Shown: in pieces, positions 1 to 64,000 of the stretch
Layout: each line of letters opens with the position of its first letter
Numbering within the stretch: position 1 is the first letter of the stretch
Notes under the pieces: model-generated
Told to the model about the DNA's origin: nothing
What the model saw: only the letters and a program-made list of their open reading frames with translations
Database searches by the model: none
Translations under genes and position numbers: made by a program
Assembly: GCF_016865525.2 (NCBI RefSeq)
Contig: NZ_CP075169.1
Span: 3,286,337-3,350,336, forward strand
Source: Sodalis ligni
GTDB taxonomy: Bacteria > Pseudomonadota > Gammaproteobacteria > Enterobacterales > Enterobacteriaceae
Reading direction: 5' to 3'
Length of the DNA: 64,000 nt

Positions 1-10
1 GCGCCGCGAC

Positions 11-45
11 GCCATCCGCCCCTTGCCGGACCGGGTGGCTTTTTT
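11..45 (+). terminator. Rho-independent terminator of the gene upstream of the window
   Basis: An 8-bp stem (11-18 with 32-39, one G-U pair) is followed directly by six T residues at 40-45. It would end a gene lying to the left of the window and insulate rnb. Confidence 0.65.
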
Positions 46-140
46 ATGGCTTTAATGGCGGGTTACACTTGCCGCCAACCGTCGATTCGCGTAAAACTGT
101 CTGCCGTTATTGAAGCCTTTTTTACACTCGCCTGGACATT

Positions 141-2073
141 ATGTTTCAAGATAATCCGCTGCTCGCGCAGCTAAAACAGCAACTTCACTCTCAGACGCCC
201 CGTGTCGAAGGCGTGGTCAAAGGTACTGAGAAAGGGTTTGGCTTCCTTGAAGTCGATGCTCAAAAAAGCTATTTCATCCCGCCGCCCTTTATGAAAAAAG
301 TGATGCACGGCGACCGGATCGCCGCCGTGGTGCGCACGGAAAAAGAGCGGGAGATAGCCGAGCCGGAAACCCTTATCGAGCCTTCCTGGCGCGCTTTGTC
401 GGCCGGGTGCAGTTCAAGGATGACCGCCTGTCCATCGTACCCGATCATCCGCTGATCAAAGAAGTGATCCTTGCCGGCCGGTGCGCAGCGTCGAACATGA
501 ATTCAAAACCGGAGACTGGGCGGTGGCGGAAATGCGTCGTCATCCGCTAAAGGGCGATCGGCATTTTTATGCTGAAATTACCCATCTGGTCACCACCGGC
601 GATAATCATTTCGCCCCCTGGTGGGTGACGCTGGCCCGCCACAATCTCGAACGCGAAGCGCCGGCCATGGTGGACGGGCTGACCCTGCAGGATGATAACC
701 TGGTGCGCGAGGATTTAACCGCCCTGGATTTCATCACCATCGACAGCGCCAGCACCGAAGATATGGATGACGCCCTGCATGTGGCGGCCGGTGAGGGGGA
801 TACGCTGGTGCTGACCATCGCCATCGCCGATCCCACCGCCTATGTTCAGGCCGGCAGCCCGCTGGACGACATAGCCCGGGATCGGGCGTTTACCAATTAT
901 CTGCCGGGATTCAATATCCCGATGCTGCCGCGCATTCTCTCCGATGACATTTGTTCGCTGCATGCCCATGAGCGCCGCCCGGCCCTGGTTTGCCGGGTTA
1001 CGGTCAATGCGGACGGCTCGCTGGCGGACAAACCCAACTTTTTCGCCGCGTGGATTGAGTCAAAAGCCAAACTGGTTTATGACCAGGTCTCCGAGTGGCT
1101 GGAAGACGCCGGCGACTGGCAGCCGGAAAACGAGGCAGTGGCCCAGCAGATTCGCCTGTTGCAGCGCCTGAGCCTGGCACGAACCGCTTGGCGCCAGTCC
1201 AATGCCCTGGTGTTCAAGGATCGCCCCGACTACCGCTTCGTGCTGGACGATAAAGGCGATGTGCTGGACATCCAGGTAGAGCCGCGCCGTATCGCCAATC
1301 GGATGGTGGAAGAAGCCATGATCACGGCGAATATTTGCGCGGCGCGGGTCTTGAGGGACGGCCTGGGTTACGGCGTTTATAACGTGCACCACGGTTTTGA
1401 TGAAACCCTGGTGGACCAGGCGGTCACCGTACTGGCCAACAATAATATCCAGGCCGACGCCGCCACATTGATGACGCTGGAAGGTTTTTGCGAGCTGCGG
1501 CGCCGGCTGGACGCCCTGCCCACCTCTTATCTCGACAGCCGCATCCGCCGTTTCCAGACCTTCGCTGAAATCAGCGTCGAACCGGGCCCGCATTTCGGCC
1601 TGGGCCTAGATGCCTATGCCACCTGGACTTCGCCTATCCGCAAGTACGGCGATATGGTTAATCATCGCCTGCTGAAGGGATTACTGGGCCAGGGCATCCC
1701 CGCCCGCCCGACGGAAGACGTCATGCTGCGCCTGGCGGAACGCCGCCGCTTGAACCGCATGGCGGAACGGGATGTCGGCGATTGGCTTTATGCCCGTTAT
1801 CTCAAGGACAAAGCCGGCAACGGCACGCGCTACGCGGCGGAGATCATTGATATCTCCCGCGGCGGCATGCGGGTTCGCCTGTTGGAGAACGGCGCGGTGG
1901 CCTTTGTCCCGGCGCCTTTTATCCACAGCGTGCGCGATGAACTGGTTTGCAGCCAGGATACCGGCACCGTGCAGGTGAAAGGCGAAGAGCGCTACCGCCA
2001 GGGAGACAGTATCGAGGTCACCCTGGAGGAAGTACGCCAGGAAACACGATCGGTGATTGCGCGGCCGGTGTAA
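141..2073 (+). pseudogene. rnb: Exoribonuclease II, frame-disrupted twice
   Basis: RNase II degrades single-stranded RNA 3' to 5' in the cytoplasm. The N-terminal cold-shock RNA-binding part starts at 141 ([11 protein letters not shown]) and the RNB catalytic and S1 parts run from 481 to 2073. The motif [12 protein letters not shown], with the metal-binding aspartates, is intact, as are the [10 protein letters not shown] and [10 protein letters not shown] segments near the active site and the terminal IARPV. Two single-base losses break the frame. One is at the CC of 381-382, where the following frame restores [10 protein letters not shown]. The other is near 473-480, where one more C restores [10 protein letters not shown]. 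Reading through both gives a full-length protein, so this is either a recent pseudogene or two homopolymer sequencing errors. A terminator follows at once. Confidence 0.9.
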
Positions 2074-2090
2074 GAATTTTGTAAAAAAAA

Positions 2091-2125
2091 AAGGGACTGA
2101 TACGAAAATATCAGTCCCTTTCCTT
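2091..2125 (+). terminator. rnb terminator
   Basis: A perfect 12-bp stem (2091-2102 with 2109-2120) with a 6-base loop begins 17 bases after the rnb stop. It has an A tract before it and a T-rich tail after it, so it may work in both directions. Confidence 0.85.
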
Positions 2126-2199
2126 TCTTAACGCCGCAAGCTTTTGTTACGCCTTGATTAACGCCTTATTGAAACATTTATTGCATTCATACCGCCCTA

Positions 2200-3639
2200 T
2201 TAAATTTCAGCCGGGCGACGATTTTCAGGTAAGTCTCTCCATTTAACTTCTGTATCAAACCCGGAGTCCATTCAAAACCGCTACGCTCCCTGCTATACAT
2301 ACCGAAGTTTTGATGCTGTTAAAGATTATTTGACTAAAAGATTTACTGTAGAGGAGTTCATCATCTGACCTGTTTTCATTTCTAATATTTACGGTAATAC
2401 CCAAATTTTCAATAAGATCAATCGAGTTACTTAATAAGCCTGGCCCCGCAATGTTTAGCGTGAGTTCAAATCTTACCGCAGGAGAGATCTTTTATCCTGC
2501 CACATCACATCAACAAATGTTGTTTTTCCTGAGTATTAACAGATAAGTTTCCCATTGTACTATCTGTAACAGTTGTTTTTGGGATTCTTCTGCTAAATTT
2601 ATGATCGAAGTAGTGTTATTGAGCATGCCGCTGTTTGGGTTATTTTCTTTTTCAAGATACGGATAAATTGCTTCATCAAGCATTTTGCTAATGAAGGCCG
2701 AATTTTTCCTCGAAGCTAAAAATCATTGTTAATAAAATTGATAGCTTTTTATCTGTAATTTAATACATAAAGTGATGAAGAAAATCTGCCTTATACTCTT
2801 TATCTTCACTTTCCGAAACTATATTCCCCAAAGGTTCTTTTAGTACCACATCCACATCCATATAAAGACCGCCGAACGTTTTTAACAGGTATAAACGCAG
2901 TATGTCGGCTGCTGCCGGGAAGTTAGCATAGCGGGTCTCAGTACACTCCTGGCAATGGCTGATTGTATATGATAAGGAGGTTCAGGCTTTAAAAATTTAT
3001 TTTGAAATAACAGCCGTCGAATAACCGACATTGACTAATTCCTGATAGTTTTGACCGGATGATCTACCCACACTCTTACCTCATAATCAGGATTAAGACC
3101 CGCACTATTTATTATGCCGCTGATCGCATAATCAGGTAGTGTTGACTTACCCAGCCAAATATAATGAATGATTTTGGAATGCCAAGCTCAATAGGGTTAT
3201 TACTGATATCCAGCTTTTGCAGAGAGTGCTCGATGAGCGGGGTTTTCTCGAATTTATTATTCGCCAAATTCAGTTCCTCCACTGTCGACGACACGGAGGG
3301 AGATATTCCAGCAGGTTATGGCTAACATCCAACCGTTTCAGACCAAATGGAATGGCAAACAGCGCAGTCAAGGCGTTATTACTTGCGTTCAACTGTTCTA
3401 TCCAGGCCGGCAACTCCGGAAGTTCAGTCAACCCTAACCCGCTAAGATCCAGGAATAATGCGTTCCGCTTATGGCAATCAAGCAATCTGACCAAGGCTAA
3501 TTCTCTGCATTCACCCAAGCCGGTAGCGCACTCTGCCCATACTGCCCATTTTGCAAAAGTGCTTGATCAAGGGTATTATCGATAGGATTCCTAGAAAAAT
3601 CTTATAATGTTGATTATCGAAAGAGTGCACGGCATGCAT
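2200..3639 (-). pseudogene. LRR-glycosyltransferase effector-like pseudogene, copy 1
   Basis: Read from 3639 down, an AAGGAG site precedes ATG, followed by a short N-terminal region ending around QALLQNGQYGQSALPAWV. Then come at least four LPX-type leucine-rich repeats (for example LTELPELPAWIEQLNASNN, then LKRLDVSHNLLEYLPP), the class found in YopM/SspH/IpaH secreted effectors. The last repeat runs directly into IPKIIHYIWLG (after restoring one A near 3168), the start of the TcdA/TcdB-type glycosyltransferase domain. ADILRLYLL and a DVD metal-binding motif lie at about 2850-2930, and a C-terminal GPG at about 2440. Frameshifts and stops occur throughout, and the segment is A+T-rich unlike its neighbours, suggesting transfer. 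By family it would glycosylate a host protein; no activity can be expected now. It is paralogous to the next gene. Confidence 0.72.
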
Positions 3640-3826
3640 TTATAACTCCTTTAACTGTAGTCAATTTTTTAAAAATAGCGTTTCAATTTCTAAAAATTAA
3701 TATTTTGAAAACATAATTTGATGAACAGCCCATTTGAATTTGGCCCAAGCTCAATTCAAAATGTAACTGTATCGAGTCTAATGTTTAGTTAGAAAAATTA
3801 ATCTGCTTATAGAATTGAATTCTTAT

Positions 3827-5198
3827 TCAATCAGACTTCTGAAGATTCTTTTTAAGTTCATCAATAAATGCCCATCTACCTTCAGCATCAGTGCCCTCGC
3901 TCCAGAGATATCCGTGCTTTGTTTTAGTTAACTTACCAAAAATATCGCTATTACTCATCGTTATGGTACTCAAAGGCAGGTTTAAATTAGAAAAATCATT
4001 TTATCTGCTCGAATATGATTGCTCAATCCTATTATAATTCTTTTGATTCAAAATATCTATAAAACAGATTGGGGCCTGTCAGCATCTTAGTGAGGTCAAG
4101 CCTGAACAGAGAATTATGTTTCTTGAGATGCCATATTAAGTCGTCATAGTTAAAATCTTTACCCAGTACATTATGACCAAATGCTCGTGAGTGGGGGTCT
4201 GTTTGTTTTAATCGCAATCCGTACTGCATAATTATGTTGGAAAACTCCACAATCCAATCTGTGCTATTCAAAGAACCTCTTGACAGGCAATTATCTGTTG
4301 CCACATAAGGAGATATTGCTTCAAATAATAGTTCACTGGCTGAGGCCGAGTTTTTGACCGCTGCTAACACAGCATTCCCGTAGAATATCAAATATTGTTC
4401 ATCTATATATTTGTACTCTAATTGCATCAAAGAATCATACATCGACACCCTATCATAAGTTTGAGATTTTATTTCTCCCAGCGGCTCTTTTAAGGCCACA
4501 TCTACATCTAAATAGAGTCCACCTTCCGCAAACAGAACATACAATCTGAGAATATCCGATGCTGCCGCATAATTTTCAAATTGTGTATGAACAGCTTCCT
4601 GTTAATGATCGACTGAATGATATAGGGCAATTTTGGCTCGATAAATTCCACCTTAGAAAATAGTGCGGTGGAATAACCGGCATTTATCAGCTGAGTTCTG
4701 ATTTCTGCCGAATTTTCCACCCATACTTTCACTTCATAATCTGGATTCTCGGTAGCGCTGTTTATGATATTAGACACAGCGAATGTAGGTAAAGGAGAAT
4801 TTCCCAACCAAATATAATGAAGGATTTTGGGGATTTTATGGCAAAGCGGATTCTCACTGCAATCCAGCTTACGCAAGGTGGCCGATGAAAGGTAATTCCC
4901 TGAACATATTGTTTGTGAGATCCAGCTCTTCCAACGTAGATGGCATTACACAAAGCTGCTCCAGCCGATTATGACTGGCGTCTATTTTTTAACGCCATGG
5001 GGATGTCAGGTAGGGTTATCAGCGCATTGCCACTCACATTCAGTTCTTCAATACCGGGCGGTAATACAGGCAGCTCCGTCAGATACAGCCCCTAAGATCT
5101 AAAATCTTCCCTTTCTGTATAACACACTCCTTCATTATCTCCACCGCTTGGTCTCTACGCTCACCTATCACGCCTGGTGTTTTTGCCAAACATCCCAT
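3827..5198 (-). pseudogene. LRR-glycosyltransferase effector-like pseudogene, copy 2
   Basis: This has the same architecture as its neighbour. From about 5198 a short N-terminus leads to LPX-type repeats (LTELPVLPPGIEELNVSGNA, then LEELDLTNNMFRELPF, LRKLDCSENPL) with a stop and shifts between them. The glycosyltransferase then starts in frame at 4876 as IPKILHYIWLG, with ASDILRLYVLF and GGLYLDVDV (the DXD motif) around 4495-4560. An uninterrupted 170-codon stretch covers 4032-4544 and contains the family's TGPN segment. Beyond the stop at 4032 a further in-frame piece (3827-3958, ending LKKNLQKSD) probably belonged to the C-terminus. It is less decayed than copy 1. The DXD residues and the N-terminal IWLG motif survive, so the fold assignment is fairly firm, while a host-directed role is inference. 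Confidence 0.72.
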
Positions 5199-5524
5199 AT
5201 ATTGAATATTTTATTAAAATAGAGGGTATCGGTGTTTTATGCATAGGCGGGGTTAAAATGATTTAAACCAGAGATTGAATTATACATAGAGATATCCATT
5301 ATATTTTAATTGAGTCAATTTTATCAATGCGGATGGCGGCGATTTATTGGCGCAGGTAACAAGTTTATTCGCCTCTCCCGCAGGCAGACACTGACAATTT
5401 TCAAATGAAAATTAATATGTTTCAGAGGAGTAGACAACACCTTAGCTCATTTATTCCGCGAGCGAATTCTGTCCCATTTAGAAAGGTCCTGCAATCGCTT
5501 TAAGACGGGATCAGCTAAAAATGC
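5199..5524. other. Gene-free stretch left of kdgT
   Basis: A+T-rich sequence grades into backbone composition. I see no open frame with a start site, no RNA gene and no strong repeat here. It is probably the worn edge of the effector island. Confidence 0.5.
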
Positions 5525-5547
5525 AAAAAACCCCGCGGAGGGGTTTT
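5525..5547 (-). terminator. kdgT terminator
   Basis: The hairpin pairs AAAACCCC (5527-5534) with GGGGTTTT (5540-5547). On the minus strand it is followed by a run of T, 26 bases past the kdgT stop. Confidence 0.8.
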
Positions 5548-5572
5548 CTGTGGTTCAACTATCTTCGTACTT

Positions 5573-6574
5573 CTAGCGTTCAATGGCCTGTGATTTTAAT
5601 TCGGCTTGAGCAAGTGCGGCGATTTCTCCTTTTCTCACCCGCTTGGAATAGAGCGCGGTGATAATCGGCACCAGAATGGAGGTGACGATAACCGACGTGG
5701 CCACCAGCGCGGTGGCGGCCGGCGCCATGGGTTTGAACGCCGGGATCATCTCGGCTATCAGCACCGGCGTGGCCACTGCGGCGCCCGCGGAGCTGGAGGC
5801 GGCGATACCCGCCGTGCCGTCGCCGCCGCCGATGTATTTATCCGCGAGGATCAGCGGAATGCCGGTAACGATAATCACGCCGATACCCAGCAAAATCCCC
5901 AGCAGTCCGGTTTGGGCGATAACGTTAAGATTAATGGTATTGCCCAGCGCGAAGGCGAAGAAAGGAATCAGGGTCTGTACCGCCTTGCTGAAGAAGTCCC
6001 GCAGCTCGGGATCCAGGTTGCCCAAGGCAAATCCAATCAGAAACGGCAGTACCGCGCCGACGAACACATGAGGTTCAAACGAGGCGATGCCGGCGGTGCC
6101 CAGAATAATCATGGTCATTAGCGGGCCGGATTCCAGCGACATCAAAACAAAGGCGCCGGATTCCTCCTTGGTGCCGTATTGCTGCATGATGGACGCGTAG
6201 AGGCCGCCGTTGGTCATATCCATGGAGGCTACCAGCGCCAGGGTGGACAAGCCGGCAAAAAAGCCGATTTCCACGCCATTGGCCGGCAGCAGCCTCGACG
6301 CCACCGCGGCCACCACCCAGGCAACGGCGATTTTGGTCACCACCAGGGTACCGGATTTACGCAGCACGGTGCCGGTGGCGCTGAGTTTGATGGAGGCCCC
6401 CATACAGAAAAACCAGACCGCCAGGATAGGAACGGTGCCGGAAATCAAACCATTAGTGAAGGAGCCGAAATATTTACCCGAATCGGGTGCAAATGTATGA
6501 CACAGCGCGCCGATGAAGAGCGGCACCAGCATCATGCCACCGGGGATTTTGTCAATTGCACGTTTGATTTGCAT
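5573..6574 (-). CDS. kdgT: 2-keto-3-deoxygluconate permease
   Basis: A proton-coupled inner-membrane importer of 2-keto-3-deoxygluconate, the sugar acid released in pectin and polyuronate breakdown. The 333-residue product starts [15 protein letters not shown], is almost entirely hydrophobic with about ten membrane segments, and carries the glycine- and alanine-rich core typical of the KdgT family. The ATG at 6574 has a good AGGTGGA site; an upstream in-frame extension to 6646 has no ribosome site and is unlikely. A KdgR-type operator and a CRP-type site lie 140-220 bases upstream, as expected for a pectin-regulon gene. It stands alone with its own terminator. Confidence 0.93.
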
Positions 6575-6712
6575 CTGGATTCCACCTAAGTTCGAATTAT
6601 CATCCATCTTTGGTACGGAGCCGCCCCGTGGACGCGCCCCATGCATTGATAAGATCGGTTAGGCGCTACGTTAGCCATTTACATCTTGTCATACAGTGAT
6701 CTGCGACATAAA

Positions 6713-6732
6713 AATGAAACGTTGTTTCTTTT
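6713..6732. promoter_or_regulatory. KdgR operator upstream of kdgT
   Basis: The palindrome GAAAC-N3-GTTTC at 6716-6728, flanked by A and T runs, matches the KdgR box of soft-rot enterobacteria. KdgR represses pectin-catabolism genes until 2-keto-3-deoxygluconate appears. It is placed for kdgT. Confidence 0.7.
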
Positions 6733-6773
6733 TTATAAACAGATCATTTTAACTAAATGGGCATTGGGTTTTG

Positions 6774-6795
6774 AAATGAGATCCAAATCACATTC
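6774..6795. promoter_or_regulatory. CRP-cAMP binding site upstream of kdgT
   Basis: TGAGA-N6-TCACA at 6777-6792 differs from the consensus half-sites at one position. Its place about 50 bases upstream of the KdgR box suggests activation of kdgT under glucose limitation. Confidence 0.6.
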
Positions 6796-6996
6796 CCAGA
6801 ACGGTAACAGGGTACGACACCAGTAAAAAGATTGAGGTTTTCAGGATTCAAACATTCATCAGGAAGGGAAAAGAGTGGAATAAAAACCCGCCGGCGCATT
6901 CTGTCGCGGTTATGTTGAACGCACGCCTGTAGAGCTTTACATGACGCCGGCATAGCGGCATAACCGGCGCCAAAGAGCCATTATCGTGAGTTTTTG

Positions 6997-7692
6997 CTAT
7001 TGTCCGTAATAAGCGTTTTTACCGTGTTTACGTAAATAATGCTTGTCCAGCAATTCCGCTTGCATCGGCGGCAAATCGGGCGTCAATTGGCGGGAGAAGA
7101 TGCCCATATATGCAAGCTCTTCCAAGACCACCGCGTTGTGGACCGCATTATCGGCATCGCTGCCCCAGGCGAAGGGACCGTGTGAATTTACTAGCACCGC
7201 GGGAACCGCCTCGGGATCAATACCGCGGGAGACGAAGGTGTCCACGATAACCTTGCCGGTTTCCCATTCATAGCGGCCCTGTATTTCCGCCGGCGTCATC
7301 AGCCGGGTACAGGGAACGGCGCCATAAAAATAGTCGGCATGGGTGGTGCCCCAGGCAGGAACGTCTTGTCCGGCCTGCGCCCAGATAGTGGCATGGCGCG
7401 AATGGGTATGGACGATACCGCCGATGCCGGCAAAATCCAGATACAGCACCCGATGGGTATCGGTGTCGGAAGAGGGTTTTTTCTGTCCTTCCACCACCCG
7501 CCCGGTTTCCAATTCCACTACCACCATATCTTCCCGTGTCATCTCTTCGTAACTGACGCCGGAAGGTTTAATCACCAGCAATCCCTGTGGGCGATCCACC
7601 GCGCTGACATTTCCCCAGGTAAAGGTCACCAGATGATGGCGCGGCAAAGCAAGGTTTGCCGCCAGGACCTGGTCTTTTAATTCATTAAGCAT
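6997..7692 (-). CDS. araD: L-ribulose-5-phosphate 4-epimerase
   Basis: Interconverts L-ribulose 5-phosphate and D-xylulose 5-phosphate, feeding arabinose or ascorbate carbon into the pentose phosphate pathway. The 231-residue, zinc-dependent class II aldolase-fold protein shows TWGNVSAVD, the zinc-binding [14 protein letters not shown] segment, TTHADYFYG and the terminal [15 protein letters not shown]. These resemble AraD more than its paralogues UlaF and SgbE, though substrate cannot be fixed from sequence alone. The start at 7692 follows a GAGGG site; the longer frame to 7743 lacks one. No araB or araA lies nearby, so it is an orphan of its pathway here. It sits upstream of kdgT on the same strand with a 420-base gap. 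Confidence 0.88.
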
Positions 7693-7930
7693 CGTTAAGC
7701 CCTCTTGAACGCTAGAGGACATTGTCCCGGCAGCCAGAAGCAACCGCTATGGCCTAATCGGCTAAAGATCCGCCCTACTTCTGCTATTGACCGTTTTTCG
7801 CGACCGTGGGCATGCCGAGGCGAGTCAGGAGAGCAGGCAGATATATTATTGTTAATCCGGGCTAAACAAGCGGAACGTACTATAATTATTAACTAGCAAT
7901 CAATAACAACAGCAATCTATGGAGAAATTG

Positions 7931-8146
7931 ATGATGATGAAATATTCAACCAAACGTATTACCGCGGCCGCCGTGGCGATCGCCCTGGTTGTTACCCTAA
8001 GTGCGTGTGAAACGAGACGTGGACGTAACACCGCCATCGGTGCCGGCGTCGGCGCGGTGGGCGGCGCGGTTCTTACCAATGGCAGCGCTTTGGGTACCTT
8101 AGGCGGCGCGGCGGTTGGCGGCGTTGTCGGCCATCAGGTGCATTAA
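7931..8146 (+). CDS. osmB: Osmotically inducible lipoprotein OsmB
   Basis: A small outer-membrane lipoprotein induced by osmotic and envelope stress. About 71 residues: a basic N-terminus, a hydrophobic signal peptide and the lipobox LSAC, then a glycine-rich tail with repeated GAGVGAVGGAV and LGGAAVGGVVGHQV segments (glycine-zipper type), as in E. coli OsmB. I chose the ATG at 7931 because GGAG at 7921-7924 sits six bases ahead; the ATG at 7919 has no site. It is convergent with yciH, as in E. coli. The hairpin at 8156-8187 lies between them. Confidence 0.9.
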   Translation: MMMKYSTKRITAAAVAIALVVTLSACETRRGRNTAIGAGVGAVGGAVLTNGSALGTLGGAAVGGVVGHQVH

Positions 8147-8155
8147 GCCGGTCCC

Positions 8156-8187
8156 GCCGGCGTTAACCTGCACGGTTAACCGCCGGC
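8156..8187. terminator. Bidirectional hairpin between osmB and yciH
   Basis: A 13-bp stem with one mismatch (GCCGGC and TTAACC paired with GGTTAA and GCCGGC) lies between the convergent osmB and yciH ends and slightly overlaps the yciH stop. There is no T tract, so it may be a partial terminator or mRNA 3' end protector. Confidence 0.4.
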
Positions 8188-8499
8188 CAGTTTGACTTTC
8201 AGTCCCTTGGCTTCCAGGAGCTGTTTCAACAGTTCCCGTTTATCACCCTGTATTTCAATCACGCCCTCCTTCACCGACCCGCCGCAGCCGCACTTTTTCT
8301 TCAGCTCCGCCGCCAGCGCCGCCAGCGCATTATCATCTACATCCAGGCCGCTAATCAGACAAACGCCTTTTCCCTTGCGTCCGCTGGTCTGGCGCTGAAT
8401 CCGCACCACGCCATCACCCTTGGGACGGGCTACCGGCCGGGACGGCTCGGTTATCCGCCCGCTCTCGGTGGAATAGACCACACGGCTGTTATTGTCCAT
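8176..8499 (-). CDS. yciH: SUI1/eIF1-family protein YciH
   Basis: A 107-residue homologue of the eukaryotic initiation factor eIF1, thought to affect start-codon fidelity in bacteria. The SUI1 domain fills the C-terminal two thirds, with [12 protein letters not shown], a CGCGGSVK turn and EIQGD, the family's RNA-contact surface. The start at 8499 overlaps the end of pyrF by 11 bases, so the two are translationally coupled as in E. coli. Its physiological role is not settled. Confidence 0.92.
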
Positions 8500-9241
8500 C
8501 GTTTCCTCCCATGTCTCGCAATGACATCAATATGCCTTGCAGCGTTACGGCCGGGTCCTGTGAACGGGTAATAGGACGCCCGATCACCATATAATCCACC
8601 CCGGCCCGCAGGGCTTCCACCGGCGTCAGGACCCGACGCTGATCGCCGGCGTCGCTGCCTTCCGGCCGGATACCGGGGGTGACCAGCAGAAATTCAGCGC
8701 CGAATCGCTGTTTAAACACCGCGGCTTCCCGCGCGGAACAGACCACGCCGTCCAGCCCGCAGCGCCGGGCCAGGTCCGCCAATCGTCCGGCATACTCAAA
8801 AGCCCCGTATGGAATGCCCAGGGCCGTTAAATCTTCATCCGCCATGCTGGTAAGCAGCGTGACGGCGATAAGTTTAGGCGCTTGGGCACCGAACGGGGCA
8901 AGGGCCTCTTTCGCCGCCGCCATCATCCGTTCCCCGCCGCCGGCGTGCACATTCACCATCCACACGCCCAGCTCCGCCGCTGCGGACACGGCCTTGGCGA
9001 CGGTATTGGGAATATCATGAAATTTCAGATCGAGGAAAATATCGAAGCCCAGCCGCTGCAGATCGCGAACGAAATCCGGGCCGAAGCGGGTAAACATCTC
9101 TTTTCCGATTTTCAGCCGACACTCATTGGGGGAAACCCTATGGGCAAAGGCCAGAGCCTCGGAACGGGAGGCATAGTCCAACGCCACTATGATGGGTGAG
9201 GAAAATCCCGGCGGCACAGACGACTGGAAGTCGCGAGTCAT
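8489..9241 (-). CDS. pyrF: Orotidine 5'-phosphate decarboxylase
   Basis: Catalyses the last step of UMP synthesis, decarboxylation of OMP. The 250-residue TIM-barrel protein carries the catalytic [11 protein letters not shown] motif (the Asp-Lys-Asp array), VNVHAGGG and the phosphate-binding [12 protein letters not shown] and [12 protein letters not shown] loops. The ATG at 9241 follows an AAAAGG site; the longer open frame to 9319 has no support. It lies downstream of lapB and overlaps yciH, the usual enterobacterial order. Confidence 0.95.
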
Positions 9242-9491
9242 GAGGGTACCTTTTGATGGGAAGGCTGGCGGTGCCGGCGCGGCAGTTGAAATTCGCCGCC
9301 GATAAAACAACCTGCGCACAGCGCCAGTTTAATGGATGCGGAGTATTTTACCTGCCGGCAAGAAAAAAGCCCAGCGCCGGCAAACGAGAGCGTTGGAGAT
9401 GATAACCGTTCTTCGTCTGCAAGATTGCAGCCGGTATTACCCATACCCGTGATGCGGTAAACTCATCTTCACCTTCACGGCTTGCCACGGA

Positions 9492-10661
9492 TTACTGTTC
9501 GTCAAGGCCGCGGATGGGTTTGATGGAGGCCCAGGATTTACAGGAGGGACAATGCCAGTACAGGCTGTGGGAGGTGAATCCGCACTTATTGCAGCGGTAA
9601 CGGGGCTTGGTCCGGATCTGTTCCCCCACCATATCCCGCAGCACCTGCAGGCTCTCTTTGGCCCGTCCGTCTTCCGCTTCGTTCAGATGGAAATCCATCA
9701 GACGGTGGAACATCCTCATCGTGGGATGCTGGCGCAGTTGCTGATTGATATAAAGCTGGGCGTTTTCCGTGCCGTCGTTTTGTTCGATAACATCCGCCAG
9801 CAGCAGCTCCGCCGCCGCGCCGGTGTTCATTTCAACGCAGCGGGTGAGAAATTCGGCCCAGGCCTCAGGCTTTTCGAGATGCTGATAGCAGGTTTGCAAA
9901 ATAGGCAAAGTCTCGCTGACCATCTCCTTGTCCTGATCCAGCACCCGCTGCAGGGCGGCCACCGCGGCAGGGTAGTCCTGACGCGCCATAAAAATGCGCC
10001 CCATCATGATCGAGACGCGGGAGCAGTTCTTATCGGCTGCCGCGCCCTTTTTCAACTGCGCCATCGCCTTGTCCAGATCGTCGCTGCCCATGGCCTGCAG
10101 CGCCAGCTCGCAATAAAAATGGGCAATTTCAATCCGCAGAGGCTCTTTGCCCAGCTTCACCAGCTTTTCCGCTATCTCGATTGCCTTGTTCCAATCGCTG
10201 GTATCCTGGTAAATCTGCAGCAACTGCTGCAACGCCCCGGTGCGAAAATCATCTTCGTCCACCAGCTGGCTGAACATTTCCTCGGCGCGATCGTAGAAAC
10301 CGGCGGCCATATAGTCACGGCCCAATTGCTGGGTGGCCAGCAACCGCTGCTCGAAACTCAGCGCGGTACTCTCCATTAACGCCTGGTGAATACGGATGGC
10401 CCGATCCACCTCTCCCCGGGATCGAAACAGATTCCCCAGCGTAAGATGGGCCTCGACGGCGTTGCTGTCCTCCTTGAGCATGTCAAGAAACAGGTCCACC
10501 GCTTTGTCCTGCTGATTGGACAGCAAAAAATTCACCCCTGCCACATACTCGCGGGAGAGGCGATTGGCGTCCTGTTGCTTATCCTGCTGCGCGCTTCTGC
10601 GCCCCATGTACCAACCGTAAGCGGCAGCCACGGGCAACAACAGAAACAGCAGTTCTAACAT
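9492..10661 (-). CDS. lapB: Lipopolysaccharide assembly protein LapB
   Basis: LapB (YciM) acts with FtsH to control LpxC turnover and so balances LPS against phospholipid. The 389 residues begin with one membrane anchor (LELLFLLLPVAAAYGWYMG), continue with about nine tetratricopeptide repeats (for example AVEAHLTLGNLFRSRGEVDR) and end in a rubredoxin-type zinc module, CNKC and CPSC at about residues 358-375. All metal cysteines are present. It starts 6 bases after lapA and is clearly in one operon with it. Confidence 0.95.
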   Translation of the reverse strand: MLELLFLLLPVAAAYGWYMGRRSAQQDKQQDANRLSREYVAGVNFLLSNQQDKAVDLFLDMLKEDSNAVEAHLTLGNLFRSRGEVDRAIRIHQALMESTALSFEQRLLATQQLGRDYMAAGFYDRAEEMFSQLVDEDDFRTGALQQLLQIYQDTSDWNKAIEIAEKLVKLGKEPLRIEIAHFYCELALQAMGSDDLDKAMAQLKKGAAADKNCSRVSIMMGRIFMARQDYPAAVAALQRVLDQDKEMVSETLPILQTCYQHLEKPEAWAEFLTRCVEMNTGAAAELLLADVIEQNDGTENAQLYINQQLRQHPTMRMFHRLMDFHLNEAEDGRAKESLQVLRDMVGEQIRTKPRYRCNKCGFTSHSLYWHCPSCKSWASIKPIRGLDEQ

Positions 10662-10667
10662 AACGCG

Positions 10668-10979
10668 TTATTCCTTACTGACAGCGGGCGCGGTAGCGAC
10701 GGGCGCCGCGCTGTTAACCGGCGCCGGCTGCTGTTCCAGCCGTTTGACCCGGCGCTCCGCCCGCATCAGGGCGAAACGGACGCGCAGATAAAACAAACCG
10801 CAAACGGCCCAGCCCAGGATAAAACCCAGTGCGAATATCCAGGTCAACAAGGTGGAAACCCGATATTGCCCCTCTGCCAGCAAGTAGTTAAAGGTGACGA
10901 TTTGATCGTTATGCGCCCCAAAGGTGACGGAAATAATAAAAATCACCAGAACCAGCAAAAATATCAGTACATATTTCAC
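10668..10979 (-). CDS. lapA: Lipopolysaccharide assembly protein LapA
   Basis: LapA (YciS), the small inner-membrane partner of LapB. The 103 residues have two membrane segments (residues 1-22 and about 43-65) and a charged coiled-coil tail around ALMRAERRVKRLEQQ, ending in an Ala/Pro-rich stretch. It is first gene of the lapA-lapB unit; its upstream region (10980-11113) should hold the promoter. Confidence 0.92.
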   Translation of the reverse strand: MKYVLIFLLVLVIFIISVTFGAHNDQIVTFNYLLAEGQYRVSTLLTWIFALGFILGWAVCGLFYLRVRFALMRAERRVKRLEQQPAPVNSAAPVATAPAVSKE

Positions 10980-11260
10980 ATGATTTCCTGCAACTGCGTT
11001 ATTTAAATGGATTACACCGATATACCGGTACCCAGAGCCTATAAATTAGCATTTCCCGCGTTACGAAGGAAATCCCGCAGACAACTTAACTGCATTATCT
11101 GCTGCCCACCGGGTTGAATCCGGGGCCGATGGTTAAAATCACCGCGTTTTCCCGCCCCCCCATGAAACGGTCATCGCCGCCCTGCAGCCCCTTGTCTCTT
11201 GTTATTTATTCAGTTATGCATAAAAATGATGCCACCGTATGGCGAGTCTGGGGACGCCGC

Positions 11261-12214
11261 ATGTCTAAGCAAGACGAACAGCGATTATTGGTCAAAATCG
11301 CCACGCTTTATTATACCGAAAATCAAAAACAAGCGGATATCGCCGCCGCGTTGCATTTGTCACAATCTTTCGTTTCCCGGGCCATCACCCGTTGCATCAA
11401 AGAAGGGGTGGTTAAAATCAGCGTGGTACAGCCGCCCAATATGTTTATGGGGCTGGAGTCGGCCATCCAGCGGCGTTACGGCATCGACCAGGCCATTGTG
11501 GTGGATGTGCCGGATGATGCCGAACCTCAGCAGATCAAACAGGCCATCGGTTCCGCCGCCGCCCATTATATGCAGACCAGCATCCGCCCGAACGATCTGG
11601 TGGGTATTTCCTCCTGGAGCAGCACCCTGCGGGAAATGGTGGATAATCTGCATCCGCTGGCGGTCAAGGCCAGCGGCGTCATCCAGCTCCTCGGGGGCGT
11701 GGGTCCCAACGGCAATGTCCAGGCCACCCTATTGACCCAACTGCTGGCGGACCAGCTGAACTGCCCGGCCTATCTGCTGCCGGCGCAAAGCATCGAACGC
11801 TCGGTTGAGGATCGGCTACGGCTTATCAACAGCAGCGAGGTGGCCGATGTAGTGGCCAAATTCAGCGAAGTGGACGTCGCGCTGGTAGGTATCGGCGCGC
11901 TGGAGCCTTCGCAGTTGCTGATGAATTCCGGCAACTATTACCACGAAAAAATGCTCAGGCTGCTGGCGCAGCGCGGCGCCGTGGGGGATATCTGCCTGCA
12001 TTATTTCAACAGCAAAGGCGAAGCGGTGCTGGCGGACGAAGAAGACCCGGTGATCGGCATGCCGCTGCCCCAGGTGCGTGAATGCGAACGGGTAGTGGCC
12101 CTGGCGGGGGGACATGAAAAAGTCGCGGCCATCAAGGGCGCCCTGGAAGGCCGCTATATCGATGTGCTGATCACCGACCGGCTGGTGGGTGAAAAGCTCA
12201 TCTCGCTCCCCTAG
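11261..12214 (+). CDS. SorC/DeoR-type sugar-responsive transcription regulator
   Basis: A 317-residue regulator. An N-terminal helix-turn-helix (KQADIAAALHLSQSFVSRAI) is followed by the large SorC sugar-phosphate-binding domain, with GISSWSSTLREMV, QLLGGVGPNGNVQ and the VALVGIGALEPSQ loop. The ATG at 11261 has a GGGGA site six bases upstream; the open frame extends to 11114 but those residues do not look like a SorC N-terminus. It faces the catabolic cluster at 12.7-21.9 kb convergently, with a repeat array between them, and is the obvious candidate to control it. Regulators of this family are usually released by a phosphorylated sugar. Confidence 0.88.
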   Translation: MSKQDEQRLLVKIATLYYTENQKQADIAAALHLSQSFVSRAITRCIKEGVVKISVVQPPNMFMGLESAIQRRYGIDQAIVVDVPDDAEPQQIKQAIGSAAAHYMQTSIRPNDLVGISSWSSTLREMVDNLHPLAVKASGVIQLLGGVGPNGNVQATLLTQLLADQLNCPAYLLPAQSIERSVEDRLRLINSSEVADVVAKFSEVDVALVGIGALEPSQLLMNSGNYYHEKMLRLLAQRGAVGDICLHYFNSKGEAVLADEEDPVIGMPLPQVRECERVVALAGGHEKVAAIKGALEGRYIDVLITDRLVGEKLISLP

Positions 12215-12215
12215 C

Positions 12216-12712
12216 ATCTCACAGCGCGGTAGGCCCGCACCCACCGATCGTGCAGCGAACATGTTAAAGGGAGACCGTGCTGATGGGGTCGAAGCGGGCG
12301 TGGTTTTCCCGCCCGCCAGAGCGCCCTATGGTGCGGTAGGCCCGATGACACCGCACGTGCAGCGAGCATGTTAAAGGGAGACCGAGCTGATGGGGTCGAA
12401 GCGGGCGTGGTTTTACCGCCCGCCGGAGCGCCCCACAGCGCGGTAGGCCCGCACCCACCGATCGTGCAGCGAGCATGTTAAAGGGAGACCGGGCTGATGG
12501 GGTCGAAGCGGGCGTGGTTTTACCGCCCGCCGGAGCGCCCCACAGCGCGGTAGGCCCGCACCCACCGATCGTGCAGCGAGCATGTTAAAGGGAGACCGGG
12601 CTGATGGGGTCGAAGCGGGCGTGGTTTTACCGCCCGCCGGAGCGCCCCACAGCGCGGTAGGCCCGCTATCACCGATCGCGCAGCGAAAATGTTAAAGAGA
12701 GACCGTGCCAGC
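12216..12712. repeat. Five-copy tandem array of a 107-bp G+C-rich intergenic repeat
   Basis: Units begin near 12223, 12331, 12437, 12544 and 12651, giving a period of 107-108 bases. Units 3 and 4 are nearly identical; units 1, 2 and 5 differ at scattered positions. Each full unit holds a hairpin (GCGGGCG, eight bases, CGCCCGC) and the string CATGTTAAAGGGAGACCG. It lies between the convergent regulator and isomerase genes and does not look coding. Related single copies occur at about 30.6, 36.7 and 54.7 kb. Confidence 0.92.
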
Positions 12713-12722
12713 CGATCGTACA

Positions 12723-14150
12723 TTACGCCTTGGCATGCCAATAACACTCAATCCCCAAATATTTGGTAAACGCCTCATGCAGCACCGCCGCGGTAGCGGA
12801 ATGGTTCATAGCCACATGATGCTCAAAGCCCTGCTCGCAAATATACCGCAGCAGCGGCTCCATGGCGGGGATCTGCACCACCGCGCGGCAGCCCACGGTA
12901 TCCAGCGGGTCGTCCACCACCGTCCCCTCGCCCACATAGGCCCGCACCTTGCCGGTAAAATCGTCCGACGACAGCCGGAAATACGTAAGCGGACCGGCCT
13001 TCATCCGGCCGTGCACCGCGCCGCAGGTATTCTCGCACCCCACCGTAGTACCGATAATATCCGCCGTACCCATCACCGGACTTTCCAGGCTTTCAGCGGG
13101 GAAATTACCGCAATGGAACAACACGCATTTATCCTGCTCATCGCCGAAATTGTTATTCCAGTCGGCGATGGACGCCGGCGACAGCGAACAGCTGGCCAGC
13201 GCATACATGGACAGCGCGCCCATCACATCCACCTCGCAGGCGCTGGGCATCAGCTGACCGGACATCACGCTCATGATAGAACAGACATTAATACCCAGAT
13301 TTTCCTGCAGCGAGGTCCAGCACTGAATAGCGGTCGTATCAATATCGTTAGCCAGCACCCATTCGCTAATCACCACAAACAGTTTCGCCATGGTATGCAG
13401 CTTCTGGGCCGGGATGGCGGCGGTATCGGCGTTATCCTTCAGCAGCGCCAGCTTTTCATCCACCCGCAAATCATTGTCGCTCAACCGGCCGACCCGGGTA
13501 AAAATCTCCGATAAATCCAGCGTCTCCACCGACACGCCCATACGCTCCAGCAGCTTTTCGCTGTAACGCACCGTATTAAAGGCGGCGGGCCGGGCGCCGA
13601 TAGCGCCGATGCGCACGCCTTTCATGGCGTGTACCAGCCGGCAAAGCTGGGTGAACCGCTGCAAATCACGGGCAAAGTGCTCGCCGGCCACCGTGCAGAC
13701 ATGGCGGCTGGTGAGCGTAAAGGGGATACCGCACTGGCGCAGATTATTACACAGGGAAATTTTGCCGCAGAAACTGTCGCGCCGGGTCGCCAGCCCCATT
13801 TTATCCAGGCTGTCCTGCTCCGCCTGCACCAACACCGGCACGGTTAATCCCGACAGGCGAACGGCGTCCGCCACCGCTTTTTCATCGCCGAAATTAGGCA
13901 GCAGTATCACCACGCCGTTAATCTCGTCGCGGTGGCGGTGAAATAATTCAGCGCAGGCTTTGGCGTCCTGCCAGGTTTCAACTCCGCCCAGCTTGCTCTG
14001 GTTTTCATCCAGGATAACCGTCTTGATGCCCAATTGCTCAAACACCTGCGCCGCATCGCGCCGCGCCTCGGTGACCAGATAGCTGGGGAAAAAGCCCCGA
14101 TTGCCGACGATCACGCCGAAGGTTAATTGTTGTAGAATTTTTCTCGACAT
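12723..14150 (-). CDS. L-fucose/L-arabinose isomerase family protein, probable D-apiose isomerase
   Basis: A 475-residue manganese-type aldose-ketose isomerase of the fucose isomerase superfamily. The N-terminal nucleotide-like domain starts FGVIVGNRGFFPSYL; motifs include GAIGARPAAFNTVRYSE and the C-terminal catalytic region with CEVDVMGALSMYAL, LFHCGNFP and MNHSATAAVL. It is the last gene of the minus-strand cluster, 4 bases after the kinase stop, so co-expressed. With an FGGY kinase and a split transketolase upstream, the set equals the described transketolase route for D-apiose (isomerase to apulose, kinase, apulose-4-phosphate transketolase). The family call is firm; the D-apiose substrate is an inference from context. 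Confidence 0.8.
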   Translation of the reverse strand: MSRKILQQLTFGVIVGNRGFFPSYLVTEARRDAAQVFEQLGIKTVILDENQSKLGGVETWQDAKACAELFHRHRDEINGVVILLPNFGDEKAVADAVRLSGLTVPVLVQAEQDSLDKMGLATRRDSFCGKISLCNNLRQCGIPFTLTSRHVCTVAGEHFARDLQRFTQLCRLVHAMKGVRIGAIGARPAAFNTVRYSEKLLERMGVSVETLDLSEIFTRVGRLSDNDLRVDEKLALLKDNADTAAIPAQKLHTMAKLFVVISEWVLANDIDTTAIQCWTSLQENLGINVCSIMSVMSGQLMPSACEVDVMGALSMYALASCSLSPASIADWNNNFGDEQDKCVLFHCGNFPAESLESPVMGTADIIGTTVGCENTCGAVHGRMKAGPLTYFRLSSDDFTGKVRAYVGEGTVVDDPLDTVGCRAVVQIPAMEPLLRYICEQGFEHHVAMNHSATAAVLHEAFTKYLGIECYWHAKA

Positions 14151-14154
14151 TACT

Positions 14155-15654
14155 TCACTCCCGGTAGGGTTGTTCTACTTGATAACGGGCCCGTGCTACG
14201 GCCGTTTGCCAATTTTTATAATTGTCTTGCATCTCCGCAGTCTCGGCCCGGGGTTCGATATACTCCACTTCCCTCGGCAAGACCGCGATATCCTCGTTGG
14301 TCCACCAGCCCAGGGTTTTGCCCGCCAGATAAGCGGCGCCCAGGGCCGACACTTCGGCATTGAGATTGCGAATCAGTCGCCGCTGCAGCAAATCGGCCTG
14401 AAACTGCATCAGCCAGGCATTCTGCGTGGCGCCGCCGTCCACCCGCAGCGCCGGCAACGGCCGTCCCGCGGCGCGCTCCATGGCAAAAAACACATCGGCA
14501 ATCTGGTAGGCGATGGACTCAAGACCGGCGCGCGCCAGCACCGCGGGCGTGGCGGCGTCGGTCAACCCGCAGATCAATCCGCGCGCCCGGCTGTCCCAGT
14601 AAGGCGCCCCCAGCCCGGACAAGGCCGGGACAAAATAGACGCCTTGATTACCTGCCTGGCTCAACGCCATGGCGGAGAGTTCCGTCAGCGAGGATATGCC
14701 CAGCAGGCGCGCCACCCAGGCCAGCCCGGAGCCGGTATGGGTAATATTGCCTTCCAGCGCGTAGCACAGCCGGCCGTCATGCCAGGCCACGGTGGTGCTC
14801 AAGCCCGTTGCCGGCGCACCGATGTTCTCCAGCGCCATCATCAGGGATGAGCCGGTGCCGTAGGTGGCTTTCACATCGCCGGCCTGATTGCCGCCCTGGC
14901 CGTATAACGCCGCGTGGGAATCGCCGATTAACGACGCCACGGGAATCTCTCCCGCCAGTCCCGGCACCCGGCCGGCCAGGGTATAGCCCTGTACCGCCGC
15001 CGAGGGCCGCACCTGTGGCAAGCAGGCGGCGGGCACGGAAAACAGCTGCAGCAGCGCGTCGTCCCAGCGGCCTTCACGGATATTAAACAATTGGGTGCGG
15101 GCGGCATTGGCGTAGTCGGTTACAAAGGCTCGTCCGCCGGTGAGCTGCCAGTTAAGCCAGCAATCAAGGGTACCCACGCACAGCTCTCCCCGGCCGGCGC
15201 GGGCAAAACCGTCCGGTAGCGCCGCCAACAGGCCACGGATTTTCGCTGCGGGGAATAACGGATCGATGGGCAGCCCGGTAAGATGAGAAATCAACTCCCC
15301 ACGGCCGTCCTCATGGAGTTGGCGGCAGAAATCCTCGGATCGGCGGCACTGCCAGCTGACGATGGGCGTCAGCGGCCGTCCACCGGCGCGATCCCATACC
15401 AATACCGACTCCCGCTGGTTGCTGATGGCCACCGCCGCCACCCGAACGTCGCCGAGGGCGGACAGGCATCCGGCGATAGCCTGGCAAACCCCTTGCCAGA
15501 CCGCCTCGGGATCCTGCTCCGCCCAGCCCGGCTGCGGATGAACCAGGGCCAACGGTACCGCCGCTTTTGACAGAACCCGGCCTTCGGCATCCACAGCAAT
15601 GGCCTTGGCATTGGTGGTACCTTCGTCAATCGCCAGAATAATGGGCGTGGACAT
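14155..15654 (-). CDS. FGGY-family carbohydrate kinase, probable apulose kinase
   Basis: A 499-residue ATP-dependent sugar kinase. It has the N-terminal phosphate loop AIDEGTTNAKAIAVD, the substrate-side segments PGWAEQDPEAVW and SWQCRRSEDFC, and the C-terminal ATPase motifs TYGTGSSLMM and LRVDGGATQNAWLMQ. It is glycerol-kinase-like in the first motif, but the neighbours argue for a branched or five-carbon ketose substrate. The start at 15654 lies just past the transketolase subunit stop (15657) behind GGGGGAAC, so translation is coupled. Kinase identity is sure; the substrate is inferred. Confidence 0.85.
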   Translation of the reverse strand: MSTPIILAIDEGTTNAKAIAVDAEGRVLSKAAVPLALVHPQPGWAEQDPEAVWQGVCQAIAGCLSALGDVRVAAVAISNQRESVLVWDRAGGRPLTPIVSWQCRRSEDFCRQLHEDGRGELISHLTGLPIDPLFPAAKIRGLLAALPDGFARAGRGELCVGTLDCWLNWQLTGGRAFVTDYANAARTQLFNIREGRWDDALLQLFSVPAACLPQVRPSAAVQGYTLAGRVPGLAGEIPVASLIGDSHAALYGQGGNQAGDVKATYGTGSSLMMALENIGAPATGLSTTVAWHDGRLCYALEGNITHTGSGLAWVARLLGISSLTELSAMALSQAGNQGVYFVPALSGLGAPYWDSRARGLICGLTDAATPAVLARAGLESIAYQIADVFFAMERAAGRPLPALRVDGGATQNAWLMQFQADLLQRRLIRNLNAEVSALGAAYLAGKTLGWWTNEDIAVLPREVEYIEPRAETAEMQDNYKNWQTAVARARYQVEQPYRE

Positions 15655-15656
15655 AG

Positions 15657-16601
15657 TCAGTTCCCCCGGCAAACGCGCAGCGCGGTATTTACCACGCCCT
15701 GGGCATCGAAACCGTGGTGGGCGCGGGTGGCGGCGCGGTCCGCCGCAATGGCGTACTCGCCGTCGCCGATACCCAGCCGCACCAGGGGAATCGCACAGCC
15801 CGCTTCCGCCAGCACTTCCGCCACCAGGCTGCCCACGCCGCCGTTAATGTTATGCTCTTCAATGCTAATCACATGTTTGCTCTGGGTTAACAATGAGAGT
15901 AGCTGACGAGTATCGCACGGACGAATGGACGATATGTTGATGACCGCGGCAGAAACGCCCTGCTCGGCCAGGATCCGGGCGGCATCCACCGCTTCATGTA
16001 CCGTTGATCCCATCGCCACCAGGGCCACGTCTTCGCCATGGCGCATCACATCGATTTGACCGGGTTTAAAGCGGTAGGTCTCATCATGCAGGGCGGGCAA
16101 TGCCTTGCCATCGAGCCGGATATACACCGGCCCGACATAGGCGAGGGCATAATCGATGATTTGGCGGCACTCTTCCGGCGACGACGGCGCAAAAATCTGG
16201 ATATTGCCGAAACCGCGCATGATGGCGATATCGTCAATACTGTGATGGGTGCTGGCCAGGGGCCCGTAACTGGCGCCGGCGTTCAGGCCAAACAGTTTCA
16301 CATTGCAATTGTTGTAGCAAACGTCCACTTTTACCTGCTCGTTGGCGCGGGAGATCAAAAACGGCGCCGCATTGCAGGTGACGGCGATTTTGCCGCCGAT
16401 GGACAGGCCCACCGCCGTACCCACCATGGTTTGTTCCGCAATGCCCACGTTCACGATGCGATCGGGAAAACGGGCGATGAACGGGCCTATTTTGGCGGTG
16501 GAGGTGGAGTCGGCCAAGACCGGCACCACATCCAGACCGTTATCCACCGCTTTGATCAGCTGTTCCACCATAACGCTGGCTAAATGTTCTGCATTACTCA
16601 T
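15657..16601 (-). CDS. Transketolase C-terminal subunit
   Basis: Carries the pyrimidine-binding and C-terminal domains of a split transketolase. About 314 residues with DSTSTAKIGPFIARFPDRIVN, the catalytic-glutamate region NVGIAEQTMVGTAVGLS, and the C-terminal GGVGSLVAEVL segment. It overlaps the N-terminal subunit by 8 bases, so the two chains are coupled. It transfers a two-carbon ketol unit with thiamine diphosphate; in this setting the donor is probably apulose 4-phosphate, yielding dihydroxyacetone and xylulose 5-phosphate. Confidence 0.87.
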   Translation of the reverse strand: MSNAEHLASVMVEQLIKAVDNGLDVVPVLADSTSTAKIGPFIARFPDRIVNVGIAEQTMVGTAVGLSIGGKIAVTCNAAPFLISRANEQVKVDVCYNNCNVKLFGLNAGASYGPLASTHHSIDDIAIMRGFGNIQIFAPSSPEECRQIIDYALAYVGPVYIRLDGKALPALHDETYRFKPGQIDVMRHGEDVALVAMGSTVHEAVDAARILAEQGVSAAVINISSIRPCDTRQLLSLLTQSKHVISIEEHNINGGVGSLVAEVLAEAGCAIPLVRLGIGDGEYAIAADRAATRAHHGFDAQGVVNTALRVCRGN

Positions 16602-17427
16602 CTTTGAGTTCCTCCAATGCCAGGGTGATTTCATCGCCTTTAAATACCCGGTGATGCCATTCGGCCCGCCCCTGGGTAAAGGAGATACCGGCGCCCTTTT
16701 CCGTGTTGGCGATCACCACGTTCGGCTTGCCGTTGGACGGCAAGTTTTCCAGCGTGTCCACCACCGATTGCATATCGTTACCGGCGCACTCGGTGACATT
16801 CAGGCCGAACGCCCGCCATTTATCCGCCAGGGGATCGGTATTCATAATAGAGCGCGTGGATCCCGCCAGTTGGAGCTTGTTCTTATCGTTGATGATTACC
16901 AGGTTATCGAGGCCGTAATGGGCGGATACCAGCGCGGCTTCCCAATTGCTGCCCTCCGCCAGTTCGCCGTCGCCGGTGAGCGCGAAGACCCGGCGCGGAC
17001 TGTTATCCCGTTTCGCCGCCAGCGCGATACCCACCGCCACCGGCAGCCCGTGACCCAGCGCGCCGGTATTCAATTCGATGCCGGGGGTCTTGTGGCGTAC
17101 CGGATGGCCCGGTAGATGTGAATTGGCATGTTGGTACGTAGGCAGCCAGTCGAGAGGGAAATAGCCCGCCTCCGCCAGCGTGCAGTAATAGCCGCCGACG
17201 CCGTGGCCTTTCGATTGGATATAGATATCCCGCTTGGGATCATCGAGCCGGTCCGGCGCGCAGTTCAGTACGCGGAAATAGAGCGCGGTGAGGATTTCCA
17301 CCTCGGAGAGATCGGCGCCGGTATGGCCCCCCGCCGGACTGCCGGCATTCATTTGCACTATGCGGCGGCGGATATGCCGCGCCTTGGTCACCAGATCATC
17401 GATGGACAATGAATAAGGATTCATCAT
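16594..17427 (-). CDS. Transketolase N-terminal subunit
   Basis: The thiamine-diphosphate-binding half of the split transketolase, about 277 residues. It shows the SKGHGVGGYYCTLAEAGYF segment, LPGHPVRHKTPGIELNTG, GALGHGLPVAVG and the cofactor motif ALTGDGELAEGSNWEAA with the GDG...N signature. Two ATGs at 17427 and 17424 share an AGAGG site. The gene opens the enzyme part of the cluster after a 184-base gap from the permease. Confidence 0.88.
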   Translation of the reverse strand: MMNPYSLSIDDLVTKARHIRRRIVQMNAGSPAGGHTGADLSEVEILTALYFRVLNCAPDRLDDPKRDIYIQSKGHGVGGYYCTLAEAGYFPLDWLPTYQHANSHLPGHPVRHKTPGIELNTGALGHGLPVAVGIALAAKRDNSPRRVFALTGDGELAEGSNWEAALVSAHYGLDNLVIINDKNKLQLAGSTRSIMNTDPLADKWRAFGLNVTECAGNDMQSVVDTLENLPSNGKPNVVIANTEKGAGISFTQGRAEWHHRVFKGDEITLALEELKDE

Positions 17428-17611
17428 ATTACCTCTTGATTATCAATTTATTGCCCTTATGAATTTTTATCCATATGGGAATATTTATTCATACGCGGTG
17501 TAAAAAAACCATCCGCCGACCCCATCCCTTCGGGCAAATCCCCCTCGTCTCGCCGTCCTATCACTGCCTCCCCAGCTCTACGGCATCATCATGAACGGCA
17601 CCGGAACGGGG

Positions 17612-18715
17612 TTACTCGGTGGCGGCCTCTTCTTTGACGATCTTTTGCGAGACGATGGCCGCCTTGTGCTGCATCCGGTTCTGCATTTGATCGATAATGA
17701 CCGCCACGATAATCACCATCCCTTTGATGACCATCTGCCAGAATTCACTGACCCCCATCATTACCAGTCCGTCCGCCAGGATGCCGATAACAAAGGCGCC
17801 GATAAGGGTGCCGACAATGGTCCCCCGCCCGCCGGCCAGCGACGTGCCCCCTAATACCACCGCCGCGATGGCGTTCATTTCAAATGAGGTGCCGGTGGCC
17901 GGATGGCTGGCCACCAGCTGCGAGGTCACCACAATGCCCGCCACCGCGGCGCACAGGCCGGAAATGGTATAAACCCAGATTTTGACCTGCTTCACCTTGA
18001 TACCGGACAGCTCCGCCGCCCGTTCGTTATCGCCGATGGCGTAAACATGGCGGCCAAACGGCAGGCGGCGCGCAATATAGGCAATGATCAAGGCCAGCAC
18101 GAACATCAGCCAGATACAGTAAGGCACCCCCAGCAGCGAACCGGAGCCGATGAAATCAAAACCGGTATTGCCAAGCCGCGGGTTGCCGTCCAGACCGGGG
18201 AAGGTTTCGCCGTTGGACAGCAGCATCGCCGCGCCGCGCACGATATACATGGTGCCCAGGGTGCAGATAAAAGGCGCCACATTATAGCGGGTGATGATCC
18301 AGCCGTTAACGGCGCCGATCAGGCCGCCGAGCACCAGTACCGCCGGCACGATGACCCAGACGCTGGGGAAGATGGCGATGCCGAACATCGGCAGCACTAT
18401 GCCGTGGGTGATCATCCAGCCGGCGAACATGCCGCACAGGCCAAGGGTGGCGCCGATGGACAGATCGATGCCGGCGGTGATGATGACAAAGGTGATGCCC
18501 AGCGCCAAAAAAGCATTGATGGAAATATGCTTTAACATGATAAGAATGCTTTCCGTGGCCAGGAAACCGGACACGGTAAAGGTGAAAAAGCCTAAAATCA
18601 AAAACAGCGCGATAAAGGTGCGAAGCTTGAGCAGGAGCAGCAGTATATTTTCCCGCGACCGGAATGACCGGCTGGCCGTAAGAGGCGCTAACGCGGCGGT
18701 ATTGATTGCTTTCAT
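17612..18715 (-). CDS. Sugar ABC transporter permease (RbsC family)
   Basis: An inner-membrane permease of the ribose-type carbohydrate importers, about 367 residues and around ten hydrophobic segments. It carries the family motifs ITAGIDLSIGATLGLCGM and AVVLGGTSLAGGRGTIVGT. The ATG at 18715 lies one base past the ATPase stop behind AAAGGA. Last of the transporter genes; it pairs with the ATPase, lipoprotein and binding protein upstream. Confidence 0.92.
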   Translation of the reverse strand: MKAINTAALAPLTASRSFRSRENILLLLLKLRTFIALFLILGFFTFTVSGFLATESILIMLKHISINAFLALGITFVIITAGIDLSIGATLGLCGMFAGWMITHGIVLPMFGIAIFPSVWVIVPAVLVLGGLIGAVNGWIITRYNVAPFICTLGTMYIVRGAAMLLSNGETFPGLDGNPRLGNTGFDFIGSGSLLGVPYCIWLMFVLALIIAYIARRLPFGRHVYAIGDNERAAELSGIKVKQVKIWVYTISGLCAAVAGIVVTSQLVASHPATGTSFEMNAIAAVVLGGTSLAGGRGTIVGTLIGAFVIGILADGLVMMGVSEFWQMVIKGMVIIVAVIIDQMQNRMQHKAAIVSQKIVKEEAATE

Positions 18716-18716
18716 A

Positions 18717-20237
18717 TCAGAATCCTTTTGCACTCGCCGTGACCAATGCCGATTCCTGGGCCGACTGACGCTCCACGTTCGCCGTCAATTTCCCGTTCGA
18801 CATCACCAGAATACGGTCGGAGACCGCCATGATTTCTTTCAAATCCGAGGTGGAAAACAGAATGCCGATCCCCTGTTCCGACAGGGCCACCATCATTTCA
18901 AACACATCCGCCTTGGCGCCCACGTCAATCCCGCGGGTGGGTTCGTCCAGCAGCAGCAGCTTCGGATCGGTGAGCAGCGAACGGCCAATCACCACCTTTT
19001 GCTGATTGCCGCCGCTCAGGGCCTGGATTTCCACGTCCGGCGAAGAGACCTTGATGGACAGGTTGCCGATGGTGGACGCCACCACCTGCTCTTCATCCCG
19101 GCGCATGATGCTGATCCCGTTTTGCAGCCGCCGCCACAGGCTGGAGATGGTCAGATTCACCGCCACCGAGGAGGCGGGGAAAATGCCTGATTTTTTACGA
19201 TCCTCCGGCACCAGGGTCATGCCGAGCCTGATGCGGTTGGCGGTGGACATGCCGGTGGAGATGGGCAAATCCCCCAGCCAGATTTTGCCCAGGTAATTTT
19301 TTTCGGTGCCCAGCAGACACTCGAACAGTTCGGTACGACCGGCCCCCATTAGACCGTAGATGCCGACGATTTCGCCGGCGCGCACGGTAAAGGTCACATC
19401 GTTCACCACCGGATGACCGGCATCGTTGACGCAGGTAATATGGTCCGCCTGCAATACCGGCAGGCCGAATTGACGCCCTGGCTTGAGAAAGGTGGTGACA
19501 GGGTCACCGCCAAGCATCTCCCGCACGATCCAGGGCACGTCGATTTCCCCCACCACCGCTTCGGCCTGAAAGCGTCCGTCGCGCAGAATCGTGATGTAAT
19601 CGCCGATGGCCATCAGCTCCTCCAGGCGATGGGAGATATAGATAATGGATACGCCCTGGCGGGTCAGCTCCCGAATTACCCGAAACAGCACGTCCACTTC
19701 GTTTTTACTGAGGGCCGAGGTGGGCTCGTCAAGGATCAGGATATCCGCCCGCTCCGCCAGCGCCTTGGCTATCTCTATCATTTGCTGCTGGCCGACCTTG
19801 AGATTGGACACCAGCTCACGGGGAGAGATGGGCTGATCCAACCGGGCCATCAGTTCGGCGGCCACCCGCTCCTGTTCAGCCTGGTTAATGGGCCACAGGC
19901 CGGTTTGCTGTTCGCGGCCGAGGAAGATGTTTTCCGCCACATTGAGGTTTTCCGACAGGTTCAGTTCCTGATGCACCATGCCGATGCCTTTCGCCGCCGC
20001 CTCGCGGGTATTGCCAAAGCTCACCCGCTCGCCATTGAGCAGGATTTCGCCGGCGGTGGGCTGTTGCACGCCCGCCAGCACGTTCATCAGGGTGGATTTA
20101 CCGGCGCCGTTCTCGCCGATGATCACATTCACTTTGCCGCGATAGACGTTGTAATTTACGTTGTCCAACGCCAGGGTGCCCGGATACATCATGGTGATGC
20201 CTTTAGCGCGCAGAACCACTTCAGGTTTATCGCTCAT
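18717..20237 (-). CDS. Sugar ABC transporter ATP-binding protein (RbsA/MglA family)
   Basis: A 506-residue double-domain ATPase that energises sugar import. First cassette: Walker A GENGAGKSTLMN and Walker B ILILDEPTSAL. Second cassette: a degenerate Walker A (YGLMGAGRTELFE), signature LSGGNQQKVVIGRSL and LLLDEPTRGIDVG. Both sets are as expected for RbsA-type proteins. The start overlaps the DUF2291 gene stop by 4 bases (ATGA), showing tight coupling. Confidence 0.93.
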   Translation of the reverse strand: MSDKPEVVLRAKGITMMYPGTLALDNVNYNVYRGKVNVIIGENGAGKSTLMNVLAGVQQPTAGEILLNGERVSFGNTREAAAKGIGMVHQELNLSENLNVAENIFLGREQQTGLWPINQAEQERVAAELMARLDQPISPRELVSNLKVGQQQMIEIAKALAERADILILDEPTSALSKNEVDVLFRVIRELTRQGVSIIYISHRLEELMAIGDYITILRDGRFQAEAVVGEIDVPWIVREMLGGDPVTTFLKPGRQFGLPVLQADHITCVNDAGHPVVNDVTFTVRAGEIVGIYGLMGAGRTELFECLLGTEKNYLGKIWLGDLPISTGMSTANRIRLGMTLVPEDRKKSGIFPASSVAVNLTISSLWRRLQNGISIMRRDEEQVVASTIGNLSIKVSSPDVEIQALSGGNQQKVVIGRSLLTDPKLLLLDEPTRGIDVGAKADVFEMMVALSEQGIGILFSTSDLKEIMAVSDRILVMSNGKLTANVERQSAQESALVTASAKGF

Positions 20238-20896
20238 TGACTCGCCCCCCGCTTGATATCCAGCGCCACGCCGTCATCGATACCGCCATGGCTCAGGGTA
20301 AACGCCGCCAGCACGTCCACCGGCTGTCCGACCCAGCTCGCATCAAGGGCCGGCAGGCCGCCCAGCGCCTGTTTATTCAACGCCCTGGCCACCTGGGCGT
20401 ACTGCACCTGGTTTTTAAAATCCTCAAAATGGATAAACCCGGCGGCATCGCGCACCGCGTTGCCCTTTATCACGGGCCCCAGTTGCAACAGCACGGTATC
20501 GCCGTTGACGTTCAGGGTCAGTTTGCGTTCCATACCGTCGGCATCCACCGCGCTGACCTTGGCGGAAAATTTACTGTAGACGCTTTTGGTATCGGTACCG
20601 GCCAATTTTTCCTGCGCCTGCTTCAGCGCCGGCCAATCCAGCGCCTGGCCGCGGGCGGCGGGCAGTATTTTCGGTCCCCAGAATTCCTGGGCTATCTGCT
20701 GCGGCGTCTGGTTGGAATAGTCCGGACCCGCCGTGGGATCCGCCGGAATAATCGGCTTACCGTCGCTGCCCAGCTTGACCACGTCGCAGGCGGACAGCAG
20801 TAGCAGGGCCAAAGCCCAGGTGGCCAGTTTTTTGCCTGTGCCCGGATTGCCCAATGTGGCCTGTTTGCCCAATATGCGTAATACGCTGAGTTGCAT
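20234..20896 (-). CDS. DUF2291 family lipoprotein
   Basis: A 220-residue protein with a lipoprotein signal (ALALLLLSAC, lipobox LSAC) followed by a soluble domain of the DUF2291 type, often encoded with RbsABC-like importers. It overlaps the ATPase gene by 4 bases and follows the binding-protein gene by 46. Its role is unknown; an accessory part of the importer at the periplasmic face of a membrane is the reasonable guess. The N-terminal 25 residues before the signal are long, and a later start is possible. Confidence 0.75.
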   Translation of the reverse strand: MQLSVLRILGKQATLGNPGTGKKLATWALALLLLSACDVVKLGSDGKPIIPADPTAGPDYSNQTPQQIAQEFWGPKILPAARGQALDWPALKQAQEKLAGTDTKSVYSKFSAKVSAVDADGMERKLTLNVNGDTVLLQLGPVIKGNAVRDAAGFIHFEDFKNQVQYAQVARALNKQALGGLPALDASWVGQPVDVLAAFTLSHGGIDDGVALDIKRGASQ

Positions 20897-20942
20897 ACCC
20901 TCTCCTGTTTTGAAGGGGCCTCACGACCCCTTCGTACGTCAA

Positions 20943-21896
<954 letters not shown>

Positions 21897-21899
21897 TTA

Positions 21900-21913
21900 T
21901 GAATATATATTCA
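21900..21913. promoter_or_regulatory. Palindrome upstream of the sugar-binding-protein gene
   Basis: TGAATATATATTCA is a perfect 14-base palindrome 16 bases ahead of the binding-protein start, followed at 21926-21937 by ATATTCATATGG. A related CCATATGG plus TATTCATA string lies at 17471-17493 ahead of the transketolase genes. The two could be operators for the SorC-type regulator. Confidence 0.35.
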
Positions 21914-22099
21914 CTTTTGATTTTATATTCATATGGAGTGTGGCAATTCTAATGATGATTGTCCATGGCGAATTTTAGGAATAGCGATAGATATCACAAA
22001 AGCAACATTATCGTTACATTCCGGAGGATGGCGAGAGGGTGACATTTTGAGCAGGGCCGCGGCGCGCATCCTTGCGCGGCAGGCAGTATTCCATGGGGG

Positions 22100-22855
22100 C
22101 TACATACGGGATTTGATATCCCGGGCTTCATCGGGTTTGGGCACCAAAGGCCCAATCCAGCGCTGCACCAGCCAGCAGGCCGATGCGATCACCAGCCAGC
22201 TCAGCAGGATGCCCATCAGCACATCCCGCGGCCAGTGCATACCCAGCACCATGCGGCTGCTCAACACCGCCACCGACCAGACCATAATCACTATCACCGA
22301 TTTATAATGCCGCCGAGGCCACAGCAGCCCCCAGGCCAGTAAGGCCCAGCTGGCGGCAAACACCGTGTGGCCGGAGGGAAAAGCGAAGCCGGTTTCATGC
22401 TGCCAATGTTTACGCAGCCAGCGGGGAATTTCCTGTTCGTTCTGCAGCTCTTTTTTCACCAGCATCGACCGGGCCTTGCCCGGCAGGGAATAAAAATCCC
22501 GGCCGTCCATATCGTGGGTCTGCTCCAGCCATATCACGTAGGGCCTAGGCTCCCGCACCCGGTCCTTGATAGCCGACTTGATACCCTGGCCCGCCAGCAG
22601 CGCGACGCCGAGAATGCAGGCCAAAACCAGCGCAGGCCCCAAGCGAAACCGCAAACACCATAAGAACCAGGCAAACAGGACGATGCTGGTGATAAAGCCC
22701 CAGGGAGACGTCACGGTTTGGGTCGTCCAAAACAATACCCGCCACCACCACACTTCATTATCCGGATGCCACTGCCAGCCACTGACCCAGGCTAAAATAG
22801 GGATTACCATAAGTACTATCGCGCCAAAACCGGTGCGTTTCGCAATATCAAACAT
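22100..22855 (-). CDS. pgpB: Phosphatidylglycerophosphatase B / undecaprenyl pyrophosphate phosphatase
   Basis: An inner-membrane PAP2-family lipid phosphatase acting on phosphatidylglycerol phosphate, undecaprenyl pyrophosphate and related lipids. The 251-residue product has about six membrane segments and the three PAP2 motifs: KDRVREPRP, PSGHT and SRMVLGMHWPRD, with all catalytic Arg, His and Asp residues present. The ATG at 22855 follows GGAAAG; the frame to 22900 has no site. Divergent from ribA, as in E. coli. Confidence 0.93.
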   Translation of the reverse strand: MFDIAKRTGFGAIVLMVIPILAWVSGWQWHPDNEVWWWRVLFWTTQTVTSPWGFITSIVLFAWFLWCLRFRLGPALVLACILGVALLAGQGIKSAIKDRVREPRPYVIWLEQTHDMDGRDFYSLPGKARSMLVKKELQNEQEIPRWLRKHWQHETGFAFPSGHTVFAASWALLAWGLLWPRRHYKSVIVIMVWSVAVLSSRMVLGMHWPRDVLMGILLSWLVIASACWLVQRWIGPLVPKPDEARDIKSRM

Positions 22856-23118
22856 GTGTCTTTCCGCTGAAAAGCTTTGCCGAGAAGAATAGAATCCCAA
22901 GACCGAAGGGGAGGCTTATAAACTGCCCGTCGTTGTAGGGAATTGTGACAATCAAATGACTATTTTGCCAATAATAAGCATGATCAATCGTCAGATTTTA
23001 ATGAACTTGTGGCAAAATACCTTATTAACGGATTTTCGCGTATCACTTTGCGCCACGCTGGTCAAACAGCAAGATAATAAGTAGGATGCGCGTCAGTATT
23101 TCGGTTTTGGAGAGTAAA

Positions 23119-23706
23119 ATGCAGCTTAAACGTGTGGCAGAGGCCAAACTGCCGACACCCTGGGGCGACTTTCTGATGGTGGGTTTTGAAGAGATAGCCA
23201 CAGGACACGACCATCTGGCGCTGGTGTTCGGTGATATTACCGGCGTGGAGCCGGTGCTGGCGCGGGTGCACTCGGAGTGCCTGACCGGTGATGCCCTGTT
23301 TAGCCTGCGATGCGACTGTGGATTCCAGCTCGAAGCCGCCTTAACGCATATCGCCGAGGAAGGCCGGGGGATTTTACTGTATCACCGCCAGGAAGGCCGG
23401 AATATCGGGTTGCTGAATAAAATCCGCGCCTACGCGCTGCAGGATAAAGGGGCCGATACGGTGGAAGCCAATCATCAGCTGGGGTTTGCCGCAGATGAGC
23501 GGGATTTCACCCTATGCGCCGATATGTTCAAGCTGCTGGGCGTGGACTCCATCCGTCTGCTCACCAATAATCCGCAGAAGGTGGAGATTCTCACCGAGGC
23601 GGGCATTCATATCATCGAACGCGTCCCGCTGATCGTCGGCCGCAATCCGAAGAATGAACGCTATCTCAATACCAAAGCGACCAAAATGGGCCATTTGCTG
23701 GATTAG
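23119..23706 (+). CDS. ribA: GTP cyclohydrolase II
   Basis: First step of riboflavin synthesis, opening GTP to a diaminopyrimidine phosphate. The 195-residue protein has the zinc ligands in [18 protein letters not shown], the catalytic [15 protein letters not shown] and [10 protein letters not shown]. Start at 23119 chosen for GGAGAG; an in-frame ATG at 23086 is too far upstream for the family. The hairpin at 23761-23794 follows. Confidence 0.95.
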
Positions 23707-23760
23707 TAATCCTTCATTATGACTTGCCGTACTGCGGCCTGATTGTCTGACGTCAGCCAC

Positions 23761-23794
23761 AATGGGGAATCCCTGTTTTCGGGGATTTCCCATT
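23761..23794 (+). terminator. Hairpin downstream of ribA
   Basis: A 13-bp stem (23761-23773 with 23782-23794, one G-U) starts about 55 bases after the ribA stop. No T tract follows, so it is a weak terminator or an mRNA-stabilising hairpin. Confidence 0.5.
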
Positions 23795-23884
23795 GGCATC
23801 GATGCTAAATATTGCCATTCATGATTTTTCAGGATTTACTAATCCCTTTTATTTTCAATCGTTATGAAGAGCTAAAAATAGCAA

Positions 23885-24142
23885 TTGCTATTGTATTGTA
23901 AAACCTTTAGTGTTAATACAAGAATCATTATCGGATTTAACACTAAGACGGTCGTTCACCAGCAAGGATTATTGCATCGTGCCTTATCAATCTTGATATT
24001 CAACCGTGACGGCGAGTTGTTGTTGCAACAGCGCTTGGGAAATATTATTCAACGGGTTTATGGACTGATAGCTGTTGTGGGCATCCACATCATAATGAGT
24101 TGCCGCTTACATATGGGTAAGCCCATTAGAATTAGCCCATGA
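23885..24142 (+). pseudogene. idi: Isopentenyl-diphosphate isomerase remnant
   Basis: A fragment of type 1 IPP isomerase, which makes dimethylallyl diphosphate for prenyl chains. The readable piece is IIGFNTKTVVHQQGLLHRAL, then LSILIFNRDGELLLQQR. After a frameshift near 24040 the other frame continues STGLWTDSCCGHPHHNELPL, the Cys/His metal-binding core, and then meets stops. The rest of the enzyme is missing. It is followed on the same strand by a methyltransferase and a terpene cyclase, so it was probably the precursor-supply gene of a terpenoid cluster, as sodA is in the sodorifen locus of Serratia plymuthica. Real decay: several independent lesions. Confidence 0.8.
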
Positions 24143-24267
24143 GTTTCGAAATAATTATATGCTGGCAATATCCTGGACCTACTGGCAAAACAGGATGCTC
24201 CGGCGATCTCTCTTGTTAACAGCGTCCTTCATGACACCTCGTTGGTCCAGGTGCCCAGGAGAAGATA

Positions 24268-25229
24268 ATGAACGATTCAAATAACCTCAAGTTTACCGAT
24301 ATCCAGTTTAACCCGACGACGCCATATCAAGTTATCCGGGGAAAGACTGTCAATAGTTATGAAGAAAAGTGGTTCAAACCTATTGTGAAGATCCGGAGCA
24401 TTGGCGCAAGGCGATCGGTGATTTATTACTATTCCAGTTTGGCGTTTATGACGATCCCGCCTCGAAGCCGCCGATCTCGCTGGATGAATCCGGTATACGT
24501 TATTTCGAGCGTCAGCTATTGCTGGCCGGCTTGGAAGAACGCATTGAACGCCCCGCCATTCGGCGTATTTTGGATATCGGCTGCGGCTGGGGTTACATCC
24601 TGAAATACCTGGCGCAACATTTCCCCGAGTGCGCACGGTTGGACGGGATCAATGTCAGCGAACAGCAACTGCGCCATTGCGCTGCCTTTTATAGCAAACA
24701 GGGGCTTTCCGATCGTATAAATCTCTATCTCTGCAACGCTCAGGATGTGGATTGTTTGCCTGATCCGCAGGAGACTTACGACCTGGTGATTATCCGCGGC
24801 GTGATTTCCCATTTTCCCAATGACCTATACGAACAGGCAATGCGTGCCTTGTTCAAGCGCGTCAGTCCGGGTGGCCGGGTCATCATTTCAGATAATCTCT
24901 ACAATATCGATCCGGGGGATTATGAGTCCGATACCCCCGATATAATCGATCGTCTCGCCTGCCGGCACCGTAAAACCCCGGCCTATTTCTGCCAGGTGCT
25001 TAAAGACAGTGGTTTTTCCGTAAAAGATCTGCGCGTTTTACCGTCCAACATCGATGTCGCTCATTGGCTGATGGATTCCAAAGCCAATATCGAGCGTAAT
25101 TTCCCCGCGAATGCAGGCGGCGCACTGGAGGAATTAAGGGTATTGGCTGAAAACTGGTCCGTTGCCCTGATGAAAACAAAGTATCCACTTATAGCGTCAT
25201 TGCCACCCGAGCGTTTTAGTCCATGCTGA
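24268..25229 (+). pseudogene. SAM-dependent (prenyl-diphosphate C-) methyltransferase, one frameshift
   Basis: A class I methyltransferase of about 320 residues. The start at 24268 has a GGAGAAG site. The first 36 codons end EEKWFK, then one missing A in the run at 24376-24378 shifts the frame; restored reading gives [12 protein letters not shown] and runs to 25229. The SAM-binding motif [17 protein letters not shown] and the later [15 protein letters not shown] are intact. Its place between an idi remnant and a terpene cyclase matches the SodC-type farnesyl-diphosphate methyltransferases of C16 terpenoid loci (or geranyl-diphosphate methyltransferases of 2-methylisoborneol loci). The single A-run lesion could be a sequencing error, so the enzyme may be alive. 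Confidence 0.75.
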
Positions 25230-25368
25230 AAGCCGACAAGGCGAGCTTTTCACCTGTTTCGGCACACACAATCCCTTGAGAAGAGCGGGGCTCATTTCTC
25301 ATGTTTCATCGGCGTATTTCATCTTTTTGCGCTGTTTTATTCCGAAATACTTTATACGGAGAAGGTTC

Positions 25369-26443
25369 ATGAAAACAGAAATCATTCCCCTCTATATTGG
25401 CCCTTTGCCATTAAAGCCCATGAGCAAATCGAAGAATTCAATGTAAGTTCGGTGGAATTTATGGTTCGTTTTCACCTCTATGACGGTAAGGAACAACGAG
25501 AACGACTTAGTCTTGCGCGATGTGGCGGCGGTTTAACCGGTTTATTATATCCATCCGGACCTGCCGAGCTACATCAAATTGCCGGAGATTGGTCTATGTT
25601 CGTGTTTGCTTTTGATGATTACTATTGCGATGAGGGTCCCCTTAGAGGTGACCCAGAGGATTGATAACTGCCATAGCCAAAATGCATAGAGCAATTGAAG
25701 GATATGAATTCACAGACGATACCTATGATAACTACATACTCGCGTTACGTGATACCAGACTAAGACTGGAACAATGTGCTCCCGGCGAATTGGTTTATCA
25801 ATGGGTAGATGCACTGAAAAATTGGTTATTTATAGAGGTGTATAAAGCCCAAAATATCGCTAAGGGATTGAAACCCGGTTTAAGCGAAGGTGCGCATATC
25901 CGTCTGCAGAGCGGCGGCGGTTTTCCATACATTGCGCTGATACCCATTGTTCGTCAAATACCCATATCTTTACACGATCTCGCCAATCGGCGTATTCGCG
26001 CCCTTGCTGAAATGTCCAATATGATTGTCAATTGGGGAAGTGAAATTTATTCATGCCACAAAGAAATAGTGCGATCCAACGACCATCATGACTTGATTGA
26101 AATTGTAGGGAATGCTTATGGCTGCAACCGGCAGGATGCGCTGAAAATTTACATTCAAATGTATGAAAAGATAGTCAAACGATTTATCGAATTATACGAA
26201 GAAGTTAAATTATCCAGCAACGATCCCGTGATCGGTTGCTACCTGGATGCGTTGATTGATTACGCCGGTGGCGGACTTTATTTTACTCAAAAGTCCCCAC
26301 GCTATATTTTTACCGATAACGATGAAAGTCAAAGATATTATATCGAGGAGGGATTTAAACGCACCCCGACAGAGACAGCCAGGGACTTTGACTTGATTCC
26401 TTCACTGGCCTGGTGGTGGCACGTCGGCAATGAACGAATGTAA
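25369..26443 (+). pseudogene. Class I terpene cyclase, two frameshifts
   Basis: A bacterial-type class I terpene synthase of about 358 residues if repaired. The ATG at 25369 follows GGAGAAGG. A base is missing in the C run at 25387-25390 (restored IIPPLYWPFAIKAHEQ, the usual N-terminal PPLY motif) and another near 25655-25660. The aspartate-rich metal motif is FDDYYCDE and the second metal motif (NSE type) is about residues NWGSEIYSCHKE. The C-terminus is intact to 26443. The DDYYCDE form resembles cyclases that use methylated prenyl diphosphates (2-methylisoborneol and sodorifen-type). It follows the methyltransferase by 140 bases on the same strand. Product cannot be told from sequence. Confidence 0.75.
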
Positions 26444-26512
26444 GTATCCTCAACACCCGAGTCGCGGACCTCTCCTGCGCCCTATGTCCGAACGGAGACA
26501 GAACGTTAAAAG

Positions 26513-26535
26513 TTCCCTCCGGCATGCGGAGGGAA
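26513..26535 (-). terminator. acnA terminator
   Basis: A perfect 9-bp stem (26513-26521 with 26527-26535) with a 5-base loop, followed on the minus strand by TTTT, 13 bases beyond the acnA stop. Confidence 0.8.
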
Positions 26536-26547
26536 ATGCCAGAAACA

Positions 26548-29219
26548 TTACAGCATCTTGCGGATCACGTAGTTCAAAATGCCGTCATGCTGGTAATAGG
26601 TAAGCTCATTGCCGGTATCGATACGGCAGCGGGTCATCACCTGCTCGCTGCGGCCATCGGCATAGTCGATGGTCACCGCCACCGTCTGGCCGGGAGCCAG
26701 CTCGCCCAGGCCGCCGATGCTGATACGCTCATCCCCCTTCAGCCGCAGCGATTGCCGGGTCACGCCGGCCGGGAATTCCAGCGGCAGAATCCCCATGCCA
26801 ATCAAATTCGAACGGTGAATACGTTCGAAGGTTTCGGCAATCACTACCCGGATGCCCAGCAGCCGCGGGCCCTTCGCGGCCCAATCCCGGCTGGAGCCGG
26901 AACCGTACTCTTTACCGGCAATAACCGCCAGCGGCACCTGTTCCCGTTGGTAGCGCATGGCAGCATCGTAAATCGGCATCTCATCGCCGGACGGATAGTG
27001 ACGGGTTATCCCCCCTTCCACACCCGGCACCATTTCGTTCCGGATCCGGATATTGGCAAAGGTGCCGCGCGCCATCACTTCGTAGTTGCCGCGCCGGGAT
27101 CCGTAGGAATTGAAATTTCCCGCTTCCACGCCGTTTTCCCGCAGATAATGTCCCGCCGGGCTGTCCGCTTTGATATTGCCCGCCGGGGAGATATGGTCGG
27201 TGGTTACCGAATCGCCGAGCAACGCCAGAATACGGGCGCCGCGGATATTTTCCACCGGTTCGGGCTGGTGCTGCATAGCGTCAAAGAACGGCGTCAGGCG
27301 GATATAGGTGGAGTCTTCCTGCCAGTGGTAAGTGGGGGTGCGGTTGACCTCGATCTCCTGCCAGTCCCGATTGCCGTTGAAAATAGCGCTGTATTCCTTA
27401 TGGAACATGGCGCTGTTCACCAGGCTCACCGAATCGGCGATTTCCGCCGAACTCGGCCAGATGTCCTTGAGATACACCGGCTGCCCGCCGGCGTCGGTAC
27501 CCAGCGGATCGGTACTCAGATTCACCAGCATATTACCGGCCAGGGCATAGGCCACCACCAGCGGCGGCGACGCCAGCCAGTTGGTTTTCACCAGCGGATG
27601 GATACGCCCTTCAAAGTTACGGTTGCCGGACAGCACCGCTCCCACGGTCAAATCCCCGGACTTGATGGCCGCCTCGATGGGTTCCTTAAGCGGGCCGGAG
27701 TTACCGATGCAGGTGGTGCAACCGTAACCCACCAGGTTAAAACCGAGCTGATTCAGATAAGGCGTCAATCCCGCCGCCGCCAGATAATCGGTCACCACTT
27801 TGGATCCGGGGGCCAACGAGGTTTTCACCCAAGGCTTGGTCTTCAGCCCCTTTTGCACCGCGTTGCGGGCCAGCAGGCCGGCGGCCATCAGGATATTGGC
27901 ATTGGAGGTATTGGTGCAGGAGGTAATGGCGGCAATCACCACCGCCCCTTGATGCAGTTGGAAGGATTCCCCCTCCAGCTCCACGTCCTGGAAATCCGGA
28001 TGATGGGTACGCTTGGTGAAATCCAGCTCATCGCTGGCGCGGAACGCCGCCGCCACACCCGGCAACGGCACCCGGTCCTGCGGCCGTTTCGGCCCCGCCA
28101 GGCTTGCCACTACCGTTCCCATATCCAATACCAGCGTACTGGTGAAGCGCGGTTCATCCCCAGCATTGCGCCAGAGGCCCTGTGCTTTGCTATAGGCTTC
28201 CACCAGCGCTATCTGCTCTTCGCTGCGGCCGGTCAGGCGCAGATAATCCAGGCTGATGGCATCTACCGGGAAAAAGCCGCAGGTGGCGCCGTATTCCGGC
28301 GCCATATTGCCGATGGTGGCGCGATCCGCCAGGGGCAGCACGTCCAGCCCATCGCCATAAAATTCCACGAATTTACCCACCACGCCGTGTTTACGCAGCA
28401 TTTGCGTTACGGTCAGCACCAGATCGGTGGCGGTGATGCCCTCATTCAGCTTGCCGATAAGCTTAAAACCCACCACGTCCGGAATCAGCATGGATACCGG
28501 CTGGCCAAGCATGGCCGCTTCCGCTTCGATACCGCCCACGCCCCAGCCCAGCACGCCGAGGCCGTTGACCATGGTGGTATGGGAATCGGTGCCCACCAGC
28601 GTGTCGGGATAGGCTACTTCTTCACCATCCTGCTGCTCGTGCCAAACGGTTTGCGCAAGGTATTCGAGATTGACCTGATGGCAGATACCGTTTCCCGGCG
28701 GCACGACCCGGAACCGGCTGAATGCCTGCTGCCCCAGCGCAGGAATTTGTAGCGCTCGAGGTTCCTTTCCATCTCCAGATGATTGTTTTCTTCATAGGCC
28801 CCGTCGTTACCATAGCTGTCGACGGTGACGGAATGGTCGATAACCAGGTCAACCGGCGACAGGGGATTGACCTTGTTTACATCGCCGCCCAGGCGCTTTA
28901 CCGCCTCTCGCATGGCGGCCAGATCCACAACCGCCGGCACGCCGGTGAAATCCTGCATCAGCACCCGGGCCGGGCGATAGGCGATTTCACCCTCGGCATG
29001 GGCGTTTTCCAGCCAGCCGGCCACCGCTCTCAGATGCTCTTCGGTGACAATGTCACCGTCTTCGTTGCGCAGCAGGTTTTCCAGCAGCACTTTCATGGAT
29101 TTGGGCAGCGCGTCAAGATTACCCAGCGTCCGCGCAGCGTGGGGCAGGCTGAAATAGCGGTAGGTTTTATCCCCGACCGCCAGGCGTTCCTTACTGGTTT
29201 CTCGAATTGTTGACGACAT
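26548..29219 (-). pseudogene. acnA: Aconitate hydratase A, one frameshift
   Basis: Iron-sulfur aconitase of the citric acid and glyoxylate cycles, the stress-stable paralogue; also an RNA-binding post-transcriptional regulator in its apo form. The N-terminal part runs from 29219 (MSSTIRETSKERLAVG) to the shift and the rest from 28704 to 26548. The cluster cysteines in SCTNTSN and [13 protein letters not shown], the [16 protein letters not shown] active-site loop and [13 protein letters not shown] are intact. One base is missing from the run at 28732-28735; restoring it joins FLRWG to [17 protein letters not shown]. This is the only lesion seen in about 890 codons, so sequencing error is as likely as a mutation. 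Divergence and order relative to cysB are as in E. coli. Confidence 0.9.
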
Positions 29220-29354
29220 AACTCCTCCAGACTTTTATTTCATTATAGTCATAACCCCATTGGGTTTGAGGCGATCTGTCATCATTTTACAAGATTAATG
29301 TAACGTTTTCATAACAAGTGATGCGGTCACCCTGGCCGGAAAAGGCGTTATGGC

Positions 29355-30452
<1,098 letters not shown>

Positions 30453-30499
30453 CTATTTAATCATAAAAAATCGCTATATATAACTTATTTATAAAGCAT

Positions 30500-30524
30500 A
30501 AAAAAACCAACCCGGAGGTTGGTT
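30500..30524 (-). terminator. topA terminator
   Basis: A perfect 8-bp stem (AACCAACC with GGTTGGTT, loop at 30513-30516) is followed on the minus strand by seven T. It ends the topA transcript ahead of cysB. Confidence 0.85.
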
Positions 30525-30547
30525 GTGGTAGGCGGCAGGGCGAGATG

Positions 30548-30640
30548 ATCCCTTTAATACGGCTCATGCAAGCTTCAGTGATAGCGGGCCGACTGTGCCG
30601 TGGGGCGCTCCGGCGAGCGGTAAAACCATGCCCGCTTATT
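30548..30640. repeat. Partial copy of the 107-bp intergenic repeat
   Basis: In reverse orientation it carries AAGCGGGC, TGGTTTTACCG, CGCCGGAGCGCCCCAC and a diverged ATTAAAGGGA end. It abuts the topA stop region, between the gene and its terminator. Confidence 0.75.
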
Positions 30641-33224
30641 TTTTGCTGACCTGCCATTTGCCGTCGATGTAAAACGCGCTCCAGCCGGTGGCCTTGCCGT
30701 CTTTTTCCGACGAGACATATTGCTGTTTGGTCTTGCGGCTGAAACGAACCATGGTTTTATTCCCTTCATCGTCCTTCACCGGCGCGTCGGCCAAATAACG
30801 GAGTTTTTCCGGTAAACGATCCTTGAAACGGGCCAGTTCTTCCACCAGCGGCGCGCGGGTTTCCCGTGATTTCGGGAAGGTATTGGCGGCCAGGAACACT
30901 CCCGCGGCACCGTCGCGAAGGACAAAATAGGCGTCTGATTTTTCGCAGGGCAGTTCCGGCAGTGGCACCGGATCCTCTTTCGGCGGCGCGACGTCGCCGT
31001 TACGAAGGATTTTGCGGGTGTTCTTGCACTCGTCGTTGGTACAGGCCATGTATTTGCCGAAACGGCCCAGCTTCAAATGCATTTCGGAACCGCATTTTTC
31101 GCATTCCACCACCGGGCCGTCATAGCCCTTGATGCGAAATTCCCCCTGCTCTATTTCATATCCGTCGCACAGAGGGTTGTTGCCGCAGACGTGGATTTTG
31201 CGATTGTTATCGATAAGATAACTGTCCATGGCCATGCCGCATTTCGGGCAACGTCGGCGGGCGCGCAGCGCATTGGTTTCAGCGTCATCCCCTTCGAGTA
31301 TGTTCAGGGTCTCGGCTTCGGGGATCAGGTTGATGGTGGTTTTACACCGTTCTTTCGGCGGCAGGGCATAACCTGAGCAGCCGAGGAATACGCCGGTGCT
31401 GGCGGTACGGATGCCCATTTTACGTCCGCAGGTGGGGCAATCGATGCTGGTCATCACCATCTGGTTGAGACGCATGCCCCCCTCTTCCGGGTCTTTTTCG
31501 GCGATTTCCAGCTGATGGGTGAACTCGGTGAAAAACGAATCCAGCACCGCTTTCCACTCTTCCTTGTTGTTGGCCACCTGATCGAGCTTGTCTTCCATGC
31601 GGGCGGTGAAATCATAGTTCATCAGCTCGCGGAAATTCTCTTCCAGCCGGTCGGTGACGATTTCGCCCATTTTTTCCGCGTAAAAGCGTCGGTTTTCCAC
31701 CTGGACGTAACCGCGATCCTGAATGGTGGAGATGATGGACACATAAGTGGAAGGCCGGCCGATACCGCGTTTTTCCAATTCCTTTACCAGCGAGGCTTCG
31801 CTGTAACGGGCGGGCGGCTTGGTAAAATGCTGGCTGGGCAGCAATTTTTCCAGGGCGAGCTCTTGCCCCACTTTCACGGCGGGCAGGGTGCGGTCTTCAT
31901 CGCCCTTGCGCAGCGCCGGCATGACTTTGGTCCAGCCGTCGAACCGCAGGATACGCCCTTTGGCGCGCAGGGAAAAATCACCGGCTTTTACCGTCAGGGT
32001 GGTGGAATCATACAGCGCAGGCATCATCTGGCAGGCAACAAACTGACGCCAGATCAGTTGGTAGAGCTTTTGCGCGTCCGGCTCCATATCACTGAGCTGT
32101 TCGGCCTGGTTGCCGACGTCCGAGGGACGAATGGCTTCATGGGCTTCCTGCGAATTTTCCTTGCTGGCATATTCATTGGCCTGTTTGGGCAGATACTTGG
32201 CGCCAAACTGGGCGCCGATGTAGTCCCGGGCCATCGTCAGCGCATCCTGGCTCAGATTGGTGGAGTCGGTACGCATATAGGTGATATGCCCGGCCTCATA
32301 CAGACGCTGGGCCAGCATCATGGTTTTTTTCACCCCATAGCCCAGGCGGGTACTGGCGGCCTGTTGCAGGGGAGAGGTTGTAAAAGGCGCCCCGGCTTTG
32401 CTACTGGTGGGTTTATCCTCGCGATCGGCGATGATATAGGTGGCGTTTTCCAGCTGTTTGACCGCGGACTGGGTTTGCTCCTGGTTCACCGGTTTGAAGG
32501 GCTTGTCCCCTTCATGGGTGACCTGCATCTGCAGTTGCGCTTTGGCGGACACCTTAAGATCGGCGTGCAGTTCCCAGTACTCTTCCGGTACAAAGGCCTT
32601 TATTTCCCGCTCGCGTTCCACCACCAGCCGGACGGCCACCGACTGCACGCGGCCGGCGGACAGCCCTCGGGCCAGCTTTTTCCACAGCAGCGGCGACACC
32701 ATGTAACCCACTACACGGTCCATAAACCGGCGTGCCTGTTGGGCATTCACCCGATCGATATTTAATTCGCCGGGCTGTTTAAACGCTTGGGTAATGGCAT
32801 TACGGGTGATCTCGTTGAACACCACCCGGCTGAACCGTTTATCATCGCCGCCAATCACTTCCCGCAGGTGCCAGGCAATGGCTTCCCCCTCGCGGTCAAG
32901 GTCGGTCGCGAGATAAATATGGTCGGCATTTTCCGCCAGCGCTTTCAGCTCGGTAACCACTTTTTCTTTGCCGGGCAATATCTCGTAATGGGCCTTCCAG
33001 CCGTGATAAGGGTCGATTCCCATGCGATTAACCAGCGCGCTTTGCGCATCGCTTTTTTCTTTTTTCTTTTTAGTTGTGTCTGCGCTTTTCTTACTGGCTG
33101 AACCACTGGTGGGCAAATCGCGGATGTGACCGACGCTGGACTTGACCACGTAGTCATTACCTAAATATTTATTAATCGTTTTGGCTTTCGCCGGGGATTC
33201 AACGATAACGAGAGCTTTACCCAT
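30636..33224 (-). CDS. topA: DNA topoisomerase I
   Basis: Relaxes negative supercoils. The 862-residue type IA enzyme has the Toprim domain ([20 protein letters not shown] and [17 protein letters not shown] with the DxDxE metal site), the active-site tyrosine in [15 protein letters not shown], the Toprim-proximal [19 protein letters not shown] and three C-terminal four-cysteine zinc ribbons ([27 protein letters not shown]), then the two C-terminal ribbon domains ending WQVSKK. Start at 33224 fits the family; the extension to 33323 does not. Complete. Confidence 0.97.
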
Positions 33225-33639
33225 TTTACCTTTACCTGAATGATTTCTTCTCTGAAAGAAGCTTTTGTGCGCCAGACCCTGGCTGGGCATACCTCTGATT
33301 TTATATTGCGGCAGTACCGTCAAAAATCAACCTCTTTCTAGCCGGTCTGTTTTTCACTAACGACATGAGATTAACCTACTGATAAATATAATAAATTTAT
33401 CAATATTAGCCTATGATATTGATAAATCCATTGCCGGTTTGTACCCATCGGCATCCCCAGAGTCATGAAGGCCCACACTCTACATGATAAAAAGTTGGCG
33501 CAACTTATTAGCGATACAAAAAGCGGCTGTTGTAAACCAATTAAGAAAAAAGGCGCCAACGGAATAAACCTTAGTCTGTTTGCAGCCAAACACAACCGGG
33601 TATTACAATAGGCTCTGCATTAACCAAGGAGCAAAATTT
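33225..33639. promoter_or_regulatory. Divergent topA-yciN control region
   Basis: A 415-base gene-free stretch, A+T-rich around 33360-33430 with several TATAAT-like strings facing both ways, as expected for the multi-promoter topA upstream region. I cannot assign individual promoters or operators. Confidence 0.4.
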
Positions 33640-33888
33640 ATGTACGCAAAACCACCCCATTGATCGCAAAACCTGTTGATTGAAGCGAATAGGATCATAC
33701 GTGAACACGATGAATATATGCACGGTATGGAAGCGACCGAAGTAGAACAAAAAGACGGCGTGCTGGTTTTCCGCGGCGAATTTTTTTTCGATCAGGACGG
33801 AATACCCACCCGTAAAACCACAGCGGTGTTTAATATGTTTAAACATCTGGCCGTGGTGCTATCGGAGAAATATCATCTGCAGGATTGA
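33640..33888 (+). CDS. yciN: YciN family protein, 5' end frame-disturbed
   Basis: A conserved enterobacterial protein of about 83 residues and unknown function. The body ([20 protein letters not shown] to [19 protein letters not shown]) matches YciN throughout. The ATG at 33640 follows AAGGAG by eight bases but meets TGA at 33661. One C too many at 33655-33658 and one C too few at 33672-33673 would account for this; correcting both gives [20 protein letters not shown], which aligns with the expected N-terminus. Two compensating homopolymer changes 15 bases apart look like base-calling faults. Divergent from topA, as in E. coli. Confidence 0.8.
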
Positions 33889-33928
33889 GCGTTGTGGGTA
33901 ACGGGCCGTATTCCCGGCCCGCCTATAT

Positions 33929-34975
33929 TCATAATAAGGGCTTTTCCCCTTTCTGCCACCAATGCAGCAGCCGCTGTTCGATACTCAAGGCCGCACTGTC
34001 GGTAAATCGCGAAAGCAAACGTTTCCGGCGTGCGTATTTGATGTTGATGACCTCGTGATTAGCCATTTCGGCAATCAGCAGTTCATCACTGGTGCCGATG
34101 CCGTCCACCAGCCCCTTCTCCCTTGCCTGGCTGCCGTACCAATGCTCGCCGGTAGCCACGGCTTCAATATCCAGCGACGGACGCATCTCATGCACGAATT
34201 GTTTAAATAATTGATGTGTTTCATTGAGATCTTGCTGGAATTTCTGACGGCCCTGCTCGGAATTTTCGCCGAACAGCGTCAAGGTTCGTTTATACGCACC
34301 GGCGGTATGCAGTTCCACATCTATATCGTTGCGCTTTAACAGGCGGTTGAAATTAGGAATTTGCGCCACCACCCCAATGGAGCCGATAATGGAAAACGGC
34401 GCGGCGATTATGCGGTCGGCAACGCAGGCCATCATATAGCCGCCGCTGGCGGCCACTTTATCCACCGCCACGGTGAGGCGAATGCCTTTGTCGCGCAGGC
34501 GCTGCAACTGCGAAGCGGCCAACCCGTAGCCATGCACCACCCCGCCTGGGCTTTCCAGCCGCAGCAGAACTTCGTCCTGCGGTTTGGCAACCGCCAGCAC
34601 CGCGGAAATTTCTTCCCGCAGCGAGGCCACTTCCCCCGCATCCATGCTGCCCTTGAAATCCAGCACATACAGACAGGATTTCAGCGGCGCTTTTTCGCCG
34701 CGCTTGGCGCGATTACGCGCCAGTTTGGCATCGTGCTTTTCCTCTTTTTTGTAACGTTTGTGCCAAATGCGCTGTTCCGCCTCTCCCATGCGGGCCAGCT
34801 GCATTTCGCGCTGCATTTCGCGGTAATGCTTACCCAAATCGGTGACCTGGAGCTCACCCTTGCGTCTGCGCTGCCGCTGGCGCAGCCCTACCGCCAGCAG
34901 CATAACGGCGCCTATAGCCGCCACCACGGTAATGGCTTTCGCCAAAAAAAGTCCGTATAGAGAGAGAAATTCCAT
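33929..34975 (-). CDS. sohB: Inner-membrane S49 family peptidase SohB
   Basis: A membrane-anchored serine protease of the SppA/SohB family. The 348-residue protein has one N-terminal membrane segment (LAKAITVVAAIGAVMLLAV), a basic charged linker and the S49 domain, with VLLRLESPGGVVHGYG, the catalytic serine in GSIGVVAQIPNF and the lysine in AGAYKRTLTLFG. Substrates in vivo are not known. Convergent with yciN and divergent from yciK in the normal order. Confidence 0.93.
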   Translation of the reverse strand: MEFLSLYGLFLAKAITVVAAIGAVMLLAVGLRQRQRRRKGELQVTDLGKHYREMQREMQLARMGEAEQRIWHKRYKKEEKHDAKLARNRAKRGEKAPLKSCLYVLDFKGSMDAGEVASLREEISAVLAVAKPQDEVLLRLESPGGVVHGYGLAASQLQRLRDKGIRLTVAVDKVAASGGYMMACVADRIIAAPFSIIGSIGVVAQIPNFNRLLKRNDIDVELHTAGAYKRTLTLFGENSEQGRQKFQQDLNETHQLFKQFVHEMRPSLDIEAVATGEHWYGSQAREKGLVDGIGTSDELLIAEMANHEVINIKYARRKRLLSRFTDSAALSIEQRLLHWWQKGEKPLL

Positions 34976-35281
34976 TTTGCCACCTTGCTGAAATGTTTTT
35001 CGTTGTGGCTTATTCTAGCTAACAGCCGGGGTCCCGTCGTCAGAAAATTCGGAATATTCCGCCCTATAATAGTGATAAATCTTGTTTTCCCGTCGGCCCG
35101 CCCTTTTGGGGCAAATCGCGATGCGACATTCGCCGGCATTGGCCGGGCTTACATTGAAATCCCCCACTGTTTCAGGCATAAAAGAGTGATCGTTCCGGCC
35201 ATCGCCCGGGTAATCAAGCGTCCTGCCCACCAAGCAACTAACTATAAGCGCGGCAAGCAATAGTAAGCAGAGGAGTCCGAC
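34976..35281. promoter_or_regulatory. Divergent sohB-yciK control region
   Basis: A 306-base stretch without a credible gene. It must hold the sohB and yciK promoters; I see no recognisable operator. AGGAG at 35270-35274 is the yciK ribosome site. Confidence 0.4.
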
Positions 35282-36040
35282 GTGTATTACCAGCCCGCAA
35301 ACAATTTACTGCAGCAGCGTATCATTATGGTTACCGGCGCCGGCGACGGCATCGGACGTGAAGCGGCGCTGACCTATGCCCGTTACGGCGCATCATTGCT
35401 GCTGCTGGGCAGAACGGAGGCGAAGCTGGCGGCGGTACGGCAGCAGATCGCCGATGAAGGCGGCGCGGATGCCCGGGTGATCACGCTGGATTTATCACAG
35501 GCCGGCGAGCAGGAGTTTCGGCAGTTGGGAGAAGCGTTGCTGCGGGAAATCCCCCGGCTGGACGGCCTGCTGAATAACGCCGGTTTGCTGGGAGAAATCG
35601 CGCCCATGGCGCGGCAATCCGCCGACAGCTGGCGTAACGTCATGGAAGTGAACGTCAACGCCACCTTTTTATTGACCCGTGCCATGCTGCCGCTGCTGCT
35701 TAAAGCCTACCGGCCATCGCTGGTATTCAGCAGTTCCAGCGTCGGCCGGCAGGGCCGCGCCAACTGGGGCGTTTACGCGGTGTCGAAATTCGCCACCGAG
35801 GGCATGATGCAGGTGCTGGCGGATGAATATCCCGCCGCCCGGCTCCGGGTCAACTGCATCAATCCCGGCGGCACCCGGACTGCCATGCGCAAAAATGCGT
35901 TTCCCGACGAAGACGCCGAAAAACTCAAAACGCCGGCGGATATCATGCCGATTTATCTGTATCTGATGGGTGACGATAGTCACCGCAAAACCGGCATCAG
36001 TTTTGATGCCCAGCCGGACCGTAAACCGGGACCGGCGTGA
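35282..36040 (+). CDS. yciK: SDR-family oxidoreductase YciK
   Basis: A 252-residue short-chain dehydrogenase. It shows the cofactor motif TGAGDGIGREAA, NNAGLL, the catalytic serine in SSSSVGRQG and the YAVSK tyrosine-lysine pair, then NPGGTRTAMR. Starts at GTG (35282), six bases after AGGAG. It is followed by btuR after 15 bases, so they are co-transcribed as in E. coli. Its substrate is unknown. Confidence 0.92.
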   Translation: MYYQPANNLLQQRIIMVTGAGDGIGREAALTYARYGASLLLLGRTEAKLAAVRQQIADEGGADARVITLDLSQAGEQEFRQLGEALLREIPRLDGLLNNAGLLGEIAPMARQSADSWRNVMEVNVNATFLLTRAMLPLLLKAYRPSLVFSSSSVGRQGRANWGVYAVSKFATEGMMQVLADEYPAARLRVNCINPGGTRTAMRKNAFPDEDAEKLKTPADIMPIYLYLMGDDSHRKTGISFDAQPDRKPGPA

Positions 36041-36055
36041 AAACAGGATGACACC

Positions 36056-36646
36056 ATGAGCGAAGAAAGGCACCAGCAGCGCCAACAGCGATTAAAAGAG
36101 AAAGTGGATGCCCGTATCGCCGGGGCGCGAGAGGAGCGGGGAATCGTGATCGTTTTTACCGGCAACGGCAAGGGCAAGACCACCGCTGGCTTCGGCACCG
36201 TTACCCGGGCCGTCGGGCACGGTATGCGCGCTGGGGTAATTCAGTTTATCAAAGGTCAATGGCCGAACGGTGAACGCAACCTGCTGGAAGCTCACGGCGT
36301 GGAGTTTCAGGTGATGGCCACCGGCTTTACCTGGAATACGCAAAATCGGGTAACCGGTCGCGCCGCCGCGCGGGAGGTCTGGCAGCATGGTTTGCGGATG
36401 CTGGCGGATGAAACGCTGGATGTGGTGTTGTTGGAGAAACTGACCTATATGGTGACCTGCGATTATATCGATTTATCCGAGGTGATTGAGGCGCTACAGC
36501 GCCGGCCGCCAAACCAGACGGTGATTATTACCGGGCGCGCCTGTCATCGGGAGCTGTTGGATCTGGCGGATACGGTGAGCGAACTGCGGCCGGTTAAACA
36601 CGCTTTTGATGCCGGGATCAAGGCGCAGCAGGGTATTGATTGGTAG
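36056..36646 (+). CDS. btuR: Cob(I)yrinic acid a,c-diamide adenosyltransferase
   Basis: Adenosylates corrinoids in cobalamin synthesis and salvage. The 196-residue CobA/BtuR-type ATPase has the unusual P-loop FTGNGKGKTTAGFG, the substrate loop VIQFIKGQWPNGERN, the EVW segment and the Walker B-like VVLLEKLTYM followed by IITGRACHREL. Second gene of yciK-btuR. The family motif often reads LDE or LDEL where this protein has LLEKL, a small variation worth noting. Confidence 0.93.
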   Translation: MSEERHQQRQQRLKEKVDARIAGAREERGIVIVFTGNGKGKTTAGFGTVTRAVGHGMRAGVIQFIKGQWPNGERNLLEAHGVEFQVMATGFTWNTQNRVTGRAAAREVWQHGLRMLADETLDVVLLEKLTYMVTCDYIDLSEVIEALQRRPPNQTVIITGRACHRELLDLADTVSELRPVKHAFDAGIKAQQGIDW

Positions 36647-36650
36647 GGAC

Positions 36651-36796
36651 GGTCTCTCTTTATGGCGCGGTATCCCTTTAACATGCTTGTTGCACGTCCG
36701 ATGAACGCGGGCCTACCGTGCCATGTGGCGCTCGGGCGGGCGGGAAAACCACGCCCGCTTCGACCACATTGGCGCGGTCTCCCTTTAACAGGTTCG
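36651..36796. repeat. Copy of the 107-bp intergenic repeat, reverse orientation
   Basis: Shares TCTCCCTTTAACA, GCGGGCCTACCG, GCGCTCGGGCGGGCGG and AAAACCACGCCCGCTTCGA with the array at 12.2-12.7 kb. About 1.3 units lie between the convergent btuR and rluB. Confidence 0.85.
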
Positions 36797-36828
36797 GTTT
36801 AAGCTTCAGAGAAAGGGATTTCTGCGCC

Positions 36829-37716
36829 TTATGCGCCGGAATTGCGTTTGCTGCTTTGGCCGCCGCCGCGGCGGGTGGGAGCTACCTGGCTGTGGCGTTT
36901 AACCGCCCGGCGGATCTGGTTGGCTTTCATGCGGCGGCGTTCACGCTCCACCGGCATTTTACTGACCGTCTCGGCGGGCAACTGCACCATTTCACGCAGG
37001 TAGTTGATTTCCAGCAGGCTGAGTTCGGTCCATCCGCCGCGGGGCAATCCCTTGGGCAGGGGAATATCGCCGTAGCGGGTACGAATCAGGCGGCTGACCT
37101 GTACACCCACCGCTTCCCACAGCCGCCGCACTTCGCGGTTGCGTCCTTCGTTCAGGGTGACGTTGTACCATTGGTTCAGACCTTCGCCGCCTTGGAAGCT
37201 CAGTGACTTGAACGCGGCGGCGCCGTCTTCCAGCTGAATGCCTTTGGTCAATTGGCGAATTTTCTCATCGTCCACCTGACCGAACACCCGCACGGCGTAT
37301 TCACGTTCCACCTCGCACCGGGGGTGCATCAGGCGGTTGGCCAATTCGCCGTCGGTGGTGAACAATAACAGGCCGGAGGTGTTGATATCCAGGCGCCCTA
37401 CCGCCACCCAGCGTGAACCGGAAATTTTCGGCAGGCGATCAAAGACCGTCGGGCGTCCGTCGGGATCGCGGCGGGTACAGAGTTCCCCTTCCGGTTTGTA
37501 GTAGGCCAACACCCGGCATACCGATTCCTCGGTGGCGGTAATGCTTACCACATGACCGTCAACGCGGATTTTCATTGAACCGACGACTTCAACCCGATCC
37601 CCCAGCGTGGCGATTTTACCGTCGACGCTGACGCGGCCTTGTTCAATCAGGGATTCAATTTCCCGGCGGGAACCCTGCCCGGCGCGGGCCAGGACTTTTT
37701 GCAGCTTTTCGCTCAT
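36829..37716 (-). CDS. rluB: 23S rRNA pseudouridine(2605) synthase
   Basis: Makes pseudouridine 2605 in 23S rRNA. The 295-residue protein has an N-terminal S4 RNA-binding domain ([20 protein letters not shown]) and the RsuA-type catalytic domain with the aspartate in [17 protein letters not shown] and the [13 protein letters not shown] motif, ending in a basic Arg/Gly-rich tail. Complete and in the usual place; the accessory island begins just upstream of its start. Confidence 0.95.
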
Positions 37717-38219
37717 AGAGCAACCTCGGTTGTCGCCTTCACAGGCGTCTAATGTTAATAAACAAGGGATTGAATAGACCTTAACCCATTGCCATGCAAT
37801 GAAATCCAGCGTTTAAGAGTGTCATAAAGCCTGTTGCGGCCATAGCATTCACACTCCTTTTGCGGTCGGGTATAGTACCCTAACTTAACGCTAAAAGCTT
37901 GTACGCTTTTCATCGGCCGGCATTGGACGTTCCCCGATCTCGCGACATGCCGTGACTAAAACGGTATCCATGCGGTAAGGGCCCTGATAGTAGCGAGAAC
38001 GCCAGGGGCCCCCCTGGAATTCGGTCAAACCAATAATATATGTTGAATATTTCTCATAAAATAGAGTCAAAATTTGAAAGTTTAATTATAGTAAATGAAA
38101 TATGATTTAATAAATTAAATATGATTGCATTATCAATGCTGTAGCATGATACAGATTAAAGTATATACGCGGCATTGACACAATTTTATACTGACTTGCG
38201 CAAAACAAGGAATTTAATA
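37717..38219. other. Backbone-to-island junction upstream of rluB
   Basis: Holds the rluB promoter, a small hairpin (AAAAGCTTGTACGCTTTT, 37890-37908) and, from about 38030, an abrupt fall in G+C that marks the start of the accessory island. No gene is seen. Confidence 0.45.
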
Positions 38220-39181
38220 ATGCATAATATTTCGGGCCCAGCAAATAGGGGCATACCAGCCAGTGCTAAAGAAACTGTTGAATTTACCTTAGGGAGCAAT
38301 AAAGGATTACATTTTTCAAATACCCTTAAAAATATTGAAAATACCGCAGATGATCTTGTCGCCGGCGCCCCATACCATAACAAAACAGGGGGTGACTTAC
38401 TGTTAAGTATTTTTGCCACAGGCATACTTAAGGCTGATTTCGCCAGCAGGATGGGCATACCATCAGATGCGATCTCCGAGGCTTCGTCTATTGACCATGG
38501 AGAGATGGGGAAAGCCCTGACAGCGGATGAAACATTAAAAGTGCTTGAAAACGTGTTGAAAACCGTGCGTTTTTTGTATAAAGGGAGCCGTATAAAATCT
38601 TCTAATAAAATAAAAACCAATCGCGATATGTATCATATTCAAGAAACGCTTTTTATGAAATAGAGTCGCAGAAACTGTTCGAAACATCTACCCAAAAGCA
38701 TTGGAATATTGCGTTACGCATGAATTTGGAAACTGCGGTGTAATGGCACGTATCGCCTATGCGTTGTGTCATAAGCTTGGGTTGAAACCAGGATTGGCTT
38801 TGTTCAGATCAGACGGAAGTTTCGCGCATGAAGTATGCCGAGTGAAGGTAAACAATGAATTTTATATGGTTGATAGCTGGGCTAATTATATATGTCATGA
38901 AAATGATTTTTATCCATGTTAAGAGATAAAATGATCAAATGGAATCTGGCTGGGAAAAGCATTACTAATGGAACACCTTTCTCTTTTAATGGGGAGAGGA
39001 ATTTGTAATACCGAAGAATGCACTGGCATCTCCTGATGATGCTTTGAAATTAAAGTTAGTAAAATCTCAACCGATTAAGGGAGAGCATAATATTGTAAGC
39101 GAAGACTTCTTCATGTTTCTTGGAGATAAGCTGGTCAATAAAATTTCGAGAGTAAAAGCCATTGCCAATGACGGCCAATAG
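38220..39181 (+). pseudogene. Cys-His-Asp effector-like pseudogene, copy A
   Basis: First of four related decayed genes of about 320 codons. From ATG 38220 (AAGGA site) an open N-terminal part of 147 codons includes LLLSIFATGILKADFASRMG and SADETLK-like ADETLKVLEN; it ends at TAG 38661. After a shift the catalytic region continues: ECV-like YCVTHEFGNCGVMARIAYAL (putative Cys), DGSFAHEVCRVKVNN (putative His) and MVDSWANY (Asp), then after another shift the C-terminal domain KNALASPDDALKLKLV, ending at TAG 39181. Cys to His is 31 residues and His to Asp 15. The His-Asp gap equals that of the Pasteurella toxin C3/SseI deamidase group, but no family is assigned. A+T-rich; probably foreign. Confidence 0.6.
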
Positions 39182-39663
39182 GCTGCTCCAAATCAGCCTT
39201 GCCACTATCGTCGGTATTAGTTTGATTTTTAATCGGGCAACTATTTGATTTCATCTCCTTAAACAGAAGCTCTACCGGCAACCGGCAATGTTAGCGCTGC
39301 ATTACCTCCGCTGCGCTGCTACCCCGAGACTCTTATTACAAGAATCACGCTAACGCCTTGGAGGAGCAAGAGTGATAAGCCGCTAAACCCATCGGCGATA
39401 ACCGCAGCGGGAAACGCTCGCGGCACATTTACCACCACTCGGGATTTGTCATGTTGAAAGATAAGGCAACCTCAACCAAGCAGTGGAGGAAATCCTTGAT
39501 CGCATTCAACTAAATAAGTAGCAACGCATAATAAATGCAACGCTTAAAGAAAGTCTAAAATGCAAGATTAATTTTCAATTGTAGCATAGACTTTATCTAC
39601 TGTGTCATAAGGGTTGGTTCGCAAATTGAGGCGAAAATAAAACCGCCAAAGAGGTTATTTAAA
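39182..39663. repeat. Upstream flank of copy B, duplicated at 45946-46230
   Basis: From 39381 to 39663 this gene-free sequence is clearly alike to 45946-46230 ahead of copy D, for example TTGTCAT, TTGAAAGATAA and CAACCTCAAC in the same order and spacing. The duplicated unit therefore included about 285 bases of 5' flank. Nothing coding is seen in 39182-39380. Confidence 0.65.
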
Positions 39664-40927
39664 ATGCATTCGAATACTTCTTTCTTTAATATGGAATATT
39701 CATCATGACTTTTAATTTCGAGCCGTCTTCCCTCGATAATTTCATCCTCGGTAAGCTCCACTCATTTTCATCGAGAAGATGTACTAATGTAACAAACGCA
39801 TCGGACACTATGTGTGACAGAAAAATTTGTCCGAGCCCTTAGAAAAGGTTGTGAACGCACGTTTCATTAAGTCATTAACCACGGTTAATAAGAGCGTTGA
39901 ATTCGAGGGTGCCGCGGTTATTTCTATGAAAATATAATAAGATTCGTTTCCGGTTTTCGGATTGGAATGTTGTTAATATTACTTTCGACTCTCAAGGCAA
40001 GGTTTCTGAATGCTATGGCAAAATGAAGGATTTAGTAAAATTATCGATGCGGGCATACTCAAGTCTGGCTTTGCAAACAAGATCGGTCTGTCGTTAAAAC
40101 GAATGTCGGCGCTGGCCTTGCAACGTCGGGAAAAATCTTAACCTCTGATAAAAGATGGCACTGCTTGAGATTTTGTTAAAAAACGCGCCGAATATTCAAA
40201 GAAATCTCTTAAAATGTATAACAAACTTACCAAGGTCAAAAGCTACGATAATCATTTTGAAGGGCAAAAGTATCTCGATAAAGCGCGCGAGCTTAAGACC
40301 GACTCTTACGAAAAATCACTCAAGTATTGCATTGAGCATGAAGATGGCAATTGCGGTGAACTGGCATACGTTACCTATGCTTTGTGTCATAAGCATGAAT
40401 TGAATCCTAAATTAGCAACATTCGAGTCCGATGGAAATTTCAACCATGCCGTGGTTCGAATAAAGGTAAACGACAATTTTATATGCTGGATCCTTGGGAA
40501 ATATTTTATGTGATGAAAAAATTTTTAGGTGCATTAAGCGACAAAATGAATAAATGGCACAACGCTGGAAAGCATATTTTAAAGGGAGAATTTTTTAAGA
40601 ATGACTATATTAAAGGCACATTACCAGACAGTGTTAAAGCATTTCCTCGCGATGCCTTAGCTTTAAACTTGATAGTTGCAAACCATTGAATGTAAAAATA
40701 ATATAGTAAGTTATGAATTTTTTATTCAATTGAAAAAAATATCGTCAATATATGAGTCAATAAACTTATCACATCTTAGTTTTACTTCAAGCCAGACTAA
40801 GGCTGTCAAATATAAATCATCGACCACTTTTGTCAATGATAATGTATTTATATTTAATAACGGTCACTTTTGACATTTTATGGCCATGTATAGCGGTCAT
40901 AACGCGTGGGATGAAATCATAACCTGA
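39664..40927 (+). pseudogene. Cys-His-Asp effector-like pseudogene, copy B
   Basis: A badly decayed copy. ATG 39664 opens a short frame that stops within 15 codons; later pieces match copy D (a TNVTNASDT stretch near 39785, then a GKVSECYGK segment near 39990-40025 and ILKSGFANKIGLS). The catalytic region at 40280-40500 is the best preserved: SLKYCIEHEDGNCGELAYV, then SDGNFNHAVVRIKVND and, after a shift, MLDPWEI. The C-terminal domain (FLGALSDKMNKWHNAGKHIL, LPDSVKAFPRDALALNLIV) follows and the relic ends at WDEIIT and TGA 40927. At least five lesions. Confidence 0.6.
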
Positions 40928-41080
40928 GGCGGCGCGCCAAATAAGAGAAAATGTAGGGCTGCATGCAAGGTATGGGAATTGAATTGTAGAAAATTTTTCT
41001 TCCTATTACAGCATGACGCATTTCCGTTCATTTAATTCCATGATAAACGCTGTATCATTAACAAGCTCAAGGAGATTGAA

Positions 41081-42227
41081 GTGTTATCAATTTTAATAAA
41101 TTTGATGCAGGCAATCAAAGTACTCATGATAAATTTACTCAATATGATGCAAAAAACTGGTAGCGCTTTTAAAGAAACGTTAACTGGTATAAAAACACAT
41201 CAAATGAATTTTGTAAAAGCACGCGTAATGAAGATGATTTTCTTGGCGATCTGATATATAAAAAATTTAACTGAGCCGTTGAGAGAAGTCGTCAACGTTC
41301 GTTATATTAGGTTATTGACTACGGATAAAAATTCCTTAAATATGATGGCGGAATCGGATCTTTCGATAAAGAGTATAATGAGATTCGTTTTAGATGTCCT
41401 GACTCAGGGTATGTAAATATTGTTTTCGATACCATGGGCAAGATTTCCGAATGCTATGGCATCAAAGAGGACTTATTAAACCTTTTGCTATTGGTATACT
41501 TAAGTCTAGTTTTGCGGACAAGATCGGCTTATCTGTAAATGCGTATGTCGGCTCAAAGCGCTTAAGGTTAAGTAGAAATTCGGCATCTGATGAAAAATTA
41601 GAAATGCTTAAATTTTTGCTAAAAAAACGCGTTATTTATTCAAAGGAGGATTAAAACGGGTAACAAAATAAAAATAAACCTTACCTATGATAATTTTTGT
41701 CAAGCAAATAATAAAATATTATTATTGCGTGAGGTTCATCATGAAAGTGTCGAACGATCCTTTCCTATTGCGTTGAACATGAAGTTGGGAACTGTTGCGA
41801 AATGGCGGAAATAGCTTACATATTATGTCATAAACACGGATTGAATCCTGAAATTTCAGTCTTCGAGTCAGATGGAAAATTCAATCATACTGTTTGCCGA
41901 ATAATGGTGGACGATCGGAAATATATACTGGACCCATGGGCAAATATCCTATGCGATGAGAAAACTATTTAAATACCTTAAAGACTAAATTGGAAAAATG
42001 GTACACAAGTGGAAAATTTGTATTTATTGGGGACGATTTTTGATCGATTATTTTGGAAAAATTATACTGCCAGATAATGTAAAGTTATTACCTGAAGATG
42101 CATTAAAATTTAAACTTGTATTTTCCCATCCCTTGGAAGAAAAGCATCATAAGATTGGGTCAGAATTTTTTCATTACTTGAAAATAAGCTGCTTATGAAA
42201 AATTTTTATGATTTAAACCCTGTAAAC
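41081..42227 (+). pseudogene. Cys-His-Asp effector-like pseudogene, copy C
   Basis: GTG 41081 with an AAGGAG site may be the original start. Recognisable pieces in changing frames are GKISECYGIKEDLL with ILKSSFADKIGLSVNAYVG (41430-41550), SDEKLEMLKFLLKKRVIYSK, then the catalytic parts (EVGNC near 41780 with the Cys codon, SDGKFNHTVCRIMVDD near 41870-41910, LDPWANILCDEK near 41930) and the C-terminal LPDNVKLLPEDALKFKLVFS to about 42200. All three putative catalytic residues survive, but the frame is broken repeatedly. Its 3' part is closest to fragment E at 47.6 kb. Confidence 0.55.
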
Positions 42228-42390
42228 GATTCTGTGGCGCGGCACGAGGCTGTTCCTGTGATTGTATCAGCCAGTATGTAGTGATTAGTGTGAAGAAACC
42301 TGTTCTCTCACCAGCAGTTCCCTACCCGGCTGTGCGTTGAGAGTAATTTCAATGTGCAAAGCGTCGGGGACAACGTAGCCTGGTAAGGGT

Positions 42391-42831
42391 CTGATTGACC
42401 GGGGCTACCGGGTTCACCTCACGCGTACCAGCGATCTGGTACAACGCTTGCGGATGGCCCGCAAGGAAATGCGCCTGCCAGCGCAAATCACCAAACTGGA
42501 CCGCTTCGATCTACTGATTTTGGATGATCTGAGCTATGTTCGCCGGGATCAGGCCGAGACTTCCGTGCTGTTCGAATTGATCGTGGCACCTTATGAACGA
42601 AAGAGTTTAGCTATCACTGCCAACCAGCCGTTCTCGTGCTGGGATCAGGTGTTCCCGGAGGTGGCTATGACGTTGGCGGCAGTCGATCGGTTGGTGCACC
42701 ATTCAACCATTTTCGAGCTTAATGGGGAGAGCTATCGTCGACGCACAGCGACCACCAAAAAGCAGGATAAAGAGAATCAAAACTGCCTCGCTTCACAAGC
42801 CAAGATAATTGACGCCGAACGGCCAAGATAG
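42391..42831 (+). pseudogene. IS21-family IstB helper ATPase, 5'-truncated
   Basis: The C-terminal two thirds of an IstB-type AAA+ transposition helper: LIDRGYRVHLTRTSDLVQRL, Walker B FDLLILDDLSYVRRDQAETS and the sensor segment AITANQPFSCWDQVFPE. The N-terminal domain and Walker A are absent; the homology begins abruptly near 42391. No IstA partner is present. Its G+C content is higher than that of the surrounding island. A transposon scar. Confidence 0.85.
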
Positions 42832-42847
42832 TTGACGCGTAACCAAA

Positions 42848-44223
42848 GAGCCTGTACAAAAATTTGTGTAATTGCCTGATTTTGATATGTTCTATCCAAC
42901 ATCCAAAACAGGTTAACTTATGGACGAAAAACAGTTGCAGGCTCTGGCCAACGAATTGGCCAAAAATCTCAAAACTCCTGACGATCTCAACCAGTTTGAT
43001 CGCTTACTGAAAAAAATCAGTGTCGAGGCGGCTCTAAACGCTGAAATAACCCACCACCTCGGGTATGAGAAAAACCAGCCCAAGCCGGGAGGGAATACCC
43101 GTAACGGCTATTCAACCAAGACCCTAACCACCGGCGATGGGCCGCTGGAACTGCGCACGCCACGCGATCGTGACGGCTCTTTTGAACCGCTGCTGGTGAA
43201 AAAAAACCAGACCCGGATCACCGGCATGGATAACCAGATCCTGTCGTTGTACGCCAAAGGGATGACCACTCGCGAGATCGCCTCCGCATTCAAAGAGTTG
43301 TATGACGCCGACGTGTCGCCGGCGCTGGTATCGAAGGTGACCGATGCCGTGATGGAGCAGGTGGCCTAATGGCAAAACCGGCCACTGGATGCCGTCTATC
43401 CCATTGTTTATCTTGATTGTATCGTTCTCAAAGTTCGGCAAGACAGTCGCGTCGTCAACAAAGCGGTATTCCTGGCGCTGGGTATCAATATTGAGGGCCA
43501 GAAAGAGCTGCTGGGCATGTGGCTGGCCGAAAATGAAGGCGCGAAGTTCTGGCTGAACGTGCTTACCGAATTGAAAAACCGCGGACTGAACGACATCCTC
43601 ATCGCCTGCGTTGATGGTCTGAAAGGCTTCCCGGACGCCATCAATGCGGTCTACCCGCAGGCGCGGATCCAATTGTGTATCGTGCATATGGTGCGCAACA
43701 GCCTGCGGTTCGTTTCCTGGAAGGACTACAAAGCCGTCACCCGGGACCTGAAGGCCATCTATCAGGCGCCTACGGAAGAGGCTGGCCTGCAAGCGCTGGA
43801 AGCGTTCGCCGGTGCCTGGGATAGCCGCTATCCGCAGATAAGCCGCAGCTGGCAGGTAAACTGGTCGAATCTTGCCACGTTCTTTGCCTACCCACCGGAC
43901 ATCCGCAAGGTGATCTACACGACCAACGCCATCGAGTCGCTGAACAGCGTAATCCGCCACGCCATCAAAAAGCGCAAAGTATTCCCGACAGACGACTCGG
44001 TGAAAAAGGTGGTGTGGCTGGCTATTCAGGCGGCATCGCAGAAATGGACGATGCCGCTGAAGGACTGGCGCATGACAATGAGCCGCTTTATTATCGAGTT
44101 CGGTGACCGCCTGGACGGTCACTTCTGAGAAAAGGCATTTACACAGAATGGTGTACAGGGTCCATTTACACAGAATGGTGTACAGGATCGGGTCGGCATT
44201 TACACAGAATCATGTACAGGGCC
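42848..44223 (+). mobile_element. IS256-family insertion sequence with repeated right end
   Basis: The left terminal repeat begins at 42848 (GAGCCTGTACAAA, then TTTGTGTAATTGCC). Right-end matches (CATTTACACAGAAT then TGTACAGG) occur three times: about 44134-44162, 44163-44189 and 44195-44223. The transposase gene lies at 42920-44128. The third right-end copy forms the last codons and the stop of the repeat-protein gene on the other strand, so the insertion truncated that gene. Confidence 0.82.
42920..44128 (+). pseudogene. IS256-family transposase with internal stop
   Basis: A 402-codon mutator-type (DDE) transposase. It opens MDEKQLQALANELAKNLKTP, includes TRNGYSTKTLTTGDGPLELR and the catalytic-region segments VYLDCIVLKVRQDSR, LIACVDGLKGFPDAI and NAIESLNSVIRHAIKKRKVF, and ends GDRLDGHF. 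The reading frame is continuous except for TAA at 43367-43369, codon 150, where the family has a glutamate (GAA); a single G-to-T change explains it. Without readthrough the element cannot transpose by itself. Confidence 0.9.
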
Positions 44224-45350
44224 CGTACCAAACCATTGATAAATTTCTCTCCGATGTATGGCTACGTCCTCAGGTGAGTTTACACTTTCTCTAACTCGCC
44301 AGCCAAACCTCAAAACGCCGCTTATAGACTTATCATACGCTATTCTTAACGCTAACTCATGAAGCTGGTTAACGGCCGTACTATTATTTGATATTCCATG
44401 TTCCCGGGCTACGGCCTCGTGGGACTCCCCGTTCCTTACGCGCTCGCTTGCCGGTCCATGCAGCGCAATCATCTCAAGTTCAGGAAAGACCTGACTCTTA
44501 ATTGATATTCCATGTTCCCGGGCCACGACCTCGCATGATTCGCCGTTGCTTACGCGCTCCCCTGCCGGTCCCTTCACTGCTATCATCTCAAGTTCATGAT
44601 AAACTGTACTATCATTTGATATCCCATGTTCCCCGGCTACGGCCTCGCAGGACTCACCCTTTAATACGCGCAAGCCTGCCGGTCCAGTCAGTTCTATCAT
44701 CCGGAGCATGCGATAGGCATTTCCATTTCTAGACATGCCATGTTCCCGGCATATGACCTCGCAGGGTTCACCATTGCTTACTCGCTCGCTCGCCAGTCCG
44801 TTCAGGGCTATCTGCTCAAGTTCTCCATAAGTCTTGGAATTAAAAGATATTCCGTGTGTCCAGGCAACGACCTTGCAGGAGTCCCTTTTCTTACGCGCTC
44901 GCCTGCCGGTCCTTCCACCGCTATCTTCTCAAGTTTTTATAAGTCTTGGAATTAAAATATATTCCGTGTGTCCTGGCAACGACCTCGCAGGATTCACCGT
45001 TCTTTATCCGAGCTGATGCGATATCAAATACAAACTCATGTTTATTACTGTTTATTACATGCTTAGCTATTTCTTTATTTAGGGTGTTATAATTATTCTC
45101 AGGTAATGAAAACGGTTTCAAGTCATTTTTGAGTTCGTTTACAGCTGTAAACCATAAGGTCTCATTAGATAAAAGCTTGGGGTCAAATTTTTACAATTAT
45201 ATCAGAAAGCAGAGGAATCTTGTGATTTTCCCGCAGTTGACCAGGTCTGTTTGATATATTTTTCATCAAAGATGCCAACTCTGAAATTATCTCTTGGCGA
45301 CTGGCCGCTGGTGTTACTGAATTCGGTCGGGCTGAGTAAGTTATAAACAT
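44200..45350 (-). pseudogene. Protein with six 38-residue HTH-like repeats, truncated
   Basis: Read from 45350 (a second ATG is at 45371): an N-terminal region of about 100 residues begins MFITYSARPNSVTPAASRQE, with one frameshift in a T run near 45186. Then six tandem 38-residue repeats span about 45020 to 44330. Consensus: G-E-S-C-E-x-V-A-R-E-H-G-I-S, then S-x-x-Y-x-E-L-E-M-I-A, then G-P-A-x-E-R-V-x-N. The VAREHGIS part looks like a helix-turn-helix core, so the array may form a helical solenoid. Shifts interrupt repeats 1-2. The C-terminus runs into the IS256 right end and stops there. I do not recognise the family. The Ser/Thr/Pro-rich start is compatible with a secreted effector, which is only a guess. 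Confidence 0.6.
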
Positions 45351-45363
45351 TATGTGTATACCC

Positions 45364-45582
45364 TTAAGCATAGGAAAAAGGCGATATTAGCCTAGAAGAC
45401 ATTTTATTTATATAAAAAAAGCTCAGCAACAGCCGCCCATTCCCTGGTTCGCCGTTCGAGCCGGATCTGCCATGACCGAAGCCCCTACCTTGCACTGCGC
45501 ATACAGGAAAATACGCCGCGCGTTTTGCACACATGGCGGAGCAGCCTGCGGGATGACTCCCGCCTTTTTTATGTACCGGCAT
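45364..45582 (-). CDS. Short ORF resembling phage Ash-family proteins (doubtful)
   Basis: A 72-codon frame containing SHPAGCSAMCAKRAAYFPVC and AVQGRGFGHGRSGSNGEPGNG, reminiscent of the Ash family found beside P4-like integration sites. A strong hairpin overlaps its start. The likeness is from memory of the motif and the ORF may be a relic or chance. Confidence 0.25.
   Translation of the reverse strand: MPVHKKGGSHPAGCSAMCAKRAAYFPVCAVQGRGFGHGRSGSNGEPGNGRLLLSFFYINKMSSRLISPFSYA
45548..45570 (+). terminator. Rho-independent terminator
   Basis: The stem GCGGGA (45548-45553) with TCCCGC (45558-45563) is followed by CTTTTTT. No plus-strand gene precedes it closely, so it is probably left over from lost genes. 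Confidence 0.55.
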
Positions 45583-45694
45583 TGTCGCGATTGTACGAGC
45601 AACCCGGTGGGTATGCGATCAGCGAGGAATAACGATTCTGTCACGTGACGGGCACGGAATTCAAACAGATTCTCAATCCCTTTGCCTAAATAAC

Positions 45695-45820
45695 TATACC
45701 CAAAATAATTCGAGTTGCAGCAAGGCGGCAAGCCCGTGAACTCCAGGAGCTTACTCAGGTAAGTGACTGGGGTGTGGGGGCGCAGCCAACACAGCTGCAG
45801 CTTGAAGTAGGACGGGTATA
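45695..45820. repeat. 126-bp palindromic intergenic repeat
   Basis: Begins TATACCC and ends GGGTATA, with AATTCGAGTTGCAGCAAGG on one arm and CAGCTGCAGCTTGAAGTA on the other; the centre holds CCAGGAGCTTACT and AAGTGACTGGGGT. It looks like the short imperfect palindromes scattered between genes in Serratia, Sodalis and their relatives. A partial second copy lies at about 56403-56442. Confidence 0.7.
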
Positions 45821-45945
45821 GAAGCTATACCTCCACCAGCAGGGGGTGACAACAACCTTGACACTGACCGTCACCGCTGCGGCGCTACTACGCTTGAAAC
45901 CCTTGATTTCAAGCGCGCTATAGCCTTGCAGCAAACGTAGTAAAT

Positions 45946-46230
45946 CGCTTAACCTATCGGCAATAGCCGCAACGGTAAACGCTCGCATTCCGATTGCCGC
46001 AACTCTCTAAAATTTGTCATATTGAAAGATAAGACAACCTCAACAAAGCAGTGGATGAAATAGTTGATCACGTTCAACTAAATGAGTTGCAATGCGGATA
46101 TTTACTATGTTTGCAGAAAGTCTAAAATTGCGATCATAATTCTCAATTGAAGAATAAACTTTATCTATTATGTCATTAGGCTTCATTTTCAAATTAAGGC
46201 TCGACAGGAGCCGCTAAAAGGTGATCAAAA
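45946..46230. repeat. Upstream flank of copy D, duplicate of 39381-39663
   Basis: The same order of conserved strings as ahead of copy B, at roughly 80% likeness by eye. No gene is seen in it. Confidence 0.65.
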
Positions 46231-47509
46231 ATGTTTCCAAATACTTATATTTTTATGAAATCTCCCTCAAGAGGTTTTGAACTTAAGTGGAATAATTTCG
46301 GTGATTCCACTTTTCTAAAGGCCCAATTATCGTTGAAAAATTGTACTTATGTAACAAACACACCGGACACTCTATATGTCAACAAAACCTGTCCGAGCTC
46401 TTAAAAGGTTGTGAACGCTCGCTTCTCTAAGTCACTAACCGCGGTTGATAAAAGCGTTGAATTAGAAAAGTGCCGTGCTTTTTATGAAAAATAGAATAAA
46501 ATCCGGTTCCATTTTTCGGATGGGAATTTTGTTTAATACTTTTACCTCCCAGGGCAAGGTTTCAGAATATTACGGCCAAAAGAATAATTTATTGAAAATT
46601 TTCAACGCAGAAATACTTAAGTCTGGTGTTGCAGACAAGCTCGGCCTAGCGCTAAATGAGAATACCGGCACTAGACATGCATTAACAGGAAAAGTCTCGA
46701 CGTCTGATGAAAAGATGGCACTGCTTGACTCTATATTATATAAAACGCGCCAAATTTTCAAAGGAAGCCCTGCAAAACGAGTAACAAATGTACCGCTAAC
46801 AGAAGCCTATATAATCTTTTGCAAGCGAGTGCTCACATCAATGCGATACGTGAATATACTAGGGAATCTTATGAAAAGGACTTGCTTATTCCGTTGAACA
46901 TGGAGTTGCCAATTGTGGTGAATTGGCATTCATCGCTTATGCTCTGTGTCATAAGCACGGGTTTAATCCTGAATTAGCTTATTTCGAGTCAGATGGAGAA
47001 TTCAGCCATGGGGCATGCCGAATAAAGGTAAATAATAATTTTTATATGCTTGACCCGTGGGCGAATATTTTATGTGAAGAAAAAATATTTATCTACGTTA
47101 AGAGATAAAATGGAGGAATGGAGCAAAGCAGGAAAGTATGTTTTGTGCGGCGACTCACTTTCTATAATAGGTTATGTAACAGGGCAACTACCCGACGGTG
47201 TGAAGGTATTGCCTACCGAGGCCTTAAAATTAAAGTTAGTGAGTTCCAACCCATTAGCGGGAAAGAATAATATAGTAAGTTCGGAATTTTTGATTTAATT
47301 GAAAATAAGTTGGCGAAGAAAAACTCGTTAATAAAGGAGCAATAAATTTATTACCTTCAGTTTTACTTGAAGCGAGGCTAAGGCTGTCAAATATATATAT
47401 CAGCGACCGCAATTTGATATTGATAACATATTCATATGCAAAAACAGTCCCTTTAGCTTTTAAGGCTACGCATATCGGCCATGGCACTTGGGATGAAATC
47501 TTAGCCTAA
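46231..47509 (+). pseudogene. Cys-His-Asp effector-like pseudogene, copy D
   Basis: The most readable copy. It opens MFPNTYIFMKSPSRGFELKW at 46231 and runs 56 codons to a stop. A second open piece (46475-46897) covers FTSQGKVSEYYGQKNNLLKI, ILKSGVADKLGLAL and TSDEKMALLDSILYKTRQIF. A third (46923-47108) holds LAFIAYALCHKHGFNPEL, SDGEFSHGACRIKVNNNF and MLDPWANILCEEK; the Cys codon (EHGVANCGE-like, near 46911-46922) lies just upstream in the same frame. The C-terminal piece LRDKMEEWSKAGKYVLCG to LPTEALKLKLVSSNPLAGK follows, ending at TAA 47507. Putative catalytic Cys, His and Asp are all visible. Confidence 0.62.
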
Positions 47510-47559
47510 AGTGGCGCGCCAAATAAGGAAATGTAGAGCTGCATGCAGAGCATGGGAAT

Positions 47560-47775
47560 TGGATAATTCGTTATCATTGGGAGTGATTTTTAATCGACGA
47601 TTTTGAAAATGGCTTGTTGCCAGATAATGTAAAGGCATTGCCTGAAGATGCGTTATAATTAAGGCTGGTAATTTCCCAGCCTTTGAAAGAAGAGCATCAT
47701 ATTCTTAGCTCGAATTATTTTGCTTTACTTGCAAATAAGCTACTAATGAAAATTTTTATGTTTAAAACCATGTAA
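47560..47775 (+). pseudogene. 3' fragment (E) of the Cys-His-Asp family
   Basis: Matches the last 70 codons of copy C: LPDNVKALPEDAL, LVISQPLKEEHHILSSN and ANKLLMKIFM. It begins just after the downstream flank of copy D (47510-47565), which itself resembles the flank of copy B at 40928-40985, suggesting unequal recombination among the copies. Confidence 0.6.
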
Positions 47776-47869
47776 ACAATCCAGGGCAGCTTAATTACCT
47801 TAGTTGACCCCAGAGAACCCCATCTCCTCTCATCAAAGAGTGAGGCATTTCACATTAACCGCATCATAA

Positions 47870-48004
47870 TTATTTCCTATCGATCTTTACATTAGCGTTT
47901 TTTGGGTTAACAGAAGGATCAATGTCCTTTTTTAACTGGCTGTTTCTTTTCCATAAAACCTTGAATGTCCTGCCGCCATAACGCTTGAACCGTATGATTT
48001 TCAT
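47870..48004 (-). CDS. Hypothetical 44-residue basic protein
   Basis: A short open frame starting MKIIRFKRYGGRTFKVLWKR and ending NVKIDRK, with a GAGAG site about seven bases upstream and strongly basic composition. It is divergent from the gntR-led operon. No family recognised; it may be chance, but start and composition look gene-like. Confidence 0.35.
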   Translation of the reverse strand: MKIIRFKRYGGRTFKVLWKRNSQLKKDIDPSVNPKNANVKIDRK

Positions 48005-48036
48005 GGTTATTTCTCTCAATTGCCTTTATTGACAAC

Positions 48037-48066
48037 AATGTCATGACATTCAATTATCATGACATT
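48037..48066. promoter_or_regulatory. Probable GntR-type operator
   Basis: The palindrome ATGTCATGACAT (48038-48049) is followed nine bases later by a second TCATGACATT (48057-48066), ending 21 bases ahead of the gntR-like start. Two phased copies of the string suggest autoregulation of the operon. Confidence 0.5.
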
Positions 48067-48087
48067 AAGGTTAACAAGGCGTTAATT

Positions 48088-48840
48088 ATGGATTGGTATC
48101 AGCACGGGTTGCTCTCCGGCCCGCAGCCTCTTTGGTGGCAGATAGCCGAGCGATTGCGGCGGGAAATCGAGTTCGGCGGATTTTAGCCCGGCGATACCCT
48201 GCCCTCGGAAGCGGCGCTGAACAAAACCTTCGGCGTCAGCCGCACCACCGCCCGCACCGCGCTGGACAAGCTGGAGCAGGAGGGATTGATTACGCGCCGC
48301 GCGGGCAAAGGCTCAATGGTGCTCCCCCCCCATGTGGTACAGCCGTTGAATCAAATGTCCAGTTTTGCCGAGGATATGCGGCGGCGGGGATTTACCGCCG
48401 GTTATACCACCCTTGCCGCCCGAATGGCCGCTATGCCGCCGGAAGCGGCTGCCGCCCTGGGCATGGCGGAAAACGTCAAAACCTTTATGGTGTCGCGCCT
48501 GTTAAGCGCCGACGGGCTGGCCATGGCGGTATCCCACTCCTGGTTTTCGCCGTCGCTTTTCAGCCGGAATCCCCTTCCCACTGTCGCCGAACTCAATTCC
48601 GGCTCGCTCTACGCCTGGCTGGAGCTGCACTGCGGCTGCCGCATTCTCGGCGCGCGGGAAACCATCAGCGCCGGCATCGCCGACGGAGAACTGTCGCGGC
48701 TACTTACCATCGCCCGCGGTACGGCGGTGCTGATTGCCCGTCGGTTGAGTCATGACAACCTGGGGCAGCCGGTGGAATTTGCCACGGTGAGCTACCGCGC
48801 CGATCGCTACAGCTTCACCATCGATCTGGTGCGGTCGTGA
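48088..48840 (+). pseudogene. GntR/HutC-family regulator with an internal amber codon
   Basis: A 250-codon frame. The winged helix starts MDWYQHGLLSGPQPLWWQIA and continues ERLRREIEFGGF, then TAG at 48184-48186, then PGDTLPSEAALNKTFGVSRT. The C-terminal UTRA effector domain is complete to FTIDLVRS (48840). CAG-to-TAG at that place, where GntR proteins have Q or K before PGD, is a likely single change. A shorter protein could start after it but would lack the first DNA-binding helix. It heads the 48-54.6 kb operon and overlaps the kinase gene by 4 bases. If functional by suppression or in error, it would repress the operon. Confidence 0.8.
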
Positions 48841-49760
48841 CCGCGGCCGGTAAAGCGTTATTTGTCGGGGATATCAGCCTGGATACTACCCTGCTGATGG
48901 ACAAAATGCCCCAGCCCGACGAAAAGCTGCTGGTGAGCATCACTAATGAAATGCCCGGTGGCGTGGTGACCAACGCGGCGCTGGCCTGCCGGCTGGCCGG
49001 CGCCCCGGTCGGCCTTGCGGTGGAAACCGGCGATGATTTATTTGCCGAGGGCTTGTTGACGCCGCTGCGGGCGGCGGGAATCGAGGTTACCGGCGGACGC
49101 AGACCCGGCCGTACCTGCCGCGCCATCGTTTTGCTGGACGCTCTGGGAGAAAAACGGCTGCTGCTGGAACCGGGCGTATCCATGTACCCCGGCGCCGATC
49201 TGTTGAGCGGTCTCGATTGGCGAGGGGTGGGCTGGTTGCATACCGCCGTTTACGGCGCCGCCGCCGAAGGCGTCATCGAACATTGCAGGCACGCGGGCAT
49301 CCCTTGGTCTATTGATTTGGAACCGGCCACGTTTATGGCCGGCCTGGCGCCCCTGCGCGCCGTGCTGAACGGCGCCGAAACGGTGTTTTGCAACCAGCGG
49401 GCCCTGGCGCAAATCGGCACCGGGCCGGTAGCGCAATTACTGGCGCTGGGGGCCAAATCGGTAATTTGTCCCCTTGGGCCGCAGGGCGCGCGTTATGTCT
49501 GTGCCGGCGCCAGCCATGACGCCCGTTTTATCGGTACGCCCGCCGTGGTGGATACCACCGGCGCCGGCGACTGCCTGGCGGGCTGGTTTATCGCCCGGCG
49601 CCTGGAGGGTTTATCTGTTCCCTTGGCGCTGCGTGAGGCGGTTTACGCCGCCACCTACAGCTGCGGCGGGATGGGGGCGCCGTCTTCCTACCCCCCCCGC
49701 GAACAATTGATCCGATTCGAGAACGCCCCGGCCGGCTATACCGCCGGGACAAATGAATAA
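48837..49760 (+). CDS. PfkB-family carbohydrate or nucleoside kinase
   Basis: A 307-residue ribokinase-type kinase. Signature one is NEMPGGVVTNAALACRLAG; signature two, with the catalytic aspartate, is VVDTTGAGDCLAGWF. It starts at GTG 48837 overlapping the GntR stop and ends overlapping the BtpA/SgcQ gene by one base, so it belongs to one polycistronic unit. It phosphorylates the sugar or nucleoside taken up by the ABC transporter encoded downstream; the substrate is unknown. Confidence 0.88.
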   Translation: MTAAGKALFVGDISLDTTLLMDKMPQPDEKLLVSITNEMPGGVVTNAALACRLAGAPVGLAVETGDDLFAEGLLTPLRAAGIEVTGGRRPGRTCRAIVLLDALGEKRLLLEPGVSMYPGADLLSGLDWRGVGWLHTAVYGAAAEGVIEHCRHAGIPWSIDLEPATFMAGLAPLRAVLNGAETVFCNQRALAQIGTGPVAQLLALGAKSVICPLGPQGARYVCAGASHDARFIGTPAVVDTTGAGDCLAGWFIARRLEGLSVPLALREAVYAATYSCGGMGAPSSYPPREQLIRFENAPAGYTAGTNE

Positions 49761-50629
49761 TGACCAAGAGAGAGATTATGGCCGCACCCATCGTACTGCC
49801 CGAGAAACCCGATATGCTGGCAGCGCTTTTCCCGGTGAAAAAACCGGTGATAGGCGTTATCCATCTTAATGCGCTGCCCGGCGCGCCCCGTTACCAAGGG
49901 GAAACCATGAAGTCCATCGCCGCCGCCGCGGTGAGGGATGCCCTGACCCTGTCAAAGGGGGGCATCGACGGCATTATCGTGGAAAACGCCAGCGATCTGC
50001 CCTTCTCGCGGCCGGAACATATCGGCCCGGAGACCGTGGCGGCGTTAACCGCCGTCTGCATGGAGGTCCGTGGCGCGGTGGACACTCCCATCGGCATCAC
50101 CTGCGTGGCCAACGGCGCCATTCCGGCGCTGGCTATCGCCAAAGCGGTGGGCGCGCGCTGGGTACGGGTTAATCAATGGGTCAATGCCTATGTCGCCAAT
50201 GAGGGTTTCATCAACGGCCCGGCGCCGGAAGCCATGCGCTATCGCGCCATGATTGACGCCCGCGACGTGGCCATCTTCGCCGATGTCCACGTCAAGTTCG
50301 GCGCCCACGCCATCACGGCGGACCGCAGCATTCCCGAACAGGCCACCGATGCGGAATGGTTCGACGCTGATGTGCTTATCGCCACCGGCACCCGCACCGG
50401 CTCCCCCACCGAATCCCGCGAAGTCAACGAAGTACGCGGCGGCACCAACCTGCCGGTCATTGTGGGATCAGGGCTGTCGCCGAGCCAGGTGCCGACCCTG
50501 TTCGCCGCCGCCGACGGCGCCATTATCGGCCAGTGGCTGAAACAGGATGGCCGCTGGTGGCTGCCGGTGGATGCCAAACGGGTGGAGGAATTGATGAAGG
50601 CGGTTATGACTGTCCGGGAGGCGCTATGA
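49760..50629 (+). CDS. BtpA/SgcQ family TIM-barrel protein
   Basis: A 289-residue protein of the BtpA family, named from a cyanobacterial photosystem I factor but in enterobacteria (SgcQ) found in sugar operons. It shows VIGVIHLNALPGAPRYQG, GGIDGIIVENASDLPF, VRVNQWVNAYVANEG, FADVHVKFGAHAI and VIVGSGLSPSQV, the alternating strands and phosphate-type loops of a TIM barrel. An internal ATG at 49778 is a possible alternative start. In this operon it most likely acts on the phosphorylated product of the PfkB kinase; the reaction is not known. Confidence 0.85.
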   Translation: MTKREIMAAPIVLPEKPDMLAALFPVKKPVIGVIHLNALPGAPRYQGETMKSIAAAAVRDALTLSKGGIDGIIVENASDLPFSRPEHIGPETVAALTAVCMEVRGAVDTPIGITCVANGAIPALAIAKAVGARWVRVNQWVNAYVANEGFINGPAPEAMRYRAMIDARDVAIFADVHVKFGAHAITADRSIPEQATDAEWFDADVLIATGTRTGSPTESREVNEVRGGTNLPVIVGSGLSPSQVPTLFAAADGAIIGQWLKQDGRWWLPVDAKRVEELMKAVMTVREAL

Positions 50630-51360
50630 CCCTGCTTACCGGCGAAACCGAAGTATTCAGTTCAGAGCCGTCCTCCTCTTCCGGCTGTGTGGTGGCATTT
50701 TTGGCCAAACGGCAGACGGACGGCGGACCGGCTATTTACCGCGACGAGGACTATCGGCGGCTGATGGCGCTGCTCGAACAATTGCGCGACGAGGGATGGA
50801 TGATGTCATTCCGGGCCATGTTCGACCCGCAGGGCGAGGCGAGGCCCATGGCCCTTGACAGCGGCTTCGCCCATCCCTGGGATCTGGCCGGCGCCTTTGA
50901 AGCACCGGGATTGAGCGCGGCGCTGGCGGGCACTGTGCGCCTGGAACAGGCGGGCTGGGGCCGGCTGTTCACCACCGAATGGCTGATAGGCCCGCGTGAG
51001 TTCGCCACCGTCCGGGGTTCAGGGCCGGCCTTGGAGCGCAACTGGGGATTTATGGCCCTCTGGGAATGGAACGATGCCTGGTGCGAGGCGACGGCACAAC
51101 AGCGGCGCGACTATGACGCGGAATGCGATGTCGCCTTTAAAGGGGATTTGGCGCTCAACATCAATATCGCCGGTCGCCACCGGCTGGACTGGGCCCATAG
51201 CTGGCACCACCTGGGCATTTGGGAAACGGACCGGCCCGAAACCGTCGATAAAGCCATCAGCGGCCATGAAGACGCCGCCGATTTTATGTTTACCACCTCT
51301 CGGCACGTAGTGGGCAAAGTCCGCCCGCTGGCCGAACTGCTGCTGCCTGAACGCGCATAA
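50626..51360 (+). CDS. Conserved protein of unknown function, 244 residues
   Basis: Starts at ATG 50626, overlapping the previous stop by 4 bases (ATGA). No signal peptide or membrane segment; rich in Trp and acidic residues. Striking segments are FTTEWLIGPREFATVRGSGP, WGFMALWEWNDAWCEAT and HRLDWAHSWHHLGIWETD, suggesting an aromatic-lined pocket. I do not recognise a family. Together with the next small gene it is specific to this operon and may be an isomerase, epimerase or lyase for the imported compound; this is speculation. Confidence 0.75.
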   Translation: MTLLTGETEVFSSEPSSSSGCVVAFLAKRQTDGGPAIYRDEDYRRLMALLEQLRDEGWMMSFRAMFDPQGEARPMALDSGFAHPWDLAGAFEAPGLSAALAGTVRLEQAGWGRLFTTEWLIGPREFATVRGSGPALERNWGFMALWEWNDAWCEATAQQRRDYDAECDVAFKGDLALNINIAGRHRLDWAHSWHHLGIWETDRPETVDKAISGHEDAADFMFTTSRHVVGKVRPLAELLLPERA

Positions 51361-51369
51361 GGAAAACAC

Positions 51370-51693
51370 ATGTCAAACAGTCTCTGGATTCATTATGCCC
51401 GCCCGCGGCCCCATTGGTACCGCCTGTCCGAAACGGAGCGGCGGGAAAAACAGGCCGGCTGGGACCAACTGGCGAAACAGGCAACCCAGACCGGCGCGGC
51501 GCGCATCGGGGTATATCATATTCGCGGCCAACATGATTTCCAAACCGTGGAGCTTTGGCATTTTCCCGACGCGGAAGCCGCCTTTGCCCATTGGGCCAAT
51601 TTGACCGCCGCGGCCTACAACGAATGGTTCGCGTTTTCCAATAATATTGGCTTGCCGCTGGAGAATTCCGCTTATGAGCACGCCGGTTCTTGA
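51370..51693 (+). CDS. Small conserved protein, 107 residues, unknown function
   Basis: Begins nine bases after the preceding stop behind AAGGAAAA. Segments include WIHYARPRPHWYRL, RIGVYHIRGQHDFQTVELWH and FAHWANLTAAAYNEWFAFSN. Size and pattern suggest a dimeric alpha+beta barrel of the EthD/chlorite-dismutase-like kind, but no motif proves it. Its end overlaps the start of the ATPase gene by 20 bases, so it is part of the operon. Confidence 0.72.
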   Translation: MSNSLWIHYARPRPHWYRLSETERREKQAGWDQLAKQATQTGAARIGVYHIRGQHDFQTVELWHFPDAEAAFAHWANLTAAAYNEWFAFSNNIGLPLENSAYEHAGS

Positions 51694-52438
51694 AGCCCGC
51701 GGCATCAGCCGTCATTTCGGCCATGTCAAGGCGCTGGAAGGAGTGAATTTCCGCGTCTATCCGGGCGAGATCTGCGCCTTGATCGGCGATAACGGCGCCG
51801 GTAAATCGACGCTGGTGAAAATCCTTTCCGGCGCCGACCGACCCGACGGCGGCACGATCCTTATAGACGGTCAGCCGGTGAGCCTGGCCTCCCCCTCTGT
51901 GGCCCAGCAGCTGGGTATCTCCACCGTTTACCAGGACTTGGCGCTGGCGCCGGAGTTAACGCCGGTGGACAACCTGTTTTTAGGCCGCGAGGAGCTTTTG
52001 CCCGGTCTGCTGGGAAAACTCGGCTGTCTGGACCGGGCCTCGATGCGGCGCAAGGCGGTGGGCCAGTTCGCCCGGCTGGGCGTGTCGCTACGTTCGCTGA
52101 AAGTGCCCATATCCACCCTGTCCGGAGGCCAGCGGCAGTCGGTGGCCATCGCCCGCGCCGCCATGTGGGCGGACCGGGTCATCTTCCTGGATGAACCCAC
52201 CGCCGCCCTGGGGGTAGTACAGACCGAACGGGTGCTGGAATTGATAAAACAGGTACGCGCTTCAGGCATCGCGGTGGTGCTGATCAGCCACAATATGCCG
52301 CAGGTGCTGGAAATCGCCGACCGGGTGGAAGTGCTGCGCCTGGGACGCAGCGTCGGCCAGCTCTCCACCGCCGGCGCGCGGGTGGAAGATTTGGTCACCG
52401 CCATGACCAGCGGCACCGCCGCCGAGGAGTCTCGATGA
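51674..52438 (+). CDS. Sugar ABC transporter ATP-binding protein, single-domain
   Basis: A 254-residue ATPase of the carbohydrate-uptake type with one cassette: Walker A LIGDNGAGKSTLVKIL, signature LSGGQRQSVAIARA, Walker B VIFLDEPTAALGV and a switch histidine in VVLISHNMPQ. Unlike RbsA it has only one cassette, so it acts as a homodimer (FrcA-like). The ATG at 51674 lies inside the end of the previous gene. It overlaps the permease start by 4 bases. Confidence 0.92.
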   Translation: MSTPVLEARGISRHFGHVKALEGVNFRVYPGEICALIGDNGAGKSTLVKILSGADRPDGGTILIDGQPVSLASPSVAQQLGISTVYQDLALAPELTPVDNLFLGREELLPGLLGKLGCLDRASMRRKAVGQFARLGVSLRSLKVPISTLSGGQRQSVAIARAAMWADRVIFLDEPTAALGVVQTERVLELIKQVRASGIAVVLISHNMPQVLEIADRVEVLRLGRSVGQLSTAGARVEDLVTAMTSGTAAEESR

Positions 52439-53632
52439 AAAATACGCTCTCTGGGTCCGATTCAGACCCGGTACAGTTGGCCGGTGAACCGTCCCAGGGA
52501 CCGGGCAGCCGTCACGGGGCGGCGTATTCCGCCGGTGATCCGCCCCAGGCGTCGGGCAGCCATCGCGGGACGGCGGACAACGGTCATCACGGAGAACAGC
52601 AGCGTCCGTCAACGGACGGTCCGTCACCCGCCGGCCTGCGGGAATTCCTGGCGAAACTGCTGGGGGGCGGCTGGATCTGCCTGCTGCTGATTGCCCTGAT
52701 TGCGCTGTTCTGGCTGCTGCGTCCGGCGCAGTTCGGCTCAGCCTACAATCTGTCGCAAATCGCCATCAATGCCGCCATCCTGCTGGTGCTCTCGGTAGGC
52801 CAGACTTTCGTCATCATTGCGGCGGGCATTGATTTATCGGTGGGGGCGGGGCTGGGCTTTTCCTCGGTCATCTCTGCCCAGACCATGCTCTATCTCACCG
52901 GAGGCGCAGGCACTACCTTCGGCACCACCGACGCGGGCTGGGGCATTATCGCCCTCGGCACGCTGGTATCGCTGCTGGCCGGCGCCCTGTGGGGCGCGCT
53001 GAACGGCTTTCTGATCGCGGTGGCCCGCATTCCGGCCCTGATTGTCACCCTCGGCACTTTCGGCATGGCATTAGGCCTGGCGCAAATCATCAGCGGCGGC
53101 GTGGATGTCCGGGCCATTCCCGAACGGCTGGTGGACGTTATCGGCAGCGGCGATATCGCCGGCATACCGATGCTGGTGGTCATCGCCGTCCTGGTGACCT
53201 TAGCGGCGGCGGCGGTACTGCATCTTACCCGCTTCGGACTGCATGTCTTCGCCACCGGATCCAATATGGAGGCGGTCCGCCGCGCCGGGGTCAATGTGCG
53301 CAGGCGGCTCGTCGGGATTTACATGATTTCCGGCGCGCTGGCGGGCATGGCCGCCGTCATGTCCAATGCCCGCTTTTCCACCACCACCATCGGCGGCCAC
53401 GCCATGGACAATCTCTCTACCATATCGGCGGTGGTATTGGGGAACCAGTCTGTTCGGCGGCATCGGCAGCGTGGCCGGCACGGTAATCGGCGTGTTTATC
53501 CCGATTATTCTCCTGAACGGTTTTGTCATTCTCGGCATACCGCCCTTTTGGCAAACCGTCGCCATGGGCGCGGTATTGATTCTGGCTGTGTGGATCGACC
53601 AACTGAAACGTCGGGCGAGAGAACGCGGTTAA
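52435..53632 (+). pseudogene. Sugar ABC transporter permease (RbsC/FrcC family), frameshifted near the end
   Basis: The membrane part starts near residue 70 and has the family's IAAGIDLSVGAGLGFSSV and STTTIGGHAMDNLSTISAVV motifs. At the G run 53439-53442 the frame shifts; the correct continuation (GTSLFGGIGSVAGTVIGV) runs in another frame to TAA 53632. Uncorrected, translation reads on into the binding-protein gene and would fuse the two. Most likely two G are missing from the run (or one is extra), since the family has GGTSL here. The first 70 residues are an unusual Gly/Ser/His/Pro-rich cytoplasmic extension with an internal repeat (SQGPGSRHG and PQASGSHRG). Confidence 0.82.
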
Positions 53633-53655
53633 CTTTTGACCTTAACGGAGTATAT

Positions 53656-54606
53656 ATGATGCGTAAAACAGTTCTGTCGACTCTGATCTGCACCCTGGCC
53701 ATGGGACTCGCCCTGCCGGCCGCCGCCAAGCCCGCGGGCAGCGTCGCGCTGGTATTGGGGGTAAAGGGCAGCCCCTTTTACCAGGCGCTGCAATGCGGCG
53801 CCCAGGAAAAGGCCAAACAGGCCGGCCTCTCGTTAACCGTCTTCGCGCCGGATCAATTCGCCGCCGACAGCCAAATCCCGGTGGTTAACGCCGTCACCGC
53901 CACACAGCCGGCGGTAGCGGCCATCGTACCCACCGATATGCAGGCGCTGGCGGCGCCCATGAAGCAGTTGGCCGCTCGGGGCGCCAAGGTGCTCACCGTC
54001 GATCAGACCCTGCACGATACCTCGTTCCTGGCGACCCAGATTATCACCGATAATGAACAAGGCGGCAAAATGGCGGCGCAAGCCATGAACCGTCTGCTGA
54101 ACGGCGAAGGCAAAGTCCTGGTGATTACCCAGCCCCCCGGTTCGGCGGCGCAGGATGCCCGTGAACGGGGCTTCGCCGAACAGATCAAGGCCTATCCCGG
54201 CATAACCTATCTCGGCCCGCAGTACCAAAGCGACGACCCGCAGAAAGCGGCGGAAATCGTCACCTCCGCCCTGTCGGCCCATCCGGATTTGGCCGGGGTT
54301 TTCTCCACCAACGATCAGGGGGCCATCGGCGCCATCACCGGCCTGCGCCAGGCCGGCGCGGTGAAACGCGTCAGGCTGGTGGCCTATGATGCCGCCACGG
54401 CGGAGGTGAATGCCCTGAAAAACGGCACTATCGACGTGCTGATCGCGCAAAACCCGAAACAGGAAGGGGAAGCGGTGGTGGATATCGCCCTCCAGCTGCT
54501 GGCGGGCAAGACGGTGGCGAAAACGACATTGACCGATATTGTCGCCATCGCCGCTAACGAGCCGGAGAAAGCGGATCGCTACGAATACAAGGCGGATTGT
54601 CTTTAA
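53656..54606 (+). CDS. Sugar ABC transporter periplasmic binding protein
   Basis: A 316-residue type 1 solute-binding protein. Signal peptide: MMRKTVLSTLICTLAMGLAL then PAAAKP, with cleavage after AAA. Fold motifs are VLGVKGSPFYQALQCGAQ, VAAIVPTDMQALAAPMK, ITDNEQGGKMAAQAM and AGVFSTNDQGAIGAITG. CGGAG sits 5 bases ahead of ATG 53656 (8 ahead of the second ATG). Last gene of the operon; its ligand is the unknown substrate of the PfkB and SgcQ-type enzymes. Confidence 0.9.
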   Translation: MMRKTVLSTLICTLAMGLALPAAAKPAGSVALVLGVKGSPFYQALQCGAQEKAKQAGLSLTVFAPDQFAADSQIPVVNAVTATQPAVAAIVPTDMQALAAPMKQLAARGAKVLTVDQTLHDTSFLATQIITDNEQGGKMAAQAMNRLLNGEGKVLVITQPPGSAAQDARERGFAEQIKAYPGITYLGPQYQSDDPQKAAEIVTSALSAHPDLAGVFSTNDQGAIGAITGLRQAGAVKRVRLVAYDAATAEVNALKNGTIDVLIAQNPKQEGEAVVDIALQLLAGKTVAKTTLTDIVAIAANEPEKADRYEYKADCL

Positions 54607-54785
54607 GCCGGAGCGCCACATGGCCCGGTAACCCGCGATCACCGGCGCCATAACCGGGCGTGTTATAGGGAGAGCGCGCCGATGTGGTCGAAGCGGGCGT
54701 GGTTTTCCCGCCCGCCGGAGCGCCACATGGCACGCTAGGCCCGCGATCATCGGAGCATGAACCACGCGTGTTAAAGGGAGACCCC
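54607..54785. repeat. About 1.6 copies of the 107-bp intergenic repeat
   Basis: Contains GGTCGAAGCGGGCGTGG, TTTTCCCGCCCGCCGGAGCG and TGTTAAAGGGAGACC in the same order as the array at 12.2 kb. It lies between the convergent binding-protein and yciO genes. Confidence 0.88.
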
Positions 54786-54787
54786 GC

Positions 54788-55407
54788 TCAGAGAAAAGGC
54801 GAAATATCCCCGACGCCTTCCCGCACCACGCGCGGCGTATCATCGGTAAGATCGATAACGGTGGTGGGCTGCTGACCTAAAAAGCCGCCGTGAATCACCA
54901 CATCCACCTGTTTGGACAAATGATCCTTGATGCGCTCCGGATCGGATTCCGCAAAATCGTTACCCGGTAACATCAGGGTGGTGGACATCAAAGGCTCATT
55001 CATGTTTTCCAGCAGGGCCAGGGCAATGGGATTGGACGGCACCCGCAAACCGATGGTTTTACGCTTCTCGTTCATCAACCGCCGCGGGACTTCCTTGGTG
55101 GCCTTCAAAATAAAGGTATATTTGCCCGGAGTATTGTTTTTCATTAATCGGAACGCCTGGTTATCCACATGGGCGTAGGTTGAGAGCTCGGACAGATCGC
55201 GACACATCAGGGTAAAATTATGATCGCTGTCCAGCTTGCGGATCCGGCAAATACGCTCCATGGCATTTTTGTCCTCCAGACGGCAGCCCAGGGCATACCC
55301 CGAATCGGTGGGATAAACGATAACCGCGCCCTTACGCAGCTGATCCACGGTTTGGTTAATCAATCGCGGCTGTGGATTCTCTGGATGAATGGTAAAAACT
55401 GGCTCAT
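54788..55407 (-). CDS. yciO: Sua5/YciO/YrdC-family protein YciO, one base missing after the start
   Basis: A 206-residue homologue of the threonylcarbamoyl-AMP synthase family; the exact role of YciO is debated. Intact motifs are KGAVIVYPTDSGYALGC, the nucleotide-binding KRKTIGLRVPSNPIA and TTVIDLTDD. The natural start is ATG 55407, behind AAGGAG, reading MSQFF; the T run 55394-55398 (minus strand) is one base short, so the present frame differs from the body. Adding one T gives MSQFFTIHPENPQ, the expected N-terminus. The long upstream frame to 55699 is the shadow of rnm. Confidence 0.85.
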
Positions 55408-55463
55408 TAACACTCCTTAGCTCGTCTAGCGGGGATAATCCCCGGCAAACCCTGTTTATCCTT

Positions 55464-56363
55464 TTAAAATAACGACGGCTGGATGGCACTCTGCGTCGGC
55501 CAGTCCCGCCATATCGGCTCGACTCCCCCCGGGAGCCAGAGCTTACGCCCCAATTCAATCCAGGCACAGGGCATATGGAAATCCGACCCCTGAGAACCCA
55601 GCAACTGCCGTTCACGGGCGTACCCGGCCAGTAATATCCTTTCCTGCGGAGACTGTTGGCAAGAAGCAACCTCCATACCGTCGCCGCCCGCGGCCACAAA
55701 ATGATCCAGCAAACGCTTGAGCCATTTGGCGGAAAGCTGATACCGGCCAGGGTGAGCCACCACCGTCTGCCCTCCCGCCTGCCGAACGGCGTCCACGGCC
55801 TCCTCGATAGTACACCACCGCGACGGCGTATAGCCGGGATTCCCTTTCGACAGGTATTTTTTGAACACCGCGGCCAGATTATCGGCCTTGCCGATACTCA
55901 CCAGATAACGGGCAAAGTGTCCGCGGGTAATCACCCCCTCGCCGGCAAACGCCCGGGCCCCCTCCCAGGCGCCGGAAATTCCGGCGTGCTCCAGGCGCTG
56001 GGCAATGATCATGGCCCGCTCCAGGCGTTTTTCCCGCTGGGCCGCCAACAGCGCGGTCATGGCCGGATGGGCGGCGTCCACGCCCAGTCCGACGATATGG
56101 ATTTCATGGTTTTGCCACAGAGTGGAAATTTCCACTCCCGATATCAGCGTCAGCGGCAGGGATTGCCGGATAATAGCCTGACCCGCAGCCGCCACGCCTG
56201 CCAGGGTATCGTGATCGGTAATCGCCAGCACATCCACTCCCATGGCAACCGCACGCTCCACCAGCGCCTCCGGCGCGAGCATACCGTCCGAGGCGGTAGT
56301 ATGGCTGTGCAGGTCATACAGAGTGAGCAACGATGATTTTGCACCCAACGGTTTATCAATCAA
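55464..56363 (-). CDS. rnm: 5'-3' exoribonuclease Rnm (RNase AM, PHP domain)
   Basis: Matures the 5' ends of rRNA and degrades short RNA and 3',5'-nucleotide bisphosphates. About 299 residues of the PHP phosphoesterase fold with the metal ligands in YDLHSHTTASDG, LAITDHDTLAG, VEIST, the HFARYL segment, VVAHPGRY and SQGSDFHMP. The start appears to be TTG at 56363, behind GAAGG and a T run. Upstream of yciO on the same strand with a 56-base gap, the usual pair, and divergent from trpL. Confidence 0.9.
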   Translation of the reverse strand: MIDKPLGAKSSLLTLYDLHSHTTASDGMLAPEALVERAVAMGVDVLAITDHDTLAGVAAAGQAIIRQSLPLTLISGVEISTLWQNHEIHIVGLGVDAAHPAMTALLAAQREKRLERAMIIAQRLEHAGISGAWEGARAFAGEGVITRGHFARYLVSIGKADNLAAVFKKYLSKGNPGYTPSRWCTIEEAVDAVRQAGGQTVVAHPGRYQLSAKWLKRLLDHFVAAGGDGMEVASCQQSPQERILLAGYARERQLLGSQGSDFHMPCAWIELGRKLWLPGGVEPIWRDWPTQSAIQPSLF

Positions 56364-56402
56364 AAAATTACCTTCAAAATAGAGATCCTATAGCTTTAAA
56401 AT

Positions 56403-56442
56403 TGCAGCCAACACAGCCGCAAGACAAAAGATGACGGGTATA
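56403..56442. repeat. Partial copy of the 126-bp palindromic repeat
   Basis: GCAGCCAACACAGCCGCAAG followed by ATGACGGGTATA matches the right arm of the element at 45.7-45.8 kb. It lies between rnm and the trp promoter. Confidence 0.6.
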
Positions 56443-56526
56443 ACGACCATTGCATGTTCCTATCATAGCGTTTATCGCCCATGAATCGAACAGGTAAGAT
56501 TATTTACCGATTTTAAGCAACGGTTG

Positions 56527-56560
56527 TTGACATTTCATTGCTGAACTAGTTTACTAGTAC
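56527..56560 (+). promoter_or_regulatory. trp promoter and TrpR operator
   Basis: The -35 box is TTGACA (56527-56532) and the -10 box TTTACT (56550-56555) at 17-base spacing. The TrpR palindrome GAACTAGTTTACTAGTAC (56543-56560) overlaps the -10 box, differing at two positions from the E. coli operator. Tryptophan-bound TrpR would block RNA polymerase. Confidence 0.93.
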
Positions 56561-56584
56561 ATATTCAATCTAAGCGAGAATCTG

Positions 56585-56635
56585 ATGATGATGTCTAATA
56601 TGTTTATGCTTCGCTGGTGGCGCACCTCCCTGTAG
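56585..56635 (+). CDS. trpL: trp operon leader peptide
   Basis: A 16-residue leader, [16 protein letters not shown], with two adjacent Trp codons (56615-56620) that stall the ribosome when charged tRNA-Trp is scarce. Three consecutive ATG codons could each be the start; GAGA a few bases upstream fits any of them. It is followed by alternative hairpins and the attenuator at 56685-56710. Confidence 0.9.
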
Positions 56636-56684
56636 CGGGCGGTGTAATCATGCGTAGCTGTCATCAGACAGAGCAAGATCCCGA

Positions 56685-56710
56685 AAGCCCGCCCAGAAGC
56701 GGGCTTTTTT
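56685..56710 (+). terminator. trp attenuator
   Basis: A perfect 8-bp stem AAGCCCGC with GCGGGCTT and a 6-base loop, followed by TTTT, 50 bases after the leader stop. The segment GCGGGCGGTG at 56636-56645 can pair with upstream or downstream sequence as the competing anti-terminator. Confidence 0.9.
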
Positions 56711-56736
56711 ATGGGCGAAAAACAGGAAAACGAACA

Positions 56737-58299
56737 ATGCAAACCATGCGACCACCATTGGAACTCTTACAGGCAACGGCCGCCTACCGGGATGATCCCA
56801 CCGCGATGTTCAACCATCTTTGCGGCGCGCGTCCCGCCACCTTACTGCTCGAATCGGCCGAAATCGACAGCAAGCGCAATCTCAAAAGCCTGATGGTACT
56901 GGACAGCGCCATGCGCATCTCCGCCCTGGGCCGGCAGGTGACCATCCAGGCGCTCACCGCCAACGGGGCGGCGCTGCTGCCGCTGCTGGATGCCGCATTG
57001 CCCGCCGAGGTCCTGGTTCGCGCGCATCCCAACGGCCGCGAACTGACATTCCCGGCGGCGGAAAACCACATGGACGAAGACGCCCGCTTGCGCGCCCTGT
57101 CGGTGTTTGATTGCCTGCGCCTGCTGCTGACGCTGGTGCAGGTTCCCGAGGATCGGCCGGAAGCCCTGTTTCTCGGCGGCCTGTTCGCCTACGACCTGGT
57201 GGCGGGTTTTGAATCCCTCCCTGAGGTGCGCCAGGATCAGCGCTGTCCGGATTTCTGTTTTTACCTGGCGGAAACCTTACTTATTCTCGATCACCAGCGC
57301 CAGTCCTGCCAAATCCAGGCCAGCCTGTTTTGTCCCTCCGCCGGCGAGAAACAGCGTCTGCAGGCCCGACTTGAGCAACTGCAGCACCAGCTCCAACAGG
57401 TGCCGGGCCCCATCCCCCATCAAACCATCGACAGCATGACGCTGGAATGCAACCAGAGCGATGAGGAATTTTGCCGGGTGGTGGAGAAAATGCAGCAGGC
57501 GATCCGCGAAGGGGAAATTTTCCAGGTGGTGCCCTCCCGTCGGTTCTCGCTGCCCTGCCCGTCGCCGCTGGCGGCCTACCACACACTAAAAGAGCACAAT
57601 CCCAGTCCTTATATGTTCTTTATGCAGGACGATGAATTCACCGTGTTCGGCGCATCGCCGGAAAGCTCTTTGAAATACGACGCAGCGAACCGGCAAATTG
57701 AAATCTATCCCATCGCCGGTACCCGCCCCCGCGGCCGGAAACCGGACGGTCAGCTTGATGCCGATCTCGACAGCCGCATCGAACTGGAGATGCGGTCCGA
57801 TCATAAAGAGCTGGCGGAACACCTGATGCTGGTGGATCTGGCGCGCAACGACCTGGCGCGGATTTGCGAAGCCGGCAGCCGCTATGTCGCCGATTTGACC
57901 AAAGTGGATCGCTATTCGTTTGTTATGCATCTGGTGTCCCGGGTGGTGGGAACCCTGCGGGGAGACCTGGATGCGCTGCACGCCTACCGCGCCTGCATGA
58001 ATATGGGCACCCTGAGCGGCGCGCCGAAGGTGCGCGCCATGCAGCTTATCGCCGAAGCCGAAGGCACCCGCCGCGGCAGCTACGGCGGCGCTATCGGCTA
58101 TTTCACCGGCCAGGGGGTACTGGATACCTGCATCGTTATCCGCTCCGCCTACGTTGAGGACGGCATAGCCACCGTCCAGGCGGGCGCCGGCGTGGTGCTG
58201 GATTCCGTCCCCCAGGCCGAAGCCGACGAAAGCCGCAATAAAGCCCGCGCCGTGCTGCGCGCCATTGCTACCGCACATCATGCCCGGGAGGTGTTCTGA
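56737..58299 (+). CDS. trpE: Anthranilate synthase component I
   Basis: Converts chorismate to anthranilate with TrpG. The 520-residue protein has the N-terminal feedback site [18 protein letters not shown] (the LLES element that binds tryptophan) and the chorismate-binding domain with [51 protein letters not shown] and [11 protein letters not shown]. Start at 56737 fits the family; the open frame to 56617 includes leader sequence. Overlaps trpG by one base (TGATG), so the subunits are translated together. Confidence 0.97.
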
Positions 58300-58877
58300 T
58301 GGCCGATATCCTGCTGCTCGATAATATCGATTCCTTCACCTACAATCTGGTGGATCAACTGCGCGCCGCCGGTCACCGGGTCATGGTTTACCGCAACCAG
58401 CTGCCGGCGCAAACCATCATCGAACGGCTGCAACTGATGGAAAATCCTATCCTGGTGCTTTCTCCCGGCCCCGGCGCGCCGGCCAATGCCGGCTGCATGC
58501 CGCAGTTGCTCAAGCAGCTGCGCGGCCAGTTACCCATTATCGGTATCTGCCTCGGCCATCAGGCTATCGTCGAAACCTATGGCGGACACGTGGGACAAGC
58601 GGGAGAGATCCTGCACGGCAAAGCGTCCCTTATCGAACATGATGGCCTGGGCATGTTCGCCGGCATGCCGAACCCGCTGCCGGTGGCCCGCTATCATTCG
58701 CTGGTGGGCAGCGAAATCCCGGCCGGGCTGACGGTCAACGCCCATTTCAACCAAATGGTGATGGCGGTACGCCACGACGCCGATCGCGTCTGCGGATTCC
58801 AGTTCCATCCCGAATCCATTTTAACCACCCAGGGTGCGCGTTTGCTGAACCAGACGCTGGACTGGGCGTTGGCTTAA
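58299..58877 (+). CDS. trpG: Anthranilate synthase component II (glutamine amidotransferase)
   Basis: Supplies ammonia from glutamine to TrpE. The 192-residue class I amidotransferase has the catalytic cysteine in [12 protein letters not shown], histidine and glutamate in [10 protein letters not shown], and the PGPGAP loop. Here it is a separate protein, not fused to TrpD as in E. coli and Salmonella; this split form occurs in Serratia, Yersinia and relatives. Confidence 0.97.
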
Positions 58878-58893
58878 TTGTAAGGAAACCGCC

Positions 58894-59892
58894 ATGCAAC
58901 AGATTTTTGATAAACTCTTTCGGGCCGAGCGCATCAGCCGTGATGAAAGCCAACGGCTTTTCAGCGCGATTATCCAGGGACAGCTGGAACCCGCACAGCT
59001 GGCGGCGGCGCTGATCAGCATGAAAATACGCGGCGAACATCCCGATGAAATCGCCGGCGCCGCCGGCGCTTTACTGGCGGACGCCATGGCATTTCCCCGG
59101 CCTGACTATCCGTTTGCCGATATCGTCGGCACCGGCGGCGATGGCTCCAACAGCATCAATATCTCCACCGCCAGCGCCTTTGTCGCCGCCGCCTGCGGCG
59201 CCAGGGTGGCCAAACACGGCAATCGCAGCGTCTCCAGCCGCTCGGGTTCGTCGGATTTGCTGGCGGCGTTCGGTATCCGTCTGGATATGCCGGCGGAGCA
59301 ATCCCGCCAGGCTCTGGATGAGCTGGGGGTCTGCTTTTTATACGCGCCGCAATACCACACCGGTTTCCGTTACGCCATGCCGGTCCGCCAGCAACTGAAA
59401 ACCCGCACGCTGTTCAACGTGCTGGGGCCGCTCATCAATCCAGCCCGTCCGCCGCTGGCGCTGATCGGCGTTTACAGCCCCGAACTGGTGCTGCCCATTG
59501 CCGAAACCCTGCGGGTGCTCGGCTATGAACGCGCGGCGGTAGTACACGGCGGCGGTATGGATGAGGTGGCGCTGCACGCACCGACCCAGGTGGCGGAACT
59601 GAACCATGGCGAGATTAGCCGCTATGAACTGACGCCGGAGGATTTCGGCTTGCAAAGCCAGCCGGTGGAAGCGCTGCTGGGCGGCTCGCCGGAAGAAAAC
59701 CGTGACATTCTGGCACGGTTGTTACAAGGTAAAGGCGAGCCGGCCCATGAAGCCGCCGTCGCCGCCAATGTGGCCCTGCTGCTAAAATTATTCGGACGGG
59801 AGGATCTTCGCGAGAATACCCGGCAGGCATTGACGGCGATCCGCAGCGGCGTCGCCTACGAATTGGTAACCGCTTTGGCGGCTAGAGGATAA
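58894..59892 (+). CDS. trpD: Anthranilate phosphoribosyltransferase
   Basis: Transfers phosphoribosyl from PRPP to anthranilate. The 332-residue protein has the PRPP-binding [17 protein letters not shown] loop, [18 protein letters not shown], and the anthranilate-side [10 protein letters not shown] and [12 protein letters not shown] segments. It stands as a free enzyme 16 bases after trpG, with an AAGGAAA site, and is complete. Confidence 0.97.
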
Positions 59893-59895
59893 AAC

Positions 59896-61254
59896 ATGCA
59901 GGATACGGTACTGGCGAAAATCGTCGCCGATAAAAAAATCTGGATCGCAGACCGTAAGCAGCAACAGCCATTATCCGCGTTCCGCGATGAGGTTAAGCCC
60001 AGCAGCCGCAGCTTTTACCATGCTCTGCAAGGCTCGCGGACGGTCTTTATACTGGAATGCAAAAAAGCGTCGCCGTCCAAGGGACTTATCCGGGCCGATT
60101 TCGATCCGGCAGCCATCGCCGGCATCTATAAGCATTACGCGTCGGCTATCTCGGTCCTTACCGACGAGAAGTATTTTCAGGGCAGTTTTGATTTTCTGCG
60201 CCAGATAAGCGACGTGGTGACGCAGCCGGTGTTATGCAAGGATTTTATCATCGATCCTTACCAGATCTACCTGGCCCGCTACCACCAGGCGGATGCTATT
60301 TTGCTGATGCTGTCGGTTCTCGATGACGACAGCTACCGCCAGCTGGCCGCGGTGGCCCACAGCCTGGAGATGGGCGTGCTCACCGAAGCCATCAGCGAAG
60401 AGGAGTGCCGCCGCGCCGTGGCCCTCGGCGCCAAGGTGGTGGGAATCAATAACCGCGACCTGCGGGATTTATCCATCGACCTGAACCGCACCCGCACCCT
60501 GGCGCCGAAACTTCCCGGCGGCATCACGGTTATCAGCGAATCAGGCATTACCTCCTATCGGCATGTCCGGGAGTTGAGCCATTTCGCCAACGGCTTTCTT
60601 ATCGGCAGCGCATTGATGTCCGAACCGGATCTGGACAGCGCCGTGCGCCGGGTGCTGCTGGGTGAAAACAAGGTTTGCGGACTGACCCGGCCCCAGGATG
60701 CCCGGGCGGCCCTGGATGCCGGCGCCCTGTACGGCGGACTGATTTTCGTGGACGCCTCCCCGCGCCGGGTGGATATGGAACGCGCCCGTACCGTGATCGC
60801 CGGCGCGCCGCTGCGGTATGTGGGAGTCTTTCGCGACGCCGATATCGGCGAAGTGGCACAAACCGCTGCCGCGCTGGGACTTTACGCCGTGCAGCTGCAC
60901 GGCAGCGAAGACCAGGATTATATCACCGCCCTGCGCGGCCGCTTGCCCGCCGCCTGCCGGATTTGGAAAGCGCTGGACATGCGGGAGCACTCGCCCGCCA
61001 GGGACTTTACCGGCGTCGATCGCTACCTGCTGGACAATGGCGGCGGCAGCGGCCAGCGGTTCGACTGGTCGTTGCTGGCGGGGCAAACCCTGGACAACGT
61101 CATGCTGGCGGGAGGACTGGCGGCGGATAACTGTGTGGCCGCCGCGCAGCTGGGCTGTGTGGGACTGGATTTCAACTCCGGCGTCGAAAGCGCGCCCGGG
61201 CTAAAGGATCATCATAAACTGGCTACGGTATTTCAGACGCTTCGCGCCTATTAA
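59896..61254 (+). CDS. trpCF: Bifunctional indole-3-glycerol-phosphate synthase / phosphoribosylanthranilate isomerase
   Basis: A 452-residue fusion. The N-terminal TrpC barrel shows ILECKKASPSKGLIRADF, LCKDFIIDPYQIYLAR, VVGINNRDLRDLSID and VISESGITS. The C-terminal TrpF barrel shows KVCGLTRPQDARAALDAGA, FVDASPRRVD, VGVFRDADIGEVAQTA and MLAGGLAADN. The fused form is the enterobacterial norm. It begins 3 bases after the trpD stop. Confidence 0.96.
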   Translation: MQDTVLAKIVADKKIWIADRKQQQPLSAFRDEVKPSSRSFYHALQGSRTVFILECKKASPSKGLIRADFDPAAIAGIYKHYASAISVLTDEKYFQGSFDFLRQISDVVTQPVLCKDFIIDPYQIYLARYHQADAILLMLSVLDDDSYRQLAAVAHSLEMGVLTEAISEEECRRAVALGAKVVGINNRDLRDLSIDLNRTRTLAPKLPGGITVISESGITSYRHVRELSHFANGFLIGSALMSEPDLDSAVRRVLLGENKVCGLTRPQDARAALDAGALYGGLIFVDASPRRVDMERARTVIAGAPLRYVGVFRDADIGEVAQTAAALGLYAVQLHGSEDQDYITALRGRLPAACRIWKALDMREHSPARDFTGVDRYLLDNGGGSGQRFDWSLLAGQTLDNVMLAGGLAADNCVAAAQLGCVGLDFNSGVESAPGLKDHHKLATVFQTLRAY

Positions 61255-61287
61255 TTCCCGGTCCGTATCATTAAGAGACATGAAAGC

Positions 61288-62478
61288 ATGACACTACTTA
61301 ACCCCTATTTTGGCGAATTCGGCGGCATGTACGTACCGCAAATCCTGGTACCGGCCCTCTTGCAGCTGGAAGAAGCCTTTGTCAGCGCCCAAAGCGACCC
61401 GGTATTCCAGGCTGAATTCAACGACCTGCTGACCAATTACGCCGGCCGGCCGACGCCGTTGACCCTGTGCCGCAATCTCACCGCCGGCACCAAAACCAAG
61501 CTCTATCTCAAGCGGGAAGATCTGCTTCACGGCGGCGCCCATAAAACCAACCAGGTGCTGGGCCAGGCGTTGCTGGCCAAACGCATGGGCAAAACCGAAA
61601 TCATCGCCGAAACCGGCGCCGGCCAGCATGGGGTGGCCTCCGCCCTGGCATCGGCGCTGCTGGGCCTGAAATGCCGGGTTTACATGGGCGCCAAGGATAT
61701 CGAGCGTCAGTCGCCGAACGTGTTCCGCATGAGGCTGATGGGCGCGGAAGTGATCCCGGTACACAGCGGCTCCTCCACCCTCAAGGATGCCTGTAACGAG
61801 GCCCTGCGCGACTGGTCCGGCAGCTATGAAAAAGCGCATTATATGCTGGGGACCGCCGCCGGCCCGCATCCTTATCCCACCATCGTGCGTGAATTCCAGC
61901 GCATGATAGGCGAAGAGACCAAGCAGCAAATGCGCGAGCGGGAAAGCTGCCTGCCGGATGCGGTGCTGGCCTGCGTCGGCGGCGGTTCCAACGCCATCGG
62001 CATGTTCGCCGACTTTATTGACGAACCCTCGGTACGCCTAATCGGCGTTGAACCCGGCGGCCTGGGTATCGAAACCGGACAGCACGGCGCCTCCCTCAAG
62101 CACGGCCGGCTGGGCATCTACTTCGGCATGAAATCGCCGATGATGCAGTCGTCCGATGGGCAAATCGAAGAGTCCTACTCCATATCCGCCGGCCTGGATT
62201 TCCCCTCGGTGGGGCCGCAGCACGCCTACCTCAACAGCATCGGCCGGGCGGAATATGTCTCCGTCACCGATGATGAAGCGCTGGAAGCGTTCAAAGAGTT
62301 GTCACGCCATGAAGGGATTATTCCGGCGCTGGAATCGTCCCATGCCCTGGCCCATGCTCTAAAGATGATCAGGGCGGAACCGGAGAAAGAGCAAATTCTG
62401 GTGGTGAACCTTTCCGGGCGCGGCGATAAGGATATTTTTACCGTTCACGATATTTTGAAAGCGCGAGGAGAGATCTAA
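61288..62478 (+). CDS. trpB: Tryptophan synthase beta chain
   Basis: Condenses indole with serine using pyridoxal phosphate. The 396-residue protein has the cofactor lysine in [21 protein letters not shown], the indole-side [12 protein letters not shown] and the phosphate-binding [15 protein letters not shown], all intact. Overlaps trpA by one base (TAATG). Confidence 0.97.
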
Positions 62479-63280
62479 TGGAACGCTATGAGCAGTTATT
62501 CACCGCGCTGCAAAGCCGCAAAGAGGGCGCTTTTGTGCCGTTCGTCACCCTTGGCGATCCTCCCCGCCAGTCGCTCAGCATTATCGACACGCTGATTGAG
62601 GCGGGCGCCGACGCGCTTGAGCTGGGCATCCCTTCTCCGACCCGCTGGCGGACGGTCCCACTATCCAGAACGCCAATCTGCGGGCATTTAGCGCCGGCGT
62701 CACGCCGGACCAGTGTTTCGACATGCTGGCGGCCATCCGTCGCAAATACGCCGATATTCCCATCGGACTGCTGATGTATGCCAATCTGGTGTTCAATAAA
62801 GGCATCGATACCTTTTATGCCCGTTGCGAACAGGTGGGCGTCGATTCGGTGCTGGTGGCGGACGTCCCGTTGGAAGAGAGCCTGCCGTTTCGCACCGCCG
62901 CCCTGCGGCACGGCGTGGCGCCGATTTTTATCTGTCCGCCGAACGCCGATGCGGGCCTGCTGCGTGAAATCGCCTCTCACGGCCGCGCTTATACCTACCT
63001 GCTGTCCCGCGCCGGCGTCACCGGCAGCGAAAACCGCGGCCATGTTCCCCTTGAACATCTGGTAAATACCCTCAAAGAGTATCACGGGGCGCCGGCGCTG
63101 CAGGGCTTTGGCATCGCCGAACCCGCGCAGGTGCGGGAAGCGCTGGCGGCGGGGGCCGCGGGGGCTATCTCCGGCTCGGCCATCGTAAAAATCATCGAGC
63201 GCAATACCGGCGATCCGACGGCTATGCTTGATGAACTCAGCACCTTTGTACGGGAAATGAAAGCGGCGACGCGCGGCTGA
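62478..63280 (+). pseudogene. trpA: Tryptophan synthase alpha chain, one frameshift
   Basis: Releases indole from indole-glycerol phosphate and channels it to TrpB. The start at 62478 reads [20 protein letters not shown], then PFVTLGDP with the catalytic glutamate in [12 protein letters not shown]. One C is missing at 62630-62632; restoring it gives [18 protein letters not shown] with the second catalytic residue, the aspartate. The remainder ([51 protein letters not shown]) is intact to 63280, about 268 residues in all. A single C-run lesion in an otherwise clean trp operon makes a sequencing error quite possible; if real, the cell would need external indole or tryptophan. Confidence 0.92.
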
Positions 63281-63379
63281 GGTTGAAAATACTCATTTTA
63301 TCGGTAACACTCTGATGGCCGCGTAGAGATACCGGCCTTAACACCGGCAATAAACGGATAAAAATACCGAGGAGCTAAA

Positions 63380-63694
63380 ATGAGAACCTTCAAAATGCTT
63401 TCCGCCTTTGCCCTTAGCGCCGTATTGGCGACATCGGTCATTAGCTGCGCCCCTACCCCGAAATCCGAAAGCACCGGCGGCTATATCGACGACACCGTGA
63501 TAACCACCAAGGTGAAATCGGAACTGCTGCGGGATGACGAAGTCGCGTCCCGCAATATCCACGTGGATACCTATAAAGGACGGGTGCAGTTAAGCGGTTT
63601 CGCCGGTTCATCGCGAGAGGCCAGCCGCGCCGTCTCCATTGCCCGCGGCGTGCCGGGGGTAAGGGAAGTGGAAAACCACATCAGTATAAAATAG
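63380..63694 (+). CDS. BON-domain lipoprotein
   Basis: A 104-residue envelope lipoprotein. The signal peptide ends ATSVISC (lipobox VISC). One BON domain follows: DDTVITTKVKSELLRDDEVA, then IHVDTYKGRVQLSGF and VPGVREVENHISIK. BON domains of the OsmY/DolP kind bind phospholipid or the envelope; OsmY-like single-domain forms are often stress induced. GGAG precedes the ATG. It occupies the place of yciGFE between trpA and ompW in E. coli. Confidence 0.82.
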   Translation: MRTFKMLSAFALSAVLATSVISCAPTPKSESTGGYIDDTVITTKVKSELLRDDEVASRNIHVDTYKGRVQLSGFAGSSREASRAVSIARGVPGVREVENHISIK

Positions 63695-63729
63695 GCTTAA
63701 GGGTCGCGGCTGAGCGCCATGTCATGGCA

Positions 63730-63749
63730 AGCCCGACGCACGTCGGGCT
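63730..63749. terminator. Hairpin downstream of the BON gene
   Basis: A 9-bp perfect stem AGCCCGACG with CGTCGGGCT, 36 bases after the stop, without a T tract. Could end either the BON or the ompW transcript. Confidence 0.45.
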
Positions 63750-63769
63750 GAAACCCGTGCCCGGTCGGA

Positions 63770-63875
63770 ACAGGATGCTAGATCGTAAACACACCGTGAA
63801 TCCATCCATGGAGGCTCGATCCGCGCTGTCCTGGCGCGGACGGTTTACTCTTCTAGCATCCTGCCCCGCCCCAGA
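63770..63875. repeat. Inverted repeat element between the BON gene and ompW
   Basis: The 12-base arms CAGGATGCTAGA and TCTAGCATCCTG are perfect, and the pairing extends inwards through GTAAAC and GTTTAC; the centre holds CCATCCATGG. About 106 bases, non-coding, resembling a short palindromic repeat or transposon remnant. Confidence 0.6.
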
Positions 63876-63925
63876 AACTCCGAGCAAGTTTGCAAAAAAC
63901 CTGACCAGCGGAATAGCACGCCACG

Positions 63926-64000
63926 CTAAAACCGATACCCCACCGCGAACATAAATACCCACGGATTGATATCGGTATGAATCGACTGCTGCTCTTCGCC
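63926..64000 (-). CDS. ompW: Outer membrane protein W, 3' end only
   Basis: The last 24 codons and the TAG stop of a minus-strand gene: SIHTDINPWVFMFAVGYRF. The DPWVFMF-type segment and the terminal phenylalanine are the C-terminal beta-strand signature of OmpW, an eight-stranded outer-membrane barrel. The position next to trpA agrees with the E. coli order. The rest lies beyond the window. Confidence 0.85.
   Translation of the reverse strand, partial: GEEQQSIHTDINPWVFMFAVGYRF

Follow-up and report, generated by a model that had tools for sequence, protein, structure and literature searches.

The interval between ribA and acnA in the window (i.e., the whole stretch of 64,000 nucleotides that we analysed) probably harbours a pseudogenised sod-type C16 homosesquiterpene locus, which would have been gained horizontally, seems to have a mosaic make-up and is broken in all three of its genes. 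These genes, idi (IPP isomerase), MT (methyltransferase) and TS (class I terpene cyclase), lie in that order on the + strand, as the first-pass annotation of this DNA had stated, and none of the three frames is intact in this assembly. The locus is probably a decayed, mosaic member of the known family of sod-type C16 terpene clusters, and not a new kind of system.

The locus and its insertion site

The features of the locus and of its flanks are as follows.

23086..23706, + strand: ribA, left flank; 98% identical to a protein of the congener G002; the open reading frame ends at 23706
23707..23929, + strand: leader rich in A+T (37% G+C) that separates ribA from what is left of idi; the promoter of the insert may once have been here
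23930..24099, + strand: remnant of idi (sodA-type IPP isomerase); residues 15-52 in one frame, 50-72 in another
24099..24176, + strand: possible weak trace of the C-terminal part of idi (residues ~130-155); collinear, E 0.66, not significant
24268..24369, + strand: N-terminal piece of MT (~34 residues), in a frame other than that of the main part; matches the P. tasmaniensis MT at E 5e-7
24366..25196, + strand: main part of MT; open frame 24369-25229, 286 amino acids
25172..25210, + strand: conserved C-terminal motif of MT (VSTYSVIA) in a third frame, after a second shift; E 0.019, in the right place
25370..25388, + strand: start of the cyclase, seen in the sequence, in a frame other than that of the part after it; alignments start at 25389-25392
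25389..25658, + strand: N-terminal part of the class I cyclase with FDDYYCDEG, from alignment
25652..26443, + strand: C-terminal part of the cyclase (PF19086, E 1.9e-17) with the NSE-type region SEIYSCHKE
26548..29219, - strand: acnA, right flank; 3' end at 26548; split by a shift near 28730

Horizontal transfer would have inserted the sod-type locus between ribA and acnA in the lineage of the host, probably Sodalis ligni. This gap measures 2.8 kb in the window, whereas G002 has ~185 bp there and another congener, G003, ~59 bp; in G001 and G004 it holds sdaC, sdaA and a helix-turn-helix gene, as read by eye from translations (the site comparison covered G001-G004). Intact copies at this site in related genomes, as envisaged by the first-pass annotation, were not encountered: five congeners, one of which is 83% complete, gave no match to MT (E 1e-20) or to the cyclase. 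With the MT protein P0028 as a query (E 1e-50), a match was found in six of the 392 sampled genomes of the family, including the window's own, which was the best (89%). The search for target-site duplications and mobile-element ends returned short repeats, none of them flanking the insert, and the plasmid search with 23000-27000 gave no match. No word starting with "terpene" occurs in the main text of two Sodalis papers (PMC9241852 and PMC8226273), and a literature search found no publication mentioning both Sodalis and sodorifen. As a side observation, the interval differs across the genus, being occupied by the terpene locus (window 23707-26547), by sdaC-sdaA-like and helix-turn-helix genes (L091 3751-6924; L093 1025-4188; G001 and G004) or by almost nothing (G002 and G003).

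The idi component survives in the window only as a remnant, so that the damage claimed in the first-pass annotation is real. Using the P. tasmaniensis Idi as a tblastn query, residues 15-52 were aligned at 23930-24043 and residues 50-72 at 24031-24099 in a different frame, and the NCBIfam model TIGR02150 matched residues 15-50 of an 85-aa open reading frame (E 6.4e-7). The presumed C-terminal trace scores below unrelated matches in the same search (best E 0.02); if it is real, ~57 codons between it and residue 72 were lost. A search of the stretch 24090-24290 in three frames against 34 loci gave weak matches only, one of them to the C-terminus of idi. A second idi-like gene occurs elsewhere in the window's genome, G000 (181-aa open frame, 43% identical to Photorhabdus idi).

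No trace of dxs (sodB) was found in 23700-26560 at E 0.05, in agreement with the first-pass annotation, which had described the locus as lacking the DXS gene. This absence is nothing special, since intact relatives also lack the gene: in none of ten Photorhabdus loci does a dxs stand between idi and MT, and neither does P. fluorescens FW300-N2E3 (L018) have one there; PMC6366047 describes dxs as not crucial for sodorifen.

Family membership and apparent mosaic origin

As judged by its sequence, MT is a member of the FPP C-methyltransferase (SodC) family. It possesses Pfam methyltransferase domains, and its best structural matches are PDB 9sls (454 bits, "Methyltransferase type 12"), 9sm0 and 24uw (392 bits), the last being the sole one of the three named FPP-methyltransferase (VbFPPMT). 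It is 72-78% identical to the Photorhabdus copies and to the main Serratia copies, the value being 72% for P0019 of S. plymuthica (UniRef name beginning with "sodorifen biosy"). PMC7862628 lists 14 active-centre residues of SpFPPMT that could not be replaced by alanine without a strong decrease or the loss of activity. Thirteen of them are identical in the window, the fourteenth, E42, is replaced by D, which P. tasmaniensis also has there, and all 14 positions fall within the MT open frame. Outside the shifted ends, MT has zero substitutions at the near-invariant columns of P0002-P0120.

MT is read in three frames, i.e., with two shifts. The first-pass annotation was right about the first shift, which it placed at 24376 instead of ~24366-24369, and it missed the second, C-terminal one. 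The lost ends contain columns common to 117/117 and 118/118 of the relatives having a letter there, and the C-terminal piece includes two serines present in all 118 of 118 such relatives. The closest MT is P0028 (89% identity; 221 aa, on a contig of 49,666 bases), whose start is offset by one residue from that of the window's frame; as it lacks ~60 C-terminal residues, it looks broken too and is perhaps a second broken MT copy, in a relative.

The cyclase, for its part, sits in the clade that contains SodD. Its start codon, N-terminal part and C-terminal part occupy three successive frames, which implies two shifts, near 25387 and 25655, both as given in the first-pass annotation. When the shifts are bridged, it shares 56-58% identity with the Burkholderia-type proteins closest to it (58% with L120, P0122 and P0123; the C-terminal part alone is 54-55% identical to P0122-P0124), 44% with L121 and 35% with SodD. 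Given the last value, sodorifen is not predicted as the former product. P0122 and P0123 are Burkholderia proteins; a near-identical relative of P0122 sits in the FPPMT cluster L120 (MT-Rieske-TS), and the 44% relative in L121 (MT-TS). The cyclase scored 163 bits against PDB 21ig versus 850 bits for 21ig against the SodD gene of S. plymuthica (L028). A protein search at E 1e-10, which was word-limited, gave four proteins, the window itself among them, and genome searches gave further relatives at 24-34%. A second cyclase family, PF03936, matched neither the ten genomes nor the 14 controls and is uninformative. Canonical NSE-type motifs start with an asparagine, and it is worth noting that this first residue is missing from the motif of the window (26010-26070; GSEIYSCHKE) and of its kin (GGEVYSYFKE, SSDCYSYFKE).

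From these families we propose how the locus may have operated when intact. Idi would have served the balance of IPP and DMAPP; MT would have methylated and cyclised FPP into a presodorifen-type C16 diphosphate, this double activity being ascribed to SodC-type enzymes in PMC13022886; and the class I cyclase would have turned the C16 diphosphate into a C16 terpene.

Structure matches and trees (31 MTs and 21 cyclases) bear out the sodorifen-like family of MT and cyclase, and the association with idi holds as well. In the MT tree, the window groups with P0028 (100/97), then with Photorhabdus (96/87), inside a clade of 13 otherwise made of Serratia, Morganella and Providencia (100/99). In the TS tree, it groups with P0122, P0123, P0124 and L120 (92/91), then with L121 (100/99), then with SodD and its partner, a Mesorhizobium cyclase (99/98; clade of eight). 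AU tests, whose groups were named after the trees were seen, rejected the union of the window MT with each of three Burkholderia MTs that stand with cyclases of this kind, those of L120 (p 2e-31), B. singularis (1e-5) and L121 (3e-10), and that of the window cyclase with its counterparts in Photorhabdus (p 2e-63) or with S. plymuthica SodD alone (5e-46). The G+C content is 51% in MT versus 43-46% in TS. Because the two trees place MT next to Photorhabdus and the cyclase next to Burkholderia proteins, the locus looks mosaic, apparently combining a Photorhabdus-related MT (with idi upstream, as in Photorhabdus) with a Burkholderia-type cyclase. The descent from a Serratia-type cluster by reduction, which the first-pass annotation had assumed, does not agree with these trees and AU tests; they come near to the separate origins which that annotation had named as refuting its reading. 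This locus indicates that MT and the cyclase were exchanged independently. An independent movement of SodD was already hinted at in print, PMC6366047 reporting that a Serratia SodD clusters with P. chlororaphis and that eight layouts occur among 28 clusters.

Similarly to S. plymuthica sodABCD (idi, dxs, FPPMT and cyclase), the window has the order idi-MT-TS, an MT of the same family (72%) and a cyclase of the same larger clade, but it differs from sodABCD by the lack of dxs, the cyclase subclade (Burkholderia-type, with 35% identity to SodD) and the breakage of all three genes. The Burkholderia sod-like clusters L120 and L121 possess the closest cyclases, whereas their MTs stand elsewhere in the MT tree; in L120, MT and TS are separated by a gene that looks Rieske-like by eye, and no idi match was found at E 1e-6 in 18 kb of L120 or L121. 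Such clusters are named for B. pyrrocinia and B. singularis in PMC6366047. The Photorhabdus idi-FPPMT loci provide the closest named MTs (72-78%), with idi directly upstream and no dxs, but their MT is open, no cyclase is linked to it and the chromosomal site is another one (in L004, judged by eye, next to rpoD- and dnaG-like genes). Finally, P. fluorescens FW300-N2E3 (L018) shares the order idi-MT-TS without dxs, but its frames are open and its cyclase, 28% identical in the C-terminal part, stands on the other side of the cyclase tree.

Decay, sequencing error and other readings

The main competing explanation holds that MT and the cyclase are intact, that their shifts are errors of sequencing or assembly, and that only idi was truly lost and replaced by the other idi-like gene of the genome. 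We regard it as unlikely, even if several observations speak for it. Two further genes are split in the same assembly, acnA (26548-29219; open in G001-G003) and a 268-codon gene that we take to be trpA-like (62478-63277; open in G002), so that some shifts could be assembly errors, these two genes being themselves either such errors or further pseudogenes. The MT sequence exhibits no relaxed constraint; its lack of near-invariant substitutions fits an error or a very recent breakage, and MT breakage, if real, is thus recent. The dN/dS values of the window genes versus their relatives were compromised by the saturation of dS. Against the error reading stand the destroyed idi next door and the density of shifts. 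The background was estimated from the G002 stretches, whose 62 open reading frames of 120 aa or more include 42 with a match in the window at 70% identity or more; 38 of these, covered over at least 80% (41.6 kb), were counted as orthologues and the four partial matches were left out. At most five of the 38 run in more than one frame, acnA and the trpA-like gene clearly and the other three doubtfully. With two to five background splits in 41.6 kb, the Poisson probability of finding at least four shifts in the ~2.1 kb of MT and TS is 4e-6 (two splits) to 1.4e-4 (five splits). Hence decay is likelier than sequencing error, though unproven. In addition, the cyclase is changed at four of 40 near-invariant columns (two overlapping duplicates, of L024 and L027, being omitted from the 21 cyclases), whereas its nearest kin P0122, P0124 and L120 are changed at 0/39 and the five nearest rows at 0 to 2. 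As 4 to 7 changes are seen in other cyclases of the set that are intact, this is weak evidence for decay. The first-pass annotation, which had credited MT and the cyclase with single-base shifts only, understated the damage. From its extent, we propose that decay was greatest in idi, followed by the cyclase and lastly by MT.

Two other readings appear still less probable. A truncated MT could be made from the 286-aa frame and act alone without a cyclase, as may happen in Photorhabdus, where MTs persist without a linked cyclase. This would agree with the presence of all active-site positions in that frame and with the almost identical start of P0028, but the missing ends carry the columns common to all relatives and P0028 itself looks broken, which makes a working truncated enzyme quite improbable. 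Alternatively, the three genes could be unrelated neighbours, namely a cyclopropane synthase-type MT and a cyclase that arrived separately. The generic Pfam and NCBIfam matches do include cyclopropane synthases and the two trees disagree. By contrast, the cyclopropane fatty acid synthase identity that the first-pass annotation had set against its own reading was rejected for MT (best NCBIfam score of 51.9 bits versus a cut-off of 650), and in the listed 60 of 120 matches no cyclopropane synthase scored above 36 bits, versus 454 bits for the best structure. Furthermore, idi-dxs-MT-TS in S. plymuthica, idi-MT-TS in P. fluorescens FW300-N2E3 and, in Burkholderia, an MT adjacent to a cyclase of this type argue that these genes belong together, and we consider a chance neighbourhood extremely improbable. 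The preferred reading thus remains a decayed, mosaic sod-type locus. With it, a Sodalis of deadwood would probably join the bacteria that once had a C16 homoterpene pathway, the locus being a snapshot of the loss of this pathway.

Methyltransferases without a linked cyclase

In all ten Photorhabdus loci compared (L004-L010 and L012-L014), an idi match lies upstream of a 314-codon MT devoid of internal stops (the L006 idi being covered from residue 36 only), with no trace of a cyclase or of dxs at E 0.01. The median dN/dS of these MTs is 0.113 (45 pairs). Nine of the genomes were searched (all but that of L009): two have an unbroken, unlinked SodD-type cyclase, one has a C-terminal cyclase fragment with a stop, one shows a 23-residue match close to where a contig ends, perhaps a remnant, perhaps a gene cut off there, and the other five gave no cyclase at E 0.01. 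Thus, on comparative grounds, the Photorhabdus MT seems to outlive the cyclase, a situation for which the literature search found no publication, and the comparison suggests that MT may be useful without a cyclase. We tentatively put forward, as a possibility that we do not favour over its contrary, that a SodC-type MT can be the business end of the pathway alone: idi-FPPMT would be kept (in Photorhabdus, and perhaps in Sodalis before the decay) while partner cyclases come and go, the C16 diphosphate or alcohol being itself the product or being fed to a further enzyme.

As a last observation, in B. territorii, whose genome gave no match to the window cyclase at E 1e-5, a second MT, 41% identical, adjoins the first (L016 10075-10905).
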